A stretch of DNA of 58,784 nt from Candidatus Zixiibacteriota bacterium (lineage in GTDB: Bacteria; Zixibacteria; MSB-5A5; JAABVY01; JAHJOQ01): assembly GCA_018820315.1 (NCBI GenBank), contig JAHJOQ010000111.1:1-58784 (forward strand). Direction: 5' to 3'. Position 1 is the stretch's first letter. Every line of letters begins with the position of its first letter. Of this stretch, positions 1 to 58,784 are shown one piece after another. The translations under genes and the position numbers were made by a program. Below the pieces are notes generated by a model. The model was not told where the DNA came from, searched no databases, and saw only the letters and a list, made by a program, of their open reading frames with translations.

Positions 1-163
1 GGCATCTTTCACCAGCGGTGCAGTTTGCTTCTTCCCGAATGGTCGAGCATCAGAATCAGGTTACATCATGGCGTCGCAGTATTCGGATGAGTTATACCAA
101 ATGTTAAGCATATCTGTGCTCGCTGCAACAGGGAGAGTCGCTATCGATTACGTTGAAAACTAA
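1..163 (+). CDS. GspH/FimT-like pseudopilin, C-terminal fragment (cut by window edge)
   Basis: An open frame enters from the left edge (reading from base 2) and stops at 161-163, giving 53 residues. The peptide CFFPNGRAS near its start and SVLAATGRVAID near its end resemble the C-terminal half of the GspH/FimT pseudopilin domain, where an 'F.P.GR' strand and a terminal 'TGRV' strand are typical. Minor pseudopilins prime or decorate the type IV pilus or type II pseudopilus. The pilM-pilQ operon immediately downstream fits, but a terminator lies between, so this is the end of a separate transcription unit. The N-terminal prepilin signal is outside the window, so the assignment rests on a short stretch. 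Confidence 0.6.
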   Translation, partial: ASFTSGAVCFFPNGRASESGYIMASQYSDELYQMLSISVLAATGRVAIDYVEN

Positions 164-194
164 GCCCATTCCTTCCTCCTTTCCTGTTTGGGTC

Positions 195-223
195 GCCCCC
201 CCGCTGTCGGGGGGGCTTTCTTT
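195..223 (+). terminator. Rho-independent terminator after the pseudopilin gene
   Basis: Bases 195-202 (one G and seven C) pair perfectly with 209-216 (seven G and one C) around a 6-base loop, followed by a T-rich run tttcttt. It lies about 30 bases after the pseudopilin stop codon and separates it from pilM. Confidence 0.88.
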
Positions 224-239
224 GTTCAGGATCTGAACA
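223..239. repeat. Perfect 7-bp inverted repeat upstream of pilM
   Basis: TGTTCAG and CTGAACA are separated by GAT (223-239), just after the terminator. The symmetry is that of a dimeric repressor site, but no regulator can be named. A second hairpin (355-361 with 367-373, loop ttcgt) lies 35 bases before pilM without a T run, so it is a leader structure rather than a terminator. The rest of 240-406 shows no gene. Confidence 0.3.
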
Positions 240-406
240 GGCAATCCGCATCGGTTTTTTTATGAACTGGAGTCAATTTTTGGTGAGGTGGGACGATAAT
301 AAGACTGTGGTGTGAAAAGAGTTTTTAACAGCGCGTATGGTATCGAACCAATAGCCAGACTTTCGTAGTCTGGTTCTGATAATAAAAACCAACACGAGTT
401 AACAAC

Positions 407-1459
407 ATGCTATTAGGATCCAGGAACAAGGTCACGACCGGTCTTGACATAGGCGCCTCGTCAATCAAGCTCGTGCAGATGGAGAATCGTGGCGGGAGCT
501 TTGCGGTCCGTTCTATGGGGATTCGCGAGCTGCCGGTCGAGGCGATCGTGTCTGAAGAAATCAAGGACCGCGACACAGTTATCTTCAACATTCAGAATCT
601 GGTAGAACAGACTGACCCCAGAATCAAAGAGGTTGTGCTGAGCATCTCTGGACATGGTGTGCTCACCGACAAGATAACAATTGACAAGAAAACCGGGGCG
701 GAAGCTGAGCAGGCTATTTACTTCGAGGCGGAGCAGCGGGCACCATTCGATGTCGAAGATGTGACGATGGACTATCACATCATCGACATTAATGAAGAAA
801 CAAACAAGATGGATGTGCTTCTTGTAGCTGCAAGGAACGAGTTTCTCAGCGCATATCTTCAGGTAATCCAGGATGCCGGATTGAAGCCGGTTCTGGTCGA
901 CACTGACGCATTCGCCATCCTCAACGCGTATGAAATCAATTATGATATCGACCCGGAGAGAGTGACGGCGTTGGTAAACGTCGGTTATGATATCACCAAT
1001 ATTACCTTTGTCAAAGATGGAAAATATCATTCGACCCGCGACATATCGGCTGGTGGAAGAACGATTTTTGACACAATTCAGAGAGAGTTTCGACTCAATC
1101 AGGAATTGACAGCCAAGGCTATCAAAGGTGAAATGGAATCGTCCATAGACCAGGATATGCTGAAGGCGACGATCGTAACATCTGCCGAAGAAATGCTCTC
1201 GGGTATAGAAGTGGCGTTTTCATATTTCAAGTCCTTGGCGAAAGTCAACACAATAGATTGGATCATCCTCTCCGGAGGCGGTGCGTTGATTCCGTATCTG
1301 CCGGAGTTTATCCAGTCGACGCTGAATGTCCCGATCGAGATTGCGAATCCTCTCAGGAACATCGAATACGATCCGGAAATGTTCAGCTTCATTCAGCCGG
1401 AAAGAATTGCTCCTCTGCTGACCGTGCCGATCGGACTGGCAGCCAGAAAGGTGAAGTAG
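407..1459 (+). CDS. pilM: Type IV pilus assembly actin-like ATPase PilM
   Basis: A 350-residue protein of the PilM/FtsA/actin-like ATPase fold. The N-terminal phosphate-1 motif reads TGLDIGASSIKLVQM (residues 11-25), and the C-terminal nucleotide-binding loop LSGGGALIPYL lies near residue 290. PilM is cytoplasmic; in the family it binds the conserved N-terminal peptide of PilN and links the inner-membrane PilN/PilO platform to the pilus motor. The order pilM-pilN-pilO-pilP-pilQ that follows is the standard alignment-subcomplex operon. The start is the first ATG of the frame; its ribosome site is weak. pilN begins 4 bases after the stop. Confidence 0.93.
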   Translation: MLLGSRNKVTTGLDIGASSIKLVQMENRGGSFAVRSMGIRELPVEAIVSEEIKDRDTVIFNIQNLVEQTDPRIKEVVLSISGHGVLTDKITIDKKTGAEAEQAIYFEAEQRAPFDVEDVTMDYHIIDINEETNKMDVLLVAARNEFLSAYLQVIQDAGLKPVLVDTDAFAILNAYEINYDIDPERVTALVNVGYDITNITFVKDGKYHSTRDISAGGRTIFDTIQREFRLNQELTAKAIKGEMESSIDQDMLKATIVTSAEEMLSGIEVAFSYFKSLAKVNTIDWIILSGGGALIPYLPEFIQSTLNVPIEIANPLRNIEYDPEMFSFIQPERIAPLLTVPIGLAARKVK

Positions 1460-1463
1460 CACT

Positions 1464-2171
1464 ATGATAGAGATCAATCTTCTTCCAAAAGAATATCGCA
1501 AGCGGGCGAGAACGTTCCACCTGGAGAAGAAGTCAATCTATGTTGCGGCAGGAGTTGCCAGCATAGTCTTGCTCTTTGCGCTTGTTACTTTCTATCAGCA
1601 TTATCAACTCTCTTCGCTTGATGAAAAGATAGCCCTGGCCAACAGTCAGAGGATGCGCCTCCAGGAAGACATTCGACTGATTGACGGTCTGACAGACCTC
1701 AAAGAGAAGATTCTGACTCGTATGGAATCAATTGAACGTCTCGACAGGCACAGAGCGGTCTGGGTAGATGTCCTCCAGGATCTCAATCAACGGGTCCCCG
1801 ATTTCCTGTGGCTGACAAGAGTCGCAGAGATTCGTGAAGATACGAAGGCGAAGGCGGCTAGAGCGAAGCAGGTTCCCGGTCAGCAGGCCGCGGACACCAT
1901 TCCGCAGGTAGCTGAGTTCGTTTTTGCAAAACCTGTCCCGACAGAAATGGAAGGCTATGCTTTCACACTGAGCAGCATAGCGTCATTTCTCGTTGGACTG
2001 ACCAAGTCAGACTATTTTGAGAATATAAATCTTTCCTTTGCCAAGCAGGAAGATGTGACAGGGATCAACGCCTACAGATTTAAGGTTGGCTGCGATCTTG
2101 TATTCCAACGGGCACTCGACAAGTCCGCTCCCATAGAGGACGTCTGGGTTCCCACCATTGCCGAGAAGTAG
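1464..2171 (+). CDS. pilN: Type IV pilus inner-membrane assembly protein PilN
   Basis: A 235-residue single-pass membrane protein. It opens with the INLLP signature (residues 4-8), the peptide by which PilN docks onto PilM. A transmembrane helix at about residues 26-44 and a periplasmic region with coiled-coil and ferredoxin-like character follow. PilN pairs with PilO to form the periplasmic scaffold of the pilus machine. It is slightly longer than most PilN proteins: residues of about 130-150 form a Lys/Ala/Gln-rich insertion. It sits 4 bases after pilM and 15 before pilO, so all are expected on one transcript. Confidence 0.9.
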   Translation: MIEINLLPKEYRKRARTFHLEKKSIYVAAGVASIVLLFALVTFYQHYQLSSLDEKIALANSQRMRLQEDIRLIDGLTDLKEKILTRMESIERLDRHRAVWVDVLQDLNQRVPDFLWLTRVAEIREDTKAKAARAKQVPGQQAADTIPQVAEFVFAKPVPTEMEGYAFTLSSIASFLVGLTKSDYFENINLSFAKQEDVTGINAYRFKVGCDLVFQRALDKSAPIEDVWVPTIAEK

Positions 2172-2186
2172 CCAACGGAGGAATAG

Positions 2187-2795
2187 ATGGACCTTAAGGA
2201 TCCCAAAACACAGAAAATAGCCCTGGTGATAATGGGGTTTTTCCTGGTAACTTATTTCTGGTATTCCCGAGTATATTCGACGAACGATGAGCAACTGGCC
2301 ATGAAACGAGGCCAGTATGAGTCGATCATGACGGATCTTAAAGCCGTCGAGATGAAGGCTAAGAGCCTTGACGGGCTTCGCACCGAATATGATGATCTCA
2401 AGGAGCGTTACCAGGCAATTGAACTTCTGCTGCCAGATGAGAGACAAGTTCCGAAGTTCCTCGTCCAATTGCATTCGGCAGCCGCGCTGACTCAATCGAG
2501 ATTGCTGGAATTGTCTCCTTTAACGATTGAAGATGCGCCTTATTACTCGGTCTCTGACTACGAGTTGAAGTTCACCGGGACTTATCACGAGCTGGGTGAA
2601 TTCCTGGCGAGTGTTGCCAATTTCCCATTCATTACGAATGTCAGCCATGTCGAGATTGATGGCATTCCAGAGACATCTTTGGAACAATCGCGAGACAAGA
2701 GAGCCATGCACGACACAAGAAGCCTGGAAGCGAAGCTGGTTCTGTCGACCTACTTCGTTCGTCCGGAAGATAAACTGAGCGGAATCAACCAGTAG
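2187..2795 (+). CDS. pilO: Type IV pilus inner-membrane assembly protein PilO
   Basis: A 202-residue protein with a short cytoplasmic tail, one transmembrane helix (about residues 11-30), a coiled-coil (about 35-75) and a periplasmic ferredoxin-like domain containing FTGTYHELGEFLASVANFP, the usual PilO-type region. It dimerises with PilN and contacts PilP in known systems. The start follows a clear GGAGG ribosome site 6 bases upstream. The position between pilN and the PilP-like gene supports the call. Confidence 0.88.
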   Translation: MDLKDPKTQKIALVIMGFFLVTYFWYSRVYSTNDEQLAMKRGQYESIMTDLKAVEMKAKSLDGLRTEYDDLKERYQAIELLLPDERQVPKFLVQLHSAAALTQSRLLELSPLTIEDAPYYSVSDYELKFTGTYHELGEFLASVANFPFITNVSHVEIDGIPETSLEQSRDKRAMHDTRSLEAKLVLSTYFVRPEDKLSGINQ

Positions 2796-2803
2796 GTGCA
2801 AGT

Positions 2804-4288
2804 ATGTTTTCAATTACGAATAAGCAGTCAGTGTTCTCGAAGCTTGCAATAGTAGGACTACTCCTGGCGGTTCCGGCAGTTCTATCAGCAGCCGTCACCG
2901 TCGATAATATTAGTCTGAAGAAGCAAGGGAAGTTCACCGAAGTAACGGTCTATGTCTCAGACGCCGTCGAATTCGAGCATTCGATCGTAGAGCCCGGTGC
3001 CGGTAAACCGTACCGAGTTGTGCTCGATCTTAATGACGCCCGGCACATGTTGCCGCACTACAACTTCGATGATCTGCCGAGCCAGACGGTAACCAGTATC
3101 CGGACGAGTCAGTTCTCGGTAAATCCGGAAAAAATCGTACGCATAGTGCTCGATGTCAGAGGGCATGTCACGTACAAAATCAGTGAATCGCAGAATACTG
3201 TAACACTGGTGATAGCGACCCCCGATGACAGCGAGTTCCCTTTCTGGTGCGCACAACCCCTGTCTGAAGCGGAGAAGATCCAACTGGCGCTGGGAGAGGG
3301 CAGCAATACGAAAGGGACTTCGAAGGCCGATCCCGGCAAGGATCAGAAATCAAGTCCGGTGCTGGTCAGCAGCAAGGTGTCTGGTTCGCCTGACAGCGGC
3401 CCCAAGATCCCTGCACAGGCTGAACCCACAGCAACTACAAAAACGAAGAAATCTCCTAAGAGCGATGATCCGGTAATGGCAACGAATGTCATGAAGGGAT
3501 TGCCAGAGGCTGATCTGCCGATCACAACCACGCAGACATCCGAAGAGCCGGTAGTCGCACTCGATAAGAAGGAGCCGGTCGCATCAGAAGCCGACAAACC
3601 GAATAAGAATATTTCAGTTCATAAGCCAACGCCGGTTGAGCCAACTCCGTGGCAGGTGCCCGCAGAGCCATTGGTGCTGCTGGCGCAGACTGACGATAAT
3701 AGGCCCGCGGCGCAAAATGAAGCAGATGATACTCCCACGCCGAAAGTCATCGAGGAGAAGAAGAATAACTCAAAGCAGAGTGGTTTCACCGATTCTGCAG
3801 CGAGCATGAAGCCTCAGACTCCCGGAATGAACGAGGATATGGATTCGGGCGATTCGAGTCCTGCGATGCCGACACCGGCCAAGCCGTCAGATCGGGGTAA
3901 GTCCGATTCTGAGCAATACAGGATCAATCCGGACAAACCAACCAAGACAAAGGGTACCCTTGCAGAACGCTTCCCGAAACGGAAAGTTGTTCAGTACTCG
4001 TCCTGGGGAAGTCGCGATCCGTTTGCACAACTCATCGACAGAGCCCACGGCCGCGAGCCGGGCGAGATCCCGGATGTCGAAACGCTTCGTCTCGTTGGAG
4101 TGCTGCAGGGAGATGACGGCTCGAGTGCGCTTCTCGAGGACGTCGAAGGATATGGTTACATCCTGAAAGACGGCGATCCGGTCAGAAACGGTTATGTTGT
4201 TCAGATCGGTGAAAAGAAAATCATTTTCCAGATACAAGAATACGGCTGGAGTCGCACAGTCGCTCTTAAGATAGAAACGGAAAACTAA
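2804..4288 (+). CDS. pilP: AMIN-domain/PilP-like fusion protein of the pilus operon
   Basis: A 494-residue exported protein built of three parts. After a signal peptide (about residues 13-30) comes an AMIN-type beta domain (about 31-140) with the typical YRVVLDLNDAR and VRIVLDV strands. Next is a long low-complexity linker rich in Pro, Lys, Thr and Asp (about 155-390). The C-terminal PilP-like domain (about 400-490) starts SRDPFAQLI and contains LRLVGVLQG and GYILKDGDPV. PilP normally is a short lipoprotein that joins PilN/PilO to the secretin, and AMIN domains normally sit at the N-terminus of PilQ and bind peptidoglycan. Here the AMIN module is on the PilP-like protein, and the PilQ next door lacks it. 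No lipobox cysteine is seen. The domain calls are by pattern, not search. Confidence 0.82.
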   Translation: MFSITNKQSVFSKLAIVGLLLAVPAVLSAAVTVDNISLKKQGKFTEVTVYVSDAVEFEHSIVEPGAGKPYRVVLDLNDARHMLPHYNFDDLPSQTVTSIRTSQFSVNPEKIVRIVLDVRGHVTYKISESQNTVTLVIATPDDSEFPFWCAQPLSEAEKIQLALGEGSNTKGTSKADPGKDQKSSPVLVSSKVSGSPDSGPKIPAQAEPTATTKTKKSPKSDDPVMATNVMKGLPEADLPITTTQTSEEPVVALDKKEPVASEADKPNKNISVHKPTPVEPTPWQVPAEPLVLLAQTDDNRPAAQNEADDTPTPKVIEEKKNNSKQSGFTDSAASMKPQTPGMNEDMDSGDSSPAMPTPAKPSDRGKSDSEQYRINPDKPTKTKGTLAERFPKRKVVQYSSWGSRDPFAQLIDRAHGREPGEIPDVETLRLVGVLQGDDGSSALLEDVEGYGYILKDGDPVRNGYVVQIGEKKIIFQIQEYGWSRTVALKIETEN

Positions 4289-4297
4289 AGTGAGGAT

Positions 4298-5599
4298 ATG
4301 ATGCGCTTAAGAATTGTGAGAACGACTTCATTGGCGATCCTGACCGGAGCACTTCTGCTGCTCTTAGGCTCAGTCTCTCTGATTGGTCAGGGATCGGTTA
4401 CAGATCCTAACAAGCCGATCAAATCGCTCAATTTTCAGAATGCCGAAATAAGGTCGGTCATAGACCACCTTGCTGATTACGGTCAGGTCAATATGGTGAC
4501 TGCGCCATCGGTCGAAGCGACCGTCAATCTGAGTCTCAAGGATGTCACCTGGAAGCAGGCACTCGATATCGTAATGAAAAACTTCGGACTGACGGCAGTT
4601 CAGGAGGACGGGTACATTCGCGTTCTTCGGACCGAAGAATGGATGACCGAATCAAAGTCACTTCAACAGCATCACGCTGACCAGAACAGTATCGTTCCGT
4701 TGGAAAGCAGGATTATCGACGTTGACAATGCTGCTGCGGCTGATCTTGTAGTTCCGCTCAAGTCTCTTCTGACTGCCCGAGGCGGCGTCGAGATCGACGC
4801 TCGCACGAATTCGCTGATAGTCCAGGATATTCCCGAGAACCTGACCAAGCTGGAAGCTTTCGTTAAAGAACTTGATCGCGAGACTTCGCAGATCAAGATT
4901 TCGGCGCAGCTTGTGGAAGTGTCATCGAGTGCGCTGGAAGAAGTCGGTATCAACTGGGAATTCAGTGGTTTCAAGGTTGAATCAGACGGAGACAAGTACG
5001 AACACTCTGAGAAGCTCTTTGGCGCCGATCAAGTCCCTGACCCCATTTCCGAGTTCACATTCGGGACAATTCAGGATGGCTGGGATTTCCAGGCCAAGAT
5101 CGCTGCACTGATTTCTGACGGCAGAGGCAAGATCCTCGCTCACCCGGAGATCACGACTGTTGACAACAAAGAAGCCCGCATCCAGATGGGACAAAAAATC
5201 CCGGTCAAGCAGTTCGATGGATCGGGAAACGTCGTCATAGTCTATGAAGAGATCGGTACTATCCTGAGAGTGACGCCGCACATCACATCTGAGAACAGAA
5301 TATTGATGCATCTGAAGCCGGAGCGATCCACCTATGAGTTCGATCCGAATGGTCTGATCATCAATACCAACAACGCCGAAACAAACGTCGTTGTGGAAAA
5401 CGGTCAGACTGCGGTTATCGGTGGCCTGACTACACAGGATGTCCTTGAGAACGAATCGGGTGTGCCGATCGTAAAGGATATTCCGATTATCGGCTACTTG
5501 TTCAAATACAAAAAGAAAGTCGTGGAAAACCGCGATCTCATTATATTCGTAACTCCGACGATTGTGGACAACAGCCTTGCATCAAACGAGGGGCCGTAG
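4298..5599 (+). CDS. pilQ: Type IV pilus secretin PilQ (short form without AMIN)
   Basis: A 433-residue outer-membrane secretin. After a signal peptide (about residues 10-30) come an STN/N0 domain (about 38-115, with LNFQNAEIRSVIDHLA), an N1/NolW domain (about 130-195, with VEIDARTNSLIVQD) and the secretin barrel domain (about 255-425, with ILAHPEITTVDNKEA, the VENGQTAVIGGL motif and a final DLIIFVTPTIV). It forms the gated pore through which the pilus passes. Family members are often 600-700 residues because of N-terminal AMIN domains; those are missing here and one is found on the preceding protein. Two ATGs (4298, 4301) are possible starts; GAGG is better spaced for the second. Confidence 0.92.
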   Translation: MMRLRIVRTTSLAILTGALLLLLGSVSLIGQGSVTDPNKPIKSLNFQNAEIRSVIDHLADYGQVNMVTAPSVEATVNLSLKDVTWKQALDIVMKNFGLTAVQEDGYIRVLRTEEWMTESKSLQQHHADQNSIVPLESRIIDVDNAAAADLVVPLKSLLTARGGVEIDARTNSLIVQDIPENLTKLEAFVKELDRETSQIKISAQLVEVSSSALEEVGINWEFSGFKVESDGDKYEHSEKLFGADQVPDPISEFTFGTIQDGWDFQAKIAALISDGRGKILAHPEITTVDNKEARIQMGQKIPVKQFDGSGNVVIVYEEIGTILRVTPHITSENRILMHLKPERSTYEFDPNGLIINTNNAETNVVVENGQTAVIGGLTTQDVLENESGVPIVKDIPIIGYLFKYKKKVVENRDLIIFVTPTIVDNSLASNEGP

Positions 5600-5643
5600 T
5601 TTTAAATAACGAACTCAGCTATCTGTAGAAGGAGCGATAGAAT

Positions 5644-7788
5644 ATGTTCCAGAAGACTTTGAATAGGAGGGCGTTATCCCGATGGATCTGGCTCTTCGCG
5701 GCCGTGTTGATGCTCACGCTCGCCGGATGCGGTGATGACAGCCTCGTTGGAGGCGACGGCAACGACGACCAGGTCATCAACTTCGACGGCAACCTGCGTA
5801 TCACAAACTTCATGTATGAGGTTGGTGACACGATTTACCAGAATCACTCCGTTGTCGTCAGCGGTTGGGTTCGTGATTCACTCTCGAATCCGGCAACCGG
5901 GATTACTGTGTACTACTATGCTGAACCAGTCGGCCAGGGGTATTTCTCGAAAGCTGTCGACACGACCCGGCTTGACGGTTCTTTCAGCACAAGCTACTAC
6001 CCGGTTAACCCGGGGCCAGTCACGATCTTCGCCCAGATCGCAGAAGACAAACTGACAGCGAAGTCAAAGACTGTCGAGATCAGCGGTGGCACCCCCGGAG
6101 ACGATACACCTGATTACACGTTTGAGTTCTTTGCTCCCGAAGGTTTCGTGCTTGCCGACGGAGAGAACGAAGTTGAGATACTGCTTGTAGTGCATACCGG
6201 GCCTGGAGAGCCTGCAGAAAACGGCACTGTTGTAAAACTGTGTGCCGGTGAGCGATTCGAAGATGTCGACGGAAACGGATATTTCACAGAAAATGTCGAT
6301 AACGTCGAATGGGATGCAAATGAAAATGAAATTTGGGACCGAATCGGTGTTGTCCCGGCGGCGGTGACAACCTCCGACAGCACGGCGATCTTCACCTACA
6401 CGGCAGGAACCACATCAGGACTCGTGTTTATCCGCGCCACCATCGGCGAAGGATCTAACTCGATCTATGGTGAATTTGCCCTGTCGTTACGTCCGAGCGA
6501 GGATGTGGCATACATTAAGCTGTCAGCCGCTTATCCAGAGATGCAGGTAAAGGCTACCGGCGGAATCGAGTCCACGAATCTCATCGCATATTGCTATGAC
6601 AGATTCGGCAACCCGGTTCAGCAGGATATCGGTGTGGAGTTCTTTATAGTCTCCGGACCGAACGGAGGAGAGAGTATCCAGAATGAGGGAACCGGACCGG
6701 TAATTGCATATACCAATGTGCTAGGTGCTGCAATGGTCACTCTGCTTTCCGGAACCGTTTCCGGTACGATCACATCCCAGGCGAAAGTCGGCACTGTCTA
6801 TTCAGATGCTGTCCTCGTCGATGTGAACGCCGGACCTCCGGATCATCTGTCGGTTGGCGTTGCTCCCTGCAATGTTCGAGGATGCGGATGGATAAATGTT
6901 ACAGCAGATGTAATAGTGTTGGTTGAAGACATGTACGACAACCCTGTCATGGATAGCACAGTGGTGCACTTCTTTACCAATACAATCGGTATGATCGATG
7001 CACTGTCTCTGACTGTAGACGGCATAGCTCAGTCTGTATTCCGATCGACGAACGAATGTCTGGACGGACGCGCATGGATCACGGCCGAGACAGACGGCGG
7101 AAGGGTCAAAGACAGCACATTCCTGATTGTCAGTGGGCTGCCGGCATATATAAACATATACAGCTACCCTCAGTGGCTTTCTGCTGATGGAAGAGACGCC
7201 GGCAACTTCTATGTGACGGTACTTGATGCCAATGACAATTTCGTTGTGAATGGGCAGAGTATTAAATATGATTTCTGGCCAGAGGGAAGTGCTGTAGGTT
7301 CAGGAACATCCAATGGCTGTAATGCGAGTGTCGCAGTGGGTGAACTGACGAGTGCGGTTCTGACCAAGGATTATTCGTACTCAGTACCTGATGATGGAAT
7401 TGGAGCGAACGGAGTCTTGACTGCGACCGTCGGAGATGGTGCCGGTATTTCGCATTCGGTGACTGTCGAACTGCGTACCGGTTATTCCTACACCGATAAT
7501 TCTGAAGTCAAGATTGCATCTAAGGTGGCTCCCGGATCGTCCGAACCACTATCAGTCCTGATTAAGGACCGCTCTGGCAATCCCCTCAGTGGCCACGCAA
7601 TCACTGCGGTTGCTTCGACTGGAACGATTACCCCCGGCCCGATCTATACGAATGAGTATGGTGAAGCTGTCGGATTCACGTACACGGCTCCCGGCGCTAT
7701 CGGCAATGCCTATATCACTGTAACTGATGCCGATCCACGCGGCGGTCTGATAATCACTCAGAAGATCAAGATCGAATACGATAATTAG
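5644..7788 (+). CDS. Invasin-like Ig-repeat lipoprotein
   Basis: A 714-residue predicted lipoprotein: the signal peptide ends in LTLAGC, with the lipidated Cys at residue 29, followed by a short Gly/Asp linker. The rest consists of repeated beta-sandwich segments of about 90-110 residues with the invasin/intimin (Big_1-like) pattern, for example 'YCYDRFGNPVQQDIGVEFF' then 'NVLGAAMVTLLSG', and again 'DMYDNPVMDSTVVHFFTN' and 'LIKDRSGNPLSGHAITAV'. Such proteins are extracellular stalks or adhesins. The gene begins 44 bases after pilQ with its own AGGAG site and ends at a strong terminator, so it is probably the last gene of the pilus operon. A pilus-linked adhesin role is inferred only from position. 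Confidence 0.8.
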   Translation: MFQKTLNRRALSRWIWLFAAVLMLTLAGCGDDSLVGGDGNDDQVINFDGNLRITNFMYEVGDTIYQNHSVVVSGWVRDSLSNPATGITVYYYAEPVGQGYFSKAVDTTRLDGSFSTSYYPVNPGPVTIFAQIAEDKLTAKSKTVEISGGTPGDDTPDYTFEFFAPEGFVLADGENEVEILLVVHTGPGEPAENGTVVKLCAGERFEDVDGNGYFTENVDNVEWDANENEIWDRIGVVPAAVTTSDSTAIFTYTAGTTSGLVFIRATIGEGSNSIYGEFALSLRPSEDVAYIKLSAAYPEMQVKATGGIESTNLIAYCYDRFGNPVQQDIGVEFFIVSGPNGGESIQNEGTGPVIAYTNVLGAAMVTLLSGTVSGTITSQAKVGTVYSDAVLVDVNAGPPDHLSVGVAPCNVRGCGWINVTADVIVLVEDMYDNPVMDSTVVHFFTNTIGMIDALSLTVDGIAQSVFRSTNECLDGRAWITAETDGGRVKDSTFLIVSGLPAYINIYSYPQWLSADGRDAGNFYVTVLDANDNFVVNGQSIKYDFWPEGSAVGSGTSNGCNASVAVGELTSAVLTKDYSYSVPDDGIGANGVLTATVGDGAGISHSVTVELRTGYSYTDNSEVKIASKVAPGSSEPLSVLIKDRSGNPLSGHAITAVASTGTITPGPIYTNEYGEAVGFTYTAPGAIGNAYITVTDADPRGGLIITQKIKIEYDN

Positions 7789-7814
7789 AATTTGATTTCC
7801 CGAGGATACGTAGC

Positions 7815-7845
7815 AGGGCCGCCCTTCTCAGGGCGGCCCTTTTTT
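7815..7845 (+). terminator. Rho-independent terminator of the pilus operon
   Basis: A perfect 10-bp stem (7815-7824 with 7831-7840), loop ttctca, runs directly into six T. It lies 27 bases after the Ig-repeat lipoprotein stop. Confidence 0.93.
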
Positions 7846-7882
7846 GGTTGCTGTTTATCATATGTATCCGTAGTTTAGCTGC

Positions 7883-9628
7883 ATGAACGAAAAGCAACCC
7901 GCGTCGATCAGCACGCAGCATAAACGCTGGAGACTCATCTGTGACCTTCTGGATGAATCAAGCGAAAGCTACTCCGACAGAGTTCTGTTCAAGGATGCTT
8001 CCGGCAAGACTATCACATATTCCGAAACGAGGACTGCCGTAGATAATCTTGCCATGGGGCTCATTCTCAGCGGATTGTCGAAGGGTGATCGCGTCGGACT
8101 TCTCGGCGAGCGAAACTCATCCGACTGGTGCATCAGTTATCTTTCGATTCTTCGAATCGGCGCGGTTGTTGTGCCGCTTGATTCCGGATTGAAAACGGAT
8201 GAACTGGCGTCAATGCTCGCGGATTGCGGCGCCTCGGGAATAATCTGCTATGGAAAGGCAGTCGAGACACTCAAGAAAATCAGGCAACAGGTCAACTCGC
8301 TGGAGACCATTATCGCGTTTGATACGGGGCGGAGTTACGGTGCTTCCACGGTAGCCGATCTGATCACCAAAGGGAAAGGGCGGACAATCAAGTTCCCCAC
8401 CGTCGATCCCGACGATCTCGCTGTGCTGATCTACACATCAGGTACGACAGGCAAGCCGAAAGGCGTGATGCTATCCAACAGGAATATTGTCTCAGATATA
8501 ATCGCTGTGCATAACACCCTGCATTTTGTTCCGGAGGATGTCTTTCTCTCGGTACTTCCACTGCACCATACACTTGAATGCACGTGCGGCTTCCTGACAC
8601 CAATGTCAAAAGGCTGCAAGATCGTATATGCCCGAAGCTACAAGTCTTCCGAACTGCTCGAGGATCTGCGCGACAACAGAATATCGATCATGTGCAGTGT
8701 ACCACTGATATTCGAGAAAATGTATCTCGGCTTTCAACGGAAAGTCAGCAAGATCTCTACGCTGAGACGCCTCATGTTTAAAGTTCTCTTCAGATTGTCT
8801 GCTATCGGTCTGAAACGGTATTCTTACTGGGGGCGATCCCTCTTCAGATCGACAAGAAAGAGAGCCGGGATTGACAGCATTCGAATGTTTGTTTCTGGTG
8901 GAGCGGCGCTGCCGTTCGAAGTCGGCCAGTTTTTCAATGCTCTTGGCATTGTGACGTTGCAGGGATATGGTCTGTCTGAGACATCGCCTGCGCTCTCGAT
9001 CACTCCCGAAGAGAAGAACAAGATTGACTCTATCGGTCCGCCGCTTACCGGCGTGGAAATGCGAATTGACAATCCGGATGCCTATGGTAACGGAGAGATA
9101 GTTGCAAAAGGGCCGATGGTGATGCTCGGCTATTACAATAATCAGGTTGCGACCGATGAAGTCCTCAGGGATGGCTGGTTCTTCACCGGCGACATCGGTC
9201 ATGTCGATGAAGATGGGTATTTCCACATAACGGGACGGTCCAAGAATGTCATCGTGTCGGCTGCGGGAAAGAACATATATCCCGAAGAGATTGAGGCGCG
9301 GCTGAATCTGTCGGACTACATACTCGAGTCGCTTGTGCTTGGCAGGAAAGCGCCAGGTTCGAATGTCGAGGATGTGATAGCGGTAATCGTTCCCGATCAG
9401 GAGTTTATCTCTCAGGATGCAAACTCGACGGGACAAGCGGCGGCGCCCTTGGTTGAAGAGATAATATCGTCGGAGGTGAGATCTGTCAGTATGAGTCTCG
9501 CCGATTTCAAGAGGATCAAGAAGTTCTATATCCGCACTGAAGAGCTCCCGAAGACATCTACACGCAAAATCATGCGCTCACTCAAGATTGACGCCGATGG
9601 CAATCTGGTGCGGATGCAAAGAGTGTAG
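7883..9628 (+). CDS. AMP-forming long-chain acyl-CoA synthetase family ligase
   Basis: A 581-residue member of the ANL adenylate-forming superfamily. The P-loop-like motif IYTSGTTGKPKGVML is at about residues 183-197, the YGLSETSP motif at about 361-368, the hinge/ATP motif WFFTGDIGHVDEDGYFHITGR at about 432-452, and the C-terminal catalytic lysine region LPKTSTRKIMR at about 555. It should activate a carboxylic acid with ATP and then transfer it to CoA; overall order and length are those of FadD-type fatty acyl-CoA synthetases, but the chain length cannot be read from sequence. It stands alone downstream of the terminator, with no strong ribosome site before the ATG. Confidence 0.88.
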   Translation: MNEKQPASISTQHKRWRLICDLLDESSESYSDRVLFKDASGKTITYSETRTAVDNLAMGLILSGLSKGDRVGLLGERNSSDWCISYLSILRIGAVVVPLDSGLKTDELASMLADCGASGIICYGKAVETLKKIRQQVNSLETIIAFDTGRSYGASTVADLITKGKGRTIKFPTVDPDDLAVLIYTSGTTGKPKGVMLSNRNIVSDIIAVHNTLHFVPEDVFLSVLPLHHTLECTCGFLTPMSKGCKIVYARSYKSSELLEDLRDNRISIMCSVPLIFEKMYLGFQRKVSKISTLRRLMFKVLFRLSAIGLKRYSYWGRSLFRSTRKRAGIDSIRMFVSGGAALPFEVGQFFNALGIVTLQGYGLSETSPALSITPEEKNKIDSIGPPLTGVEMRIDNPDAYGNGEIVAKGPMVMLGYYNNQVATDEVLRDGWFFTGDIGHVDEDGYFHITGRSKNVIVSAAGKNIYPEEIEARLNLSDYILESLVLGRKAPGSNVEDVIAVIVPDQEFISQDANSTGQAAAPLVEEIISSEVRSVSMSLADFKRIKKFYIRTEELPKTSTRKIMRSLKIDADGNLVRMQRV

Positions 9629-9724
9629 CCGCCGTAAGGTGGAACGTGTTCCACCAAGTCCCCTCAAAATGTAGGTCAAACCCCTGTGGTTTTGACATCT
9701 TTCGTATACAACGCCGGAGGCGTT

Positions 9725-9790
9725 GTCATGCCGACGAAAGTCGGTATCCAGAAGACGTCAAGACTGGATTCCGATGTGCATCGGAATGAC
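9725..9790. repeat. Intergenic paired-palindrome repeat
   Basis: The unit starts gtcatgccgac and ends with the inverted form (c)ggaatgac. It contains two short palindromes, CCGAC-gaaa-GTCGG and ATTCCGATG-TG-CATCGGAAT, separated by a spacer flanked by tatccag and ctggatt. This is the architecture of REP/MITE-like elements dispersed between genes in many bacteria. No second full copy is seen in this window. Confidence 0.6.
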
Positions 9791-9864
9791 AGCCCTTCGG
9801 GCTGTTGGGATCATGCACAGCTCAACGCGCGAGAAGGAGTCCCTTCCTTCCCGCCATGAATAGA

Positions 9865-9890
9865 GCCGTCAGGAAAGGGTTCCTGACGGC
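9865..9890. repeat. Perfect 10-bp hairpin
   Basis: GCCGTCAGGA (9865-9874) pairs with TCCTGACGGC (9881-9890) across aagggt. The 12-mer TCCTGACGGCGC at 9881-9892 recurs in inverted form at 47821-47832, in another intergenic region, so it may belong to a second dispersed repeat family. Confidence 0.5.
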
Positions 9891-10031
9891 GCCTGTAATG
9901 ATCTATACTTCGAAGACTCAATTTCAAGTTTTGACAGAGGAGATGCAATGTTAAACTGCCGCGCTTCTAGTCAGGCTCGGGCAGATAGGGACGTCTCGAA
10001 GCCGTTCCGCCTATCTCCACAGTTCCCCGCG

Positions 10032-11675
10032 CTATATCTTCACCAACTCCACTCTCCGGTTGTTGGCCTTGCCTTCGGGGGAGTCGTTGGTGTCGATCGG
10101 CTTTGTCTCACCCCAACCCTTGCTTTCTAGACGAGAGCCGTCGATTCCAAAACTGCTCGTAAGATAACTCTTCACAGACTGTGCGCGATCATTCGAGAGC
10201 GTCATGTTGTAATCATCCGCGCCATCGCTATCTGTATGCCCTTCGATGCTCAGCTTCAGAGTCGGATCGTCGATCAGGAGTTCGCCGATTTCTTTGAGCG
10301 TCTTATATGACTCTGCCTTTATCGTATGTTTGCCGGAATCGAAGAGGATGCCGTGTGTAACGATCTTGCCTGTCTCATCGAGCTGCTCACGCATGCTCTT
10401 GCCCCCCTCGGCAAATCTGAATCCTCTAAACAGAGTCGGATTTTCCAGATCACGGTACGGCCGCAAGTAGAGCTCGAAACCCTCCGGTGAGAATCCTTCG
10501 ACCTTCGGGACGTTCGCCACGCGCTCTTCATTGATGTAGCACTTCATCGAGCGGGAGGTAGCCATGATCCTCATGGTATTTACACCCTTTCCGATGCGCT
10601 GTGGTAATACTTTACTCGCCAACGAGTGACCCTGAAGATTGAGCCATGTATCGTTGCCGGAAACGATTCCAAATTCGCCAACTATCTTTCCGGCTCCATC
10701 GACCCAGCGAATGTAGAAGTAGTTTCCAGACTTGTCAGTACCATTGTCGTAGAATTCAAGCTCGACCGTGTATTTCTCTGGAAGATGTCCCTTCGGAATC
10801 TTGGGACTGACAGTACCATTGTCGGTTGCCATGATCCAGAACTCTTTGCCAAGCTTAACAACCTCAAAAACACCTTGCTTTAAATTCCAGCGCCAAGGGA
10901 ACTCACCTTCTTCGTCACTCTTCATATCGTCATAGAATATGACTCGATCTCCCGGTACGAAATCATACTTGGTGTAGAGTTTCATGTCTTCAGCTGCGGC
11001 ACCTGGCGCGGCGGGCGTGCCAGTCTCTGAGTCTCCCGCTGATGCTGTTTTCGGTGTGTCTTCAGAAGTGGCAGCCATTTCTTCGCCTGTGTATCTGAAA
11101 TATTCGCCGGGGAGTTCCTTCTTGATCTCATTGACTGTGTTGCTTATAAGCTCCTTGATAGCGTCTTCCATCGGCTCGCCGGAGTACTGCTCAACCTGTC
11201 CCAGCGCACCGATTTCGCCAGAAAGTTCTGACTTGGCAGCGTTGACAGACCAGTCGGTCGATTTGGCATCGATCTTCAACTTCTTGATTTCTTTGCCGGA
11301 TGCAACATCAGTCAGCGTCAACTCCCATTTCAGTTTCGCACTGCGACCTTCAGCACCGGCAGTACCGAGCGCCTTCTTCTTGAGGGATCCGAGAGCCCCA
11401 CCTTGTTTGACATGCGGATCGAATTCCTTGACTTCACCGCTTATCACTACGTCTGAGTTGTCTCTCTCGACGAACCTGCCACTCTCGATAAGAGTATTCA
11501 TCAGCATCGTGCCAATATCAGCGGCTGTTCCACTGCTGCACTTGTCAGCTTTACTCACTATTTTGCCAACTGAGACGCTGGCTTTGTCCGCATCGCCGCC
11601 GCTGGCTAGTACCGTCATCATTAGCAGCATGGCGACAGCAATTACTACAATTCGAATAATAGAAAGTCTCTGCAT
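10032..11675 (-). CDS. OmpA-family outer-membrane protein with CsgG-like and beta-sandwich regions
   Basis: A 547-residue exported protein from the ATG at 11675, preceded by GGGAG at 6 bases; a GTG just upstream (11678) is too close to that site. After the signal peptide (about residues 1-25) is a region resembling CsgG-type domains (about 30-180, with MLMNTLIESGRFVERDNSDVVISG cut across two strands). Next is a middle beta-sandwich-like part (about 220-420, starting near DRVIFYDDM) and a C-terminal OmpA/MotB peptidoglycan-binding domain (about 440-547) with LSIEGHTDSDGADDYNMTLS, DRAQSV and NNRRVELV. It should tether the outer membrane to peptidoglycan. The exact role of the N-terminal half is unknown. 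Confidence 0.82.
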   Translation of the reverse strand: MQRLSIIRIVVIAVAMLLMMTVLASGGDADKASVSVGKIVSKADKCSSGTAADIGTMLMNTLIESGRFVERDNSDVVISGEVKEFDPHVKQGGALGSLKKKALGTAGAEGRSAKLKWELTLTDVASGKEIKKLKIDAKSTDWSVNAAKSELSGEIGALGQVEQYSGEPMEDAIKELISNTVNEIKKELPGEYFRYTGEEMAATSEDTPKTASAGDSETGTPAAPGAAAEDMKLYTKYDFVPGDRVIFYDDMKSDEEGEFPWRWNLKQGVFEVVKLGKEFWIMATDNGTVSPKIPKGHLPEKYTVELEFYDNGTDKSGNYFYIRWVDGAGKIVGEFGIVSGNDTWLNLQGHSLASKVLPQRIGKGVNTMRIMATSRSMKCYINEERVANVPKVEGFSPEGFELYLRPYRDLENPTLFRGFRFAEGGKSMREQLDETGKIVTHGILFDSGKHTIKAESYKTLKEIGELLIDDPTLKLSIEGHTDSDGADDYNMTLSNDRAQSVKSYLTSSFGIDGSRLESKGWGETKPIDTNDSPEGKANNRRVELVKI

Positions 11676-11882
11676 CACTCACTCCCTGTGTCTTGCATCC
11701 GTTACCTGAACATGAAGTTGATTTCTCCATTAGTACTGCGACTCAGGAATGTACGAATGGCCAAGTTCCATGTCAACCTCTTTGCTTTCGGGCGCGATAG
11801 CCGCATAGCAAATGATGAGTGAATCCGCAAGGCGTCAGAAAGCGCTTGCAAATCTGCATGTCGCAGCTTAATTGAGACCGCT

Positions 11883-12299
11883 ATGACCGAGACTTACGGG
11901 ATAAGAGTAGATACCAAAGGTGACGGGGACATTCTCGATCTGACCCAGCAGGTGTCTGAGAGTGTCAATAAGTCGGGAATATCGTCCGGTATAGTGACGG
12001 TATTCGTGCCGGGATCGACCGCCGGTATAACTACAATCGAGTTCGAACCGGGCTTGCAGAAGGATTTGCCGGAGTTTTTCGAGAAGATCATTCCCAGGAA
12101 CAAGACATATCACCATGATGAGACATGGGGGGACGGAAACGGCTTCTCGCATCTTCGCGCTGCGTTGGTCGGACCATCGCTCACCGTGCCGGTGGTTTCC
12201 GGGAAGTTGATACTGGGTACATGGCAGCAGATTGTTCTGCTCGATTTCGACAATCGGTCGCGGCAACGCGAGATCGTCGTGCAGGTGATTGGGGAATAG
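11883..12299 (+). CDS. yjbQ: YjbQ/UPF0047 family protein
   Basis: A 138-residue protein matching the compact YjbQ (UPF0047, COG0432) family in length and motifs: VFVPGSTAGITTIEFEP, YHHDETWGDGNGFSHLRA and the final GTWQQIVLLDFDNRSRQREIVVQV region. The His/Asp/Glu cluster around YHHDETW and the GNGFSH segment form the presumed active site. Some members have weak thiamine-phosphate synthase activity, but the physiological role is unsettled. It ends 6 bases before mtnA, so the two are likely co-transcribed. Confidence 0.88.
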   Translation: MTETYGIRVDTKGDGDILDLTQQVSESVNKSGISSGIVTVFVPGSTAGITTIEFEPGLQKDLPEFFEKIIPRNKTYHHDETWGDGNGFSHLRAALVGPSLTVPVVSGKLILGTWQQIVLLDFDNRSRQREIVVQVIGE

Positions 12300-12305
12300 C
12301 GGGGA

Positions 12306-13310
12306 ATGATAGACTACTACTCGGTGAAATGGATGGACGATTATCTGTCTCTGCTCGATCAGACCCTCCTGCCATCTGAAGAGAAGTATCTGAAAATCAC
12401 AGACTATCGAGATGTGATCGAAGCGATAAAGAGTCTGCGCGTACGAGGAGCGCCTGCTATTGGAGTCGCTGCGGCCTATGCTACCGTGCTTGCAGCTCGG
12501 AACGAATCTGACCCTGCAAAGCTGGCACTGATGTTCGAGGAGATTCGCGCCGCTCGCCCGACGGCGGTAAATCTCATGTGGGCGGTCGATCGGCAGAGTG
12601 AAACTCTTTCTTCCACCTGCGTAGAGAAATCCAGCGAAGTGGTGCAGATGCTTCTCCAAGGAGCTAATCAGATATACGACAATGACTTGAGGATGTGTGA
12701 GGCGATAGGTGATCATGGTAATGACCTGATCCAGGACGGCTTCTCCATCTTAACTCATTGCAACGCAGGCGCTTTGGCGACAGCAGGCATGGGGACTGCT
12801 CTTGCTCCGATTTTTGTAGCTCACGGGAGTGGTAAGAAAGTCACGGTATACGCAGACGAGACTCGTCCGCTGCTCCAGGGAGCCCGTCTGACTATTTGGG
12901 AGCTAATGCGGCATGGAATCGATGCCACGCTTCTCTGTGACTCAGCAGCGGCATATTTGATGAGTCAAGGCAGAATTGACATGGTAATCGTCGGCGCAGA
13001 CCGAATCGCGAAAAACGGCGATGTCGCTAACAAGATCGGAACCCTGAGCGTAGCAATCGCTGCAAGTAAATATGGCATACCGTTTTATGTTGCGGCGCCG
13101 AGCTCGACATTCGATGCTGGGACGCCTGATGGGAGCGGTATTATTATTGAGGAAAGAGATTCGGCGGAAATCACTCATATTGGATCGTACGTGACTTCAC
13201 CGCGCGGAATCAGAGTATATGCGCCGGCATTTGACATAACGCCCGCTGAGCTAATCACCGGGATCATTTCCGAAAAAGGAGTGTTTAGCCCCGGTGAGCA
13301 TCTGACGTGA
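12306..13310 (+). CDS. mtnA: S-methyl-5-thioribose-1-phosphate isomerase
   Basis: A 334-residue MtnA/eIF2B-alpha-like isomerase of the methionine salvage pathway, converting methylthioribose-1-phosphate to methylthioribulose-1-phosphate. It shows the RVRGAPAIGVAAAYA substrate loop (about residues 44-58), the catalytic cysteine in THCNAGALATAG (Cys152) and the catalytic aspartate in GADRIAKNGDVANKIGT (Asp232). The 80-residue spacing between them is that of characterised MtnA proteins. No other methionine-salvage gene is nearby, so the rest of the pathway must lie elsewhere. Confidence 0.93.
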   Translation: MIDYYSVKWMDDYLSLLDQTLLPSEEKYLKITDYRDVIEAIKSLRVRGAPAIGVAAAYATVLAARNESDPAKLALMFEEIRAARPTAVNLMWAVDRQSETLSSTCVEKSSEVVQMLLQGANQIYDNDLRMCEAIGDHGNDLIQDGFSILTHCNAGALATAGMGTALAPIFVAHGSGKKVTVYADETRPLLQGARLTIWELMRHGIDATLLCDSAAAYLMSQGRIDMVIVGADRIAKNGDVANKIGTLSVAIAASKYGIPFYVAAPSSTFDAGTPDGSGIIIEERDSAEITHIGSYVTSPRGIRVYAPAFDITPAELITGIISEKGVFSPGEHLT

Positions 13311-13389
13311 GTGCTGAATTCTGAGGGTCTGTCTGTCACAGGTCTGAATAATTCAATTGCTTAGACGAAAAAACTTTGTCACTCGGGAC

Positions 13390-13417
13390 TTGACAAAACA
13401 GAATTTATCCATATAAT
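13390..13417 (+). promoter_or_regulatory. Strong sigma70-type promoter of the ribosomal-protein operon
   Basis: A consensus -35 TTGACA (13390-13395) and a consensus -10 TATAAT (13412-13417) are separated by 16 bases, about 40 bases before the rplM start. This is the best consensus promoter in the window and fits a highly expressed operon. Confidence 0.75.
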
Positions 13418-13456
13418 AATTGCTTGAGAAATTTTGGCTCTGATTGAGGAGAACGG

Positions 13457-13891
13457 ATGAAGACTTATATTCCTAAAGTGGCTGATATTGAGAAGAAGTG
13501 GTTCGTCGTAGATGTAGATGGCAAGAACTTTGGTCGCCACATTGTTAAGATATCTCGAATTTTGACCGGCAAGAATAAGCCTTGGTATACTCCTCATATT
13601 GATACCGGAGATTACGTGATAATTGTCAATGCCAAGAAAGTGGAGATCTCCGGAAGGAAACGGACTGAGAAGAAGTACTACAATTATTCTGGCTATCCTG
13701 GTGGTCTTAAGGAGAGAAGTTTCGGACAACTTCTTGAAAGAACACCTGACAGACTCTTTCGCAGAGCGGTCTGGGGAATGATTCCCAAGAACAGACTCGG
13801 AAGAAAGATGCTGAAGAAGCTTTTTGTTTACGACGGTCCCGAGCATCCGCATCAGGCGCAGAAGCCGGAACCTCTGTCTCTTGGCAGGTAA
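13457..13891 (+). CDS. rplM: Ribosomal protein L13
   Basis: A 144-residue large-subunit protein, close to the usual 142. It begins with the typical KWFVVDVDGKNFGR region and contains the L13 signatures GDYVIIVNAKKVEISG and MIPKNRLGRKMLKKLFVY, ending with the HPHQAQKPEPL tail. It binds 23S rRNA early in assembly. It follows the strong promoter and has a TGAGGAG ribosome site. rpsI follows after 32 bases, the conserved pairing found across bacteria. Confidence 0.97.
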   Translation: MKTYIPKVADIEKKWFVVDVDGKNFGRHIVKISRILTGKNKPWYTPHIDTGDYVIIVNAKKVEISGRKRTEKKYYNYSGYPGGLKERSFGQLLERTPDRLFRRAVWGMIPKNRLGRKMLKKLFVYDGPEHPHQAQKPEPLSLGR

Positions 13892-13923
13892 ATTATTTCT
13901 TTCTGAATATAGAAAGGCAGTAG

Positions 13924-14316
13924 ATGCAACCACAGGTTTATTACGCAACAGGTCGTCGCAAGGCCGCCGTTGCGAGTCTTTGGCTAACGCCGGGCGATCC
14001 CGCTTGCAACATCAACGGGATTGACTTCAAGATCTACATGGAGCGGCGGCTCCTTTCCAATCATGTCCAGACTCCTCTTGAGGTCACCGGCACCGTGGGT
14101 AAAGTCGGATTCAAGTGCAAAACTCAGGGTGGCGGGAAAAAAGGCCAGGCCGGAGCTGTCAGACTGGCTCTGGCACGTGCTCTAATGAAGATGGACGAAA
14201 CGCTCAGGAAGCCGCTGAAAGAGGCAGGATTGCTGACCCGTGACGCCCGAGAGGTTGAGCGTAAGAAGTACGGAATGGTCAAGGCCCGTAAGAGATTCCA
14301 ATTCTCGAAGAGATAA
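13924..14316 (+). CDS. rpsI: Ribosomal protein S9
   Basis: A 130-residue small-subunit protein of normal length. The N-terminal YYATGRRKAAVA and the C-terminal basic tail KKYGMVKARKRFQFSKR are diagnostic; the tail reaches the P-site tRNA in the ribosome. A GlyGly-Lys-rich stretch (GGGKKGQAGAVRLALARAL) is the family core. It is encoded 32 bases after rplM; a 99-base gap with no obvious terminator then leads to rpsB. Confidence 0.97.
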   Translation: MQPQVYYATGRRKAAVASLWLTPGDPACNINGIDFKIYMERRLLSNHVQTPLEVTGTVGKVGFKCKTQGGGKKGQAGAVRLALARALMKMDETLRKPLKEAGLLTRDAREVERKKYGMVKARKRFQFSKR

Positions 14317-14415
14317 TCTCTCTATAAATGATGCACATCTGTGGATTCGGAGGGTGGTCGCGCAAGTGTCCCTTCGGAGATGAAGCAGGTGGAAGTTTAA
14401 CCAACAGGAGCACAC

Positions 14416-15201
14416 ATGCTGCAAGTCACCATTAAGGACCTTCTCGAAGCAGGCGTTCATTTTGGGCACCAGACAAGACGCTGGAATCCCAAGATGAAGC
14501 GATTCATCTTCACCTCGAAGAATGGCATTTACATCATCGATCTCAAGAAGACTCTTCTTTCGCTCGATCGAGCCTGTCAAAAGGTTCGCGAGGTTCTCGA
14601 TAAGAATCAGAAGATTCTCTTTGTCGGGACAAAGAAGCAGGCTCAGGTAGTAATCAGGGAAGAGGCGGCGCGATGTGACCAGTTCTTCGTCACCGAGCGA
14701 TGGCTTGGCGGCATGCTGACCAATTTTCAGACTATCAAGAAGAATATCAAGAGGTTCAAGGACCTCGAAAACATGAAGGCTGATGGAACGTTCGAAAAGC
14801 TGACCAAGAAAGAGGTGGCGGGACACGAACGCGCAATCACGAAGCTTGAGAAAGCACTTGGCGGCATCAAAGAGATGAATGTCCTGCCCGGCCTTGTTTT
14901 CGTAGTCGATGTCAAGAAGGAACACATCGCAGTGGCCGAAGCTTCCAAGCTCGGCATTCCGATCGTTGCGATTATTGATACAAACTCCGATCCTGATCCG
15001 ATCGATTTCCCGATTGCGGGAAATGACGATGCTATCAAGTCGATCAGGATTATTACGAAAGAGATATCGCGGATAGCGATGGAGTCACGGAGTAGACTCA
15101 AGGATCAGGCGGAGGCAATGTCAGAGAGTAGAGATGACACTGCCGCTCATCGGCCTCATCGTGACTTGGCTGATGGTGGCGAGACCGCACACGAGGTGTA
15201 A
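14416..15201 (+). CDS. rpsB: Ribosomal protein S2
   Basis: A 261-residue S2. The first family motif [19 protein letters not shown] is near the N-terminus, [14 protein letters not shown] lies mid-protein and [19 protein letters not shown] with the later DTNSDPD complete the core. The final 30 residues are charged and probably disordered, an extension common outside Proteobacteria. It has a CAGGAG ribosome site 6 bases before the ATG. tsf follows after 17 bases, the near-universal rpsB-tsf pair. Confidence 0.97.
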
Positions 15202-15218
15202 ACATCGAGGAATAGACA

Positions 15219-15812
15219 ATGCAGATAACAGCCAGTTTAGTCAAAGAACTTCGCGAGAAAACCGGTGCCGGCATGATGGATTGCAAGAAGGCATTGGCAG
15301 AGACTGACGGTGACTTGCAGAAAGCCACGAGCCTTCTTCGCGAGAAAGGCATTGCGAAAGCGGCTTCAAAATCGAGCAGACAGGCAAAAGAAGGCGCTAT
15401 CATATCTTATATTCATCCCGGCGACAAGCTCGGTGTGCTACTCGAGCTGAACTGCGAGACCGATTTCGTTGCTCGCACTGACGATTTCAAAGAGCTTTCC
15501 AAGAACATCGCTATGCAGATTGCCGCCTCAAGCCCGCTAGTGATTGCGCGGGAAGAGTTGGATGAGGAGACGCTCGAAGAGGAGCGCAAGATCTATCGGA
15601 CTCAGGCTTTGAATGAGGGCAAGCCTGAGCAGATAGTCGACAAGATCGTGACCGGCAGGTTGGAGAAGTACTATCAGGAAGTCTGCCTTCTTGATCAGCC
15701 ATATATCCGCGACCAGGACAAGTCCGTGTCTGACCTTCTGACCGAGGCTGTCGGCAAACTGGGCGAGAACCTGGTCATCAGACGTTTCAAACGATTCGCA
15801 TTGGGTGAGTAG
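15219..15812 (+). CDS. tsf: Elongation factor Ts, short form
   Basis: A 197-residue EF-Ts, the nucleotide-exchange factor of EF-Tu. The N-terminal UBA-like module with LVKELREKTGAGMMDCKKAL and the core motif VLLELNCETDFVARTDDF are clear. It is much shorter than the E. coli protein (about 280 residues) and matches the compact form known from Thermus and other lineages, which lacks the second core subdomain. It is not truncated, since the C-terminal module and stop abut pyrH exactly. Confidence 0.96.
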   Translation: MQITASLVKELREKTGAGMMDCKKALAETDGDLQKATSLLREKGIAKAASKSSRQAKEGAIISYIHPGDKLGVLLELNCETDFVARTDDFKELSKNIAMQIAASSPLVIAREELDEETLEEERKIYRTQALNEGKPEQIVDKIVTGRLEKYYQEVCLLDQPYIRDQDKSVSDLLTEAVGKLGENLVIRRFKRFALGE

Positions 15813-16541
15813 ATGTCTAACCCTCGCTTCAGACGGGTTCTTCTGAAGCTGTCGGGCGAGGCGCTGATGGGCGACCGCCAATTCGGCATCGACAGCGCAA
15901 TGCTCGATTTCGTCGCAGGGGAGATTGCTTCCGTGCGGCAGCTTGATGTCGAGCTCTCCGTTGTCGTCGGTGGTGGGAACATCTACCGGGGACTCGCGGC
16001 TGCAGAGCGGGGTGTGGATCGCGTCACCGGCGACTACATGGGAATGCTCGCCACGGTTATCAACTCAATGGCATTGCAGGATTGTCTCGAGCAGAATAAC
16101 ATCGACACCAGAGTGATGACAGCTTTCAATATGGAAGCTATCGCTGAGCCTTACATCCGACGCAGAGCTGTCCGCCATCTTGAAAAGAGCAGAGTCATTA
16201 TTCTTGCGGCGGGAACCGGAAATCCATATTTTACTACTGACACGGCTGCAGCGCTTCGAGCAATGGAAATTGAGGCGGAGGTTCTATTGAAAGCGACGAA
16301 GGTCGATGGGGTCTATGACTCTGATCCGGTGACCAATCCAGATGCAAAACGATTTGATACGATATCCTATGGCGATGTCCTCAACAAAGGTCTGAAAGTC
16401 ATGGATTCGACAGCAACCGCGCTTTGCATGGATAACAACATACCGATAATCGTATTTGATCTTCACGTCAAAGGCAATATCAGACGAGTGATAGAGGGCG
16501 AGAGAATTGGTTCAATCGTCCAAGCAGGGGAGCAGGTATGA
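15813..16541 (+). CDS. pyrH: UMP kinase
   Basis: A 242-residue hexameric-type bacterial UMP kinase of the amino acid kinase fold. It begins [15 protein letters not shown], the phosphate-binding start of the family, then has [28 protein letters not shown] and the [12 protein letters not shown] nucleotide loop. It phosphorylates UMP to UDP. The ATG immediately follows the tsf stop with no spacer, so translation is coupled. The stop overlaps the next start as ATGA. Confidence 0.97.
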
Positions 16542-17095
16542 TTAAGACGATCACCAAGGCGGCTGAAGATCGCATGAATAAGACGATCGACGCCGTGAAA
16601 CAGCAGTTGGCGTCGATTCGAACCGGAAAAGCCTCACCATCGCTGGTGGAGAACCTCAAAGTCAACTACTACGGCAGTATGACTCCGATGTCTCAGGTGG
16701 CATCAATATCGGCTCCGGAACCGAGGCTCCTGGTTGTGCAGCTCTGGGATAAGACAGCGGTGCCGGAAGTTGTTAAGACCATTCAGTCTTCCGATCTTGG
16801 CCTGAATCCGCAGGTTGAAGGGCAGATCCTCCGAATTCCGATCCCTCCGTTGAGCGAGGAGCGCCGAAGGGAGCTTGTCAAGCTGGCCAAGAAGTATGGA
16901 GAAGAGGCCAAGGTTGCTTTGAGAAATATACGGCGTGATGTCAACGATGAGTTGAAGAAGACTGAGAAGGAAAAGAAGATTTCAGAAGACCAGATGCATG
17001 ATGGTCTGCAGGATGTTCAGAAACTCATCGACGATTTTACCAAGAATGTCGATCACCTTACCTCAAAGCGCGAAGCGGAGGTTATGGAGCTGTAG
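16538..17095 (+). CDS. frr: Ribosome recycling factor
   Basis: A 185-residue RRF of standard length. It has the two-domain pattern: a three-helix bundle with [17 protein letters not shown] near the N-terminus, the small beta domain ([14 protein letters not shown]), and the long C-terminal helices with [22 protein letters not shown] cut by family-typical charged residues. It works with EF-G to split post-termination ribosomes. It overlaps pyrH by 4 bases (ATGA), with a GGGGAG site inside the pyrH end. Confidence 0.97.
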
Positions 17096-17106
17096 AAGGG
17101 TTAGAA

Positions 17107-17853
17107 TTGCCGCGCTCAAATTATATCAGGAAGATTTTCGAGAATGGCAATGTTCCCGAGCACGTCGCCATTATCATGGATGGAAACGGGCGGTGGGCGA
17201 AGATGCGGGGACAGCCGAGATGCTCCGGCCACAAAGCGGGAGTTGAGACGGTCAAGACTATCGTCAAGGCGTCCGCACGCATAAACATCAAGGTCCTCAC
17301 TCTGTTCACATTCTCTGTCGAAAATTGGAAGCGCCCCAAGTCCGAAGTCTCTGCGATCATGAAACTCCTCTATGATAAGACGAGAAGCGAGCTCGACGAA
17401 CTCAATAGAAACAATGTCCGGCTGACTGCCATGGGACACATCGAAGGCCTTCCGGTGACCCGAAGAAATGCGCTCAAGCACGCTATAAAGACGACCCGCA
17501 AGAACGACGGCTTAGTGTTGAATCTTGCGCTGAATTACGGCGGGAGGACCGAGATTCTCGATGCCGTCAGGAAGATTGCTGTGGATGTCAAGAAGGGTCA
17601 GGTCAGCCCGACAAAGATCGATGAGGCTCTGTTTGCGTCATATCTGTATACCAACGGCCATCCCGACCCTGACCTTCTGATTCGCACATCGGGCGAGAAA
17701 CGTCTTTCGAACTTCCTGCTCTGGCAGACGTCATACACCGAGCTTTATGTGACCGATACTCTCTGGCCCGACTTCACCGAGGACGATTTCTTCAAAGCCA
17801 TCATTGAGTACCAGACGCGCGAACGGCGATTCGGCGAACTTTCGCGGAACTGA
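17107..17853 (+). CDS. uppS: Isoprenyl (undecaprenyl) diphosphate synthase
   Basis: A 248-residue cis-prenyltransferase. HVAIIMDGNGRWAKMRG carries the catalytic Asp that binds Mg-diphosphate, followed by LTLFTFSVENWKRP and the C-terminal RTSGEKRLSNFLLWQ and YTELYVTDTLWPDF motifs. It makes the C55 (or similar) lipid carrier precursor for cell-wall synthesis. The start is a TTG (17107) behind GAAGGG; no in-frame ATG precedes the conserved core. It lies 11 bases after frr and ends 1 base before cdsA. Confidence 0.95.
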   Translation: MPRSNYIRKIFENGNVPEHVAIIMDGNGRWAKMRGQPRCSGHKAGVETVKTIVKASARINIKVLTLFTFSVENWKRPKSEVSAIMKLLYDKTRSELDELNRNNVRLTAMGHIEGLPVTRRNALKHAIKTTRKNDGLVLNLALNYGGRTEILDAVRKIAVDVKKGQVSPTKIDEALFASYLYTNGHPDPDLLIRTSGEKRLSNFLLWQTSYTELYVTDTLWPDFTEDDFFKAIIEYQTRERRFGELSRN

Positions 17854-17854
17854 C

Positions 17855-18679
17855 ATGAAGCAGCTTGCAGCACGTGTTCTGGTAGCTCTCATCGCAATTC
17901 CCATACTCGTTAATCTGGTACTCTACGGCAGGTTCATGCTGGTCGCGTTTGTCTCGGTTTTGACCGCCCTCGGGTTCTGGGAATTCATGAAAATGACTCA
18001 GACGCGGATTCAGTTTTTCCCACACGTCCTTGTGTTCATCTGTCTCATAGCCACCAATTGGTTCGTCTACTACTATGGCGAGTCAGCACTTCTGTATTCG
18101 CTCCTCGCCGGATTCTTGATCGTCACATTCTCTGCTGTCTTCAGGCGCGATGTTGCGACAGCGAGCAACAGAATTGTCTTCACGCTATTCGGCCTGTTCT
18201 ATGTCAGCCTGTTCAATTTCTTCATACTGGTACGCGAAACCGACCTGCTTAAATACTCTGACTACAAAGAAGCGGGTGTCTGGATACTGTTTGTTTTCGC
18301 GGTCATATGGATCTGCGACACTGCGGCATACTTCATCGGAACGCCGCTCGGCAAGCACAAAATGTCGCCGATGGTGTCGCCAAACAAAAGCTGGGAGGGA
18401 TTCGCCGCCGGAATGATTTTCGGGACTGTCACCGGATGGGCATTTTCGTTCTTAGCTCTAAAAGACATCCCCATCCATCAACTTCTGATCGCGGCTTTCA
18501 CAATCTCTCTCGTGGGGCAGCTCGGCGATCTTGTAGAATCGATCTTCAAGCGCCGGTTCGGTGTCAAAGACTCCTCGAACATAATCCCAGGACACGGCGG
18601 TGTGCTCGATCGCTTCGACTCACTCCTCTACGCTATGCCGGCGTTATATTTTCTGCTGCTGGTACTGGTGTATCGGTAA
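17855..18679 (+). CDS. cdsA: Phosphatidate cytidylyltransferase
   Basis: A 274-residue integral membrane enzyme that makes CDP-diacylglycerol from phosphatidate and CTP. It has about seven or eight transmembrane segments and the CdsA signatures VSPNKSWEGFAAGMIFG and GQLGDLVESIFKRRFGVKD, continuing to IPGHGGVLDRFDSL. The ATG at 17855, one base past the uppS stop, is preferred over an upstream in-frame start inside uppS. In many genomes dxr and rseP follow; here the operon ends and meets a minus-strand gene. Confidence 0.94.
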   Translation: MKQLAARVLVALIAIPILVNLVLYGRFMLVAFVSVLTALGFWEFMKMTQTRIQFFPHVLVFICLIATNWFVYYYGESALLYSLLAGFLIVTFSAVFRRDVATASNRIVFTLFGLFYVSLFNFFILVRETDLLKYSDYKEAGVWILFVFAVIWICDTAAYFIGTPLGKHKMSPMVSPNKSWEGFAAGMIFGTVTGWAFSFLALKDIPIHQLLIAAFTISLVGQLGDLVESIFKRRFGVKDSSNIIPGHGGVLDRFDSLLYAMPALYFLLLVLVYR

Positions 18680-18707
18680 TCTGCAGGAATCACTGCGTAT
18701 ACTGCCA

Positions 18708-19835
18708 TTAGAACGAGAATCCCACTTTGAAGAACTTCGTGTCATCATAGTCATCGTAGGCTTCGGCTTTGGCGTAATCTATCGTAACATCAACCGAGCT
18801 GAGGAAATGCGCGAAGGTTGCACTGCGGGGCTTAATCCATTGCATCTGCATCATCCATGCCAGCACTCCATGCAGGCTGAGGCCGAGTCCATAGGTATTG
18901 ATGGTGTCGTAGCACTGCCCGGTGCGCACATACACGATGCCGAGAAGTCCGATTTCACCTCCGACTCTGTCGGTATATTTGTTGAATATGTCGCGCCAGG
19001 AGTCTCTTTCCCATGTGATGATCAGCGATCCCATCATTACATTCACGCTTCTCAGTGTACTGCGGATTCCGAGGCCGAGGGTCCCTTCGTGTGAATGTCT
19101 TGTTTCGAAATATGCCACAGAGGGTGTCAATTCGAGTCGAATTGACGAAGGATCGTGAACGGACCCATCGTTGTACCAATTCAGGATGTCGGCTATCGGA
19201 ATCTCGAGAATCGCGCCGATATCATGGGCGTAATCATCCGATGACGAATTCCCAAATCTGCCTGTAGAGGTCGATCTATACTTGATCTGTCTATACGTGT
19301 AGCCGACGCCGACTCTTACGAAGAATTGAGCCGCCACACTGCCAGTATAGTAGTCTGCATCCCGGTACCATTGATGGATCTCGATTGGAATGCCTTCATA
19401 TCCATAAGAAAAGTATGGTCCCGAGTCGAATTCTGATCTGACGTAGGACAGTCCAACCGCCACGGTCAGTCTGTCACTGTCCCTATCGAGTTTCAGCGAT
19501 TTTGTCGATGCACCGGCGCTGATGCTTGAGGTCGATATATTGGATGAATAGTAGGGGTAGGAAGATACGGAGTTTTCCCTTGGAAGTGATACTGACAGGA
19601 ACTTATCAAAATGGAGTAATGCTGTGGTTCCGGGATTGTGAAGCGCCGACTGATTGTCGACCAGATTGATAGAGCACCGCCCCATTGCAATCGCACGAGG
19701 GGAGTCGATCCAGTACAGTGAGGATTCGCTCGGTTGACCGACTTTGGACTGAGCGAGCACAGGTGAATTGTGAACCATCATGACGCATGACAAGATGATG
19801 GTTGCGGACACGACTCCAATTCTACAGCGTGACAT
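18708..19835 (-). CDS. PorV/UPF0164-like outer-membrane beta-barrel protein
   Basis: A 375-residue exported protein. The start at 19835 is chosen because GGGAGG lies 4 bases upstream and a signal peptide (about residues 4-28, ending PVLAQ) follows directly. The first mature segment, SPRAIAMGRCSINLVDNQSALHNPGTTALL, resembles the opening of PorV/PorQ and FadL-like barrels (alternating 'MG.A...D...A...NPA'). The remainder alternates aromatic and polar residues as in transmembrane strands and ends in Phe (KFFKVGFSF), a usual barrel C-terminus. The exact function is unknown. It converges on cdsA with only 28 bases between the stops. Confidence 0.7.
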   Translation of the reverse strand: MSRCRIGVVSATIILSCVMMVHNSPVLAQSKVGQPSESSLYWIDSPRAIAMGRCSINLVDNQSALHNPGTTALLHFDKFLSVSLPRENSVSSYPYYSSNISTSSISAGASTKSLKLDRDSDRLTVAVGLSYVRSEFDSGPYFSYGYEGIPIEIHQWYRDADYYTGSVAAQFFVRVGVGYTYRQIKYRSTSTGRFGNSSSDDYAHDIGAILEIPIADILNWYNDGSVHDPSSIRLELTPSVAYFETRHSHEGTLGLGIRSTLRSVNVMMGSLIITWERDSWRDIFNKYTDRVGGEIGLLGIVYVRTGQCYDTINTYGLGLSLHGVLAWMMQMQWIKPRSATFAHFLSSVDVTIDYAKAEAYDDYDDTKFFKVGFSF

Positions 19836-19952
19836 ATGGCCTCCCGTTTGATACTTGTTCCAGGCTGCTTTGCCATAACGTTTTATCGGACCTTCTGTCA
19901 CATGATAGCTTCACGCATTTGGAAAGTCAAGCAGATCACATTGCGCCTTTCT

Positions 19953-22610
19953 TCACTCCTGTCTGAAGATCAAAGCTAGTTGGAGAGCCTCTTCGATAGT
20001 CTCGAGCACAGTCGGAATCAATCTGACATCCTCGCCTTCGACTAAAACTGTCTTGATCATGATTTCGCGGGTTATTTTCACGCTGTCGTTCTCTCTGACT
20101 GAATGCCCATCAACCTCGCAGATGTCGTTCTTTAAAGCCACACAGCCGGAAAATCCTTCCAAACGAGAAAGCAAATCGCCGGTGATGACCGTCTGGATGA
20201 AAACGATCTCGGGGACATAGAAGGCAAAGAGAGTCCTGAGATCGTATGTTCTCCAGACACCGATGGGGATTGTGGGATTGCGCCAGTCAAGAGTCCCCAC
20301 AAGCTGGTGTCTCAGTTTTGACAATTGGCATCTTCTGTGTGTGCCGGAGATTTCAAACACATTTGAGTGTGATGTCTGCGCCATTCTCTCGTGCGACAGG
20401 AGAATCAGCGATGGCAGCAGTCCTCGCAAGACGCTCTGCACCGACTGCGTGGCTGTCTGCATCTGCAATGAGTTTATTTTGCATTGCTCATCGATGAGCC
20501 TCGCGGAGTGACCGCTTGCCTTAAGGCTTAGATTTCCCGACAGCCACTCTCCCTCAATAGAATGGAAAGTCTCGACTATCTGCAGGCGATTCCTGCCCGG
20601 ATCATCATTCGCGATCAGCCTGATCTCACATGTCTCGCCCACCTCGAGCCCCTTAAGACCCTGATATCTGGAGGGTGCGGAGGCGAACGGTGCGTACCGA
20701 TCAGCCGCGTCTAGATATATCCACTTGTCATTGAGCAGGACTTTGACGAAGACATGATCGAATTGATCTGATGGCAAGTCCTCAAAAATCAGGCCGCGCT
20801 CGCCAGAGACAAAGACGTAATTGGAGGGCAATCCGAGTCTCTTACATACAAGATTCAGCAGATACGATTTGTCTTTGCAGTCAGCGATTCCAGCCTCAAC
20901 AATAGCCTTGGCTCGTCCAGTCGCTCCGATGTTTTTGAGTGCCGAGCCTATCGATCCATACTTCAAACCGTCGCGAATCCAATAGAATGACCGTTCAAGG
21001 GCCGAGGCTTCGTCTGCGCTTGCATCGATGATTTCCGTCAGGACAGTCGGTAACTCGTCCTCGGAATTGTCAGATCCAAGGTTGTGCTGGATGATTCTCG
21101 ATGCGACATTTTCCCAGGTTTCGTCCGAGGTCCCACAGGCGATGATCGGGTTCAGAAAGCTGTCTTGATACGGGAAGCCGATGTTTCCCGCCGGGATGTA
21201 ATTCCGAGAGTTGAAGCATACTCTCTGCCGTGAATTGTCCAGTGAATCTTCACGCTCAACGTTATCCGACTCGTTGACAATTCTAAATGAGAGGGACCAG
21301 TCAGCCGGAGCTGCGAATTCGACTTGTCCCAGAAGCGTGGGATGAAATTCATGATTCAGATTGGCAATAACGGTTGCCGTATGCTGTCCTTCCTTCGCGG
21401 GTGCTCCCTCCTTGCACAAGATGACGTGCGACATCTCAACAATGTCCCCTACGGCGAGATGGGGCAGTAGCCACGTTCCTGCGAGGCGACTTTCAGTAGT
21501 AATATAGATGTTCTTGTCCGAACTATCGCCAACAGCAAACTGCTCAGGCGACAACTCATGAGCAGTGTCATCCGCGGAGATAATCCGCACCCTTGTAGAC
21601 AGAAAACGTTCTGAGCTCGAGAAGTCAAAACTAAGCGCAGTTAACATTCGTGCCGCTACTTGTCTGCGGACTAAGAGAGCTTCTCGAAACCTCTTCAAAT
21701 ACCACCCGTCAATGTCGAACAGTATTCGCTGCTCCTTCTTCAGTGCCACGACGCCGTAGTGCGGTTCAATATCCCAGTCTCGATATTTGCTCCGCAGTTC
21801 TCGTATCTCTTCCTCACTCAGCATGGGCTGCTTGTCGTATAGAACTCTGAAGAGCGGAAGCCCGTCTTCGGCGCAGCCGTTCACAGCTGAGCGAACCGCG
21901 AATTCCTGAGCTTCATCGCATTTTTGAAGGGCATCGAACGATTGAGCCATAAGGAAGTGTACATGCGGGTTCACCGGTGCAAATTTGCAGTACTCCTTGA
22001 AGTTGCGTAGTGCCGCAGCCCAATCGCCGGCGTTGTAAAAGTTCAGCCCGGTATGAAAGAATCCGACATCCTCATAATTCCTGGAAACCACTCGTATTTT
22101 GAATTGATAATACACATCGTACATCGGTTCCTGCAGAGTCACCTTGATCCTGTCTACAAGTTCCGACTTGCCAGGAGTGATGCGCATCTCAATCTTGTCC
22201 GGCTTGTCATAGTATGAAACCCCGTACGAGTCACAAGTCTCTTCATCTCCGAGCAGAAACTGCATCCCGGCAATGGTGCAGTTGACTGGTTTCGAGAAGA
22301 ACAGTCGTAACCTGACAGGTGCTCTAGGAGAGAAGAATCTAATCTCGAACTCTGAGCTGCCGTTAAGAAACTGCTGCATGAACTCGAATTGCTCAAGCAT
22401 GCGGGAGGAGGTTAGAGAGATAGCCGCGGCAGAAAATCGTCTGAACAAAGGAAGCCTCTTGATATCGACGGTCGGGGGGGATGTGGGGATCTGTGGTGCC
22501 CTGTCATCACGGAACTGATTCTGCTCTTTCCTGTCCTTCGCCGCCTTTACCACTTCATTCAATATCGCGATGATGGCTACTGCTGCCAGTACGGGGCCGA
22601 TAGCACTCAT
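19953..22610 (-). CDS. Large transglutaminase-like protein (DUF3857-type) with TPR region
   Basis: An 885-residue protein. An N-terminal hydrophobic segment (residues 2-22) probably anchors it in the membrane. A TPR-like pair lies near residues 195-265 (FHTGLNFYNAGDWAAALRNF). A DUF3857-like beta region precedes a transglutaminase/protease fold with an apparent Cys-His-Asp triad: Cys578 in GIADCKDKSYLL, His619 in FDHVFVKV and Asp634 in IYLDAADRYAPF. Similar proteins are found in Bacteroidetes-like genomes, with unproven roles. It has a GGAG site 8 bases before the ATG. Its stop is 117 bases from the next minus-strand gene start, so the two may be independent. Confidence 0.75.
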   Translation of the reverse strand: MSAIGPVLAAVAIIAILNEVVKAAKDRKEQNQFRDDRAPQIPTSPPTVDIKRLPLFRRFSAAAISLTSSRMLEQFEFMQQFLNGSSEFEIRFFSPRAPVRLRLFFSKPVNCTIAGMQFLLGDEETCDSYGVSYYDKPDKIEMRITPGKSELVDRIKVTLQEPMYDVYYQFKIRVVSRNYEDVGFFHTGLNFYNAGDWAAALRNFKEYCKFAPVNPHVHFLMAQSFDALQKCDEAQEFAVRSAVNGCAEDGLPLFRVLYDKQPMLSEEEIRELRSKYRDWDIEPHYGVVALKKEQRILFDIDGWYLKRFREALLVRRQVAARMLTALSFDFSSSERFLSTRVRIISADDTAHELSPEQFAVGDSSDKNIYITTESRLAGTWLLPHLAVGDIVEMSHVILCKEGAPAKEGQHTATVIANLNHEFHPTLLGQVEFAAPADWSLSFRIVNESDNVEREDSLDNSRQRVCFNSRNYIPAGNIGFPYQDSFLNPIIACGTSDETWENVASRIIQHNLGSDNSEDELPTVLTEIIDASADEASALERSFYWIRDGLKYGSIGSALKNIGATGRAKAIVEAGIADCKDKSYLLNLVCKRLGLPSNYVFVSGERGLIFEDLPSDQFDHVFVKVLLNDKWIYLDAADRYAPFASAPSRYQGLKGLEVGETCEIRLIANDDPGRNRLQIVETFHSIEGEWLSGNLSLKASGHSARLIDEQCKINSLQMQTATQSVQSVLRGLLPSLILLSHERMAQTSHSNVFEISGTHRRCQLSKLRHQLVGTLDWRNPTIPIGVWRTYDLRTLFAFYVPEIVFIQTVITGDLLSRLEGFSGCVALKNDICEVDGHSVRENDSVKITREIMIKTVLVEGEDVRLIPTVLETIEEALQLALIFRQE

Positions 22611-22898
22611 TCTGTACTCCGGAACGCTCAGTTGTCAGCAATGATAATCGGATACAGATCACTTGCATGCGTACTATAAGGACTATTGAATGCAGTGTCC
22701 AGTCATTTCTTGTCGTGATCTGCAGGCTTTGATGCGCTCTTGGGGCTATAACCAAGTGGCCAACAAATGCGTCTGAATAAGTCTGAGCGTTCTGCGATCG
22801 GGTGTATGATCTTTCATCTTGACATTGCGCCTACTTTGTCAATATTAGCCTAACCGGCTGAAGCTGGAATACTGGTGCACCTTGACTAGATTGGCACT

Positions 22899-23834
22899 AT
22901 GAAGAAACTGCTCGACTATATCTTCTTTACGCGACCGGTGTTGTTTCCGCCGGTCTGGACGATTCTGATACTCGGTGTTCGAGCTGCGGACGCAAGGGAG
23001 GGGGCGTCGCCGTTCTATTCGACGGGTGCGGATGGTCTGGATCCGACGTTCATCCTGCTCATGTTTCTTGCGACCTGTCTCTACGCCGGTGTCTACACAT
23101 ATAATCAGATACATGATATCGAAACCGACCGCAAGAATGGCAAATTGTTTTTCCTCGCCGAAGGGATGATTTCGACAACAGAGGCTCTGCTGATCACGGT
23201 AGTGCTGGATGCTGTCGCGATTGCTGGTGGATTCTATATCAGCGTTCACATTGGTTACGCGTTCGCGGCGGTGCTGATCCTCGGTATACTCTATTCTCAC
23301 CCGCGCACGAATTTCAAGGGCAAACCATCGCACGGCTATTGGGCGAACGCCTTCGGACACGGCATGTTGCCTTTTATTATCGGCTGGGCATTCCTGGACA
23401 GTATCTCACTTGAAGCCGCATTCAAATCTACTCCGTACCTGTTTGGAGTCGGCGCGATTTTTCTGAACACGACTCTTCCAGACAGGAGGGGTGATGAGGA
23501 TGCTGGCAAGATTACGCACGGTGTGCGATGGGGAGTGAAATCGACCATGCAGGCATCTGTGTTTCTCGTCATTCTGTCGGTCATTCTAGCTCAAATGTCT
23601 GGTGACTATGCCTATCTGATATCCGGCCTGATTGCGCTGCCATTTTTCATTCGAGCGGCAAGATCACAGAAACTGGAACACATCACTCTCTCGACAAAAA
23701 TCGCCATACTTGCTCTCTCAGCCTTCGCTTGCATATATCTTCCGTACTATTTAGCTCTGCTCCTTATCGGATTCATGGTTGCCCGCGCCTACTACAAGAT
23801 GAGATTCGACCTCGATTATCCAACTCTGCGCTGA
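22899..23834 (+). CDS. UbiA-family prenyltransferase
   Basis: A 311-residue integral membrane protein with about eight or nine hydrophobic helices. The first Asp-rich motif of the UbiA superfamily, NQIHDIETDRKNGK, is at residues 69-82 (Asn69, Asp73, Asp77) and binds Mg-prenyl diphosphate. The second, usually DxxxD-like, is represented by NTTLPDRRGDEDAGK (about 190-204). Family members attach prenyl chains to quinone, heme or lipid acceptors; the acceptor cannot be told here because no quinone or heme gene is adjacent. It stands alone between a divergent gene and an NlpC lipoprotein. Confidence 0.85.
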   Translation: MKKLLDYIFFTRPVLFPPVWTILILGVRAADAREGASPFYSTGADGLDPTFILLMFLATCLYAGVYTYNQIHDIETDRKNGKLFFLAEGMISTTEALLITVVLDAVAIAGGFYISVHIGYAFAAVLILGILYSHPRTNFKGKPSHGYWANAFGHGMLPFIIGWAFLDSISLEAAFKSTPYLFGVGAIFLNTTLPDRRGDEDAGKITHGVRWGVKSTMQASVFLVILSVILAQMSGDYAYLISGLIALPFFIRAARSQKLEHITLSTKIAILALSAFACIYLPYYLALLLIGFMVARAYYKMRFDLDYPTLR

Positions 23835-23857
23835 CCCTTCAGAAACCAAAGTTTTTG

Positions 23858-23886
23858 TTGCCATGATTTCAGCCTCGGGCTAATAT
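23858..23886 (+). promoter_or_regulatory. Likely promoter of the NlpC/P60 gene
   Basis: TTGCCA (23858-23863) and TAATAT (23881-23886) are separated by 17 bases and lie 23 bases before the chosen start. The -35 is imperfect. Confidence 0.45.
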
Positions 23887-23908
23887 TTTAAGTTGAGGAG
23901 GCATGTGT

Positions 23909-24436
23909 ATGAAGAAACTCGCTGTTCTATCGGCGGTGTTGGTGATTATTGTCGGATGTCAGCCTGCTGTCCGGTACTCGCCAACTCCTGAGAAACCACG
24001 CGTCAGCACAAGATCGGACGCGACAGATCCAGGCGGTCGTAACCTCACCGAGCATTCAGGAACTGTCGATACCGATCGCATGACGAAGATCATCGACTCA
24101 TATCTGGGGACATCGTACAGGCAGGGCGGGTACGGGAAGCTCGGTGTAGACTGCTCCGGCCTTGTCTATGCAATTTACCGTGATTACGACAAGCTGCATC
24201 TGCCGCCGAACACACGGAAGCTGTTTGACGGTCTGCAGCGGATTGATTACCGCGACCTGGCAATGGGCGATCTTGTGTTCTTTAACCTCAACGGCAAACT
24301 TGCATCGCACGTGGGGATATACATCGGCGACAGCAAGTTCGTTCACTCATCAGAGAGCCGTGGCGTTGTGATCTCATCGATGTCTGAACAGTATTACCGC
24401 GAGACATTCGTGGGTGCACGTCGCGTCATTGGGTAA
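23909..24436 (+). CDS. NlpC/P60 family lipoprotein (cell-wall peptidase)
   Basis: A 175-residue predicted lipoprotein. The second ATG (23909) is preferred because GAGGAGG lies about 7 bases upstream, while it almost touches the first ATG (23903). The signal peptide ends in IIVGC (Cys17). The NlpC/P60 domain follows, with the catalytic Cys82 in VDCSGLVYAIYRDY, His134 in ASHVGIYIGD and a third polar residue His146 in KFVHSSESRG. Family enzymes cleave peptidoglycan cross-links such as D-Glu-diaminopimelate bonds in the periplasm. The stop is one base from the next start. Confidence 0.9.
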   Translation: MKKLAVLSAVLVIIVGCQPAVRYSPTPEKPRVSTRSDATDPGGRNLTEHSGTVDTDRMTKIIDSYLGTSYRQGGYGKLGVDCSGLVYAIYRDYDKLHLPPNTRKLFDGLQRIDYRDLAMGDLVFFNLNGKLASHVGIYIGDSKFVHSSESRGVVISSMSEQYYRETFVGARRVIG

Positions 24437-24437
24437 T

Positions 24438-25121
24438 ATGACTGAGCCGTCACGCAAGTCCGTTGGATCGATTCTGGCAGCAAACTATGCTGTCGCATTC
24501 ATCCTGTTTGGATCGTTGCATTTCCTTGCTCCTTCAGTGACTGCTAATTTCGCGGTTTCCTCCGAATCTGCAATGTTCGACTGGTTGATGATTGTGTCTG
24601 TAATGGCTTCATCCTGGGCAGTCTGGCTTGTGATGGTCAGGCAGAGGTGCGTCAATGGACTCGGTCTATGGCGACTGCTCAGAGCTGATCTCGGTGCGGC
24701 GTCAATCTTCTTCCTGATAACTGCAGTTCTATTTGCGATTGCAGCGATAAAGCTCGACATCGCGATTCCACCGCAATCCAATCTGATCGATAACAAGGGA
24801 GTCAGCCAGATTGTCAACTATTGTCGGATGCCGATTCTGAGTCACCCGATTGCGCTCTACATCCTAATCACCGTCCTGACATACAAGATTGTTCGGAAGC
24901 CGGACGACTACAGACGAGGGATATTGATTGGCGGACTGCTCATTTTCACATATTACTTCATGATGTATGCCTGCGGAGCTGTCTTCGCAGAACTTCTGAG
25001 GAATCTGCTTGTTTTTCCTGACAAAACGCATCTATTAATGATGTTCATCTTCTGGCTGCCAACTCTGCTCTTTGTGTTGGCGGCCTATATTGTGTATTCA
25101 TCTGCAGTCAGTACTGATTGA
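24438..25121 (+). CDS. Polytopic membrane protein of unknown function
   Basis: A 227-residue protein with about six hydrophobic segments (around residues 10-30, 45-65, 85-110, 145-160, 170-190 and 200-225). No family motif is recognised. The ATG at 24438 starts one base after the NlpC stop and gives a short soluble N-terminus, so it was chosen over an upstream in-frame codon inside nlpC. Its stop lies 2 bases before uvrC. The tight spacing suggests one transcript nlpC-membrane protein-uvrC, which need not mean shared function. Confidence 0.75.
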   Translation: MTEPSRKSVGSILAANYAVAFILFGSLHFLAPSVTANFAVSSESAMFDWLMIVSVMASSWAVWLVMVRQRCVNGLGLWRLLRADLGAASIFFLITAVLFAIAAIKLDIAIPPQSNLIDNKGVSQIVNYCRMPILSHPIALYILITVLTYKIVRKPDDYRRGILIGGLLIFTYYFMMYACGAVFAELLRNLLVFPDKTHLLMMFIFWLPTLLFVLAAYIVYSSAVSTD

Positions 25122-25123
25122 CT

Positions 25124-26947
25124 ATGCCGGAAAAACCCTACGCAACTAAGCTGAAGAACCTGCCCAGGAATCCCGGTGTCTACTTGATGAAGGACAAATC
25201 GGGAAAGATCATCTATATCGGAAAGGCGAAGATCCTCAATAACCGCGTGCGCACCTATTTCCAGAACGGCCAGGTGCTTGATCCGAAAACGCGCGCGCTG
25301 ATATCGAAAATCCATGATTTCGAATTTCTCGTGACCGACACGGAAATGGAAGCGATGATTCTCGAAAGCAATCTGATCAAACAACATAAGCCGCGATATA
25401 ATGTGAATCTCAAGGATGACAAGCGTTATCCGTATGTCAAGGTGACGACCGACGAACCGTATCCCAGAATTCTGATAGTACGCAGACTCTATAGAGACAA
25501 AGCCAGATATTTCGGACCATTCACGAACGTCACAGCGATGCGCCGCATGGTACGATTCATCACGCGGCTTTTCAAGATTCGTACCTGTAGCCTGACAATT
25601 CCACATCCGCGAGGCAGGGAGCAGAAGGTCTGCCTCGAATATCGCATCAAGCGCTGTCCCGGTCCATGCGAGAATCTTATCTCGGTTGATGAATATCGAA
25701 AACAGATTGATCGCGCTTGCATGTATCTGTCCGGCCGCTCCGAAGAGCTTGTTCAGGAGCTCAATGAGAAGATGATAGCGCTCTCTGCCGGGATGGACTT
25801 CGAAGGCGCCGCGGAAGTGCGCGATCAAATTCGCGCAATCGAAAGCGTTCGGCAGAAGCAGAAAGTCGCTGCGGATAGAAGTGTCGATCGCGATGTCATC
25901 GCCTTTGCCAGATCGGCGCGCGATGCCGCATGTGTGATACTTCAGGTGCGTGAAGGCATCCTGATTGGTAAGCAGCATTTTTATCTGAAGATCGAGCCGG
26001 AGACGACCGGCAACGAACTGGCTGGCGCATTCGTGAAGCAATATTACATGCATGCTGCGAATCTGCCGGAGGAAGTCTATCTCTCGAATGAGATAGAAGA
26101 TGGCGAGTTGGTCCGCGAGTGGCTCTCCGAACGGTTGGGCAAGCAGCTCAAGCTGATGATCCCGCAGCGGGGGGAGAAGCTCAAACTCGTCGACATGGCA
26201 GCAGCGAACGCTAAACTCGTGCTCGATGAACTGCTCGTCCAAAAGCAGGGATACAAGAAGCGGGTCGGCTCTACGCTCCTCAAGCTGCAGCAGGATTTGA
26301 GGCTGGAGAAGACTCCGATGTCGATGGCATGTATCGATATCTCGAACCTTGGTGAAACCGACAAGGTCGGATCGCTCGTGTACTTCGTCAACGGGAAGCC
26401 GAGAAAGAGTCAGTACCGGCATTTCAAAATAAAGACTGTCGTCGGGCAGGACGATTTCGCGTCGGTGCGAGAGGTTGTCACGCGGTACTACACTCGCCTG
26501 ATAGAAGAGACCAAGGATGGTCCCGATCTCTTGGTTATTGATGGCGGCAAGGGCCAGTTATCCGCGGCGCTCGAAGTTTTCAACGAGCTCAATCTTGATG
26601 TGAAGGTGATCGGCCTCGCGAAAAGGCTCGAAGAGATCGTGATGCCGTATCAGAAGGATACTCTCATCATTCCGAAGTCCTCACCGAGTCTGCGAATACT
26701 GCAGAGACTGAGAAACGAGGCTCATCGATTCGCTATCGAGTATCACAGGAAGCTTCGCGGCAAGAGGACAATTGCGACCGAGCTGGAACAGATCGAGGGC
26801 ATCGGGCCGAACAAAGCGAAGAAGTTGCTGAAGCACTTTAAGAGCGTGACACAGGTTCGTAAGGCGACAGTCGAGCAGATCAGCAAACTCCCCGGCATCG
26901 GCATCAAAGACGCCGAACGCATCAAAGCACATTTCGCAGGCAAGTAG
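25124..26947 (+). CDS. uvrC: Excinuclease ABC subunit C
   Basis: A 607-residue UvrC of standard length. It has the N-terminal GIY-YIG nuclease (NPGVYLMKDKSGKIIYIGKAK, split here as GVY and YIG) and the cysteine-containing YRIKRCPGPCENL element. A UVR motif follows around residues 205-240, then the RNase H-like second nuclease (ACIDISNLGETDKVGSLVYF, DLLVIDGGKGQL), and two C-terminal helix-hairpin-helix motifs (IEGIGPNKAKKLL, LPGIGIKDAERI). It makes both incisions during nucleotide excision repair with UvrA/UvrB. The ATG at 25124 is used; an in-frame TTG at 25118 would overlap the preceding stop. Confidence 0.97.
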   Translation: MPEKPYATKLKNLPRNPGVYLMKDKSGKIIYIGKAKILNNRVRTYFQNGQVLDPKTRALISKIHDFEFLVTDTEMEAMILESNLIKQHKPRYNVNLKDDKRYPYVKVTTDEPYPRILIVRRLYRDKARYFGPFTNVTAMRRMVRFITRLFKIRTCSLTIPHPRGREQKVCLEYRIKRCPGPCENLISVDEYRKQIDRACMYLSGRSEELVQELNEKMIALSAGMDFEGAAEVRDQIRAIESVRQKQKVAADRSVDRDVIAFARSARDAACVILQVREGILIGKQHFYLKIEPETTGNELAGAFVKQYYMHAANLPEEVYLSNEIEDGELVREWLSERLGKQLKLMIPQRGEKLKLVDMAAANAKLVLDELLVQKQGYKKRVGSTLLKLQQDLRLEKTPMSMACIDISNLGETDKVGSLVYFVNGKPRKSQYRHFKIKTVVGQDDFASVREVVTRYYTRLIEETKDGPDLLVIDGGKGQLSAALEVFNELNLDVKVIGLAKRLEEIVMPYQKDTLIIPKSSPSLRILQRLRNEAHRFAIEYHRKLRGKRTIATELEQIEGIGPNKAKKLLKHFKSVTQVRKATVEQISKLPGIGIKDAERIKAHFAGK

Positions 26948-27024
26948 AGCGGCTTTTTTATCGGTCTGCGGCAGGGCGGTCAGTTAGCCAGCCGCCTCAA
27001 GTTCGATCCTGTGGCACAATACTG

Positions 27025-28458
27025 TCATTTGTTATGCAATATATTTGCCAACTTGAACTTTTGTAAGCTAATAGCATCGTACAATTGGGGCATGCAACGG
27101 ACGCACGAAACGTACTTCAGTGCGCTATCGCAACTGGCTGATGCTTCTTCGAAGGAAGCCATTTTGGCTAGGATAATGGAGCGGTTGTGCCACGCCCCTG
27201 GAAAACATCTCTTATACGTGATTGCGCTATCGATGTACATCAATGCTGTCGCAAACTCTCCAAGATATTCGTGAATTACTCCTTTATTTGCCCACGCAAG
27301 AGCAAATTCTCTATTGTAAGCTATGGCGGTATCATGGCAAGCGTTAGCTTGCTCGTAATTCCTGAGATTCTGCAAAGCTATTCCGCGATTTGTCCAAGCC
27401 TCAGGATTGTCGCGGCGAAGTGCAATAGCTGAATCAAGGCTGGCTACTGCATCCAAGTACCGTCCCATCTTGGAGAGTGTTACCCCCCGATTGTTCCACA
27501 CTTTCTCAGCCTTCCTGTTGTACTGAAGTGCCGAATCGTAACTACACACAGCACCCTTCAAATCTCCCATGTCGGACTGTGCCCTCCCTCGGTTGAGCCA
27601 TGCACCAGAAAATCCTTCTCTTAATTCAATGGCAGTGTCGCAGCTAGCGATCGCTGCCATGAATTGCCCCAGCAAACCAAGCGCAGCGCCCCTATTGCTC
27701 CACGCTTCTGGATACTCTCTATCGATGTGGATAGCCTTGTCGTAACTGGCTACCGCCTCTGCGTACTTTCCGAGATCGTCGAGCGCCGTTCCTCGATTGC
27801 ACCAAGCTACGGGGTCGTCACTTCTACGTGCAATCACCGAATCGCAGCTCGCGACAGCATCCTCGAACCTCTGTAATCTCCTCAGAGTGACGCTTCTGTT
27901 GGTCCAAAGGCTTGGATAATTCCTGTCAAACACGAAGACAGAATCGTAGCAGCTGAGCGCCCTAGCGTAATCTCCCATAGAATGATAAGTGGCTCCACTG
28001 TAGAACAGAACGGCTGCCATAGTCTCTGCGTCGCTCAAAGCTGCTGCGCGAGTTACTTCGAGCAGTGTCAGTGCCATTCCATAATTCTCAACACCTATTG
28101 CGACAATGGCGCTATCTAATGTTGTTTCAACAATTCCCTGAAGACACTCGGCCTGCCTTCGTGCGTTCTCTCGACATTCATCGCACTCTGTATCAGAAAA
28201 GGACTTGCTAATATATTCCTTCAGGCTGTCCATTTCGCACTTCTGGCTTTCCTCGAAAGCGGCAATGATCCGGTCCGCAGGTTCATCCGATGGATACACA
28301 CAGACGGCAGCTACAACCGTGCATATTGCTCCGATTATGCTTAACCACCATACGCATCGTCTCGCCGATTTCCCTTTAGCTCGTTTGCCCACGATGATTG
28401 CAGCAAGTCCGAACGCCCCTGCAAAACAACCAATTATGTATGGAAAGTAGTTCCACAT
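27025..28458 (-). CDS. Membrane-anchored protein with nine tandem TPR repeats
   Basis: A 477-residue protein. Two hydrophobic segments near the N-terminus (about residues 5-24 and 38-52) suggest membrane anchoring. From about residue 155 to 460 there are nine consecutive 34-residue tetratricopeptide repeats of the pattern 'AW.NRG.AL..LG...DAVASCD.AI', unusually uniform, with Cys at several equivalent positions. TPR arrays bind partner proteins; no enzymatic domain is present and the partner is unknown. No good ribosome site precedes the ATG. It converges on uvrC with a 77-base gap. Confidence 0.75.
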   Translation of the reverse strand: MWNYFPYIIGCFAGAFGLAAIIVGKRAKGKSARRCVWWLSIIGAICTVVAAVCVYPSDEPADRIIAAFEESQKCEMDSLKEYISKSFSDTECDECRENARRQAECLQGIVETTLDSAIVAIGVENYGMALTLLEVTRAAALSDAETMAAVLFYSGATYHSMGDYARALSCYDSVFVFDRNYPSLWTNRSVTLRRLQRFEDAVASCDSVIARRSDDPVAWCNRGTALDDLGKYAEAVASYDKAIHIDREYPEAWSNRGAALGLLGQFMAAIASCDTAIELREGFSGAWLNRGRAQSDMGDLKGAVCSYDSALQYNRKAEKVWNNRGVTLSKMGRYLDAVASLDSAIALRRDNPEAWTNRGIALQNLRNYEQANACHDTAIAYNREFALAWANKGVIHEYLGEFATALMYIDSAITYKRCFPGAWHNRSIILAKMASFEEASASCDSALKYVSCVRCMPQLYDAISLQKFKLANILHNK

Positions 28459-28666
28459 TCAATCAATAGCCTAGTCGGTGCGCAATATCCCCTGTATCGT
28501 AGTCATTACATGTATTTGCTTGCCAATATATCGGTTCTTGCATACGCAAGGCAAGTAATTTTCTCCAAACGGGTTTGTGCAGCAATTCCCGACATAGAGA
28601 GTCGATTTCACAGGGACATAACTCAACCGCAATGATACTGTGTTTGAGATCAGCTATTGGCAACAG

Positions 28667-28694
28667 AAAATCGCCGGATCTACATCCGGCGATT
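28667..28694 (-). terminator. Terminator after the 67-residue protein gene
   Basis: A perfect 11-bp stem (28669-28679 with 28684-28694) around a 4-base loop. Read on the minus strand it is followed by TTTT, and it lies 29 bases past the stop of the small gene at 28723. Confidence 0.82.
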
Positions 28695-28722
28695 CTCGAA
28701 CCCAACTACGTAACTCGGAAAT

Positions 28723-28926
28723 TTATACTAACGATTCTATAACATAGACTTCGGTAGTGCGCTGCCCCTCTGAGTATCCATTCTCTTCAACTACCAGCGC
28801 CATCGACTTATCGTCTGTCTGGATAGTCAAGAATAAGCCGTGGCCGTTCTTCAACTCAAAAGCGCTTTCGACTCTGCCACCAATGATCTTCCTCAAATCT
28901 TCTTTCAGATTCTCAGTAACGGACAT
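28723..28926 (-). CDS. Small protein of unknown function (67 residues)
   Basis: A 67-residue acidic protein starting MSVTENLKEDLRKIIGG, with an amphipathic helix followed by beta-like strands (FELKNGHGLFLTIQTDD, MALVVEENGY). An excellent GGGAGG ribosome site lies 5 bases before the ATG and a strong terminator follows, which makes it a real gene. No family is recognised. It is 31 bases downstream of the radical SAM gene on the same strand, so it may be translated from that transcript. Confidence 0.75.
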   Translation of the reverse strand: MSVTENLKEDLRKIIGGRVESAFELKNGHGLFLTIQTDDKSMALVVEENGYSEGQRTTEVYVIESLV

Positions 28927-28957
28927 GTTTACCTCCCCGTTTCTTTAAGTAATGGTT

Positions 28958-29947
28958 TTAGGTGATGATGTTGACATGAGAGTTGCATTTGTTGCACTCA
29001 TTTCCTTTTAATCCAACGACACTCGTCGAATATCCGGTTCGTGATATCAGAAGATTCCCACACACAGGACAGACCGTGTCGGAAGTTCCTGCTATCTGCG
29101 CATTTCCAACGTATACGAAATCGAGCTGCTCATGAGCGATTTCATAAGCCTGCTCAAGAGACTTCATCGGTGTGGCATCAATATCCATTTCATGGGCTGG
29201 GAAATATCGAGATATGTGAAATGGAATACTTCTGCCGAGTCCTGCGATCCACAGCACCAGATCTCGAACATCGTCTTCGGAATCATTCAATCCTGTGATC
29301 AGTAGATTTGTGATTTCGACATGGATTCCTGCATGAACACAAGCTTCAACTGTCCCTTTGACAACGTCAAGATTCCCTTTGCAAACTCGCCGGTAGAACT
29401 CATGCCGAATCGATTTTACATCGATATTTACAGCATCGATATATGGCAAAAGCTCCGCCAACGGCTCCGGATTGATGTAGCCGTTCGTTACGCAAACATT
29501 ATAGAGTCCGCGTTTGTGAGCTGCTTCTGCTGCATCGTAAAGATACTCGAACCAGATAAACGGCTCACTGTATGTGTATGCGATTCCTGGGGAATGTCGC
29601 TCTATCGAAATATCTACAAGTTGTTCCGGAGGGATGTATGACGTCGCTTGCTTCTCCTGCGATATAGACCAGTTCTGACAATTCTTGCAGGAGAGATTGC
29701 AGCCGTTCGGCCCTACCGATAGAATCGGGTCGCCCGGATGAAAATGATATAGCGGTTTCTTTTCGATAGGATCAATGTTGACCGAAACGACTTCGCCGTA
29801 GTTGGTGGCGACCATCTTGCCATTCTCGTTGACTCTTCCCATACAGATTCCCTCGTTGCCGTCGCGAATCTTGCACCTCACCGGGCACAGCAGACAGCGC
29901 ACTCGCCCATCGGGCAAAACCTCAAAATGTCGTGCATCATGCTTCAT
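28958..29947 (-). CDS. amrS: AmrS-type radical SAM protein (AmmeMemoRadiSam system)
   Basis: A 329-residue PflA-like radical SAM enzyme. The N-terminal VRCLLCPVRCKIRDGNEGICMGR carries the extra cysteines of AmrS. NLSCKNCQNW holds the CxxxCxxC motif that binds the 4Fe-4S cluster. The C-terminal PVCGNLLISRTGY...NKCNSH region is a small cysteine pair ribbon typical of the family. The ATG at 29947 matches the family start (MK.....F..LPDGRVRC); a GTG at 29962 is the alternative. The partner genes of the AmmeMemoRadiSam system (AMMECR1 and MEMO) are not in the window. The substrate is unknown. Confidence 0.85.
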   Translation of the reverse strand: MKHDARHFEVLPDGRVRCLLCPVRCKIRDGNEGICMGRVNENGKMVATNYGEVVSVNIDPIEKKPLYHFHPGDPILSVGPNGCNLSCKNCQNWSISQEKQATSYIPPEQLVDISIERHSPGIAYTYSEPFIWFEYLYDAAEAAHKRGLYNVCVTNGYINPEPLAELLPYIDAVNIDVKSIRHEFYRRVCKGNLDVVKGTVEACVHAGIHVEITNLLITGLNDSEDDVRDLVLWIAGLGRSIPFHISRYFPAHEMDIDATPMKSLEQAYEIAHEQLDFVYVGNAQIAGTSDTVCPVCGNLLISRTGYSTSVVGLKGNECNKCNSHVNIIT

Positions 29948-29997
29948 CGGACGCGGGACCACCGGTCAGTACATCAATCGGTATCGATTCATATTAA

Positions 29998-30147
29998 GGC
30001 TTGTTGAGAAACCCTAAATGACGTCATTGCGAACGAAGCGTGGCAATCTCCGCATTTCACAATAGCTTTGCCTTACATAGAGATCGCCACGTCGCCTCGC
30101 TCCTCGCGATGACGACGATGGGCATATTTGGACTTTTCAACAAGCCC
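29998..30147. repeat. 150-bp intergenic inverted-repeat element (copy 1)
   Basis: The ends are near-perfect inverted repeats: ggcttgttgagaa (29998-30010) and ttttcaacaagcc (30134-30146). Internally, gtcattgcgaacgaagc...gcaatctc is an imperfect inverse of gagatcgccacgtcgcctc...gcgatgac. A half of this element recurs at 40001-40071 (inverted) and 47706-47738. The overall palindrome and lack of coding make it MITE-like. Confidence 0.75.
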
Positions 30148-30198
30148 ATATTAGCCGGTATGAATACGGTCTGGAAGAGGGGATTCAACAAAAACTAT

Positions 30199-30783
30199 TC
30201 AGTGTTCAAGAATTTTCTGTATCCAGTGGGCAGCATCGAGAAGGTTGTCGGCAATGTAATCAGGCCAAGTACCTGCCGACTCAGATTTCTCCAATTCGGA
30301 CTTGCCGTATCCTGTTAAGACGAGAATCCCTTTGCCACCCAGATTCTGGCAGAGCTGGACATCAGAGAGTTTGTCACCAATTGAAAAGCAGGTCCGAATA
30401 TCAATGTTCAGCAGTTTTTCAGCCATCCTGACCATGCCGGGTGCTGGCTTGCGGCAGTCGCATTCGACACGATATTCAGCTACAGTAGCCTCCGGGTGGT
30501 GCGGGCAGTAGAAAAATAGGTCAGGGCGGGCATCCTGTTTTTCGAGGCGACGAAATATCTCCTCATTTATCTCGATCACTTGCTGCTCGGTTAGGTATCC
30601 ACGCGCGACACCCGATTGATTGGAGACAACGACTATCACATATCCAAGCTTGCGCAATATCCCGATAGCCTCGCTCGAGTGCGGAAATATCTCGATATCG
30701 TCTACGTCCGTGAGAAAATCCTTCTCTTCGATCAGAGTTCCGTCACGATCGAGGAGAATCACTTTCTGATTGTCGTCAGTCAA
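30199..30783 (-). CDS. gmhB: D-glycero-D-manno-heptose-1,7-bisphosphate 7-phosphatase
   Basis: A 194-residue HAD-superfamily phosphatase of GmhB type. VILLDRDGTLIEEKDFL has the nucleophile DxDGT motif, VVVSNQSGVARGYL is motif II, and the zinc loop YCPHHPEATVAEY...ECDCRKPAPGM is diagnostic for GmhB/HisB-N proteins. The FSIGDKLSDVQLCQN segment is motif IV. It removes the C7 phosphate in the route to ADP-heptose for lipopolysaccharide. The start is TTG at 30783, overlapping the end of the glycosyltransferase gene. It is the last gene of an envelope operon. Confidence 0.88.
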   Translation of the reverse strand: MTDDNQKVILLDRDGTLIEEKDFLTDVDDIEIFPHSSEAIGILRKLGYVIVVVSNQSGVARGYLTEQQVIEINEEIFRRLEKQDARPDLFFYCPHHPEATVAEYRVECDCRKPAPGMVRMAEKLLNIDIRTCFSIGDKLSDVQLCQNLGGKGILVLTGYGKSELEKSESAGTWPDYIADNLLDAAHWIQKILEH

Positions 30784-31798
30784 TTCCGGTAACCTCTCTG
30801 ATGCTGTCGAGAATCAACTCCGCGTCCATCTTCGTAAAACAGAATCTCTCTTCCCGTAAACAGTCATCTGCGCCATGTTTGGAGCATGGCGAGCAGTATT
30901 CATCGACCGTCAGTGCTTTGCACTTGACGCCAAGAGGGGAGAATCCAAGAACGGGGTGGGTCGGTCCGAACAAACCGACAGTCGGAGCGCCTACCGCAGC
31001 CGACAGGTGCATCACGCCCGAATCGTTCGACACAGTACACTTGGCAGATGCAAGAACACCGGCCAGGCTCTGAATGGCGAGCCCTGTTAAGACAGACAAT
31101 TGACCTGATTTGACAAGGTGGTCGAACAAATTGAGATATTCGAATTCATCTTTCTCGACGACGACTATCCTCAGATTCATCAACTGGACAATTCTCTCGG
31201 CAATATCGACCCATTGTGGTATTGGATAGTGTTTGGTTGGATGAGATGCTCCGACGGCGAAGACGGCATACCCACGCGGCGCCAGACCATTATCCTGCAA
31301 TAACTGATTTATATTTCTTTCGACATCGTAGGGCAATACCAGTCTCGGAACCCGCGCGCCCGCAGCCACCTGTATCTTCTCAAGTATTGATAGATACAAA
31401 TCTACCGTATGTCGATGCTCATCGCGAATCTTTTTCTTCACGGCTCTTTGTCTGGCTCGCCAGTTCTTGGAGTAGGTCACGATCTTGTTAGCATTGAGCT
31501 GGAATTTAATCCACCAGCTTCTCATGTTGTTATGCAGATCGATCACAAGATCATATCGCTCGTTGCAAAGCCGCTTAATAGATGCTGCAAGACCGAGGAG
31601 TGATTGATCTCGACCAGGAATTTCGAGAGTGTGGATGTTGTCCACACCGGCAAACAGTTTGACAACATCGCGATATTCTGCGCGTGTGAGATAGTCTATA
31701 ACTGAGTCAGGGTACGCAGCTCTTATCGATCTCACTGCCGGTTCAGTGAGTATCACATCACCAAGATGCGATAGCCGTATGATGAGCACACGTTTCAC
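30776..31798 (-). CDS. Glycosyltransferase family 9 (heptosyltransferase-like)
   Basis: A 340-residue GT9 protein. It begins RVLIIRLSHLGDVILTEPAVRSIR, the opening of ADP-heptose transferases, and has the C-terminal TVSNDSGVMHLSAAVGAPTVGLFGPTHP donor-binding region. It would add a heptose (or related sugar) to the lipopolysaccharide core on the cytoplasmic face of the inner membrane, consistent with gmhB next to it. The start is GTG (31798) in a GTGA overlap with the end of uppP, and its end overlaps the gmhB start. Confidence 0.88.
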   Translation of the reverse strand: MKRVLIIRLSHLGDVILTEPAVRSIRAAYPDSVIDYLTRAEYRDVVKLFAGVDNIHTLEIPGRDQSLLGLAASIKRLCNERYDLVIDLHNNMRSWWIKFQLNANKIVTYSKNWRARQRAVKKKIRDEHRHTVDLYLSILEKIQVAAGARVPRLVLPYDVERNINQLLQDNGLAPRGYAVFAVGASHPTKHYPIPQWVDIAERIVQLMNLRIVVVEKDEFEYLNLFDHLVKSGQLSVLTGLAIQSLAGVLASAKCTVSNDSGVMHLSAAVGAPTVGLFGPTHPVLGFSPLGVKCKALTVDEYCSPCSKHGADDCLREERFCFTKMDAELILDSIREVTGID

Positions 31799-32592
31799 TT
31801 GATGAATACGATCCCGAGAATTCCGGCGATCAAAGTGTAGATACCGAAGAGATATATCTTGCCGCTGATGACCATCTTTTGCAGCAGGAGCAGGGCGAAG
31901 TATCCCGATACAAACGCAACCGCCATCGCTATGATATAGCTTGATATTCCAAAAGAGAGCCCTGTTTCGATGGCATCGATTCCCGTGAGCAGAGTTGCAC
32001 CTATTATCGCAGGCATCGAGAGTATGAACGAGAAGCTGAATGCTTCCTGACGGCTGACACCACTGAATAATCCTGCCGTAATCGTGCTGCCGGATCGCGA
32101 GATCCCGGGAAGTATCGCCAGCGCTTGCGCGCAGCCGATTAAGAACCCGCTTTTGAGAGTTACATGTTTGCCCTTCGGCTTTGCAAGAAGTGTCGAAAGC
32201 AATATAGCCGATGTCACTAACAGCATGGCGGAAGCCATCCTGGCAGACGAGAAGGCTGATTCAATCTGATCTTTGAAAAGCAACCCTATCACCATAGCCG
32301 GGATTGTTGCGATACAAATGATGACGAACTGGCTGAAATCACGCGTGGTCATTTCGTCGCGAATTCCGACAATAATCTTGATCGGCGAGAGGAATATCCT
32401 CGTCAGAACCGGGAAGAAGAACGCGACTACTGCGAGGAGAGTCGCAAAATGTGTGGCGACTTCAAATGATATGTCATTGGACGAGACTCCCAACAAATGC
32501 TCCACCAGTACCAGATGACCGGAAGAGGAGACAGGGAGGAACTCGTTCAGCCCCTGGACGAGGCCGAGAAGCAGCGCATCGAGAAATGTCAT
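31795..32592 (-). CDS. uppP: Undecaprenyl-diphosphatase UppP/BacA
   Basis: A 265-residue polytopic membrane protein. LGLVQGLNEFLPVSSSGHLVLVE is the first signature (Glu and Ser catalytic residues), and LPGISRSGSTITAGLFSG is the second, with the conserved Arg. It recycles the undecaprenyl diphosphate carrier and confers bacitracin tolerance in known species. The ATG at 32592 matches the usual family start (M....A...G.VQG.NEFLP) and has GGAG upstream; a TTG at 32628 in a TTGA overlap with the upstream gene would add 12 residues. It is coupled to the glycosyltransferase gene by a 4-base overlap. Confidence 0.93.
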   Translation of the reverse strand: MTFLDALLLGLVQGLNEFLPVSSSGHLVLVEHLLGVSSNDISFEVATHFATLLAVVAFFFPVLTRIFLSPIKIIVGIRDEMTTRDFSQFVIICIATIPAMVIGLLFKDQIESAFSSARMASAMLLVTSAILLSTLLAKPKGKHVTLKSGFLIGCAQALAILPGISRSGSTITAGLFSGVSRQEAFSFSFILSMPAIIGATLLTGIDAIETGLSFGISSYIIAMAVAFVSGYFALLLLQKMVISGKIYLFGIYTLIAGILGIVFIK

Positions 32593-32624
32593 TCTATTCG
32601 GCGCTCCAGTGAGTATCGCATCGA

Positions 32625-33302
32625 TCAATACACCGCAAAATTGATTCCGGCTATAAGACCGATCTGGTCATCAAACTGAAATTCCAGGTAGAACTGCACG
32701 CGATCCCCCGGCTTGTACTGTCCGCCCAGATTCAGACCGATGTCGAAGTCAGATTTATCGTCGTCCCCGTCCGATACACCCTCGATGCGCAGTTGCAGTC
32801 TTCCGTATGGCGAAATGCTGGAATTGTTCTTAAGTCTGATCGGATAGGAAGCCACCAACCCCATGCCTGCCAGCCACAGCGTGGCATTTTCGCCGATATC
32901 GTAAATCTCAGCCACCCAGTTGAGTGCCATATCCGGCATAGCGCCAGTTACCTTGTTGTAGAAGTGGTATTTTATCCCCGCACCAATCATGAAATTGGGA
33001 TCATCTCCGCCTTCTGAATCGAGTATGCCGGACTTGACCTCGAAATCAGCATTAGACATGATTCCGATCGCGAAACGGCCAAATATCGTATTCGCGTCTT
33101 CATAAGCTCCGACGTACGCACCCAGGTCGATTGAACCGGGAGGAACCGCCTCCGCTGTAGAAATCTGCCCCGTAACGCCGCCGACGTTTAGTGACCGGTT
33201 TCCCGAGTTGGCGAGGGCCCTGTTCATATCCTGCTCACCACAATATGCGGTTTGAATAGAAACAAATAGCACGATGATTACTATAAGAGTTCCGTTCTTC
33301 AT
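32625..33302 (-). CDS. Small outer-membrane beta-barrel protein
   Basis: A 225-residue exported protein with a clear signal peptide (residues 1-21, ending TAYC-G). The mature part has about eight to ten alternating strands and a final aromatic residue (GINFAVY), consistent with a small barrel. ISTAEAVPPGSIDLGAYVGAYED near residue 50 resembles the start of other barrel families. GGGAGG lies just upstream of the ATG. It is the first gene of the envelope operon OMP-uppP-GT9-gmhB; its stop overlaps the alternative uppP start. No family is named with confidence. Confidence 0.65.
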   Translation of the reverse strand: MKNGTLIVIIVLFVSIQTAYCGEQDMNRALANSGNRSLNVGGVTGQISTAEAVPPGSIDLGAYVGAYEDANTIFGRFAIGIMSNADFEVKSGILDSEGGDDPNFMIGAGIKYHFYNKVTGAMPDMALNWVAEIYDIGENATLWLAGMGLVASYPIRLKNNSSISPYGRLQLRIEGVSDGDDDKSDFDIGLNLGGQYKPGDRVQFYLEFQFDDQIGLIAGINFAVY

Positions 33303-33828
33303 CTTACCTCCCGTAGAATTGACCAGCTTCGAACCTATTTTCCATCTTCCATACCGTTGTTGTAACTCATACGTAGTAAGGCAGCTGTTTGATCCAAAGA
33401 TAATTGCCTAACCCGATTCAGCCTGGATCGAAACAGCAACACGTACAAGGTTGCGATTGACAGCGCAAATCCTGTTCGCCCATCATGGGTTGTCCCAGCT
33501 TCAAAGTCAACAACTAACTGTGGCGTAACTGTCACGGGGAGTAGGGATAGTGATGTTGTGTGATATTCGAATCATAGCGATGATCAATCGCATGGGCTGA
33601 AAGAGGTTGAGATTCCTACCAGTTGGGAATCCCAATATCGTCGGGATCTCCCGGCTGTGCGTCTGCATGAGAACTGACAATCAACAATTCTGATCCTGAT
33701 CTTATCCAGTTCTTTTGAGCTCGGAGTGTCGTTCAGTACTTGGGCTGGCCGCTCAGATACGGCTCAGATTTCTATTGACCTTTTCGTCAGGGGGTATTAA
33801 TTGCCGAAGTCAAGTAACTGGAGGCGGT
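33303..33828. other. 526-bp divergent intergenic region
   Basis: It separates the minus-strand envelope operon from prfB. Open frames in it (for example 33335-33535 minus) lack ribosome sites and have no recognisable content. A possible prfB promoter is TTGACC (33775-33780), 17 bases, TAATTG (33798-33803). The region has several short imperfect hairpins but nothing that can be named. Confidence 0.5.
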
Positions 33829-34924
33829 ATGGCACAGCAGACTGAGCACGATCTTTCGAAATACAGGCAGAAACTCGAACAGATTCGGGGTTATCTTTGA
33901 CTTAGAGCAGCGCGAGTCGAAGATTGCCAAGCTCGAAAAGCAGTCCACCGACGAGAGTTTCTGGAACGACTCCTCAAATGCGCAGTCAGTCCTCAAACAG
34001 CTCAAGCTCGAAAAGAATATCCTGGAAGAGATCGATGGCCTCGATAGAGAACTGCAGGATATGGAAGTCCTGATGGAACTTGTCGAGGAGGAAGATTCTG
34101 CTGAAGCCCAGCAGGAATTTGATGCTGCTGCCGAGAAATTTGCCAAGAGGCTTGACGCTTTCGAGTTCAAGACATACCTCTCCGATCCTGATGATCCCAG
34201 CTCCGCGCTGCTAACCATACATCCCGGCGCCGGAGGCACGGAGTCAATGGACTGGGCGTCCATGATTTTGCGTATGTATATGCGCTGGGCCGAGCAGAAC
34301 GGCTTCGAAACCGACACCATCGACTTTCAAGCCGGTGACGAGGCCGGAGTCAAGTCGGCCACTATCGAGATCAAGGGCGATTATGCGTACGGCTATCTCA
34401 AAGGGGAATCGGGGGTACACCGACTGGTAAGGATCTCGCCGTTCGACGCTAACAAGCGCCGCCACACATCCTTCTGTTCCGTATTCGTATTGCCTGAAGT
34501 TGAAGGTGATATCAACATCGAAATCAAGTCTGACGATTTGCGTATCGATACTTACAGAGCATCCGGAGCTGGTGGGCAGCACGTTAACAAAGTCTCGTCG
34601 GCGGTGCGCATAACTCACGAACCTACCGGCATTGTCGTGCAGTGCCAATCGGAACGTTCTCAGCTCAAGAACCGTGAGTCGGCAATGAAAGTGTTGAAGG
34701 CTCGTCTCTATCAGTTGGAGAAGGAAAAGGAAGAGGCGAAGAAGCAGAAGCTCGAAGCAACCAAGAAGAAAATTGAGTGGGGTTCCCAGATACGGTCGTA
34801 TGTATTCCACCCTTACAATATGATAAAGGACCATCGCACCGATTATGAAACTTCGAATGTCACCGCAGTTATGGATGGGAATCTTTCTGAGTTCATTAAC
34901 TCATATTTGATGTTCAGTAAGTAA
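33829..34924 (+). CDS. prfB: Peptide chain release factor 2 with programmed +1 frameshift
   Basis: The zero frame runs from the ATG at 33829 (GGAGGC upstream) for 23 codons to an in-frame TGA at 33898-33900. Before it lies the classic slippery site CTT-TGA-C preceded by an internal Shine-Dalgarno-like GGGG, as in E. coli. Reading +1 from GAC at 33899 continues to the stop at 34924, for 364 residues in all (E. coli RF2 has 365). The downstream part contains the stop-codon recognition motif SPF (about residues 203-205) and the GGQ catalytic motif in GAGGQHVNKVSSAVRITH (about 248-250). RF2 reads UGA and UAA; the in-frame UGA makes synthesis self-limiting when RF2 is plentiful. Confidence 0.97.
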
Positions 34925-34941
34925 GTGCAAGCGGAGGAATA

Positions 34942-35937
34942 ATGAGCATCCTGGAAGAACTTCAGAATAAGGCGCGAGCTTTGAACAAACACGTCGTCCT
35001 GCCGGAGGGTGAAGAGCCCCGAGTAGTGCAGGCGGCTAAGATGATTGTCGAGAGTGGAATCGCGAAAGTGACCCTGCTCGGAGGCGAATCGAAGGTTGCA
35101 GCCCTCGCGAAGCAGTATGGTCTCAATTTGAATCAGGTTAATGTGATCGATCCGGGCAGTTCTGATAAGCTTAATGATTATGCGGAGCAGTTCTGCGATA
35201 TGCGCAAGGCGAAAGGGACCACACTCGAACAGGCCAAAGAACAAATGAAGCAGGTGCTTTATTTTGGCGCCATGATGGTGAAGCGAGGCGAGGCTGATGG
35301 TTCGGTGGCAGGCTCGGTTCACACTACCGGCGATGTTCTCAGGGCGGGAATTCAGGTGATAGGCCTGGCTGAAGGCATCAGATCGGTTTCGTCATGCTTC
35401 ATGATGGTCGTGCCTGAGTTCATGGGTGAAACCGATAAGGTCTTTCTGTTTGCTGATGGCGCAGTGATCCCCAATCCGTCTGCGGCTCAACTCGGTTCGG
35501 TCGCTGTTTCCACTGCTCGCACGATGAAGGTCCTCGTCGGGGAAGATCCAAAAGTCGCGATGCTGTCGTTCTCTACCAAAGGATCAGCGGAACATGCAGA
35601 TGTGACCAAAGTGCGAGAGGGACTCCGAATCGCCAAGGAGATCGATCCGAATCTGGTGATTGACGGCGAATTGCAGGTCGATGCTGCTATAATACCGAAG
35701 ATCGCCAACTCAAAAGCGCCCGGCTCACCGGTCGAAGGGAAGGCAAATGTGCTGATTTTCCCTGACCTCGACGCAGGCAACATCGCATACAAGATAGTGC
35801 AGCGCCTTGCAAAGGCTGAGGCTATCGGGCCGATCATTCAGGGTCTTGCCAAGCCTGCGAACGACCTTTCGCGGGGCTGCTCACCCGAAGATATCGTAAA
35901 CGTGACAGCTATTGCGATGATAATGAGCACGCTGTAG
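34942..35937 (+). CDS. pta: Phosphate acetyltransferase
   Basis: A 331-residue single-domain Pta/Ptb family enzyme, the length of compact bacterial forms. It begins with LEELQNKARALNKHVVLPEGEE, has GEADGSVAGSVHTTGDVLRAG in the middle, and SKAPGSPVEGKANVLIFPDLDAGNIAYK near the C-terminus, the phosphotransacetylase signature. It interconverts acetyl-CoA and acetyl phosphate. An acetate kinase partner is not in the window. It has a GGAGGA site 6 bases before the ATG and follows prfB by 17 bases. Confidence 0.95.
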   Translation: MSILEELQNKARALNKHVVLPEGEEPRVVQAAKMIVESGIAKVTLLGGESKVAALAKQYGLNLNQVNVIDPGSSDKLNDYAEQFCDMRKAKGTTLEQAKEQMKQVLYFGAMMVKRGEADGSVAGSVHTTGDVLRAGIQVIGLAEGIRSVSSCFMMVVPEFMGETDKVFLFADGAVIPNPSAAQLGSVAVSTARTMKVLVGEDPKVAMLSFSTKGSAEHADVTKVREGLRIAKEIDPNLVIDGELQVDAAIIPKIANSKAPGSPVEGKANVLIFPDLDAGNIAYKIVQRLAKAEAIGPIIQGLAKPANDLSRGCSPEDIVNVTAIAMIMSTL

Positions 35938-36038
35938 TTTGAGCGAGAGTCATCCCGACTTGGGCTGCTGTTTTTTGGAGGAACTTACTCCGCCGGAGTG
36001 CTATTACATATGTGTTGATTTGGACGGAGAAAACTGAT

Positions 36039-36308
36039 ATGCCAACTTATGAATACCGCTGCAGAACCTGCGCCTACGAGTTTGAGGAATTTCAGAGCAT
36101 TGCTGATCCTGCCCTGACAAAATGCCCAAAATGTGGCGGCTTGATCGAGCGCCTGATTTCGGGCGGCGGTGGGCTTCTATTCAAGGGCTCCGGATTCTAT
36201 ATCACTGATTACAGGTCCGAAGGCTACAAGAAGGCCGCTCGGGCGGACAATGCCCCCACATCGTCCACAACGCCGCCTAAATCGGGAGACTCAAAGAGCA
36301 AAAAGTAA
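36039..36308 (+). CDS. FmdB-family zinc-ribbon protein
   Basis: An 89-residue protein. The ATG at 36039 gives the usual start MPTYEYRCRTCAYEFEEFQS; an upstream in-frame start would add residues not seen in the family. Two CxxC pairs (RCRTCAYE and TKCPKCGG) form the putative zinc ribbon, followed by the family's GGG.LFKGSGFYITDYRS region and a low-complexity Lys/Ser/Thr tail. Function is unknown; such proteins are widespread regulators or chaperone-like factors by suggestion only. It precedes the FAD oxidase by 21 bases. Confidence 0.85.
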   Translation: MPTYEYRCRTCAYEFEEFQSIADPALTKCPKCGGLIERLISGGGGLLFKGSGFYITDYRSEGYKKAARADNAPTSSTTPPKSGDSKSKK

Positions 36309-36329
36309 CAGTCCCGTTGTGGAGAGTAT

Positions 36330-37703
36330 ATGCCGCTTGATCGTGATGTCATTCGGATTCTGGAGGATGGATTTCCGGATGCCGTATTGCACTCTGACAG
36401 CGACGACTTCGGCGAGTACCTGCACGATGCCACCGAGATCGATCACACTCCCGATCTTGTCATTTTCCCCAGATCAAGTTCGCAAGTATCAAGACTTGTT
36501 CAGCTTGCAACCGAACATTCATTTTCAATCATAGCGCGCGGTGCCGGGACCGGATTCTCCGGCGGAGCGGTGGCAACTCACGGGGGCGTCGTAGTCTCGC
36601 TTGAAAAGTTGAATCGTATTCTTGAGATCAATGCTCAGAATCGATCTGCCACTGTAGAAACCGGGGTGATCACGTACGATCTCGATCAGGCGGCGAACAG
36701 GCACGGTCTATTCTATCCTCCCGATCCGGCGTCGCACAAAGAATCGACACTCGGCGGAAACCTCGCAGAATGCGCCGGTGGGCTTCGCTGTCTCAAGTAT
36801 GGTGTTACCAAGGATTATGTTCTCGGATTGGAGTACGTCGATTATGAGGGCAATATCCATCGCACCGGCTCGATGAGTGATACATCTGAGTCTCTCGATC
36901 TCACTTCGCTTCTGACTGGTTCCGAGGGCACGCTTGGAATTGTGACAAGCACGCAATTAAGACTCCTGCCGATGCCTGAATCGCGGATGACATTCCTGTA
37001 TACATTCAGAGACGAAGTCGACGCTGCCAGAGCGGTGTCCGAGATTCGACGATCGGGAATATTGCCATGTGCGATGGAGTTCATGGATCGTGGCGCCATA
37101 GGTCCCGTTGTTGCCCATCTGAAGCTGGCTGATATGCAGAATTCCACCGCGATGCTGCTGATAGAACTTGACGGTTCTGACGATGATGTGAGCCGAGACG
37201 TTGCAGCGCTGATGCCACTGGTACGGCGATTCAATCCGATTATCCAGAGGCAGGCTACCGATGACAACGAACGCGAGAGCCTCTGGCAGATTCGTCGAGA
37301 GCTGTCCACTGTCGTGAAAGCGCTCTCCAAGGTGAAAACATCCGAGGATGTCTGCGTACCGATCTCGAAATTCGCCGACCTGGTGGCCGAGATTCAGTCT
37401 ATCGGCTCGAAGCACGGTTTGCAGACCGGATCTTTCGGCCACGCCGGAGATGGCAATCTTCACGTGTGCTTCATCATTCCCGAATTGACAGATGAGGTTC
37501 GCTCGGCGATTGAGGCTGCAAAAGCACAGCTTCTTCGCGCAACTCTGGCACTGGGCGGGACAATCTCGGGCGAGCATGGTATCGGCTTCACCAAGAAGAA
37601 ATACCTGTCGGAAGAGCTTGGTGATGATGGCATAGAACTGCTGAGAATCATCAAGCAGTCATTCGATCCCAGGGGAATTATCAATCCCGGCAAAATTATC
37701 TGA
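36330..37703 (+). CDS. FAD-linked oxidase, GlcD-type (glycolate/D-lactate dehydrogenase subunit family)
   Basis: A 457-residue VAO/PCMH-fold flavoprotein. The N-terminal FAD-binding domain has ARGAGTGFSGGAVATHGGVVVSL cut in the Gly-rich loop, then PPDPASHKESTLGGNLAECAGGL. The C-terminal cap domain carries GSFGHAGDGNLHVCF, and ISGEHGIGFTKK is the family's terminal signature. It oxidises a 2-hydroxy acid such as glycolate or D-lactate; the exact substrate cannot be read. No GlcE/GlcF subunit is adjacent, so it may act alone like bacterial D-lactate dehydrogenases of this family. Confidence 0.87.
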   Translation: MPLDRDVIRILEDGFPDAVLHSDSDDFGEYLHDATEIDHTPDLVIFPRSSSQVSRLVQLATEHSFSIIARGAGTGFSGGAVATHGGVVVSLEKLNRILEINAQNRSATVETGVITYDLDQAANRHGLFYPPDPASHKESTLGGNLAECAGGLRCLKYGVTKDYVLGLEYVDYEGNIHRTGSMSDTSESLDLTSLLTGSEGTLGIVTSTQLRLLPMPESRMTFLYTFRDEVDAARAVSEIRRSGILPCAMEFMDRGAIGPVVAHLKLADMQNSTAMLLIELDGSDDDVSRDVAALMPLVRRFNPIIQRQATDDNERESLWQIRRELSTVVKALSKVKTSEDVCVPISKFADLVAEIQSIGSKHGLQTGSFGHAGDGNLHVCFIIPELTDEVRSAIEAAKAQLLRATLALGGTISGEHGIGFTKKKYLSEELGDDGIELLRIIKQSFDPRGIINPGKII

Positions 37704-38024
37704 AGGCAATGTCACAACGTCTATTAAAAGAGGAAGCGGCCGATTAATTCGGCCGCTGAGGAAAAATAGAAGATTATGTCTTTGAAGCAGATGAATAATG
37801 TACTCTGCTTTTGTATACGCCCGGTTTTTGGAGAAGTTCGCCTTTTCGTGACTATGTTGGCAAAAAAAATGTAAGTTGGCTCGTAACTCGCGTTCCGGCT
37901 GATTTCGGCGCCATCGGTTTAGCTCGTCGTTTTTATGTTGAATTAGGCCTGTTTTCGGCTGTAATATACACGGGGACAGATGGATGTGTCGAGACAGACT
38001 CACGCCGGTCTCTGAGGTTGACGC
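37704..38024. other. 321-bp intergenic region
   Basis: It follows the FAD oxidase and holds the inverted repeat described separately. The remaining bases are T/G-rich and include runs such as ggcaaaaaaaatg. No gene with a ribosome site was found. The next gene has its GAGG site at its right edge. Confidence 0.5.
37735..37757. terminator. 9-bp hairpin after the FAD oxidase, weak terminator
   Basis: AGCGGCCGA (37735-37743) pairs perfectly with TCGGCCGCT (37749-37757) around ttaat, 31 bases after the stop. The 3' flank is gaggaaaaa rather than T-rich on the plus strand, so it is only a possible terminator or an mRNA end-stabiliser. Confidence 0.45.
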
Positions 38025-38552
38025 ATGAGCACTGATCGTACAGCTACGTTCAAAGAAGAGCAGCGGTTTCACCAGCCGTGGCTATGGATACTGATTACTG
38101 TCTCATCTATTCTATTGATAGGCATATTCGGTTATGGCATGTACAAGCAGCTTTTGCTCGGAGAACCATGGGGTACAAATCCGATGTCGGACAGACTGCT
38201 GCTGATACTCGGGCCGATTTACATTCTACTTGGCGTTGCCCTGTATGTCCTCTTTCGCACCACGAGGCTGATCACGGAGGTGCGTTCTGATGGTCTCTAT
38301 GTGCGGTTCATTCCTTTTCATTTCAGCTTCAAACGCTTCCGCTTTGACGAAATCGAGGAGTACAACATCATGACCTACCGGCCAATTCGCGATTTCGGCG
38401 GATGGGGGATTCGGATCGGGCCGAGCGGATGGGCATACAACGTCAGCGGCAACAAAGGCATCTACTTCATATTCCGCACAGGCAAGAAACTGATGATCGG
38501 CTCGCAGAAGCCGGAAGAATTCGCGCGAGCGCTCGATTCGATGATCGGATAG
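38025..38552 (+). CDS. Two-helix membrane protein with C-terminal soluble domain
   Basis: A 175-residue protein. Two hydrophobic helices (about residues 20-45 and 58-80) are followed by a soluble part of about 90 residues, ending FIFRTGKKLMIGSQKPEEFARALDS, a pattern like bacterial PH-like domains (DUF6141-type in my judgement). GAGG lies 8 bases before the ATG. Function is unknown. No operon partner is close: 321 bases lie upstream and 161 downstream. Confidence 0.65.
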   Translation: MSTDRTATFKEEQRFHQPWLWILITVSSILLIGIFGYGMYKQLLLGEPWGTNPMSDRLLLILGPIYILLGVALYVLFRTTRLITEVRSDGLYVRFIPFHFSFKRFRFDEIEEYNIMTYRPIRDFGGWGIRIGPSGWAYNVSGNKGIYFIFRTGKKLMIGSQKPEEFARALDSMIG

Positions 38553-38713
38553 ATCGCAGTCCGAAACGATTCCTGCTATTTCGATTCAAACAGCAGAGTC
38601 TGCGAAAACGGTTGACGGCGCAATCAAATCCTGCTTTCTTGCCCTGCTGAGAACACACCGCCGTAATTTGGCGGTCGATCCGGATTGTGATGAACCTTGA
38701 ACCGGAGTAAACG

Positions 38714-39937
38714 ATGGCTAAGATGTCAAGTATAAAACCGGCCAGCCGAACAGCTGATATCAGATATGCGGTTCGCGATATAGTCGTGCTTGCCAAAGAG
38801 GTTGCGAAGACACGCAAGGAAATGCTGTACCTCAATATAGGCGATCCAAACCAATATGATTTCGTAACTCCACCGCACATGGTTGAAGCAATCCACCGCG
38901 CACTGACCTCGAATTTCAATGGCTACTCGCCGTCATCCGGAATTCAGGAGGCAGTCGACGCAATCGATTGCGAAGCGCGCCGCAAGGGAATCGACAATAT
39001 TCTCGACCTGTTTGTCACAACCGGGGCGAGTGAAGCCATCGAAATCTGCCTGACAGCTCTCGCTGACGAGGGCGACAATGTCATGACCCCAGCGCCCGGC
39101 TATCCTCTATATCAGGCCGTGTTGGCAAAGCTGAAAGTGGTCGAGAATGCTTACTATTTGAACGAAGATGACGATTGGCAGCCTGATCTCGACGACATAT
39201 CAAGCAAAATTAACAGCCGTACACGCGCGATTGTGATGATCAATCCGAATAACCCCACCGGTTCGGTTTGCAGCGAGGAGACGATGCGTGGGTTGATCAA
39301 GCTGGTGAAAGAACACAATCTCGTGATTTTTTGCGATGAGATTTACGATAAACTAATCCTCAACGACAAGAAGCATATCTCACTGGCATCGCTCGACAGG
39401 AACGTGTCCTGCATCACGTTCAATGGCCTTTCGAAATCGTATCTCGGACCTGGACTCAGAATCGGATGGGGGATTGTGAGTGGTGATGGTGCGGTGATGA
39501 AGGACTACATCGAAGCGATCAACAAGATTCTGCGGGCAAGACTCTGCGCAAATCATCCCATACAGTATGCTATCAAGCCGGCTCTTGAAGGTGACCAGTC
39601 GCATCTCGATATCGTCCGCGATAAGCTGCGCCGCCGCCGTGATATCACGACCGACATGCTCAACGACATTCCGGGAATGTCGTGCGTCAAGCCGGAAGGC
39701 GCGTTTTATGCCTTCCCGAGGATCTATATCGATCAGAGTGACGAACACTTCGTAAAAGAGCTGATCAAAGAGACCGGCGTTGTTGTTGTTCCGGGTAGCG
39801 GATTCGGTCAGGTGCCCGACTCGAGGCATTTTCGGGTGGTGTTCCTGCCGCCGGAGGATATCCTCAAGAAGGCGTACTCAAGCATGGCGGATTTCTTCAA
39901 GAAGTACGTCGCCGATCATGAGAACGTGACAGCGTAG
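38714..39937 (+). CDS. Class I/II PLP-dependent aminotransferase
   Basis: A 407-residue fold-type I aminotransferase. The N-terminal LYLNIGDPNQYDFVTPPHM is typical of the AlaA-like/aspartate aminotransferase group. IVMINPNNPTGSV and the PLP-binding lysine in FNGLSKSYLGPGLRIGW (Lys241) are clear, as is the C-terminal FRVVFLPPEDIL with the carboxylate-binding Arg. It likely transfers amino groups between alanine or aspartate-type amino acids and 2-oxoglutarate; the substrate is not decided. GGAG lies 6 bases before the ATG. Confidence 0.88.
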   Translation: MAKMSSIKPASRTADIRYAVRDIVVLAKEVAKTRKEMLYLNIGDPNQYDFVTPPHMVEAIHRALTSNFNGYSPSSGIQEAVDAIDCEARRKGIDNILDLFVTTGASEAIEICLTALADEGDNVMTPAPGYPLYQAVLAKLKVVENAYYLNEDDDWQPDLDDISSKINSRTRAIVMINPNNPTGSVCSEETMRGLIKLVKEHNLVIFCDEIYDKLILNDKKHISLASLDRNVSCITFNGLSKSYLGPGLRIGWGIVSGDGAVMKDYIEAINKILRARLCANHPIQYAIKPALEGDQSHLDIVRDKLRRRRDITTDMLNDIPGMSCVKPEGAFYAFPRIYIDQSDEHFVKELIKETGVVVVPGSGFGQVPDSRHFRVVFLPPEDILKKAYSSMADFFKKYVADHENVTA

Positions 39938-40000
39938 ACGTATCGCAGATCACTGTCAAACCGTTGACAAACGGTACCCAGACGGCAAGTCATTCCCATG

Positions 40001-40071
40001 GGGGGCTTGTTGATAAGCCATGCGCATTGCAAAATCCGTCATCGCGAGGAGCGGAGCGACGTGGCGATCTC
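40001..40071. repeat. Intergenic repeat element (copy 2, inverted, partial)
   Basis: It begins ggggcttgttgat (end of the element) and contains gtcatcgcgaggagcggagcgacgtggcgatctc at 40038-40071 (described here in pieces), the inverse of the internal arm of the copy at 30079-30112. The remainder of the full element is missing. It lies between the aminotransferase and a convergent minus-strand gene. Confidence 0.7.
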
Positions 40072-40085
40072 AATTCGCGCATTGC

Positions 40086-40460
40086 CTACAGACTACCAAT
40101 AAAGAACAGAATCGCCGCTGCCATCTTCACTGCCGGGCAGAGCTTCATCGGCAGAATCGAAGTTCTCGCGCCAGTGAACATCGATAGCGCGGCGAGAACA
40201 ATAAGCATCAGTCCGCACAACCTGTACGCAAGTATTGCAGCCGGATTGTCGGTGCCGAAAGTCAGTGAGAGTATCATGACGAGTACACCGATGAAGCAGA
40301 GGGTATAACCTTCGGCGATCCATTCCATTGTGATAATTTTCCGGTTGTCGCCGCTTAATTCACCGAATCCTCTGACGATAGATTTCGTCGGGACAAGGTG
40401 ACCGATCCCCCAGAGAATGATGATCGTCGATCCAATATAGAGTAGTATTTCATTAGTCAT
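40086..40460 (-). CDS. Small polytopic membrane protein of unknown function
   Basis: A 124-residue protein with about four hydrophobic segments: residues 5-20, 48-68, 75-95 and 108-122. The start is ATG 40460, with a GGTGGG site 8 bases upstream; the longer frame would begin at a GTG inside that site. It contains TKSIVRGFGELSGDNRKIITMEWIAEG cut by short loops, but no family is recognised. It lies 74 bases after the TPM-domain pair on the same strand and could be part of their transcript. Confidence 0.65.
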   Translation of the reverse strand: MTNEILLYIGSTIIILWGIGHLVPTKSIVRGFGELSGDNRKIITMEWIAEGYTLCFIGVLVMILSLTFGTDNPAAILAYRLCGLMLIVLAALSMFTGARTSILPMKLCPAVKMAAAILFFIGSL

Positions 40461-40534
40461 TGCGGTGCCCACCCTTCTTCTTGTGCATACCGTTCACTGT
40501 TCAATGGTATGGGCATACCCCGACATAAAACGCC

Positions 40535-40936
40535 TTACTGCGAAACATCCTTGTCTGATGGCGGGAAGTGCTCCTTCAGGTCTATGGCCATGCGTGAGAC
40601 TGTATCGTGAATACCGAAACCGAATTGATATTTTCTGAATCTGTCGCTCAGCCTGTCGATCTGTTGCTGTAACCATGTTTCGCCAAGCTTCTCTGTTATG
40701 CCCGCGCCCGCGAGGAGGATTAGTTTGTGCTGGAAGAGATTCACATAGAGCAGTATTCCAGCGCCGTTGGCAGCTTTGTCCAAACCAAGCTTGACGAACT
40801 CTGCCCTTGCTGCTTTTTCCGGCATAATCTTGTCGTTCGTGATGCGCACAACAATTTCGCAGCCTGTCATCTGCTCAAATCGCTTCACCATTCCGGCGAT
40901 ATCAGATAGATCATCTCCCGCAAAAAGCTGCTCCAA
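40535..40936 (-). CDS. TPM-domain protein (short)
   Basis: A 133-residue protein with a TPM-like fold: LSDIAGMVKRFEQMTGCEIVVRIT at the start, GAGILLYVNLFQHKLILLAGAGI in the middle, and a helix pair near the end. It is placed from a TTG at 40936 because GGGAGG lies 6 bases upstream inside the preceding gene and the start is 2 bases beyond its stop; the longer reading frame upstream overlaps the first TPM gene and is arginine-rich. TPM proteins of bacteria are of uncertain function, some linked to photosystem repair in plants. No signal peptide is seen. Confidence 0.7.
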   Translation of the reverse strand: MEQLFAGDDLSDIAGMVKRFEQMTGCEIVVRITNDKIMPEKAARAEFVKLGLDKAANGAGILLYVNLFQHKLILLAGAGITEKLGETWLQQQIDRLSDRFRKYQFGFGIHDTVSRMAIDLKEHFPPSDKDVSQ

Positions 40937-40937
40937 A

Positions 40938-41804
40938 TCACCAACCTCCCACAACACCGGTTCCGTCGAAGTCTTTCGATTCCGGCTTCGAGGCCGGTAG
41001 TTCGCACGTTCCACCTGCGGTGAATCCGCCGAATCCAGTCGAACGCGACTTCAGGAATCGAATGTCGATATACCTGAGGAATTGAATTCGATGCGAACAG
41101 CGTCCCTCGATGTGTTTTTCCAGACAGCAGTGCCCGTATGATTTCTTAGAGCCGCACGGGCAGGGATCATCACGGAGCGACCTGATATCTCCGAGGCATT
41201 TCGGACATCGTATCGCCACAGGCGAGACTCTCGCTTTGCAGTGCGGACAAGCACGTCGTCTGCGATTGAGCGTGTTTGAATAAAGGATTACCATCACTAT
41301 TGCAATCGGTATAAGCCACAGGTACAAGAGGCGATTCGGTTTCTCTATTTCGGTAGGCAGGGTTCGCACAGCCTGCACCAGACCGTTCAGAAAGTCTCTG
41401 CGCTCAAAAGCAGGCTTGAGTATGAGATCTATGATATAACCGAAATGCGCATCGCTGAGTAGATTCTCTACATCCGTACCCGCCTGGAAGTGAAATGTCG
41501 TGTCCTGTTTCACAACCAGCAACAGAATCCCATCCTTGCGACCCTCGTGACCGATATTCCAGACCTGGAGAATAGCCCTCGAAAATGTCTCGATTTTCTG
41601 GCCGTCGAGTGACGGTGTGGTTAGAATGACCAGAAAGAAGTCATTGCTGCTATTGACAGCCTTGACTTCATAGGTCAGCTCAAGAAGCTGGGCGCCGTCA
41701 AGGAAGTTCGCATCGTCAACCACCAGCGGGCCGTCATACGCGGCGATAGCTGACTGGCTCGCGAGCAGCCAAGCAATGCAAAATGCGAACCCGAGAATCT
41801 TCAA
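40938..41804 (-). CDS. Membrane-anchored TPM-domain protein with SEC-C zinc motif
   Basis: A 288-residue exported protein. A signal peptide (about residues 1-21) is followed by a TPM domain (about 22-160) containing DDANFLDGAQLLEL and GILLLVVKQDTTFHFQAGTDVE. A transmembrane helix (about 160-185) leads to a cytoplasmic tail with zinc-ribbon pairs (ACPHCKARVSP, RCPKCLGD) and a SEC-C motif (DDPCPCGSKKSYGHCC). The end is Gly-rich and finishes VVGGW, as in many TPM proteins. The start is TTG (41804) behind a GGGAGG at 5 bases. It overlaps the next gene's ribosome site, so the two TPM genes are translationally coupled. Confidence 0.78.
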   Translation of the reverse strand: MKILGFAFCIAWLLASQSAIAAYDGPLVVDDANFLDGAQLLELTYEVKAVNSSNDFFLVILTTPSLDGQKIETFSRAILQVWNIGHEGRKDGILLLVVKQDTTFHFQAGTDVENLLSDAHFGYIIDLILKPAFERRDFLNGLVQAVRTLPTEIEKPNRLLYLWLIPIAIVMVILYSNTLNRRRRACPHCKARVSPVAIRCPKCLGDIRSLRDDPCPCGSKKSYGHCCLEKHIEGRCSHRIQFLRYIDIRFLKSRSTGFGGFTAGGTCELPASKPESKDFDGTGVVGGW

Positions 41805-41916
41805 GAAGGCCTCCCGTTATCCGATGATTATACCACTGCACGACTGCATCTTCAAGACAAAAAGACAGGGAATGACGGTCATTATTAATCACCTGTGGAG
41901 AGAAATTGCCAAGCGG

Positions 41917-42240
41917 TTACTTTCTCCGCTTGCTGGAAGAACAGCAGTGGAACTGCAGGAAGTAGTCGAAGGCATCGTTTCTGAGTGCAGATTCGTTAAG
42001 AGAGTATATCTTTTTCTGCCCCTGACGCTCAACATTTACCAGCCCCGCCTTCTTAAGCACGAAGAGGTGTCGGGATATTGTCGGCTGAGTGAGAAGGAAA
42101 AAATCGACAATTTCATTTACTGATCGAGGGCGAGCCTCCAGCATCAAAAGGATCCTCAGGCGCGTCTCGTCAGACAGAGCACGAAACACACTTGCGCATT
42201 TCTCGGAATCGCTCTGATCTTTTGTGACTCTGCTCGCCAT
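41917..42240 (-). CDS. ArsR-family transcriptional repressor
   Basis: A 107-residue winged helix-turn-helix protein. The start at 42240 is chosen by a GGGAG site and family length; upstream codons would add a non-family extension. KCASVFRALSDETRLRILLML and LTQPTISRHLFVLKKAGLVNVERQGQKKIYSL form the HTH and wing. The C-terminal FHCCSSSKRRK contains a Cys pair, a position used for metal or redox sensing in some members, but the classic alpha-3 ELCVCDL metal motif is absent. The target may be its own gene or the TPM genes, unproven. Confidence 0.83.
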   Translation of the reverse strand: MASRVTKDQSDSEKCASVFRALSDETRLRILLMLEARPRSVNEIVDFFLLTQPTISRHLFVLKKAGLVNVERQGQKKIYSLNESALRNDAFDYFLQFHCCSSSKRRK

Positions 42241-42372
42241 CACTCTCCCTGCCATGTCGTGCCGACATATCCTCCAATTCACAAGAAGCATTTTCGCAGG
42301 GCAATTGGCAAGAGTTTTTGATGTACTCCGGGATCGCAACAGCTCATTTCCGCGTGGTCAGAAAGTTTTGAT

Positions 42373-42400
42373 TTGACAATTCTACCCACGGGATCATAAT
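42373..42400 (+). promoter_or_regulatory. Promoter of the ROK kinase gene
   Basis: TTGACA (42373-42378), a 16-base spacer and CATAAT (42395-42400) lie 35 bases before the ROK gene start. The 16-base spacing matches other promoters in the window. Confidence 0.6.
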
Positions 42401-42434
42401 TAGGCGCGTCATCATTACCGGGAAAGGCAAGCTC

Positions 42435-43403
42435 ATGGATCAGGCATTCGCCGGCATAGACCTTGGCGGCACAAACATCAAGTATGGACTTTGCGCTGAG
42501 GATGGATCGATTCTTGCCTTCAGTACAGCTCCCGCAAGAGCAGGAGAGGGCCCGGAGAAACTCCTGCGGAGAATCAGAGACTGCGCTCGCGAACTACTCT
42601 CGATAGCCTCCGAGAAGAGCTTGGTCGTGCGGCACATTGGGCTGGGAACTCCCGGAACGGTCGACATCTCCACCGGGGAAATCTCAGGCATGGCGCCGAA
42701 TATCCCGGGATGGAAAGGATGCCGCCCAGGTCAATATCTCGAATCCGAACTCGGCCTGCCCATCCATGCGGAAAACGACGCCAACGCAATGGTGCTGGCG
42801 GAGTACCTTTTCGGAGCCGCTGTGGGAACCAGCTCGGTAATCGCCGCTACTGTCGGGACAGGCATCGGCGGGGGTATAATCATAGACAGCAAATTGGTGC
42901 GCGGGGCTACCGGCGCTGCAGCCGAATTCGGTCACGCCTCTATTGTGCTCGATGGTCAACTGTGTGCCTGTGGCAAGCCAGGCTGCCTGGAAGCATACGC
43001 CGCCTCCGGGAATCTCATCAGGATCGCCGAGAGTATGACACGGGACGCCCGGGAAAAGTCGATATTGGCGGCGGAACTGCGGCAAATCGGTAATCTCACA
43101 ATTGAGACGATTTTCGAGGCCCTTAATGAGGGTGCCGATCCAATCGCCGAGGCGGCAGTCAGGAAGTCGGCCGATTACCTCGCGGCAGGGTTAGCATCGA
43201 TTGTCACAATTCTCAACCCTGAGATGGTTGTAATCGGAGGTGGGATTGCGGATGCGGGTGGCAGCAAATATATCGAAATTGTCAGGCGCGGGATTCTCGA
43301 TCGGGCGATAGAACCATGCGCCAGAAATCTACGGGTCGAAAGAGCGGTGCTGGGCAACAAGGCGGGATTCATCGGAGCCGCCCTGCTTGGCGAGCAGATA
43401 TGA
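42435..43403 (+). CDS. ROK-family sugar kinase (glucokinase-like)
   Basis: A 322-residue ROK protein. AFAGIDLGGTNIKYGLC is the phosphate-1 motif, GTPGTVDISTGEISGMAPNIPGWKG the sugar-binding region, and ENDANAMVLAEY contains the catalytic aspartate. TVGTGIGGGIIID and the zinc-binding CACGKPGCLEAYAASG are the ROK signature. There is no N-terminal HTH, so it is an enzyme and not a repressor. It most likely phosphorylates glucose or a related hexose. A good promoter lies directly upstream and a long empty region follows. Confidence 0.9.
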   Translation: MDQAFAGIDLGGTNIKYGLCAEDGSILAFSTAPARAGEGPEKLLRRIRDCARELLSIASEKSLVVRHIGLGTPGTVDISTGEISGMAPNIPGWKGCRPGQYLESELGLPIHAENDANAMVLAEYLFGAAVGTSSVIAATVGTGIGGGIIIDSKLVRGATGAAAEFGHASIVLDGQLCACGKPGCLEAYAASGNLIRIAESMTRDAREKSILAAELRQIGNLTIETIFEALNEGADPIAEAAVRKSADYLAAGLASIVTILNPEMVVIGGGIADAGGSKYIEIVRRGILDRAIEPCARNLRVERAVLGNKAGFIGAALLGEQI

Positions 43404-43724
43404 TATATGCATACACGTCAATATAACGCCACATATATACTAGCCAGAGTTTCAGCTTGCACGCATTGAACTCCAATGTGTTATGCCGATTGCTGCGCCT
43501 GTGGAACCCATAGAATGCCAGGTTTCCGGACGCTTGCCAATCCTTCCGGTGTCGATCTCCAAACCATATATATGCATGATATGGCATATATCATTTGAAC
43601 CGCCAGCGCTCAGTTATTCTAAGGCGGGTTATTCCAAGTGGTTATCAGAGAGTCGTGGACTGGGGAATGCAACTACGAGATTGGATAGGGGAGGCTGGCT
43701 GTCGGCCCACATTGATATATGCAT
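43403..43724. repeat. Three copies of ATATATGCAT in one intergenic region
   Basis: The 10-mer ATATATGCAT occurs at 43403-43412, 43568-43577 and 43715-43724 on the plus strand. The middle copy runs directly into an inverted repeat, ATGATAT-ggcat-ATATCAT (43576-43594). This may be a cluster of binding sites before the YceI gene. Confidence 0.4.
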
Positions 43725-43911
43725 TACTATGTATGTATATTCTGTACCCGTTTTGTCGGGGCTGACTAAGGCGGCAGCCAGCCAAGTGCAGCAGCAACAA
43801 AGTGGATATTTCGCTTGCTTTGCGGAGGGAATGTTATTTTTTTGTACGTCATTAATGTTGTGCAGTAGATGATTCGGAAAAGCTTGTAATATGTTGTTGG
43901 GAGGAGAGAAA
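43404..43911. other. 508-bp intergenic region upstream of the YceI gene
   Basis: No gene is supported. The AT-rich parts contain the three ATATATGCAT copies. Open frames here (for example 43483-43872 plus) have no ribosome site, include the repeated motifs and show no recognisable protein pattern. The YceI ribosome site is at the right edge. Confidence 0.55.
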
Positions 43912-44649
43912 ATGAAACGGTTTGTGATGGGCGCTTTGATTCTTTCGATCTGTTTTGCGGCAGTGGGCTTCGCGCAGGAGGCTGACACAGTTGAGGTTAG
44001 AGAGGCCAGGTTCGTATTTGACGATCCTGTGGGGCGGAATATCGTGACTTTTTCATCTCATGCCCCTTTAGAGACAGTCATAGGCAGGACATCCGCTCTC
44101 TACGGTCATCTGTTTCTGAATCTTGATTCGTTGTCGGAGAAGACGGAGGCCTATTTTGAGTGCGATCTCTCGACTCTTGCGACCGGGGTGCGCGACAGAG
44201 ACGCCGATATGCTGTCAGACAAGTATCTGGCGGTTGATAGCTTCCCGACAGCCACCTTTAAGTTGTTGACAATAAAGAAAACAGACTTTGAAGTGCTTAA
44301 TAATGAAGGCCAGGTCATTCTGAGCGGCAGGGGAGAGTTCAATCTTCGTGGAGTTCTCGACACCGTGAATGTCGAAGCTACATTGACCTACTTCAAAGAA
44401 AACAAGGTGACCGCTACGCGTCTGCCGGGCGACATACTCAAGCTGAAGGCAGACTTCGACATAAGAATGTCTAATTACGGCATCAAAATTCCGGACACTG
44501 CCTTTCTCATGCTGGACGACCGGATTCATGTCGAGATCAATGCTTTTGGAGCGACGGGCGTTCAGCCTATAGACAGGAATGCTCCTGCTGCGATGCCAGT
44601 CGAGATGCCGGTCGAGGAGCCTGCCGACAAGGCAGTTAAAGGGGAGTAG
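43912..44649 (+). CDS. YceI-family exported lipid-binding-like protein
   Basis: A 245-residue protein with a clear signal peptide (residues 1-22, ending VGFAQ). The mature part has the YceI/lipocalin-like pattern: VTFSSHAPLETVIGRTSALYGHL near the start, DADMLSDKYLAVDSFPTATFKL in the middle and YGIKIPDTAFLMLDDRIHVEI near the end. YceI proteins bind isoprenoid or amphiphilic molecules in the periplasm. The C-terminus is Pro/Glu/Val-rich (MPVEMPVEEP). The start is ATG 43912 behind GGGAGGAG; an upstream in-frame start lacks a site. A terminator follows. Confidence 0.85.
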   Translation: MKRFVMGALILSICFAAVGFAQEADTVEVREARFVFDDPVGRNIVTFSSHAPLETVIGRTSALYGHLFLNLDSLSEKTEAYFECDLSTLATGVRDRDADMLSDKYLAVDSFPTATFKLLTIKKTDFEVLNNEGQVILSGRGEFNLRGVLDTVNVEATLTYFKENKVTATRLPGDILKLKADFDIRMSNYGIKIPDTAFLMLDDRIHVEINAFGATGVQPIDRNAPAAMPVEMPVEEPADKAVKGE

Positions 44650-44695
44650 GGCTGGATACGAATACACACAGCCACTAGAGATATAGAAAAGTGAG

Positions 44696-44723
44696 ACAGC
44701 CCGGCGTTAGTCGGGCTGTTTTT
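44696..44723 (+). terminator. Terminator after the YceI gene
   Basis: ACAGCCCG (44696-44703) and CGGGCTGT (44712-44719) pair perfectly around an 8-base loop and end in TTTTT, 47 bases after the stop. Confidence 0.87.
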
Positions 44724-44781
44724 CATAACCTTGCGAAGTTCGATCATTGGTGATTTCTTCGCATTTTCCGTAATATTTTCC

Positions 44782-44809
44782 TTGACAAGATCAACATATT
44801 CGTTATCTT
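44782..44809 (+). promoter_or_regulatory. Promoter of the T9SS-sorted protein gene
   Basis: TTGACA (44782-44787), a 16-base spacer and TATCTT (44804-44809) fit the consensus. The gene starts at 45081, so a leader of about 260 bases would be transcribed. Confidence 0.55.
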
Positions 44810-44948
44810 GGAACTGTCTAGGGAATTGTATTCATAGTGTTCTGTAACAAAAAAGCCTTCTTAAAGATCTGAGTTTATTAGAACTTCGTGTTTTGATGAA
44901 CATCCCGTAAATTTACCTACATATTCCAGATAGGACAAACTTGGCGTA

Positions 44949-45013
44949 CCTACTGTTAGCGACATGTAGGCATTTTAAACGCCGGAAGGCGTTATCCCGA
45001 GGGGGAAAGCTCG
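44949..45013 (+). promoter_or_regulatory. Structured 5' leader of the T9SS-sorted protein gene
   Basis: Three stems in series: CCTAC/GTAGG (44949-44953, 44966-44970), AACGCC-GGAA-GGCGTT (44978-44993) and CGAG/CTCG (44998-45001, 45010-45013). The GGAA tetraloop stem is perfect. It is not a riboswitch class that I can name. It lies 70-130 bases before the start codon of the large surface protein. Confidence 0.35.
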
Positions 45014-45080
45014 AAAGTTAAGATTCCACCTTTTGCTTGGGACTTAACGGATGAAAACTAAAATTCGAAGGAGCATTGTA

Positions 45081-47648
45081 ATGAAGCAAAAAAATCTAAG
45101 CGTTCTTACTTTGCTGGCCTCGTTAATGCTTCTTATCTTCTCTGGTTCCGCTTTTGCTGCGACGGGAGTCACGTTTGTAAACAAGACGCTCATCCACGAC
45201 TGCGTGGATACGCTGACTGTAAATGTGACTGCTGACGACGCTATCAGTTGTTTCGACATGGTAGCTGAGATAGCAACCGCCACTGGAGGAGCCTTTGGAA
45301 CACTCACCGAAGTCATCTTGAACTACGGCGACGATTCCGACATATCTATGGTCAATGGCTCTCCTGATGACGTTTTCCGTTTCTATGGCTGTAATCTTGG
45401 TGGCGGCGATGTAATACCTGCCGGCACCGACGTTCTCGCAAAGCTGGTTGTAACCGTCAGTACTGACCTCGGTACATTCACCATCGACGAATCGTCGATA
45501 GTTGGAGGTTCTTGTGGTGTGTATGGTGCGGTGCCCGGTTTTGTGAGCGGATGCAGCTTCACAGCTCTGACCGTCAACGCTGGCACGTATACGGTGATCA
45601 ATAATGATCCGTACTTCACGAACTGCCCAACGTTGATAAGCACGACGTGCGCAGCCGGCACGATTTCCTACAACTTCGATGCCACTGATGACGATTGCGG
45701 AACCACGCTGACATATTCACTTGGTACTGGTACCGGTGGCGGCATCAACGTCAACACCGGAATGTATCAGATCAATGTGAGCCAGATGTGCGGTAACTAC
45801 AGCTTCCAAATCATCGTAACAGACGAGCATGGCGCCACGGCGGCATGCAACTTCGATCTGTTCGTTGACGACGTAGCCCCGCACTTCACTGCTTGCCCGA
45901 CGGACGGAAGCATCACCTCGCTGTTGTGGGGATACTTGGCTTCCGGTTCAGTTGATGCCGAAGATCCTGACTTGTGCCCAGCTACGCTGGAATACACAAT
46001 GTGCGGAATCAGCGGCCCCGGAGTATTCCCGGGCACGTTCAACCTGGACAGTGGCAATGGTGACTGGTCCTGGCAGACTGAGGAACTTCCAGAATATGTT
46101 GGCACTTGGGAGATCTGCATAGAAGTTAGCGACGGTTGCAAAAGTGCACAGTGCACTTTTGAAATCACTGTTTTGCCGACATATCGTGTCTTGATTGAGA
46201 AGGTACATGATCAGTACCAGGGTCATTATACCGAAGTAGAAGTGTCACTCACTGACATTACGGACTTCATCGGCGGTTTTGACTTCTTGATCTCTTACGA
46301 TGCATCGGCTCTTACATTCATGGAAGCCACAATTGGCGTAGCACTCGTCAATGACTGCGATTGGGAGTACTTCACCTATCGCGCCGGCCAATGCAGCGGC
46401 CCCTGCCCTTCAGGACTCGTTCGCATCGTCGGTATGGCTGAAATGAACAATGGACCGCATCACCCGAGCTGTTTCAGCCAGGGTCCGATCGTACTTGCCA
46501 CTCTGAAGTTCTACGTGACGAACGACAGAACTTTTGACTGCATGTTTGTTCCGGTCGGCTTCTACTGGCTCGACTGCGGTGACAACACTATCTCCGGCGT
46601 ATCCGGTGATACATTGTGGGTATCCCGCTATGTGTACGGATATGACGATCCACCGTATCTGCTCGACCCAGCCGAGAATCAATTTGTTGCCGGATGGCAG
46701 TCAATAATCCCAGCAATCGACTGTGATGCTGACCCTGACGGCGATGGTCCGAAGCTCGGTCCGCTCGTTGGTATCGATTTCTGGGGCGGCGGTGTTGATA
46801 TCGCCTGTGCAGATTCTATCGATGCTCGCGGCGACCTTAACCTTAACGAAGTCGCCAACGAGATCGCGGACGCGGTACTCTACACCAACTACTTCATTTA
46901 TGGCTTGGGCGTATTTAATCCGCTCACAATTGAAGGACAGATTGCTGCTTCCGACGTGAATGCCGACGGTCGCATTCTGACGGTTGGTGACCTTGTGTAC
47001 CTGACCCGTGTCATCACAGGCGACGCTCTTCCGTACCCGAAACTCACTCCATACGCAACTTCAGTTGATGTAATTGTTGAGCGCGTAGGTAGTGATTTGA
47101 CGGTCGGTACGTCGTCGAGTGTTGATATCGGTGCCGCGCACTTCGTATTCAGTGTGGATGGCAACGTTACGGTGACCTCGCTTGTCAATGGCATGAACAT
47201 CCTTAGTGATGTCGTTGATGGCGAACTCCGGGTACTGGTCTATGATATCGGCTCCGGCAGAATCAACGCCGGTGCAAACGAGTTGATCAGCATTACTTCA
47301 GATGGCAACGTCGAACTCGTAGAGACCAACTTCTCTGACTACTACGGAAATCTTATGACTACGAATACTTCGGCAAAAGTCTTGCCGAGTAACTTCGCAC
47401 TCAACCAGAACTTCCCGAACCCGTTCAACCCCTCTACGGAAATCTCGATCGATGTTCCAGGTCAATCTGACTGGAAACTTGACATCTACAACGTAACCGG
47501 TCAGCTCATCGAGAGCTTCTCCGGATACACAGCTGGTGGTCGCGTCATAGTGACGTGGGATGCCGGCACTGCTGCCAGTGGTATCTACTTCTACAAAGCT
47601 ACCGTTGGTCAGTATACCGATGTCAAGAAGATGGTTCTGATGAAGTAA
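45081..47648 (+). CDS. Secreted protein with cohesin-like and dockerin-like regions and a type-A sorting domain
   Basis: An 855-residue exported protein. The start is ATG 45081 with GGAG 7 bases upstream, giving a signal peptide (residues 1-26, ending SGSAFA). Several beta regions follow; a cohesin-like one starts near residue 370 (VEVSLTDITDFIGGFDFLIS). Two dockerin-type Ca-binding segments occur near residues 580-660: DLNLNEVANEIAD and DVNADGRILTVGD. The C-terminus (about 770-855) is a classic type-A sorting domain: NFALNQNFPNPFNPSTEI, GQLIESFSGY, and the closing SGIYFYKAT...KKMVLMK. Such domains direct export through the Por/T9SS and surface anchoring. A terminator follows directly. Confidence 0.85.
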   Translation: MKQKNLSVLTLLASLMLLIFSGSAFAATGVTFVNKTLIHDCVDTLTVNVTADDAISCFDMVAEIATATGGAFGTLTEVILNYGDDSDISMVNGSPDDVFRFYGCNLGGGDVIPAGTDVLAKLVVTVSTDLGTFTIDESSIVGGSCGVYGAVPGFVSGCSFTALTVNAGTYTVINNDPYFTNCPTLISTTCAAGTISYNFDATDDDCGTTLTYSLGTGTGGGINVNTGMYQINVSQMCGNYSFQIIVTDEHGATAACNFDLFVDDVAPHFTACPTDGSITSLLWGYLASGSVDAEDPDLCPATLEYTMCGISGPGVFPGTFNLDSGNGDWSWQTEELPEYVGTWEICIEVSDGCKSAQCTFEITVLPTYRVLIEKVHDQYQGHYTEVEVSLTDITDFIGGFDFLISYDASALTFMEATIGVALVNDCDWEYFTYRAGQCSGPCPSGLVRIVGMAEMNNGPHHPSCFSQGPIVLATLKFYVTNDRTFDCMFVPVGFYWLDCGDNTISGVSGDTLWVSRYVYGYDDPPYLLDPAENQFVAGWQSIIPAIDCDADPDGDGPKLGPLVGIDFWGGGVDIACADSIDARGDLNLNEVANEIADAVLYTNYFIYGLGVFNPLTIEGQIAASDVNADGRILTVGDLVYLTRVITGDALPYPKLTPYATSVDVIVERVGSDLTVGTSSSVDIGAAHFVFSVDGNVTVTSLVNGMNILSDVVDGELRVLVYDIGSGRINAGANELISITSDGNVELVETNFSDYYGNLMTTNTSAKVLPSNFALNQNFPNPFNPSTEISIDVPGQSDWKLDIYNVTGQLIESFSGYTAGGRVIVTWDAGTAASGIYFYKATVGQYTDVKKMVLMK

Positions 47649-47670
47649 AGAATCAGATCAGCTTCATATA

Positions 47671-47702
47671 AGAGAGGTCTCGGAAGAGACCTCTCTTTTT
47701 TG
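47671..47702 (+). terminator. Terminator after the T9SS-sorted protein gene
   Basis: A perfect 11-bp stem, AGAGAGGTCTC (47671-47681) with GAGACCTCTCT (47686-47696), GGAA loop, and a run of T to 47701. It lies 22 bases after the stop. Confidence 0.93.
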
Positions 47703-47705
47703 TTT

Positions 47706-47738
47706 AGATCGCCACGTCGCTTCGCTCCTCGCGATGAC
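47706..47738. repeat. Intergenic repeat element (copy 3, partial)
   Basis: The arm agatcgccacgtcgctt...cgcgatgac matches 30080-30112 and, inverted, 40038-40070 with one or two changes in 33 bases. It starts just after the terminator. A little downstream, 47821-47832 holds the GCGCCGTCAGGA 12-mer shared in inverse with 9881-9892. Confidence 0.7.
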
Positions 47739-47863
47739 AGGTTTTGCGATGCGGTAGTGAGGAGATCCTGACACGATCCCGTAAACCGCGATCACAGATC
47801 GCGGCCACACGGATGTTCTCGCGCCGTCAGGATTCCTGCCCGCACCGGTCTCCTCCGTTTTTG

Positions 47864-47892
47864 TTGACATGCTCCTCTGCCGCAGATAGTAT
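47864..47892 (+). promoter_or_regulatory. Promoter of the coiled-coil membrane protein gene
   Basis: TTGACA (47864-47869), a 17-base spacer and TAGTAT (47887-47892), with the start codon 24 bases further. A GGAGG ribosome site lies between. Confidence 0.6.
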
Positions 47893-47915
47893 TCGATCAG
47901 GTAAGGAGGCGGATA

Positions 47916-48494
47916 ATGAAAAAAGCGTATATTCTTCTTATAGCTGTGTTGGTTGTTGTAGTTCTGGGATTCACGTATGCGAGGAGCTATCTCAGCCGTC
48001 TCGAATCGGAGGACATCAGGATAAAGCAGCGAATCAGCCAAACGCAGCTTATGGACAGCCTGCGCACAACATATCAGTCGATGGCCAGAGAGACCAGTGC
48101 AGAACTGCAGCGGCGCTATGACAGCCTCGCCGATGAAAGCACTGTACTGATCTATGCTCTTGAATCGCAGCTCAATCTCATATTGTATCCTGAACTGGAT
48201 CCGATTGCTGGAGGAGATACTGCAGATGTCGGCGCCACAAATGTCTCAGGGAATGACACATCAGCCACAGTCGAATCGGCTGATATCATCACACCTGCCG
48301 AATATGAGATTTATCTGACGTACCTGGAGAAGTCTGTTGCACTTCCCAAGGATCTGTCATCATACGAGAGAAAAGTGGCGGTCAGGGATATCAAGAATAC
48401 TCTAATGAGACGATTCTCCGTAGGGGATGAAGACATAGTGGCGATCCTCAAGAAATTGAGGGAGCGTCCGGATCGGGAGTCCGAGCCAGGGTAG
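47916..48494 (+). CDS. Membrane-anchored coiled-coil protein of unknown function
   Basis: A 192-residue protein. A single hydrophobic helix at residues 5-20 (ILLIAVLVVVVLGFTYA) is followed by a charged, heptad-rich region (about 25-80) likely to be a coiled coil, then a short Gly/Asp/Thr linker and a helical C-terminus (about 120-185). It has a strong AAGGAGG site and promoter. No family is recognised. The soluble part is probably extracytoplasmic, because basic residues precede the helix. Confidence 0.65.
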   Translation: MKKAYILLIAVLVVVVLGFTYARSYLSRLESEDIRIKQRISQTQLMDSLRTTYQSMARETSAELQRRYDSLADESTVLIYALESQLNLILYPELDPIAGGDTADVGATNVSGNDTSATVESADIITPAEYEIYLTYLEKSVALPKDLSSYERKVAVRDIKNTLMRRFSVGDEDIVAILKKLRERPDRESEPG

Positions 48495-48596
48495 GCATCG
48501 CAGAATCTCTGTCGGATGACTGCGTGAAAAGGCTGCGGTCAAGCATTCCGGATTAGTACCGTACTCACCTGCAACACCAGGACCATTCCGGACCTG

Positions 48597-48613
48597 GCAA
48601 TTCAGTGAATTGC
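48597..48613. repeat. Perfect palindrome between two genes
   Basis: GCAATTCA-G-TGAATTGC, 17 bases, lies downstream of the coiled-coil gene and of the minus-strand small gene. It is too short and lacks T runs to be a terminator. It may be chance or a binding site. Confidence 0.25.
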
Positions 48614-48682
48614 ACTTATGCGGCTTTGTTACAGCCTTGATGTGCTAACTTATTCGTTCAACTGCATCGGCGACACGATCTA

Positions 48683-48883
48683 TCAAATAATCGAACCTGG
48701 CTCATCCGCGGGTTGCACCTTAGTGTCGATACTGCGGTCGTAGGATTCGATTCGTTGCTGGCCACGCAGGATTCTATTGACTGTAGTGATAAACTGATTC
48801 GGTGCCATGCTCTGAAGCCGACAGGGAACCCAGCTCTTCTTACCGAACCACTCGGATAGTGTTAGCTCGCGCTTGGGGGACAT
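48683..48883 (-). CDS. Small protein A, paralog of the 49506 gene product
   Basis: A 66-residue protein from the ATG at 48883, chosen because GGAGGAAGG ends 5 bases upstream and the paralog has the same length. Its core, KKSWVPCRLQ (residues 15-24) and FITTVNRILRG (31-41), aligns without gaps to the core of the 57-residue protein at 49506: KK.W.P..LQ then F..TVN.IL.G then a Tyr (12 or more identities over about 40 positions). The family is not one I recognise. The region is divergent from the HTH protein at 49077, with 193 bases between starts. Confidence 0.7.
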   Translation of the reverse strand: MSPKRELTLSEWFGKKSWVPCRLQSMAPNQFITTVNRILRGQQRIESYDRSIDTKVQPADEPGSII

Positions 48884-49076
48884 GTTGCCTTCCTCCGTAG
48901 TACAAAGACGAAATCTCCCCATTTGCGGCGGCGTTCGAATATAGATGCGATATTTCACAGTACCATTATCAAGTTTACCCATAAATCGTGATTTGTCAAG
49001 GATTATGACGGGTTAATTGATTGACAGATTCGTCTGAGTTCGTAGATTTCGTTAAAGCAGGAGACACGGCATCTGT

Positions 49077-49430
49077 ATGACACACCGGTCTGAACATCAT
49101 TTCGCTGAGGCGATCTTCGAGAAACTCGCACTCGAGAGCCTTCCTGTGGAGCAGTCCGCGTATGCCGATACTGGAGGCGATAGCTCCATTGAGGAGATTC
49201 TGCCTAAGTACAGATCAAAGCTCAAATGGCATATTCGCAACTCCCTTTCTCCGAGGCAGAGAGAGGTAATCGGGCTGATTTTGAAGGGCAAGACCGAGAG
49301 AGAGATATCCTCAATACTTGGGGTTGCCCAACAGGTTGTTCATATTTATAAGTGGCGTGCTATTAAAATGTTACGGAAGAAGTTAGCATCGAGAGCTGTA
49401 TGTCAAAAAACTAATAGTAGAAAGGGATAA
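49077..49430 (+). CDS. Sigma-region-4/LuxR-type HTH protein
   Basis: A 117-residue protein. Residues 50-105 form a helix-turn-helix of the sigma70 region 4/LuxR type: LSPRQREVIGLILKGKTEREIS then ILGVAQQVVHIYKWRAIKML. The first 50 residues lack a receiver domain or sigma region 2, so it is neither a response regulator nor a complete sigma factor; it could be a DNA-binding regulator or an anti-sigma-like adaptor. The start is ATG 49077 without a strong ribosome site. It lies between two small paralogous genes; control of these is a reasonable hypothesis. Confidence 0.72.
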   Translation: MTHRSEHHFAEAIFEKLALESLPVEQSAYADTGGDSSIEEILPKYRSKLKWHIRNSLSPRQREVIGLILKGKTEREISSILGVAQQVVHIYKWRAIKMLRKKLASRAVCQKTNSRKG

Positions 49431-49505
49431 TTTACGCGCATCTGACACAACGCCTCTTCCGGTACCCTCGCACCGCCGATCGTGAAGTTGACTGGGAGGT
49501 GTAAA

Positions 49506-49679
49506 ATGTTTGGGATTCGCAAAGACCTCGATTACACAAATGCGGTAGACAAGAAGATCTGGCATCCCCTCAGCCTCCAGGCCTTGCCCGCAAGGGATTT
49601 CGTCATCACCGTCAACAACATTCTCTCCGGCAAATGCGGTATGCTGACCTACCGCAGTCGAGAAATGGCGAATGGATGA
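49506..49679 (+). CDS. Small protein B, paralog of the 48683 gene product
   Basis: A 57-residue protein. GGGAGG lies 6 bases before the ATG at 49506, so expression is likely. Its core, KKIWHPLSLQ (residues 16-25) and FVITVNNILSG (32-42), matches the small protein on the other side of the HTH gene at the same relative positions, without gaps. It has no signal peptide or transmembrane helix. The family is unknown. It follows the HTH gene by 75 bases on the same strand and may share its transcript. Confidence 0.7.
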   Translation: MFGIRKDLDYTNAVDKKIWHPLSLQALPARDFVITVNNILSGKCGMLTYRSREMANG

Positions 49680-50037
49680 TTTAGCATTCGCGATTTTCTG
49701 TGCGCTTGTTCCTGATGTGCAGCTCGGCAGGATCACAGTCGAGTCTGAGCAAATGCCAGCGGCTTTCTAGTTCCAATCGGCGGTCGCCGTGTGATTTCTG
49801 TATGAGCCGGATCGCACCTTTTCTTGTGTATGCGGTCAATCAGACCGTTGAGTTGCCGAATAGTACATAGAGGACTCATGTTGCTCGAGAGCGCAATGTT
49901 GAAGCCATTATTGGATAAGACACATCGGTCGGGATTGTAGTCGCCGTAACCCCAAGTTTGCCTTGACATTTCGGACATTCTTGGTATATTAATATGTTGA
50001 AGGGTTTTCTACCACATAGAGTCAACACGGTGAATTA
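49680..50037. other. 358-bp intergenic region with one strong promoter
   Basis: An 81-residue frame on the minus strand (49733-49978) is the only candidate gene; it has no ribosome site and its start overlaps the promoter below, so it is not called. The right part carries the promoter of the metalloprotease gene. The rest shows nothing recognisable. Confidence 0.5.
49963..49990 (+). promoter_or_regulatory. Promoter of the dockerin metalloprotease gene
   Basis: TTGACA (49963-49968), a 16-base spacer and TATATT (49985-49990), about 48 bases before the start codon. Confidence 0.65.
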
Positions 50038-51750
50038 GTGACAGATACTTATCACATTAAGCTGCTGGCAAACGTGGCGTTTGCCGGTCTTCTGCTGTTA
50101 ATCTCTCCCGTAATGCTTACTGCTTCGCAGCCTGGTGTGTTGTCCCGGCTCCAGAATGAGTACGAGGGTGGGAAGCTCGATCGAGAGCAGTACTACCTTC
50201 GTCTGGCGCAATCCGTACTCAGTCCGGAGTCGTTGCCGTCCCAATATGTCGATGATACCGCTGTTCCCGCGAAGTGTGGCACTCATGTAATGTCGGAGAT
50301 CCAGAGAGAGTGGGATACATTTTCCCCTGAGCTTCAGATGATGCTTTCGGCGCTCGATACCAGACCGAACACGCAGTTCCAATACGTGTCACCGGATGGC
50401 TTCTTCCGATTGCACTACGATACTGTCACTGGAGGAGCCAGTCCTCCGGTTTCGACCGAAGATGCCGACTCCAGTTCCGTTCCGGATTTCATCGAGAACA
50501 TGGCGACATACGCTGACTCGGCCTGGAGGCAGATAGTAGCAAATTATGGTTATCACACGCCGCCGTCGGATGGCACGTTAGGCGGTGACAGCCTGTACGA
50601 TCTCTACTTCGATCATTTCCAGTTTTATGGAGTGACGAACGGTGATAACGCCGGACCGGAGCCCTGGGATGATTATTCATCGCACATAGTACTGCACCAC
50701 ACCTTTCTGAACTTCCCTCCGAATCAGGATGCTGACGGCAATCAGAAGGGTTCGATGAAGGTGGCGATCGCGCATGAGCTCTACCATGCAGTTCAGTTCT
50801 ATTATGATGCGTTTATGGCTAGTTGGTGGATGGAGTGTACCGCTGTATGGATGGAGGATGAGGTATATCCCGCGACCAATGACAACTACAACTACTTCGA
50901 TGAGTTCTGGCCCGTACCGCAGCTATCCCTTTTGGATGAATCGGATTTTCAGCATATGTACGGATCGTTTGTCTGGCCGAAGTATCTCACACAGAATTAC
51001 GGAATCGATTTTCCCAGGATTGTCCTTGACTCGATGGCGAAACCGGTGTCATCGCTGATGTCGGTGCTGCAGATTGTTCTGCAATCCGATGGCACGACGC
51101 TTTACAACTCGTTCAGCGATTTCCTGCACTGGAATTACATGACCGGCAGCCGAGCAAATGGACTCTATTATGAGGATGCCTCGGACTATCCTGAGATCGC
51201 AGTACTGAAAAGACACACTGTTCTGCCGTCATTAGATAATTGGAGCCTCGCGGCGCCCTACGCGCTGGGCAGCAACTACATTGAAGTCACCAACGATTCT
51301 TCTCACGTCGGTTTGCTTGTTTTTTCAATGGACACTACTTATTCCGCGCAGTGGGGAATGGCGTTGATCACACTGGATTCCGCCGGAGTCTACTTGTTCA
51401 GACGAGCTACTGCATCTGAGGCAGCTTCAAAGAAGATCTGCGTTACCATTCACAATTATCAGTCATTGGTCTTCATTCTGTACGTGAAGGGCAGCTCCTA
51501 CAGCGGTCCCTTCGTATACGAGTATAATCTCTATTTCCGACCGATCGGGGATGCAGATGGCTCGGAGGCAGTCGATATCGACGATGTCACCTGGCTGCTG
51601 GCCTACATTTTCAGTGGTGGTCCTGAGTCGATACCTGTAGAGGCATCAGATGCAGACTGCTCAGGATATATCGATATCGACGATGTGGTCTATCTGATCG
51701 CATACATATTTACAGGCGGTCCCCCGCCATGTGGTGAGGGACAACCCTAA
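50038..51750 (+). CDS. Secreted HEXXH metalloprotease-like protein with C-terminal dockerin repeats (MXAN_6640-type)
   Basis: A 570-residue protein from a GTG start. A signal peptide spans about residues 8-30. The catalytic segment AIAHELYHAVQF carries HELYH (residues 246-250), a HEXXH zinc site, with WMECTAVWMEDEVY about 20 residues later providing a possible third ligand; this is the pattern of the MXAN_6640 family of putative proteases. At the C-terminus two dockerin type I repeats (DADGSEAVDIDDVTWLLAYIF and DADCSGYIDIDDVVYLIAYIF, written in overlapping pieces here as DADGSEAVDIDD and DADCSGYIDIDD) bind calcium and may dock to a cohesin. There is no type-A sorting domain. A strong promoter precedes it. 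Confidence 0.82.
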   Translation: MTDTYHIKLLANVAFAGLLLLISPVMLTASQPGVLSRLQNEYEGGKLDREQYYLRLAQSVLSPESLPSQYVDDTAVPAKCGTHVMSEIQREWDTFSPELQMMLSALDTRPNTQFQYVSPDGFFRLHYDTVTGGASPPVSTEDADSSSVPDFIENMATYADSAWRQIVANYGYHTPPSDGTLGGDSLYDLYFDHFQFYGVTNGDNAGPEPWDDYSSHIVLHHTFLNFPPNQDADGNQKGSMKVAIAHELYHAVQFYYDAFMASWWMECTAVWMEDEVYPATNDNYNYFDEFWPVPQLSLLDESDFQHMYGSFVWPKYLTQNYGIDFPRIVLDSMAKPVSSLMSVLQIVLQSDGTTLYNSFSDFLHWNYMTGSRANGLYYEDASDYPEIAVLKRHTVLPSLDNWSLAAPYALGSNYIEVTNDSSHVGLLVFSMDTTYSAQWGMALITLDSAGVYLFRRATASEAASKKICVTIHNYQSLVFILYVKGSSYSGPFVYEYNLYFRPIGDADGSEAVDIDDVTWLLAYIFSGGPESIPVEASDADCSGYIDIDDVVYLIAYIFTGGPPPCGEGQP

Positions 51751-51822
51751 GTTCCACTCCGATTCACCTCCGCACACTGCACAGTCTTAGCCCCAGGCTG
51801 GACCATTTCACCCTCTTTTTTG

Positions 51823-51850
51823 TTGACTGAAGTGAGATGCACGATATCAT
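51823..51850 (+). promoter_or_regulatory. Promoter of the Ser/Thr kinase gene
   Basis: TTGACT (51823-51828), a 16-base spacer and TATCAT (51845-51850), about 20 bases before the kinase start. The -35 has one mismatch. Confidence 0.5.
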
Positions 51851-51870
51851 TCTCGCCGAGGTGGTATACT

Positions 51871-53697
51871 ATGTCTGAAGGCAAGATCGGCAAATACGAA
51901 TTGATCGAGAAGCGCGGCGAGGGCGGATTTGGCGTCCTCTACAAAGCGATGGATTCCATGATTGATCGCGTAGTCGCGCTGAAAGTGCTCCACCCTCAGT
52001 ACGCCTCAAATGAGCGGCTTTCCGCATGGTTCAGGCGAGAGGCTAAGGCGATGGCGCGCTTGAGCCATCCCAATATTGTCATAATTCACAATTTCGAGAT
52101 CGAGGGAGACCGTCATTTCATCGTGATGGAATATGTTGAGGGCACTGACCTCGACGAAGAGCTCAAGGCAGGTCACGCATTCGAGATTGATGATGCGATT
52201 CGGATCACGACTCAGATGGTGGATGCGTTCGGTTACGCTCATGAAAATGGAATAATCCATCGCGACATAAAACCATCTAATGTCATGCTTGATACTTCCC
52301 GCAGAGTGAAGATCACGGATTTTGGCATTGCGAAGATTCTCGGCGATTCAAAGCTGACCAAGACCGGCACCGGAGTCGGGAGTATCCATTACATGTCTCC
52401 CGAGCAGGTCGAAGGCAATCCAGTGGATAAACGTACCGACATCTACTCGCTTGGGATAACACTTTACCAGATGCTGGTCGGAAAAGTGCCGTTTGCTGAT
52501 GATTCTGAATTTGTCGTAATGAGGGCTCATCTCGATCAGCCGCCAGTCCCGCCATCAGAGTTGCGGAGCGATATTCCTGCTGAGTTGAACCGAATCGTGC
52601 TCAAGATGCTCGAGAAGAAGCCGGATGACCGATATGATTCGATGGGAGCCATAGCTCGGGATCTCTCCGGACTCGGAATGGGGGCACCATCTACTCCTGT
52701 AGCAGCAGAACGGGCATCTCATTCAGACGACACAATGCCGGTAACTCCCGTATGGCAGGCTGAACCTGTCAGCATGCCTGAATCTCCGACGCCCGCGCGG
52801 AAGAGCCATGTTAAACCACTTCTATTCGGCAGCATCGGGTTGATCTCAATAGCGATCCTGGTCTACATATTCATTCTATCAGGCGGCGAGGAGCATGATA
52901 CCTCGATTGATGAGGCTATTCAGCCGGTTGCCGAGTTACCGATCGCGCCTTCGGAAATGGTGGCGACACCCATATCTACTGATAAGATCGACCTCAGCTG
53001 GACTGACAACTCCAACTATGAGGTCGGATTCAGGATATTCCGGGGTACAGCAGCAGACTCGGTCGTTGAGCTGATCGCAACTTTGGGCACTGACGTTGTG
53101 AGCATGCAGGATACGGGACTGAGCGCGCGGACAACTTACTTCTATCGAGCCCATTCATTCAGTGCCGACGGAGTCTCCGAGGAGTATGCATCTGTATCCG
53201 CAACAACTCCGGGGCCCACACCTCCGCCTGTTGTGGGGAAAGGCAAACTCCTGATAGAGGTCTCTCCGTACGACTATCGCAGCAAGCCGACAATCGGCTT
53301 CGGCGGCAAGACACTCGAGTTCGACAATAATCCATTCGAAATCGGTGGAATCAAGAAGGGTTGGCATAGAGTCTCGGTGCATTTTCAGGACAAGAGCTTC
53401 TTCGAAGACATATATGTTGATAATAATACGCAGTATAGAACGTATAGATTTAATGGAGCAAGCGGCCGAGTCTCAATCGGTGCAGAGTTCATCGGTCTTG
53501 ATCAGCAGCCCTGGGCGGAGATTGTGGTGGACGGTAAGCCGATAGAAAGTGGCACTCCGACAGCAATCGATCTCGTCGAGGGACCTCACTTGATTCTGGC
53601 GCGGAAGGATGGATTCGAAACTGTCGGAGACTCAAAGATCGTAAATGTCAAAGCAGGTGATAATGCAACGGTTAATTTCAAGCTGAGGCGCAAGTAA
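51871..53697 (+). CDS. Membrane Ser/Thr protein kinase with FN3 and PEGA domains
   Basis: A 608-residue Hanks-type kinase. The start at 51871 has GAGGTGG 8 bases upstream; an upstream in-frame codon would add unrelated residues. The catalytic domain (about residues 8-270) has the Gly-rich loop GEGGFG, the ATP lysine in VALKVL (Lys38), the catalytic HRDIKPSN (Asp132) and DFGIAK (Asp150), all intact, so it should be active. A Pro/Thr linker and a transmembrane helix (about 315-337) follow. The extracytoplasmic part has a fibronectin type III domain (about 365-450, IDLSWTDNSNYEVGFRIFRG) and a C-terminal PEGA-like domain (about 535-608). It may sense envelope signals. It is followed by two CsgG-type genes. 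Confidence 0.93.
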   Translation: MSEGKIGKYELIEKRGEGGFGVLYKAMDSMIDRVVALKVLHPQYASNERLSAWFRREAKAMARLSHPNIVIIHNFEIEGDRHFIVMEYVEGTDLDEELKAGHAFEIDDAIRITTQMVDAFGYAHENGIIHRDIKPSNVMLDTSRRVKITDFGIAKILGDSKLTKTGTGVGSIHYMSPEQVEGNPVDKRTDIYSLGITLYQMLVGKVPFADDSEFVVMRAHLDQPPVPPSELRSDIPAELNRIVLKMLEKKPDDRYDSMGAIARDLSGLGMGAPSTPVAAERASHSDDTMPVTPVWQAEPVSMPESPTPARKSHVKPLLFGSIGLISIAILVYIFILSGGEEHDTSIDEAIQPVAELPIAPSEMVATPISTDKIDLSWTDNSNYEVGFRIFRGTAADSVVELIATLGTDVVSMQDTGLSARTTYFYRAHSFSADGVSEEYASVSATTPGPTPPPVVGKGKLLIEVSPYDYRSKPTIGFGGKTLEFDNNPFEIGGIKKGWHRVSVHFQDKSFFEDIYVDNNTQYRTYRFNGASGRVSIGAEFIGLDQQPWAEIVVDGKPIESGTPTAIDLVEGPHLILARKDGFETVGDSKIVNVKAGDNATVNFKLRRK

Positions 53698-53786
53698 CGG
53701 GAGCAGTTCAGGTTCATTTTTTTGTTGCGTTGTGGATTGACTTTGCCTAAGATCTGAATGTTTGATCACAGTCTGGAGGGATGGAG

Positions 53787-54812
53787 ATGAGAAAGCATGT
53801 TCTAGCGAATTTGCTACTTCTGGTTCTTGCCAGTCTCGGCGCTGGCTTAGCCGTCGCACAGACGGCAACCGATGCGGAGCTTGAGGAGGCTTACAGGCTG
53901 TATCGGACAGCCCACTTCGAGGATGCCATAATCAAAACGACCGATTTGCTGACCGCAGGCAGCCTTGTCAAGAACCAGGAAGCGCGCGCTTTGCAGATTC
54001 TGAGTCTGGCGTCGATTGGCAGGGGGTATGTCGAGCAGGCGGAGGCCTATCTCAAGAAACTGATAGATCTCGATCCGGCAATTGACCTTGACCCCGACGA
54101 GTATCCTCCCCAAATAATGGCTCTCTGGTACAAGGTCCGCGAGGGAAAGCCGATCCCTGTCGACGCGCAGGGGGGCACGAGCAAGATCGAGACCATCGCC
54201 ATTATGTATTTCGACAACAACTCAATCGTTGACCATGACGACCTTGATGCTCTTTCCAAAGGTCTTGCTTCGATGATGATCTATGAAGTGAAGAAAGTCT
54301 CGAACCTGGCTGTAGTTGAGAGGGATAGAATCAATTTCCTGGTCGATGAACTGAAATTGCAGCAGAGCGATCTAGTTGACAAGAGTACGGCTGTCAGAAT
54401 CGGGAAGCTTGTCGGTGCTCACACCCTGCTGATGGGTGGATTCATGAAGCTTTCCAATGACCAGTTTCGAATCGATGCTCGCCTCGTGAAAGTGGAGACC
54501 GGCGAGATCATCAAGGCGGACTTCATTGAAGGCAAGCCCAAAGATGTGATGAAGCTCGAGAAGGATCTTGTTGTGAAGATTCTTGCGGATCTTGATATTG
54601 CAACGTCGGAAACAGAGACAAAAGAGATTATGAAGGGTCAAGACACGAGTTTCGATGCTCTGTATCACTACTCGCGTGGCCTTGCATACGAGGACAAGAA
54701 AGACTACATGGCGGCGCTCCAGCAATATCAAAAGGCTCTGGCGATTGCTCCAGGCTATGTTGAAGCTGAGAAGAAGATGTCGCGGCTTGAACCATTTGCC
54801 AGTCAGGGATGA
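53787..54812 (+). CDS. CsgG/TPR-type periplasmic protein 1
   Basis: A 341-residue exported protein. The ATG at 53787 is preferred over 53781 because GGAGGG abuts the latter. A signal peptide (about residues 1-24) is followed by a helical TPR-like region, then a CsgG-type domain (about 130-265) with IAIMYFDNNS, VVERDRINFLVDELKLQQSDL and GKLVGAHTLLMGGFM. A TPR unit at the C-terminus (YHYSRGLAYEDKKDYMAALQQYQKALAIAPGY) ends the protein. CsgG proteins form outer-membrane secretion channels or bind their regulators, but this version lacks a lipobox cysteine. It lies 89 bases after the kinase and 9 before its paralog. Confidence 0.83.
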   Translation: MRKHVLANLLLLVLASLGAGLAVAQTATDAELEEAYRLYRTAHFEDAIIKTTDLLTAGSLVKNQEARALQILSLASIGRGYVEQAEAYLKKLIDLDPAIDLDPDEYPPQIMALWYKVREGKPIPVDAQGGTSKIETIAIMYFDNNSIVDHDDLDALSKGLASMMIYEVKKVSNLAVVERDRINFLVDELKLQQSDLVDKSTAVRIGKLVGAHTLLMGGFMKLSNDQFRIDARLVKVETGEIIKADFIEGKPKDVMKLEKDLVVKILADLDIATSETETKEIMKGQDTSFDALYHYSRGLAYEDKKDYMAALQQYQKALAIAPGYVEAEKKMSRLEPFASQG

Positions 54813-54821
54813 GGTGGTTTA

Positions 54822-56132
54822 TTGAGAAAGCTGATACTGTTATTCCTTACATTCGTACTGCTCATATTCACCGGTTGCGGCGCAAACCTCTACCATAAAG
54901 GGGAAAGCGCCTTCGAGAAGAAAGACTATGCCGAAGCAGTACGACTTCTTGAGGATGCTGTCGCGCAGGAACCTGGCAAGTCTGTGATCTGGCGTCAACT
55001 GGGCATTGCTTACTATCGTTCGGATCAATTTGCGAATGCCGTAGATGCTCTGAAGCAGGCCACACTGCTCGATCCGGATGATGGAGTCTCCATCCTCTAT
55101 CTCGGGTTGTCGCAAGAGATTCTCGGGAATGATACCGAGGCAATCGAAGTCTATCGGACGTACTTGTCGTATCAATCGGATGCAGATTTGTCACCTCGTA
55201 TTCGGCAGCGTGTGCGATATCTGTCCGATCGAAAATTGCAGGCCGAGGTCCGTGCGATTATTGAGAATGAGGACCAGATTGAAGCGGCATCGATTCCTGA
55301 AAACACTATCGGAGTACTCGGTTTTGATGCAACGACAGTTGATCCCCAATATTCAGCTCTCGGTCGAGGGCTTTCTGAGATGCTCACAACCGACCTTGCA
55401 AAGGTTCAGAGTCTGAAGGTGGTCGAAAGATTGCGACTCAACGAGATTCGCAAGGAATTGGAATTCTCTGAATCGGATATAGCTGACAAGGAGCATGCGC
55501 CGCGCCTCGGCAAGCTGATCGGCGCCGCGACTGTTGTGTCCGGTGAGATCAAGCAGCCGGAGCCGAGCGAACTTGAAGCCGAAGCGGGATTGATCAATAC
55601 CTCGAAGGGGATAGCGATGTATCCGGAGGGTGTTGGCGGGAAGCTGGAGCAGTTCTTCGCAATGGAGAAGAGTCTGCTGTACAACATACTCGATGAGATG
55701 GGGTACACGCCGACCGAGGATGAGAAATTGCGACTCGATTCTCTTCCGACATCATCATTCCTGGCATTTCTGTCCTACTCTCGCGGCATGATATATGGCG
55801 ACCAGGGCATGTACCGCTTAGCGGAAGCCGAGTATAACGCTGCGCTGGCAGAAGACCCTCAGTTTCAAGCTGCTGCTTCAGCGAAGGAGAATGTCACGGG
55901 GCTCGATGACTACACTGGCGAAGTGGAGCCGGCGCGAGACATCGAACCGGACATATTTGGTCTTGGGCAGGAGACAACACATTCACCAGAGGCCGGAAAC
56001 GCGCTGCGTGTGGCACACGGAATGCTCGGATTCCAGGCTGATGAATCGATTCCGGAGGAGGGTGACAATCCGTTTGTTCCTCCGGCAATCATTGGAAAGG
56101 TTACGGTCACAGGATCGTTTGATCCGGAGTGA
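54822..56132 (+). CDS. CsgG/TPR-type lipoprotein 2
   Basis: A 436-residue predicted lipoprotein with TTG start and a GAGGTGG site; the signal peptide ends in IFTGC (Cys19). Three TPR units (about residues 25-130) are followed by a CsgG-like domain (about 160-290) with VLGFDATTV, VVERLRLNEIRKELEFSESDI and GKLIGAATVVSGEI, closely parallel to the preceding protein. After a Gly-rich insertion another TPR-like unit (YSRGMIYGDQGMYRLAEAEYNAAL) occurs. The last 70 residues are acidic and proline-rich. The pair probably arose by tandem duplication with rearranged TPRs. Confidence 0.83.
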   Translation: MRKLILLFLTFVLLIFTGCGANLYHKGESAFEKKDYAEAVRLLEDAVAQEPGKSVIWRQLGIAYYRSDQFANAVDALKQATLLDPDDGVSILYLGLSQEILGNDTEAIEVYRTYLSYQSDADLSPRIRQRVRYLSDRKLQAEVRAIIENEDQIEAASIPENTIGVLGFDATTVDPQYSALGRGLSEMLTTDLAKVQSLKVVERLRLNEIRKELEFSESDIADKEHAPRLGKLIGAATVVSGEIKQPEPSELEAEAGLINTSKGIAMYPEGVGGKLEQFFAMEKSLLYNILDEMGYTPTEDEKLRLDSLPTSSFLAFLSYSRGMIYGDQGMYRLAEAEYNAALAEDPQFQAAASAKENVTGLDDYTGEVEPARDIEPDIFGLGQETTHSPEAGNALRVAHGMLGFQADESIPEEGDNPFVPPAIIGKVTVTGSFDPE

Positions 56133-56147
56133 TCGTAAGGGACAGGG

Positions 56148-57287
56148 ATGTCGCACTTCACAAGAAAGATATTGCTGCTCGCTGCGGTACTCATTTTCGT
56201 CACAGGAGAGGCTGCGGCTCAGATAGTCTTTGGCTCTCCGCCGGTAGCAAGAGCCAGGATCGTCTATCAGTCATGGACTGTCGACAATGACATCACCGGC
56301 GATAAGTTTGATGTGAGCCAATGGTACTTTCCCGTTTATGGTTTTGTACCTATCGCCGAGGACTGGGAAGTTCACGTCTCTTCCGCTACAGCGGGTACTC
56401 AGAGCGATTCGTCCGGTTCGGATGTGTCAATAAACGGCCTAAACGATACGCGAATTTCTGTACTTCATTCACTATTCGATGACAGGCTTCTTCTGGGCGC
56501 AGGACTGAACATACCGACCGGCAAGGCGACTCTCGAGTTGGATCAATCGGGTCTCGGGCAGGTTCTGACTACCGATTTTCTGAATTTCCCTGCAAAGAAC
56601 TATGGCGAAGGATTTGGGCTGTATCTCGAAAGTGCATACGCGAGGCAGACCGGCAAACTGACTCTCGGTGTCGGTGCCGGCTATCTGCTTAGTTCGTCTT
56701 ATTCGCCGATAAGAGGTTCCGATAGCTATGATCCGGGCGACAAGTTTGTGGCCGGCGGAAATCTCGGTGTGAGCCACGATTTCGGAAATGCGTACGCATA
56801 TCTGCGTTACAGTTCTTTCGGCAACAGCACACAGGACGGAATAGATGTCTACAAAATTGGCAGCATCACGGAAGTCGCATTTGGAACGACTTTTATCTAT
56901 GAGCAGTTCGAATCTGATGCCGGAGTTCGACTCCTCTTTCGTCAGGCTGATTCAAGAACTGTCTCAGGAGAGCTGCTCGAATTCGAACACAAGAACTACG
57001 GTAATGACTTGAGAATATTTACCGCTCTCGGCTATCGGCTGAGGAAGGCGGGCAAGGCTTCGGTACTCATAGACTACAAAAGCATTTCCGCTAACGGCTT
57101 CGAATCGGGTGACGATGAATACGCCGGCAAAGCAAACATCTTCGGATTCGGCGCTGGCTTTGAGAAATCAGTTACGGATGAAGTTGATCTTTCAGCGAGT
57201 TTCAAGTCATTTAGCGGTTCGGCCGACGACGGGAACCTCGATCTGTCGGGTCTCGAGATCGGTCTTGCGGTGAGAGTGACGTTATGA
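56148..57287 (+). CDS. Outer-membrane beta-barrel protein
   Basis: A 379-residue exported protein. A signal peptide (about residues 6-25, ending EAAAQ) is followed by a mature part dominated by alternating polar/hydrophobic strands with aromatic belts and ends in the barrel-like VRVTL. Segments such as LLLGAGLNIPTGKATLELDQS and GVGAGYLLSSSYSPIRG resemble transporter or meta-cleavage-type barrels. No family is named. An AGGGA site lies 4 bases before the ATG. Its stop overlaps the next start (ATGATGA arrangement), so the cluster is translated together. Confidence 0.72.
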   Translation: MSHFTRKILLLAAVLIFVTGEAAAQIVFGSPPVARARIVYQSWTVDNDITGDKFDVSQWYFPVYGFVPIAEDWEVHVSSATAGTQSDSSGSDVSINGLNDTRISVLHSLFDDRLLLGAGLNIPTGKATLELDQSGLGQVLTTDFLNFPAKNYGEGFGLYLESAYARQTGKLTLGVGAGYLLSSSYSPIRGSDSYDPGDKFVAGGNLGVSHDFGNAYAYLRYSSFGNSTQDGIDVYKIGSITEVAFGTTFIYEQFESDAGVRLLFRQADSRTVSGELLEFEHKNYGNDLRIFTALGYRLRKAGKASVLIDYKSISANGFESGDDEYAGKANIFGFGAGFEKSVTDEVDLSASFKSFSGSADDGNLDLSGLEIGLAVRVTL

Positions 57288-58123
57288 TGAGGATAGTATC
57301 TAATGCGCGCATACTGGTGATGCTAGCAGCACTTGCCTGTATTGTAGCGGCATGTTCTGAGTCTCCATCGAAACAGGAGGATGGAGTTACAGTCTCCCTG
57401 CAAATGGTGCTCCCGAAGGCGGGAGGCCTCGACCAGCTTGTCGATACAGTGCGGCTCAGAATCTTCGCCGCTGATCTGGACACGATGGCGTTCGGTCTGC
57501 CGATTATCGAAGGTGCTGTCTCAATGGCGCTGGATGTCCCTCCGGGTAGCGACAGAATCTTCGAAATGGACGCGGTTGATATCGAGGGTCGGGTTCTGTA
57601 CTCAGGTGCAGATACTGTCGATATCGGCCATGGACTCGATCAGAGAGTTCATCTATTGCTCAGGCCGGTCATTCTGCTGATGCGCCTGAGCCCTTTGTAT
57701 CAGGAACTGAGCGTCGGTTCCACAGGACGGATTGACGTCTGGATACACAATGTTGATTCTTTGTTTGGTGCGGCTTTCAGGCTGCTTTACGACCCAAGTC
57801 GAATTCAGCTCAACGGCTCTTCTGCAGGAGAATTTCTTGGCAGTGGAGATGACATACTCTATTTTGCTAAGGGTGTGGAGGAAGAGAGTTACTACTCTAT
57901 CGGCGTGAGCAGACTTAGGCAGGAAGATGGTGCGCGCACGGGCATATCGGGCAGTGGTCGCCTGGCCTCGATCTCTTTCACCGCGCTGGTACCATCTGAA
58001 AGCGAAATATCGCTTGTGATAGTCTCAAACCGAGCTCTTCTGAAGCCGGGTGATACGCCCGTAGACGGCATTGAAGGACTCGCGCTGGATGGGGCGATCG
58101 TGCACGTGAGGGGGACTGAATGA
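57284..58123 (+). CDS. Cohesin-domain lipoprotein
   Basis: A 279-residue predicted lipoprotein: signal peptide ending in VAAC (Cys24), then a beta-rich region (about residues 35-130). A cohesin-type domain spans about residues 130-275, with VGSTGRIDVWIHNVDSLFGAAFRLLYDPSRI at its start (hydrophobic 'F.L.YDP..' strand) and SGRLASISFTALVPSE near its end. Cohesins bind dockerins; two dockerin-bearing exported proteins lie 6-13 kb upstream. It overlaps the barrel gene by 4 bases and the next gene by 4 bases. Confidence 0.8.
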   Translation: MMRIVSNARILVMLAALACIVAACSESPSKQEDGVTVSLQMVLPKAGGLDQLVDTVRLRIFAADLDTMAFGLPIIEGAVSMALDVPPGSDRIFEMDAVDIEGRVLYSGADTVDIGHGLDQRVHLLLRPVILLMRLSPLYQELSVGSTGRIDVWIHNVDSLFGAAFRLLYDPSRIQLNGSSAGEFLGSGDDILYFAKGVEEESYYSIGVSRLRQEDGARTGISGSGRLASISFTALVPSESEISLVIVSNRALLKPGDTPVDGIEGLALDGAIVHVRGTE

Positions 58124-58784
58124 TGGAGCAAAAGCCAAAAAACAAGGTCGGCCTTATGCGCTGGTACCCGGTGGTGCTGATAGCCGGGATGTTGCTTCTC
58201 CTCGGGTTCAATGCTGCACATGGCCAGACAATTCCGGTCGGTTTATACCTATCACCCACCGGCTCTGATGCGACCGGAACGGGAGCAATCGACAACCCGT
58301 ATCGCACGTTCAAGTACGCGATTTCCCAGGCCTCAGATTGGGATACCGTAGTCGCGCTGCCGGGAACCTATTTCGAGCTTGTGCAGATTAGCTTCAGTCA
58401 CCCGGTTCATATTGCCGGCTATGAGGGTGCGGCGAACACGACTGTTTCGGGTGATTTCGGAGGGATAGTCTTCGACTATCAAGGCTCTCTGGATTCGCCA
58501 ACGGCGAGAGTGAGTTTAATCGGCTTGACAATAACCAGAGGACAACCACACGGCGTACAAGTCGTCGAGTGGGACATCTTGATCAAAGACTGTGTCATAG
58601 AGGACTGTCAGACGGAATTGACCGAGGGTAATTTCCTTGGAGCCGGGATATATCTGCTGTTTTCTTTGGCACTGATTGATAACTGCACGGTGCAGAACAA
58701 CAGAGCGACCTTTTCGGGCGATTCCGGGGGAGGAATTTGCGCTGAATACTCCGCGCCGACAATCAGGAATTGTCGCATCCTGAA
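58120..58784 (+). CDS. Right-handed beta-helix surface protein, N-terminal part (cut by window edge)
   Basis: The frame starts at ATG 58120 (or 58123), overlapping the cohesin gene stop, and runs off the right edge. A hydrophobic segment (about residues 14-33, ending AAHGQ) is a signal peptide. A DUF1565-like beginning follows: LYLSPTGSDATGTGAIDNPYRTFKYAI and the GTYFELVQIS turn. Repeats typical of parallel beta-helices then appear (DCVIEDCQTEL, LIDNCTVQNN, GGGICAEYSAPTIRNCRI). Function is unknown; such proteins bind or cleave polysaccharides or form surface layers. The end is not visible, so a sorting domain cannot be excluded. Confidence 0.8.
   Translation, partial: MMEQKPKNKVGLMRWYPVVLIAGMLLLLGFNAAHGQTIPVGLYLSPTGSDATGTGAIDNPYRTFKYAISQASDWDTVVALPGTYFELVQISFSHPVHIAGYEGAANTTVSGDFGGIVFDYQGSLDSPTARVSLIGLTITRGQPHGVQVVEWDILIKDCVIEDCQTELTEGNFLGAGIYLLFSLALIDNCTVQNNRATFSGDSGGGICAEYSAPTIRNCRIL

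Follow-up and report, generated by a model that had tools for sequence, protein, structure and literature searches.

The locus lies on a contig of a Candidatus Zixiibacteriota bacterium, of which positions 1 to 58,784 were analysed and are referred to here as the window. Three open reading frames form its core: small protein B, the inverted paralogue of the pair (48683..48883, minus strand, 66 aa), a helix-turn-helix (HTH) protein of the LuxR/sigma-region-4 type with a conserved N-terminal stretch of ~50 residues (49077..49430, plus strand, 117 aa), and small protein A, the HTH-linked family member (49506..49679, plus strand, 57 aa). The original prediction, two small proteins with an HTH protein between them, is borne out for all three frames, and so are the good ribosome sites claimed for the small genes: both start with ATG, and both sites, GGAGGAAGG for small protein B and GGGAGGTG for small protein A, are strong. 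A further gene (47916..48494, plus strand) encodes a 192-aa membrane-anchored coiled-coil protein, the conserved first gene of the module described below, which carries a C-terminal LPKDLSSYERKVA motif. Its N-terminal single transmembrane helix and its coiled coil were assigned by eye, and against Pfam only a sub-threshold match to DUF4714 is observed.

The two small proteins align with each other (E 0.001, 34% over 44 aa), and a family profile built without either of them matches only small protein A (E 3.3e-9) and small protein B (E 1.5e-7) in the window, with zero matches in the reversed window. The proposed kinship of the pair is thus upheld by mutual alignment and by an independent profile. 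The HTH, small A, and small B genes are under purifying selection. Values of ω between close relatives are about 0.05–0.16 for small protein A in nearly all pairs compared, about 0.01–0.15 for the HTH protein, and about 0.07–0.12 for small protein B; the single high value, 0.75, is from small protein A of L158/L159, a pair almost without substitutions.

The HTH protein matches two Pfam families above their cut-offs, GerE (PF00196, E 1.2e-8) and Sigma70_r4_2 (PF08281, E 4e-6), and has no Response_reg match in Pfam, in agreement with its earlier description as a sigma region 4/LuxR protein without a receiver. It therefore has the GerE HTH of a NarL/FixJ response regulator without the receiver domain, and the region 4 HTH of a Sigma-70/ECF sigma factor without region 2, no PF04542 match being found in its 117 aa at E up to 10. 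Because sigma region 2 is absent, the suggestion that the small proteins are anti-sigma partners is not supported in the strict sense. The HTH orthologue is present as one copy per genome in about 76 genomes.

The small proteins are members of a hitherto undescribed Zixibacteria family that is almost universal in the phylum. Members are roughly 45–65 residues long and share the pattern K..W.P..LQ.L....F...VN.IL.G...L; the form that we call the canonical copy, of about 46 aa, terminates in ..LIK. The search for homologues in other genomes that had been proposed at the outset finds the family in 127 of the 132 Zixibacteria genomes searched, and in 77 of the 78 of high quality. This genome carries six copies: the window holds two, C98 a tandem pair, and C143 and C73 one each. 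A scan of 84,980 species by short peptide patterns, which would overlook remote relatives outside the phylum, returned 114 relatives, and the 80 listed among them are Zixibacteria or records taken as mislabelled or unnamed members. Two apparent cases of spread outside the phylum, the Calditrichota-labelled L086 and L099, were discarded, as their matches lie at contig positions identical to those in the in-class genomes G103 and G096. A viral match (L134) is spurious, with an E-value of 0.51 within a 601-residue frame, and tblastn against phages gives no match to the family. Neither profile nor fold searches of Pfam, NCBIfam, PHROG, or PDB return a significant match to the small proteins, for which the original prediction had likewise recognised no family, and no description of the family was found in the main texts of the open-licence literature.

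The AlphaFold2 model of small protein A contains a strand-helix-helix-strand (β-α-α-β) core, with a mean pLDDT of 91–92 over residues 21–40, and a Foldseek search with the 57-residue model gives no match at E up to 0.001. Of the family members, 98.5% carry a positive net charge (mean +6), and inspection of the small proteins by eye shows neither a signal nor a transmembrane segment.

The placement of the family gene with respect to the HTH gene is conserved. In every locus with enough flanking sequence (75 distinct sequences), a family gene lies 3′ of the HTH gene on the same strand, at about 100–360 nt from the HTH domain; the single exception, L217, has no downstream family member, but this locus stops at the contig end. 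As in the window, the gene immediately 5′ of the HTH gene and on the same strand is the coiled-coil gene in 62 of 76 loci, with a median gap of 19 nt in the main cluster; in almost every locus with the motif of the coiled-coil protein, its gene lies 3–108 nt 5′ of the HTH gene. An inverted small protein B beside the HTH gene is observed only in the gene order of the window, in seven genomes (G000, G001, G002, G004, G005, G006, and G007). The conserved unit is thus the coiled-coil membrane protein, the HTH protein, and then small protein A, with small protein B as an order-specific addition. Co-occurrence of the homologues with the HTH gene, the second check proposed, is found in about 75 genomes, so that of the flanking pair originally described the association of the HTH protein with small protein A stands as a general one and that with small protein B does not. 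The two homologue-based outcomes named at the outset as refutations, a complete lack of homologues and homologues that never adjoin the HTH gene, are clearly contradicted. A few genomes (G097, G085, G078, G043, and G050) retain the coiled-coil and small genes although no HTH gene is detected in them, which argues that the small protein is not solely a partner of the HTH protein. At L139 (G050:C104), the family member adjoins motA/motB-like genes as well as the coiled-coil gene, with the HTH gene absent.

Other copies are found in a variety of contexts. The canonical copy precedes an M23 peptidase gene in 70 of 80 loci and has an ECF sigma-cluster gene within three genes in 48 of the 80. In five loci, a copy is located 3′ of a Fur-family gene, about 70–160 nt behind it; the Fur-family assignment is by Pfam in one of these loci and by sequence likeness in the others. 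In four genomes (L135–L138), the domain forms the N terminus of a receiver protein encoded beside a kinase gene. The receiver belongs to Response_reg (PF00072, E 4e-16 to 4e-15 in the three fusions scanned), the top Foldseek matches of the AlphaFold2 model of a fusion are PDB receivers, and the gene directly 3′ of the fusion, as shown in L135, encodes a PAS-HisKA-HATPase_c kinase by Pfam. The fusions of L135–L138 therefore have the receiver domain of a response regulator and, in L135, the adjacent histidine kinase. Some copies adjoin genes without a regulatory link, namely those for M23 peptidase, multihaem cytochrome, TonB-type receptors, and DUF5131.

The intergenic regions of the module contain several candidate control elements. 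A consensus scan, in which the count of hits is not above that in shuffles, places candidate promoters for the HTH gene (TTGACA-16-TAGATT, 49021..49048, plus strand) and divergently for small protein B (TTGACA-16-TAAACT, 48972..48999, minus strand). The terminal part of the HTH gene contains a conserved DNA element, GTTAC-N22-TGTATGTCAA (49370..49406, plus strand), which takes the form GTTAC-N~20-GTGTATGTCAA across loci. Its GTGTATGT core is present in 53 of 75 HTH loci, compared with 6 for the best shuffled 8-mer, and nearly all of the 36 exact genome-wide matches to the GTTAC element are at the HTH locus. The element probably serves small protein A as its promoter or operator.

The leader of small protein A in the window (49431..49505, plus strand) is short and could form a weak CGCCTC pairing with the GAGGTG ribosome site, although the pairing of this leader with its own ribosome site is not significant (z −0.49). 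In the longer leaders of relatives, a AAGGAGGTGAT element precedes an arm whose sequence is complementary to that of the ribosome site. Among 61 such relatives, cognate arm pairs average −15.4 kcal/mol versus −12.6 kcal/mol for non-cognate pairs, and the cognate pairing sum is reached by 0 of 5000 permutations, in which shared ancestry is not fully removed. Single-sequence pairing with the ribosome site is only slightly better than in shuffled sequences (mean z −0.83; p up to 0.05 in 16%), the RNAalifold consensus across whole leaders is weak, and Rfam returns only a sub-threshold group I intron match. The covariation between leader arm and ribosome site suggests that translation of the HTH-linked copies is controlled by leader pairing. 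In most HTH-linked copies (L153–L249), AAGGAGGTGAT is itself a near-perfect Shine-Dalgarno sequence, located about 110 nt 5′ of the real start, and it may compete with the ribosome site for the masking arm. The idea of a leader peptide behind AAGGAGGTGAT was rejected, since its frames and starts, inspected by eye, vary among loci.

Of 72 canonical copies, 56 have the sigma-54 pattern GGCA-N7-TGC upstream, compared with a mean of 1.0 and a maximum of 4 in shuffles, and sigma-54 is encoded in 37 of the 39 genomes searched, including this one. The sigma-54-type promoter is observed about 125 nt before the canonical start, as in L006:1340-1467, and a hairpin-like CCGATA leader recurs before canonical copies.

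Since the family is usually found beside or fused to proteins of gene regulation, the two proteins probably serve as small regulatory partners and not as a toxin-antitoxin pair. Of the roles originally offered, the small regulatory module is the one that finds support, in the conserved HTH–small protein pair and in the links of the domain to receiver and histidine kinase, Fur, and ECF sigma proteins. We give about even chances to the fuller reading that these are Zixibacteria-specific basic microproteins, each a single compact β-α-α-β domain, that act as co-regulators with DNA-binding or signalling proteins. The conserved HTH–small protein order, the coiled-coil neighbour, the receiver fusion, the Fur and sigma-54/ECF links, and the positive charge favour this co-regulator role; the loci without an HTH gene, the copies beside non-regulatory genes, and the fold search without a significant match weigh against it. 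In such a scheme, the membrane-anchored coiled-coil protein would probably sense or tether and the HTH protein would bind DNA. Small protein A, together with the divergent small protein B in the gene order of the window, would alter the output of the HTH protein by binding to that protein, to RNA polymerase, or to the promoter region. With an upstream element of its own and, in the majority of relatives, a leader that masks the ribosome site, the level of small protein A would be set apart from that of the HTH protein, and feedback is possible. The broader proposal that the domain is a phylum-specific transcription adaptor, serving sigma-54, ECF, Fur, LuxR-type, and two-component circuits with its dosage set by leaders that mask the ribosome site, is speculative and we regard it as unlikely.

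A tentative but real possibility is that the small domain binds DNA or RNA itself and functions as an output domain. It would then serve as the response-regulator output in the receiver fusion, and the free-standing copies would be very small regulators in their own right, a number of them perhaps binding the structured leaders of their own genes. The prevalence of basic members, the fusion beside a histidine kinase, the covarying leader that sequesters the ribosome site of HTH-linked copies, and the CCGATA hairpin-like leader of canonical copies are all consistent with this, whereas no known DNA- or RNA-binding fold or family is matched, the RNAalifold consensus is weak, and canonical and HTH-linked copies have different leaders and hence no common binding site. 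It is quite improbable that the family consists of cell-envelope or localisation proteins whose nearness to regulators is incidental to envelope-stress operons. Its most constant neighbours are indeed envelope proteins, the M23 peptidase of canonical loci and the membrane coiled-coil protein of HTH loci, and one copy lies beside motA/motB-like genes, but the apparent lack of signal or transmembrane segments speaks against it, and the fusion with its kinase and the Fur and HTH linkage would be hard to account for. A toxin-antitoxin-like set, another of the original suggestions, could be read from the small size and the neighbouring HTH protein; it is very improbable given near-universality without sign of mobility, the lack of a toxin-antitoxin family match in Pfam or NCBIfam, the spurious viral and absent phage matches, and a single fixed gene order with separate leaders. 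Small size is also all that would recommend chance or non-coding frames, a negligible prospect with profile matches in >120 genomes, ω well below 1, and strong ribosome sites.

Small protein partners of HTH regulators are exemplified by SinI with SinR in Bacillus. The present system is similar in that a tiny protein, a proposed modulator, is encoded beside an HTH DNA-binding protein; it differs in that no sequence relation is seen, the partner is of the LuxR/sigma-region-4 type, the family is phylum-wide, and receiver fusions occur. Similar to response regulators, the fusions in four genomes combine a CheY-like receiver with a neighbouring PAS histidine kinase, but here the extra domain of ~45 residues is N-terminal and matches no known output family, and most copies are free-standing. 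RbpA, Crl, and BldC are lineage-specific small transcription co-factors, and the family resembles them in being small, clade-restricted, near-universal in its clade, and linked to sigma or HTH proteins, although no homology is detected and contact with RNA polymerase is only putative here. The family also shares clade-wide distribution, unknown function, and conserved gene context with the FESNov and synapomorphic unknown families of uncultivated taxa (PMC10849945), a paper whose main text makes no mention of Zixibacteria. What is added here is a family tied to several kinds of transcription control within one uncultivated phylum, one of these ties being the fusion of a receiver to an N-terminal domain that is not recognised. 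Should the family prove to be a general co-regulator, bacterial transcription control would gain a lineage-specific component, and the pair of HTH and small protein is compact enough for testing in E. coli.

Two further contexts were observed. In L130, L131, and L133, the family member follows a ~424-aa protein that resembles an HTH regulator by eye and has no Pfam match in its first 150 residues. In L148 (G000:C98:3197-3766), in a context unlike the others, the tandem family pair of this genome adjoins a DUF5131 gene and a gene for a GMT-wHTH protein.
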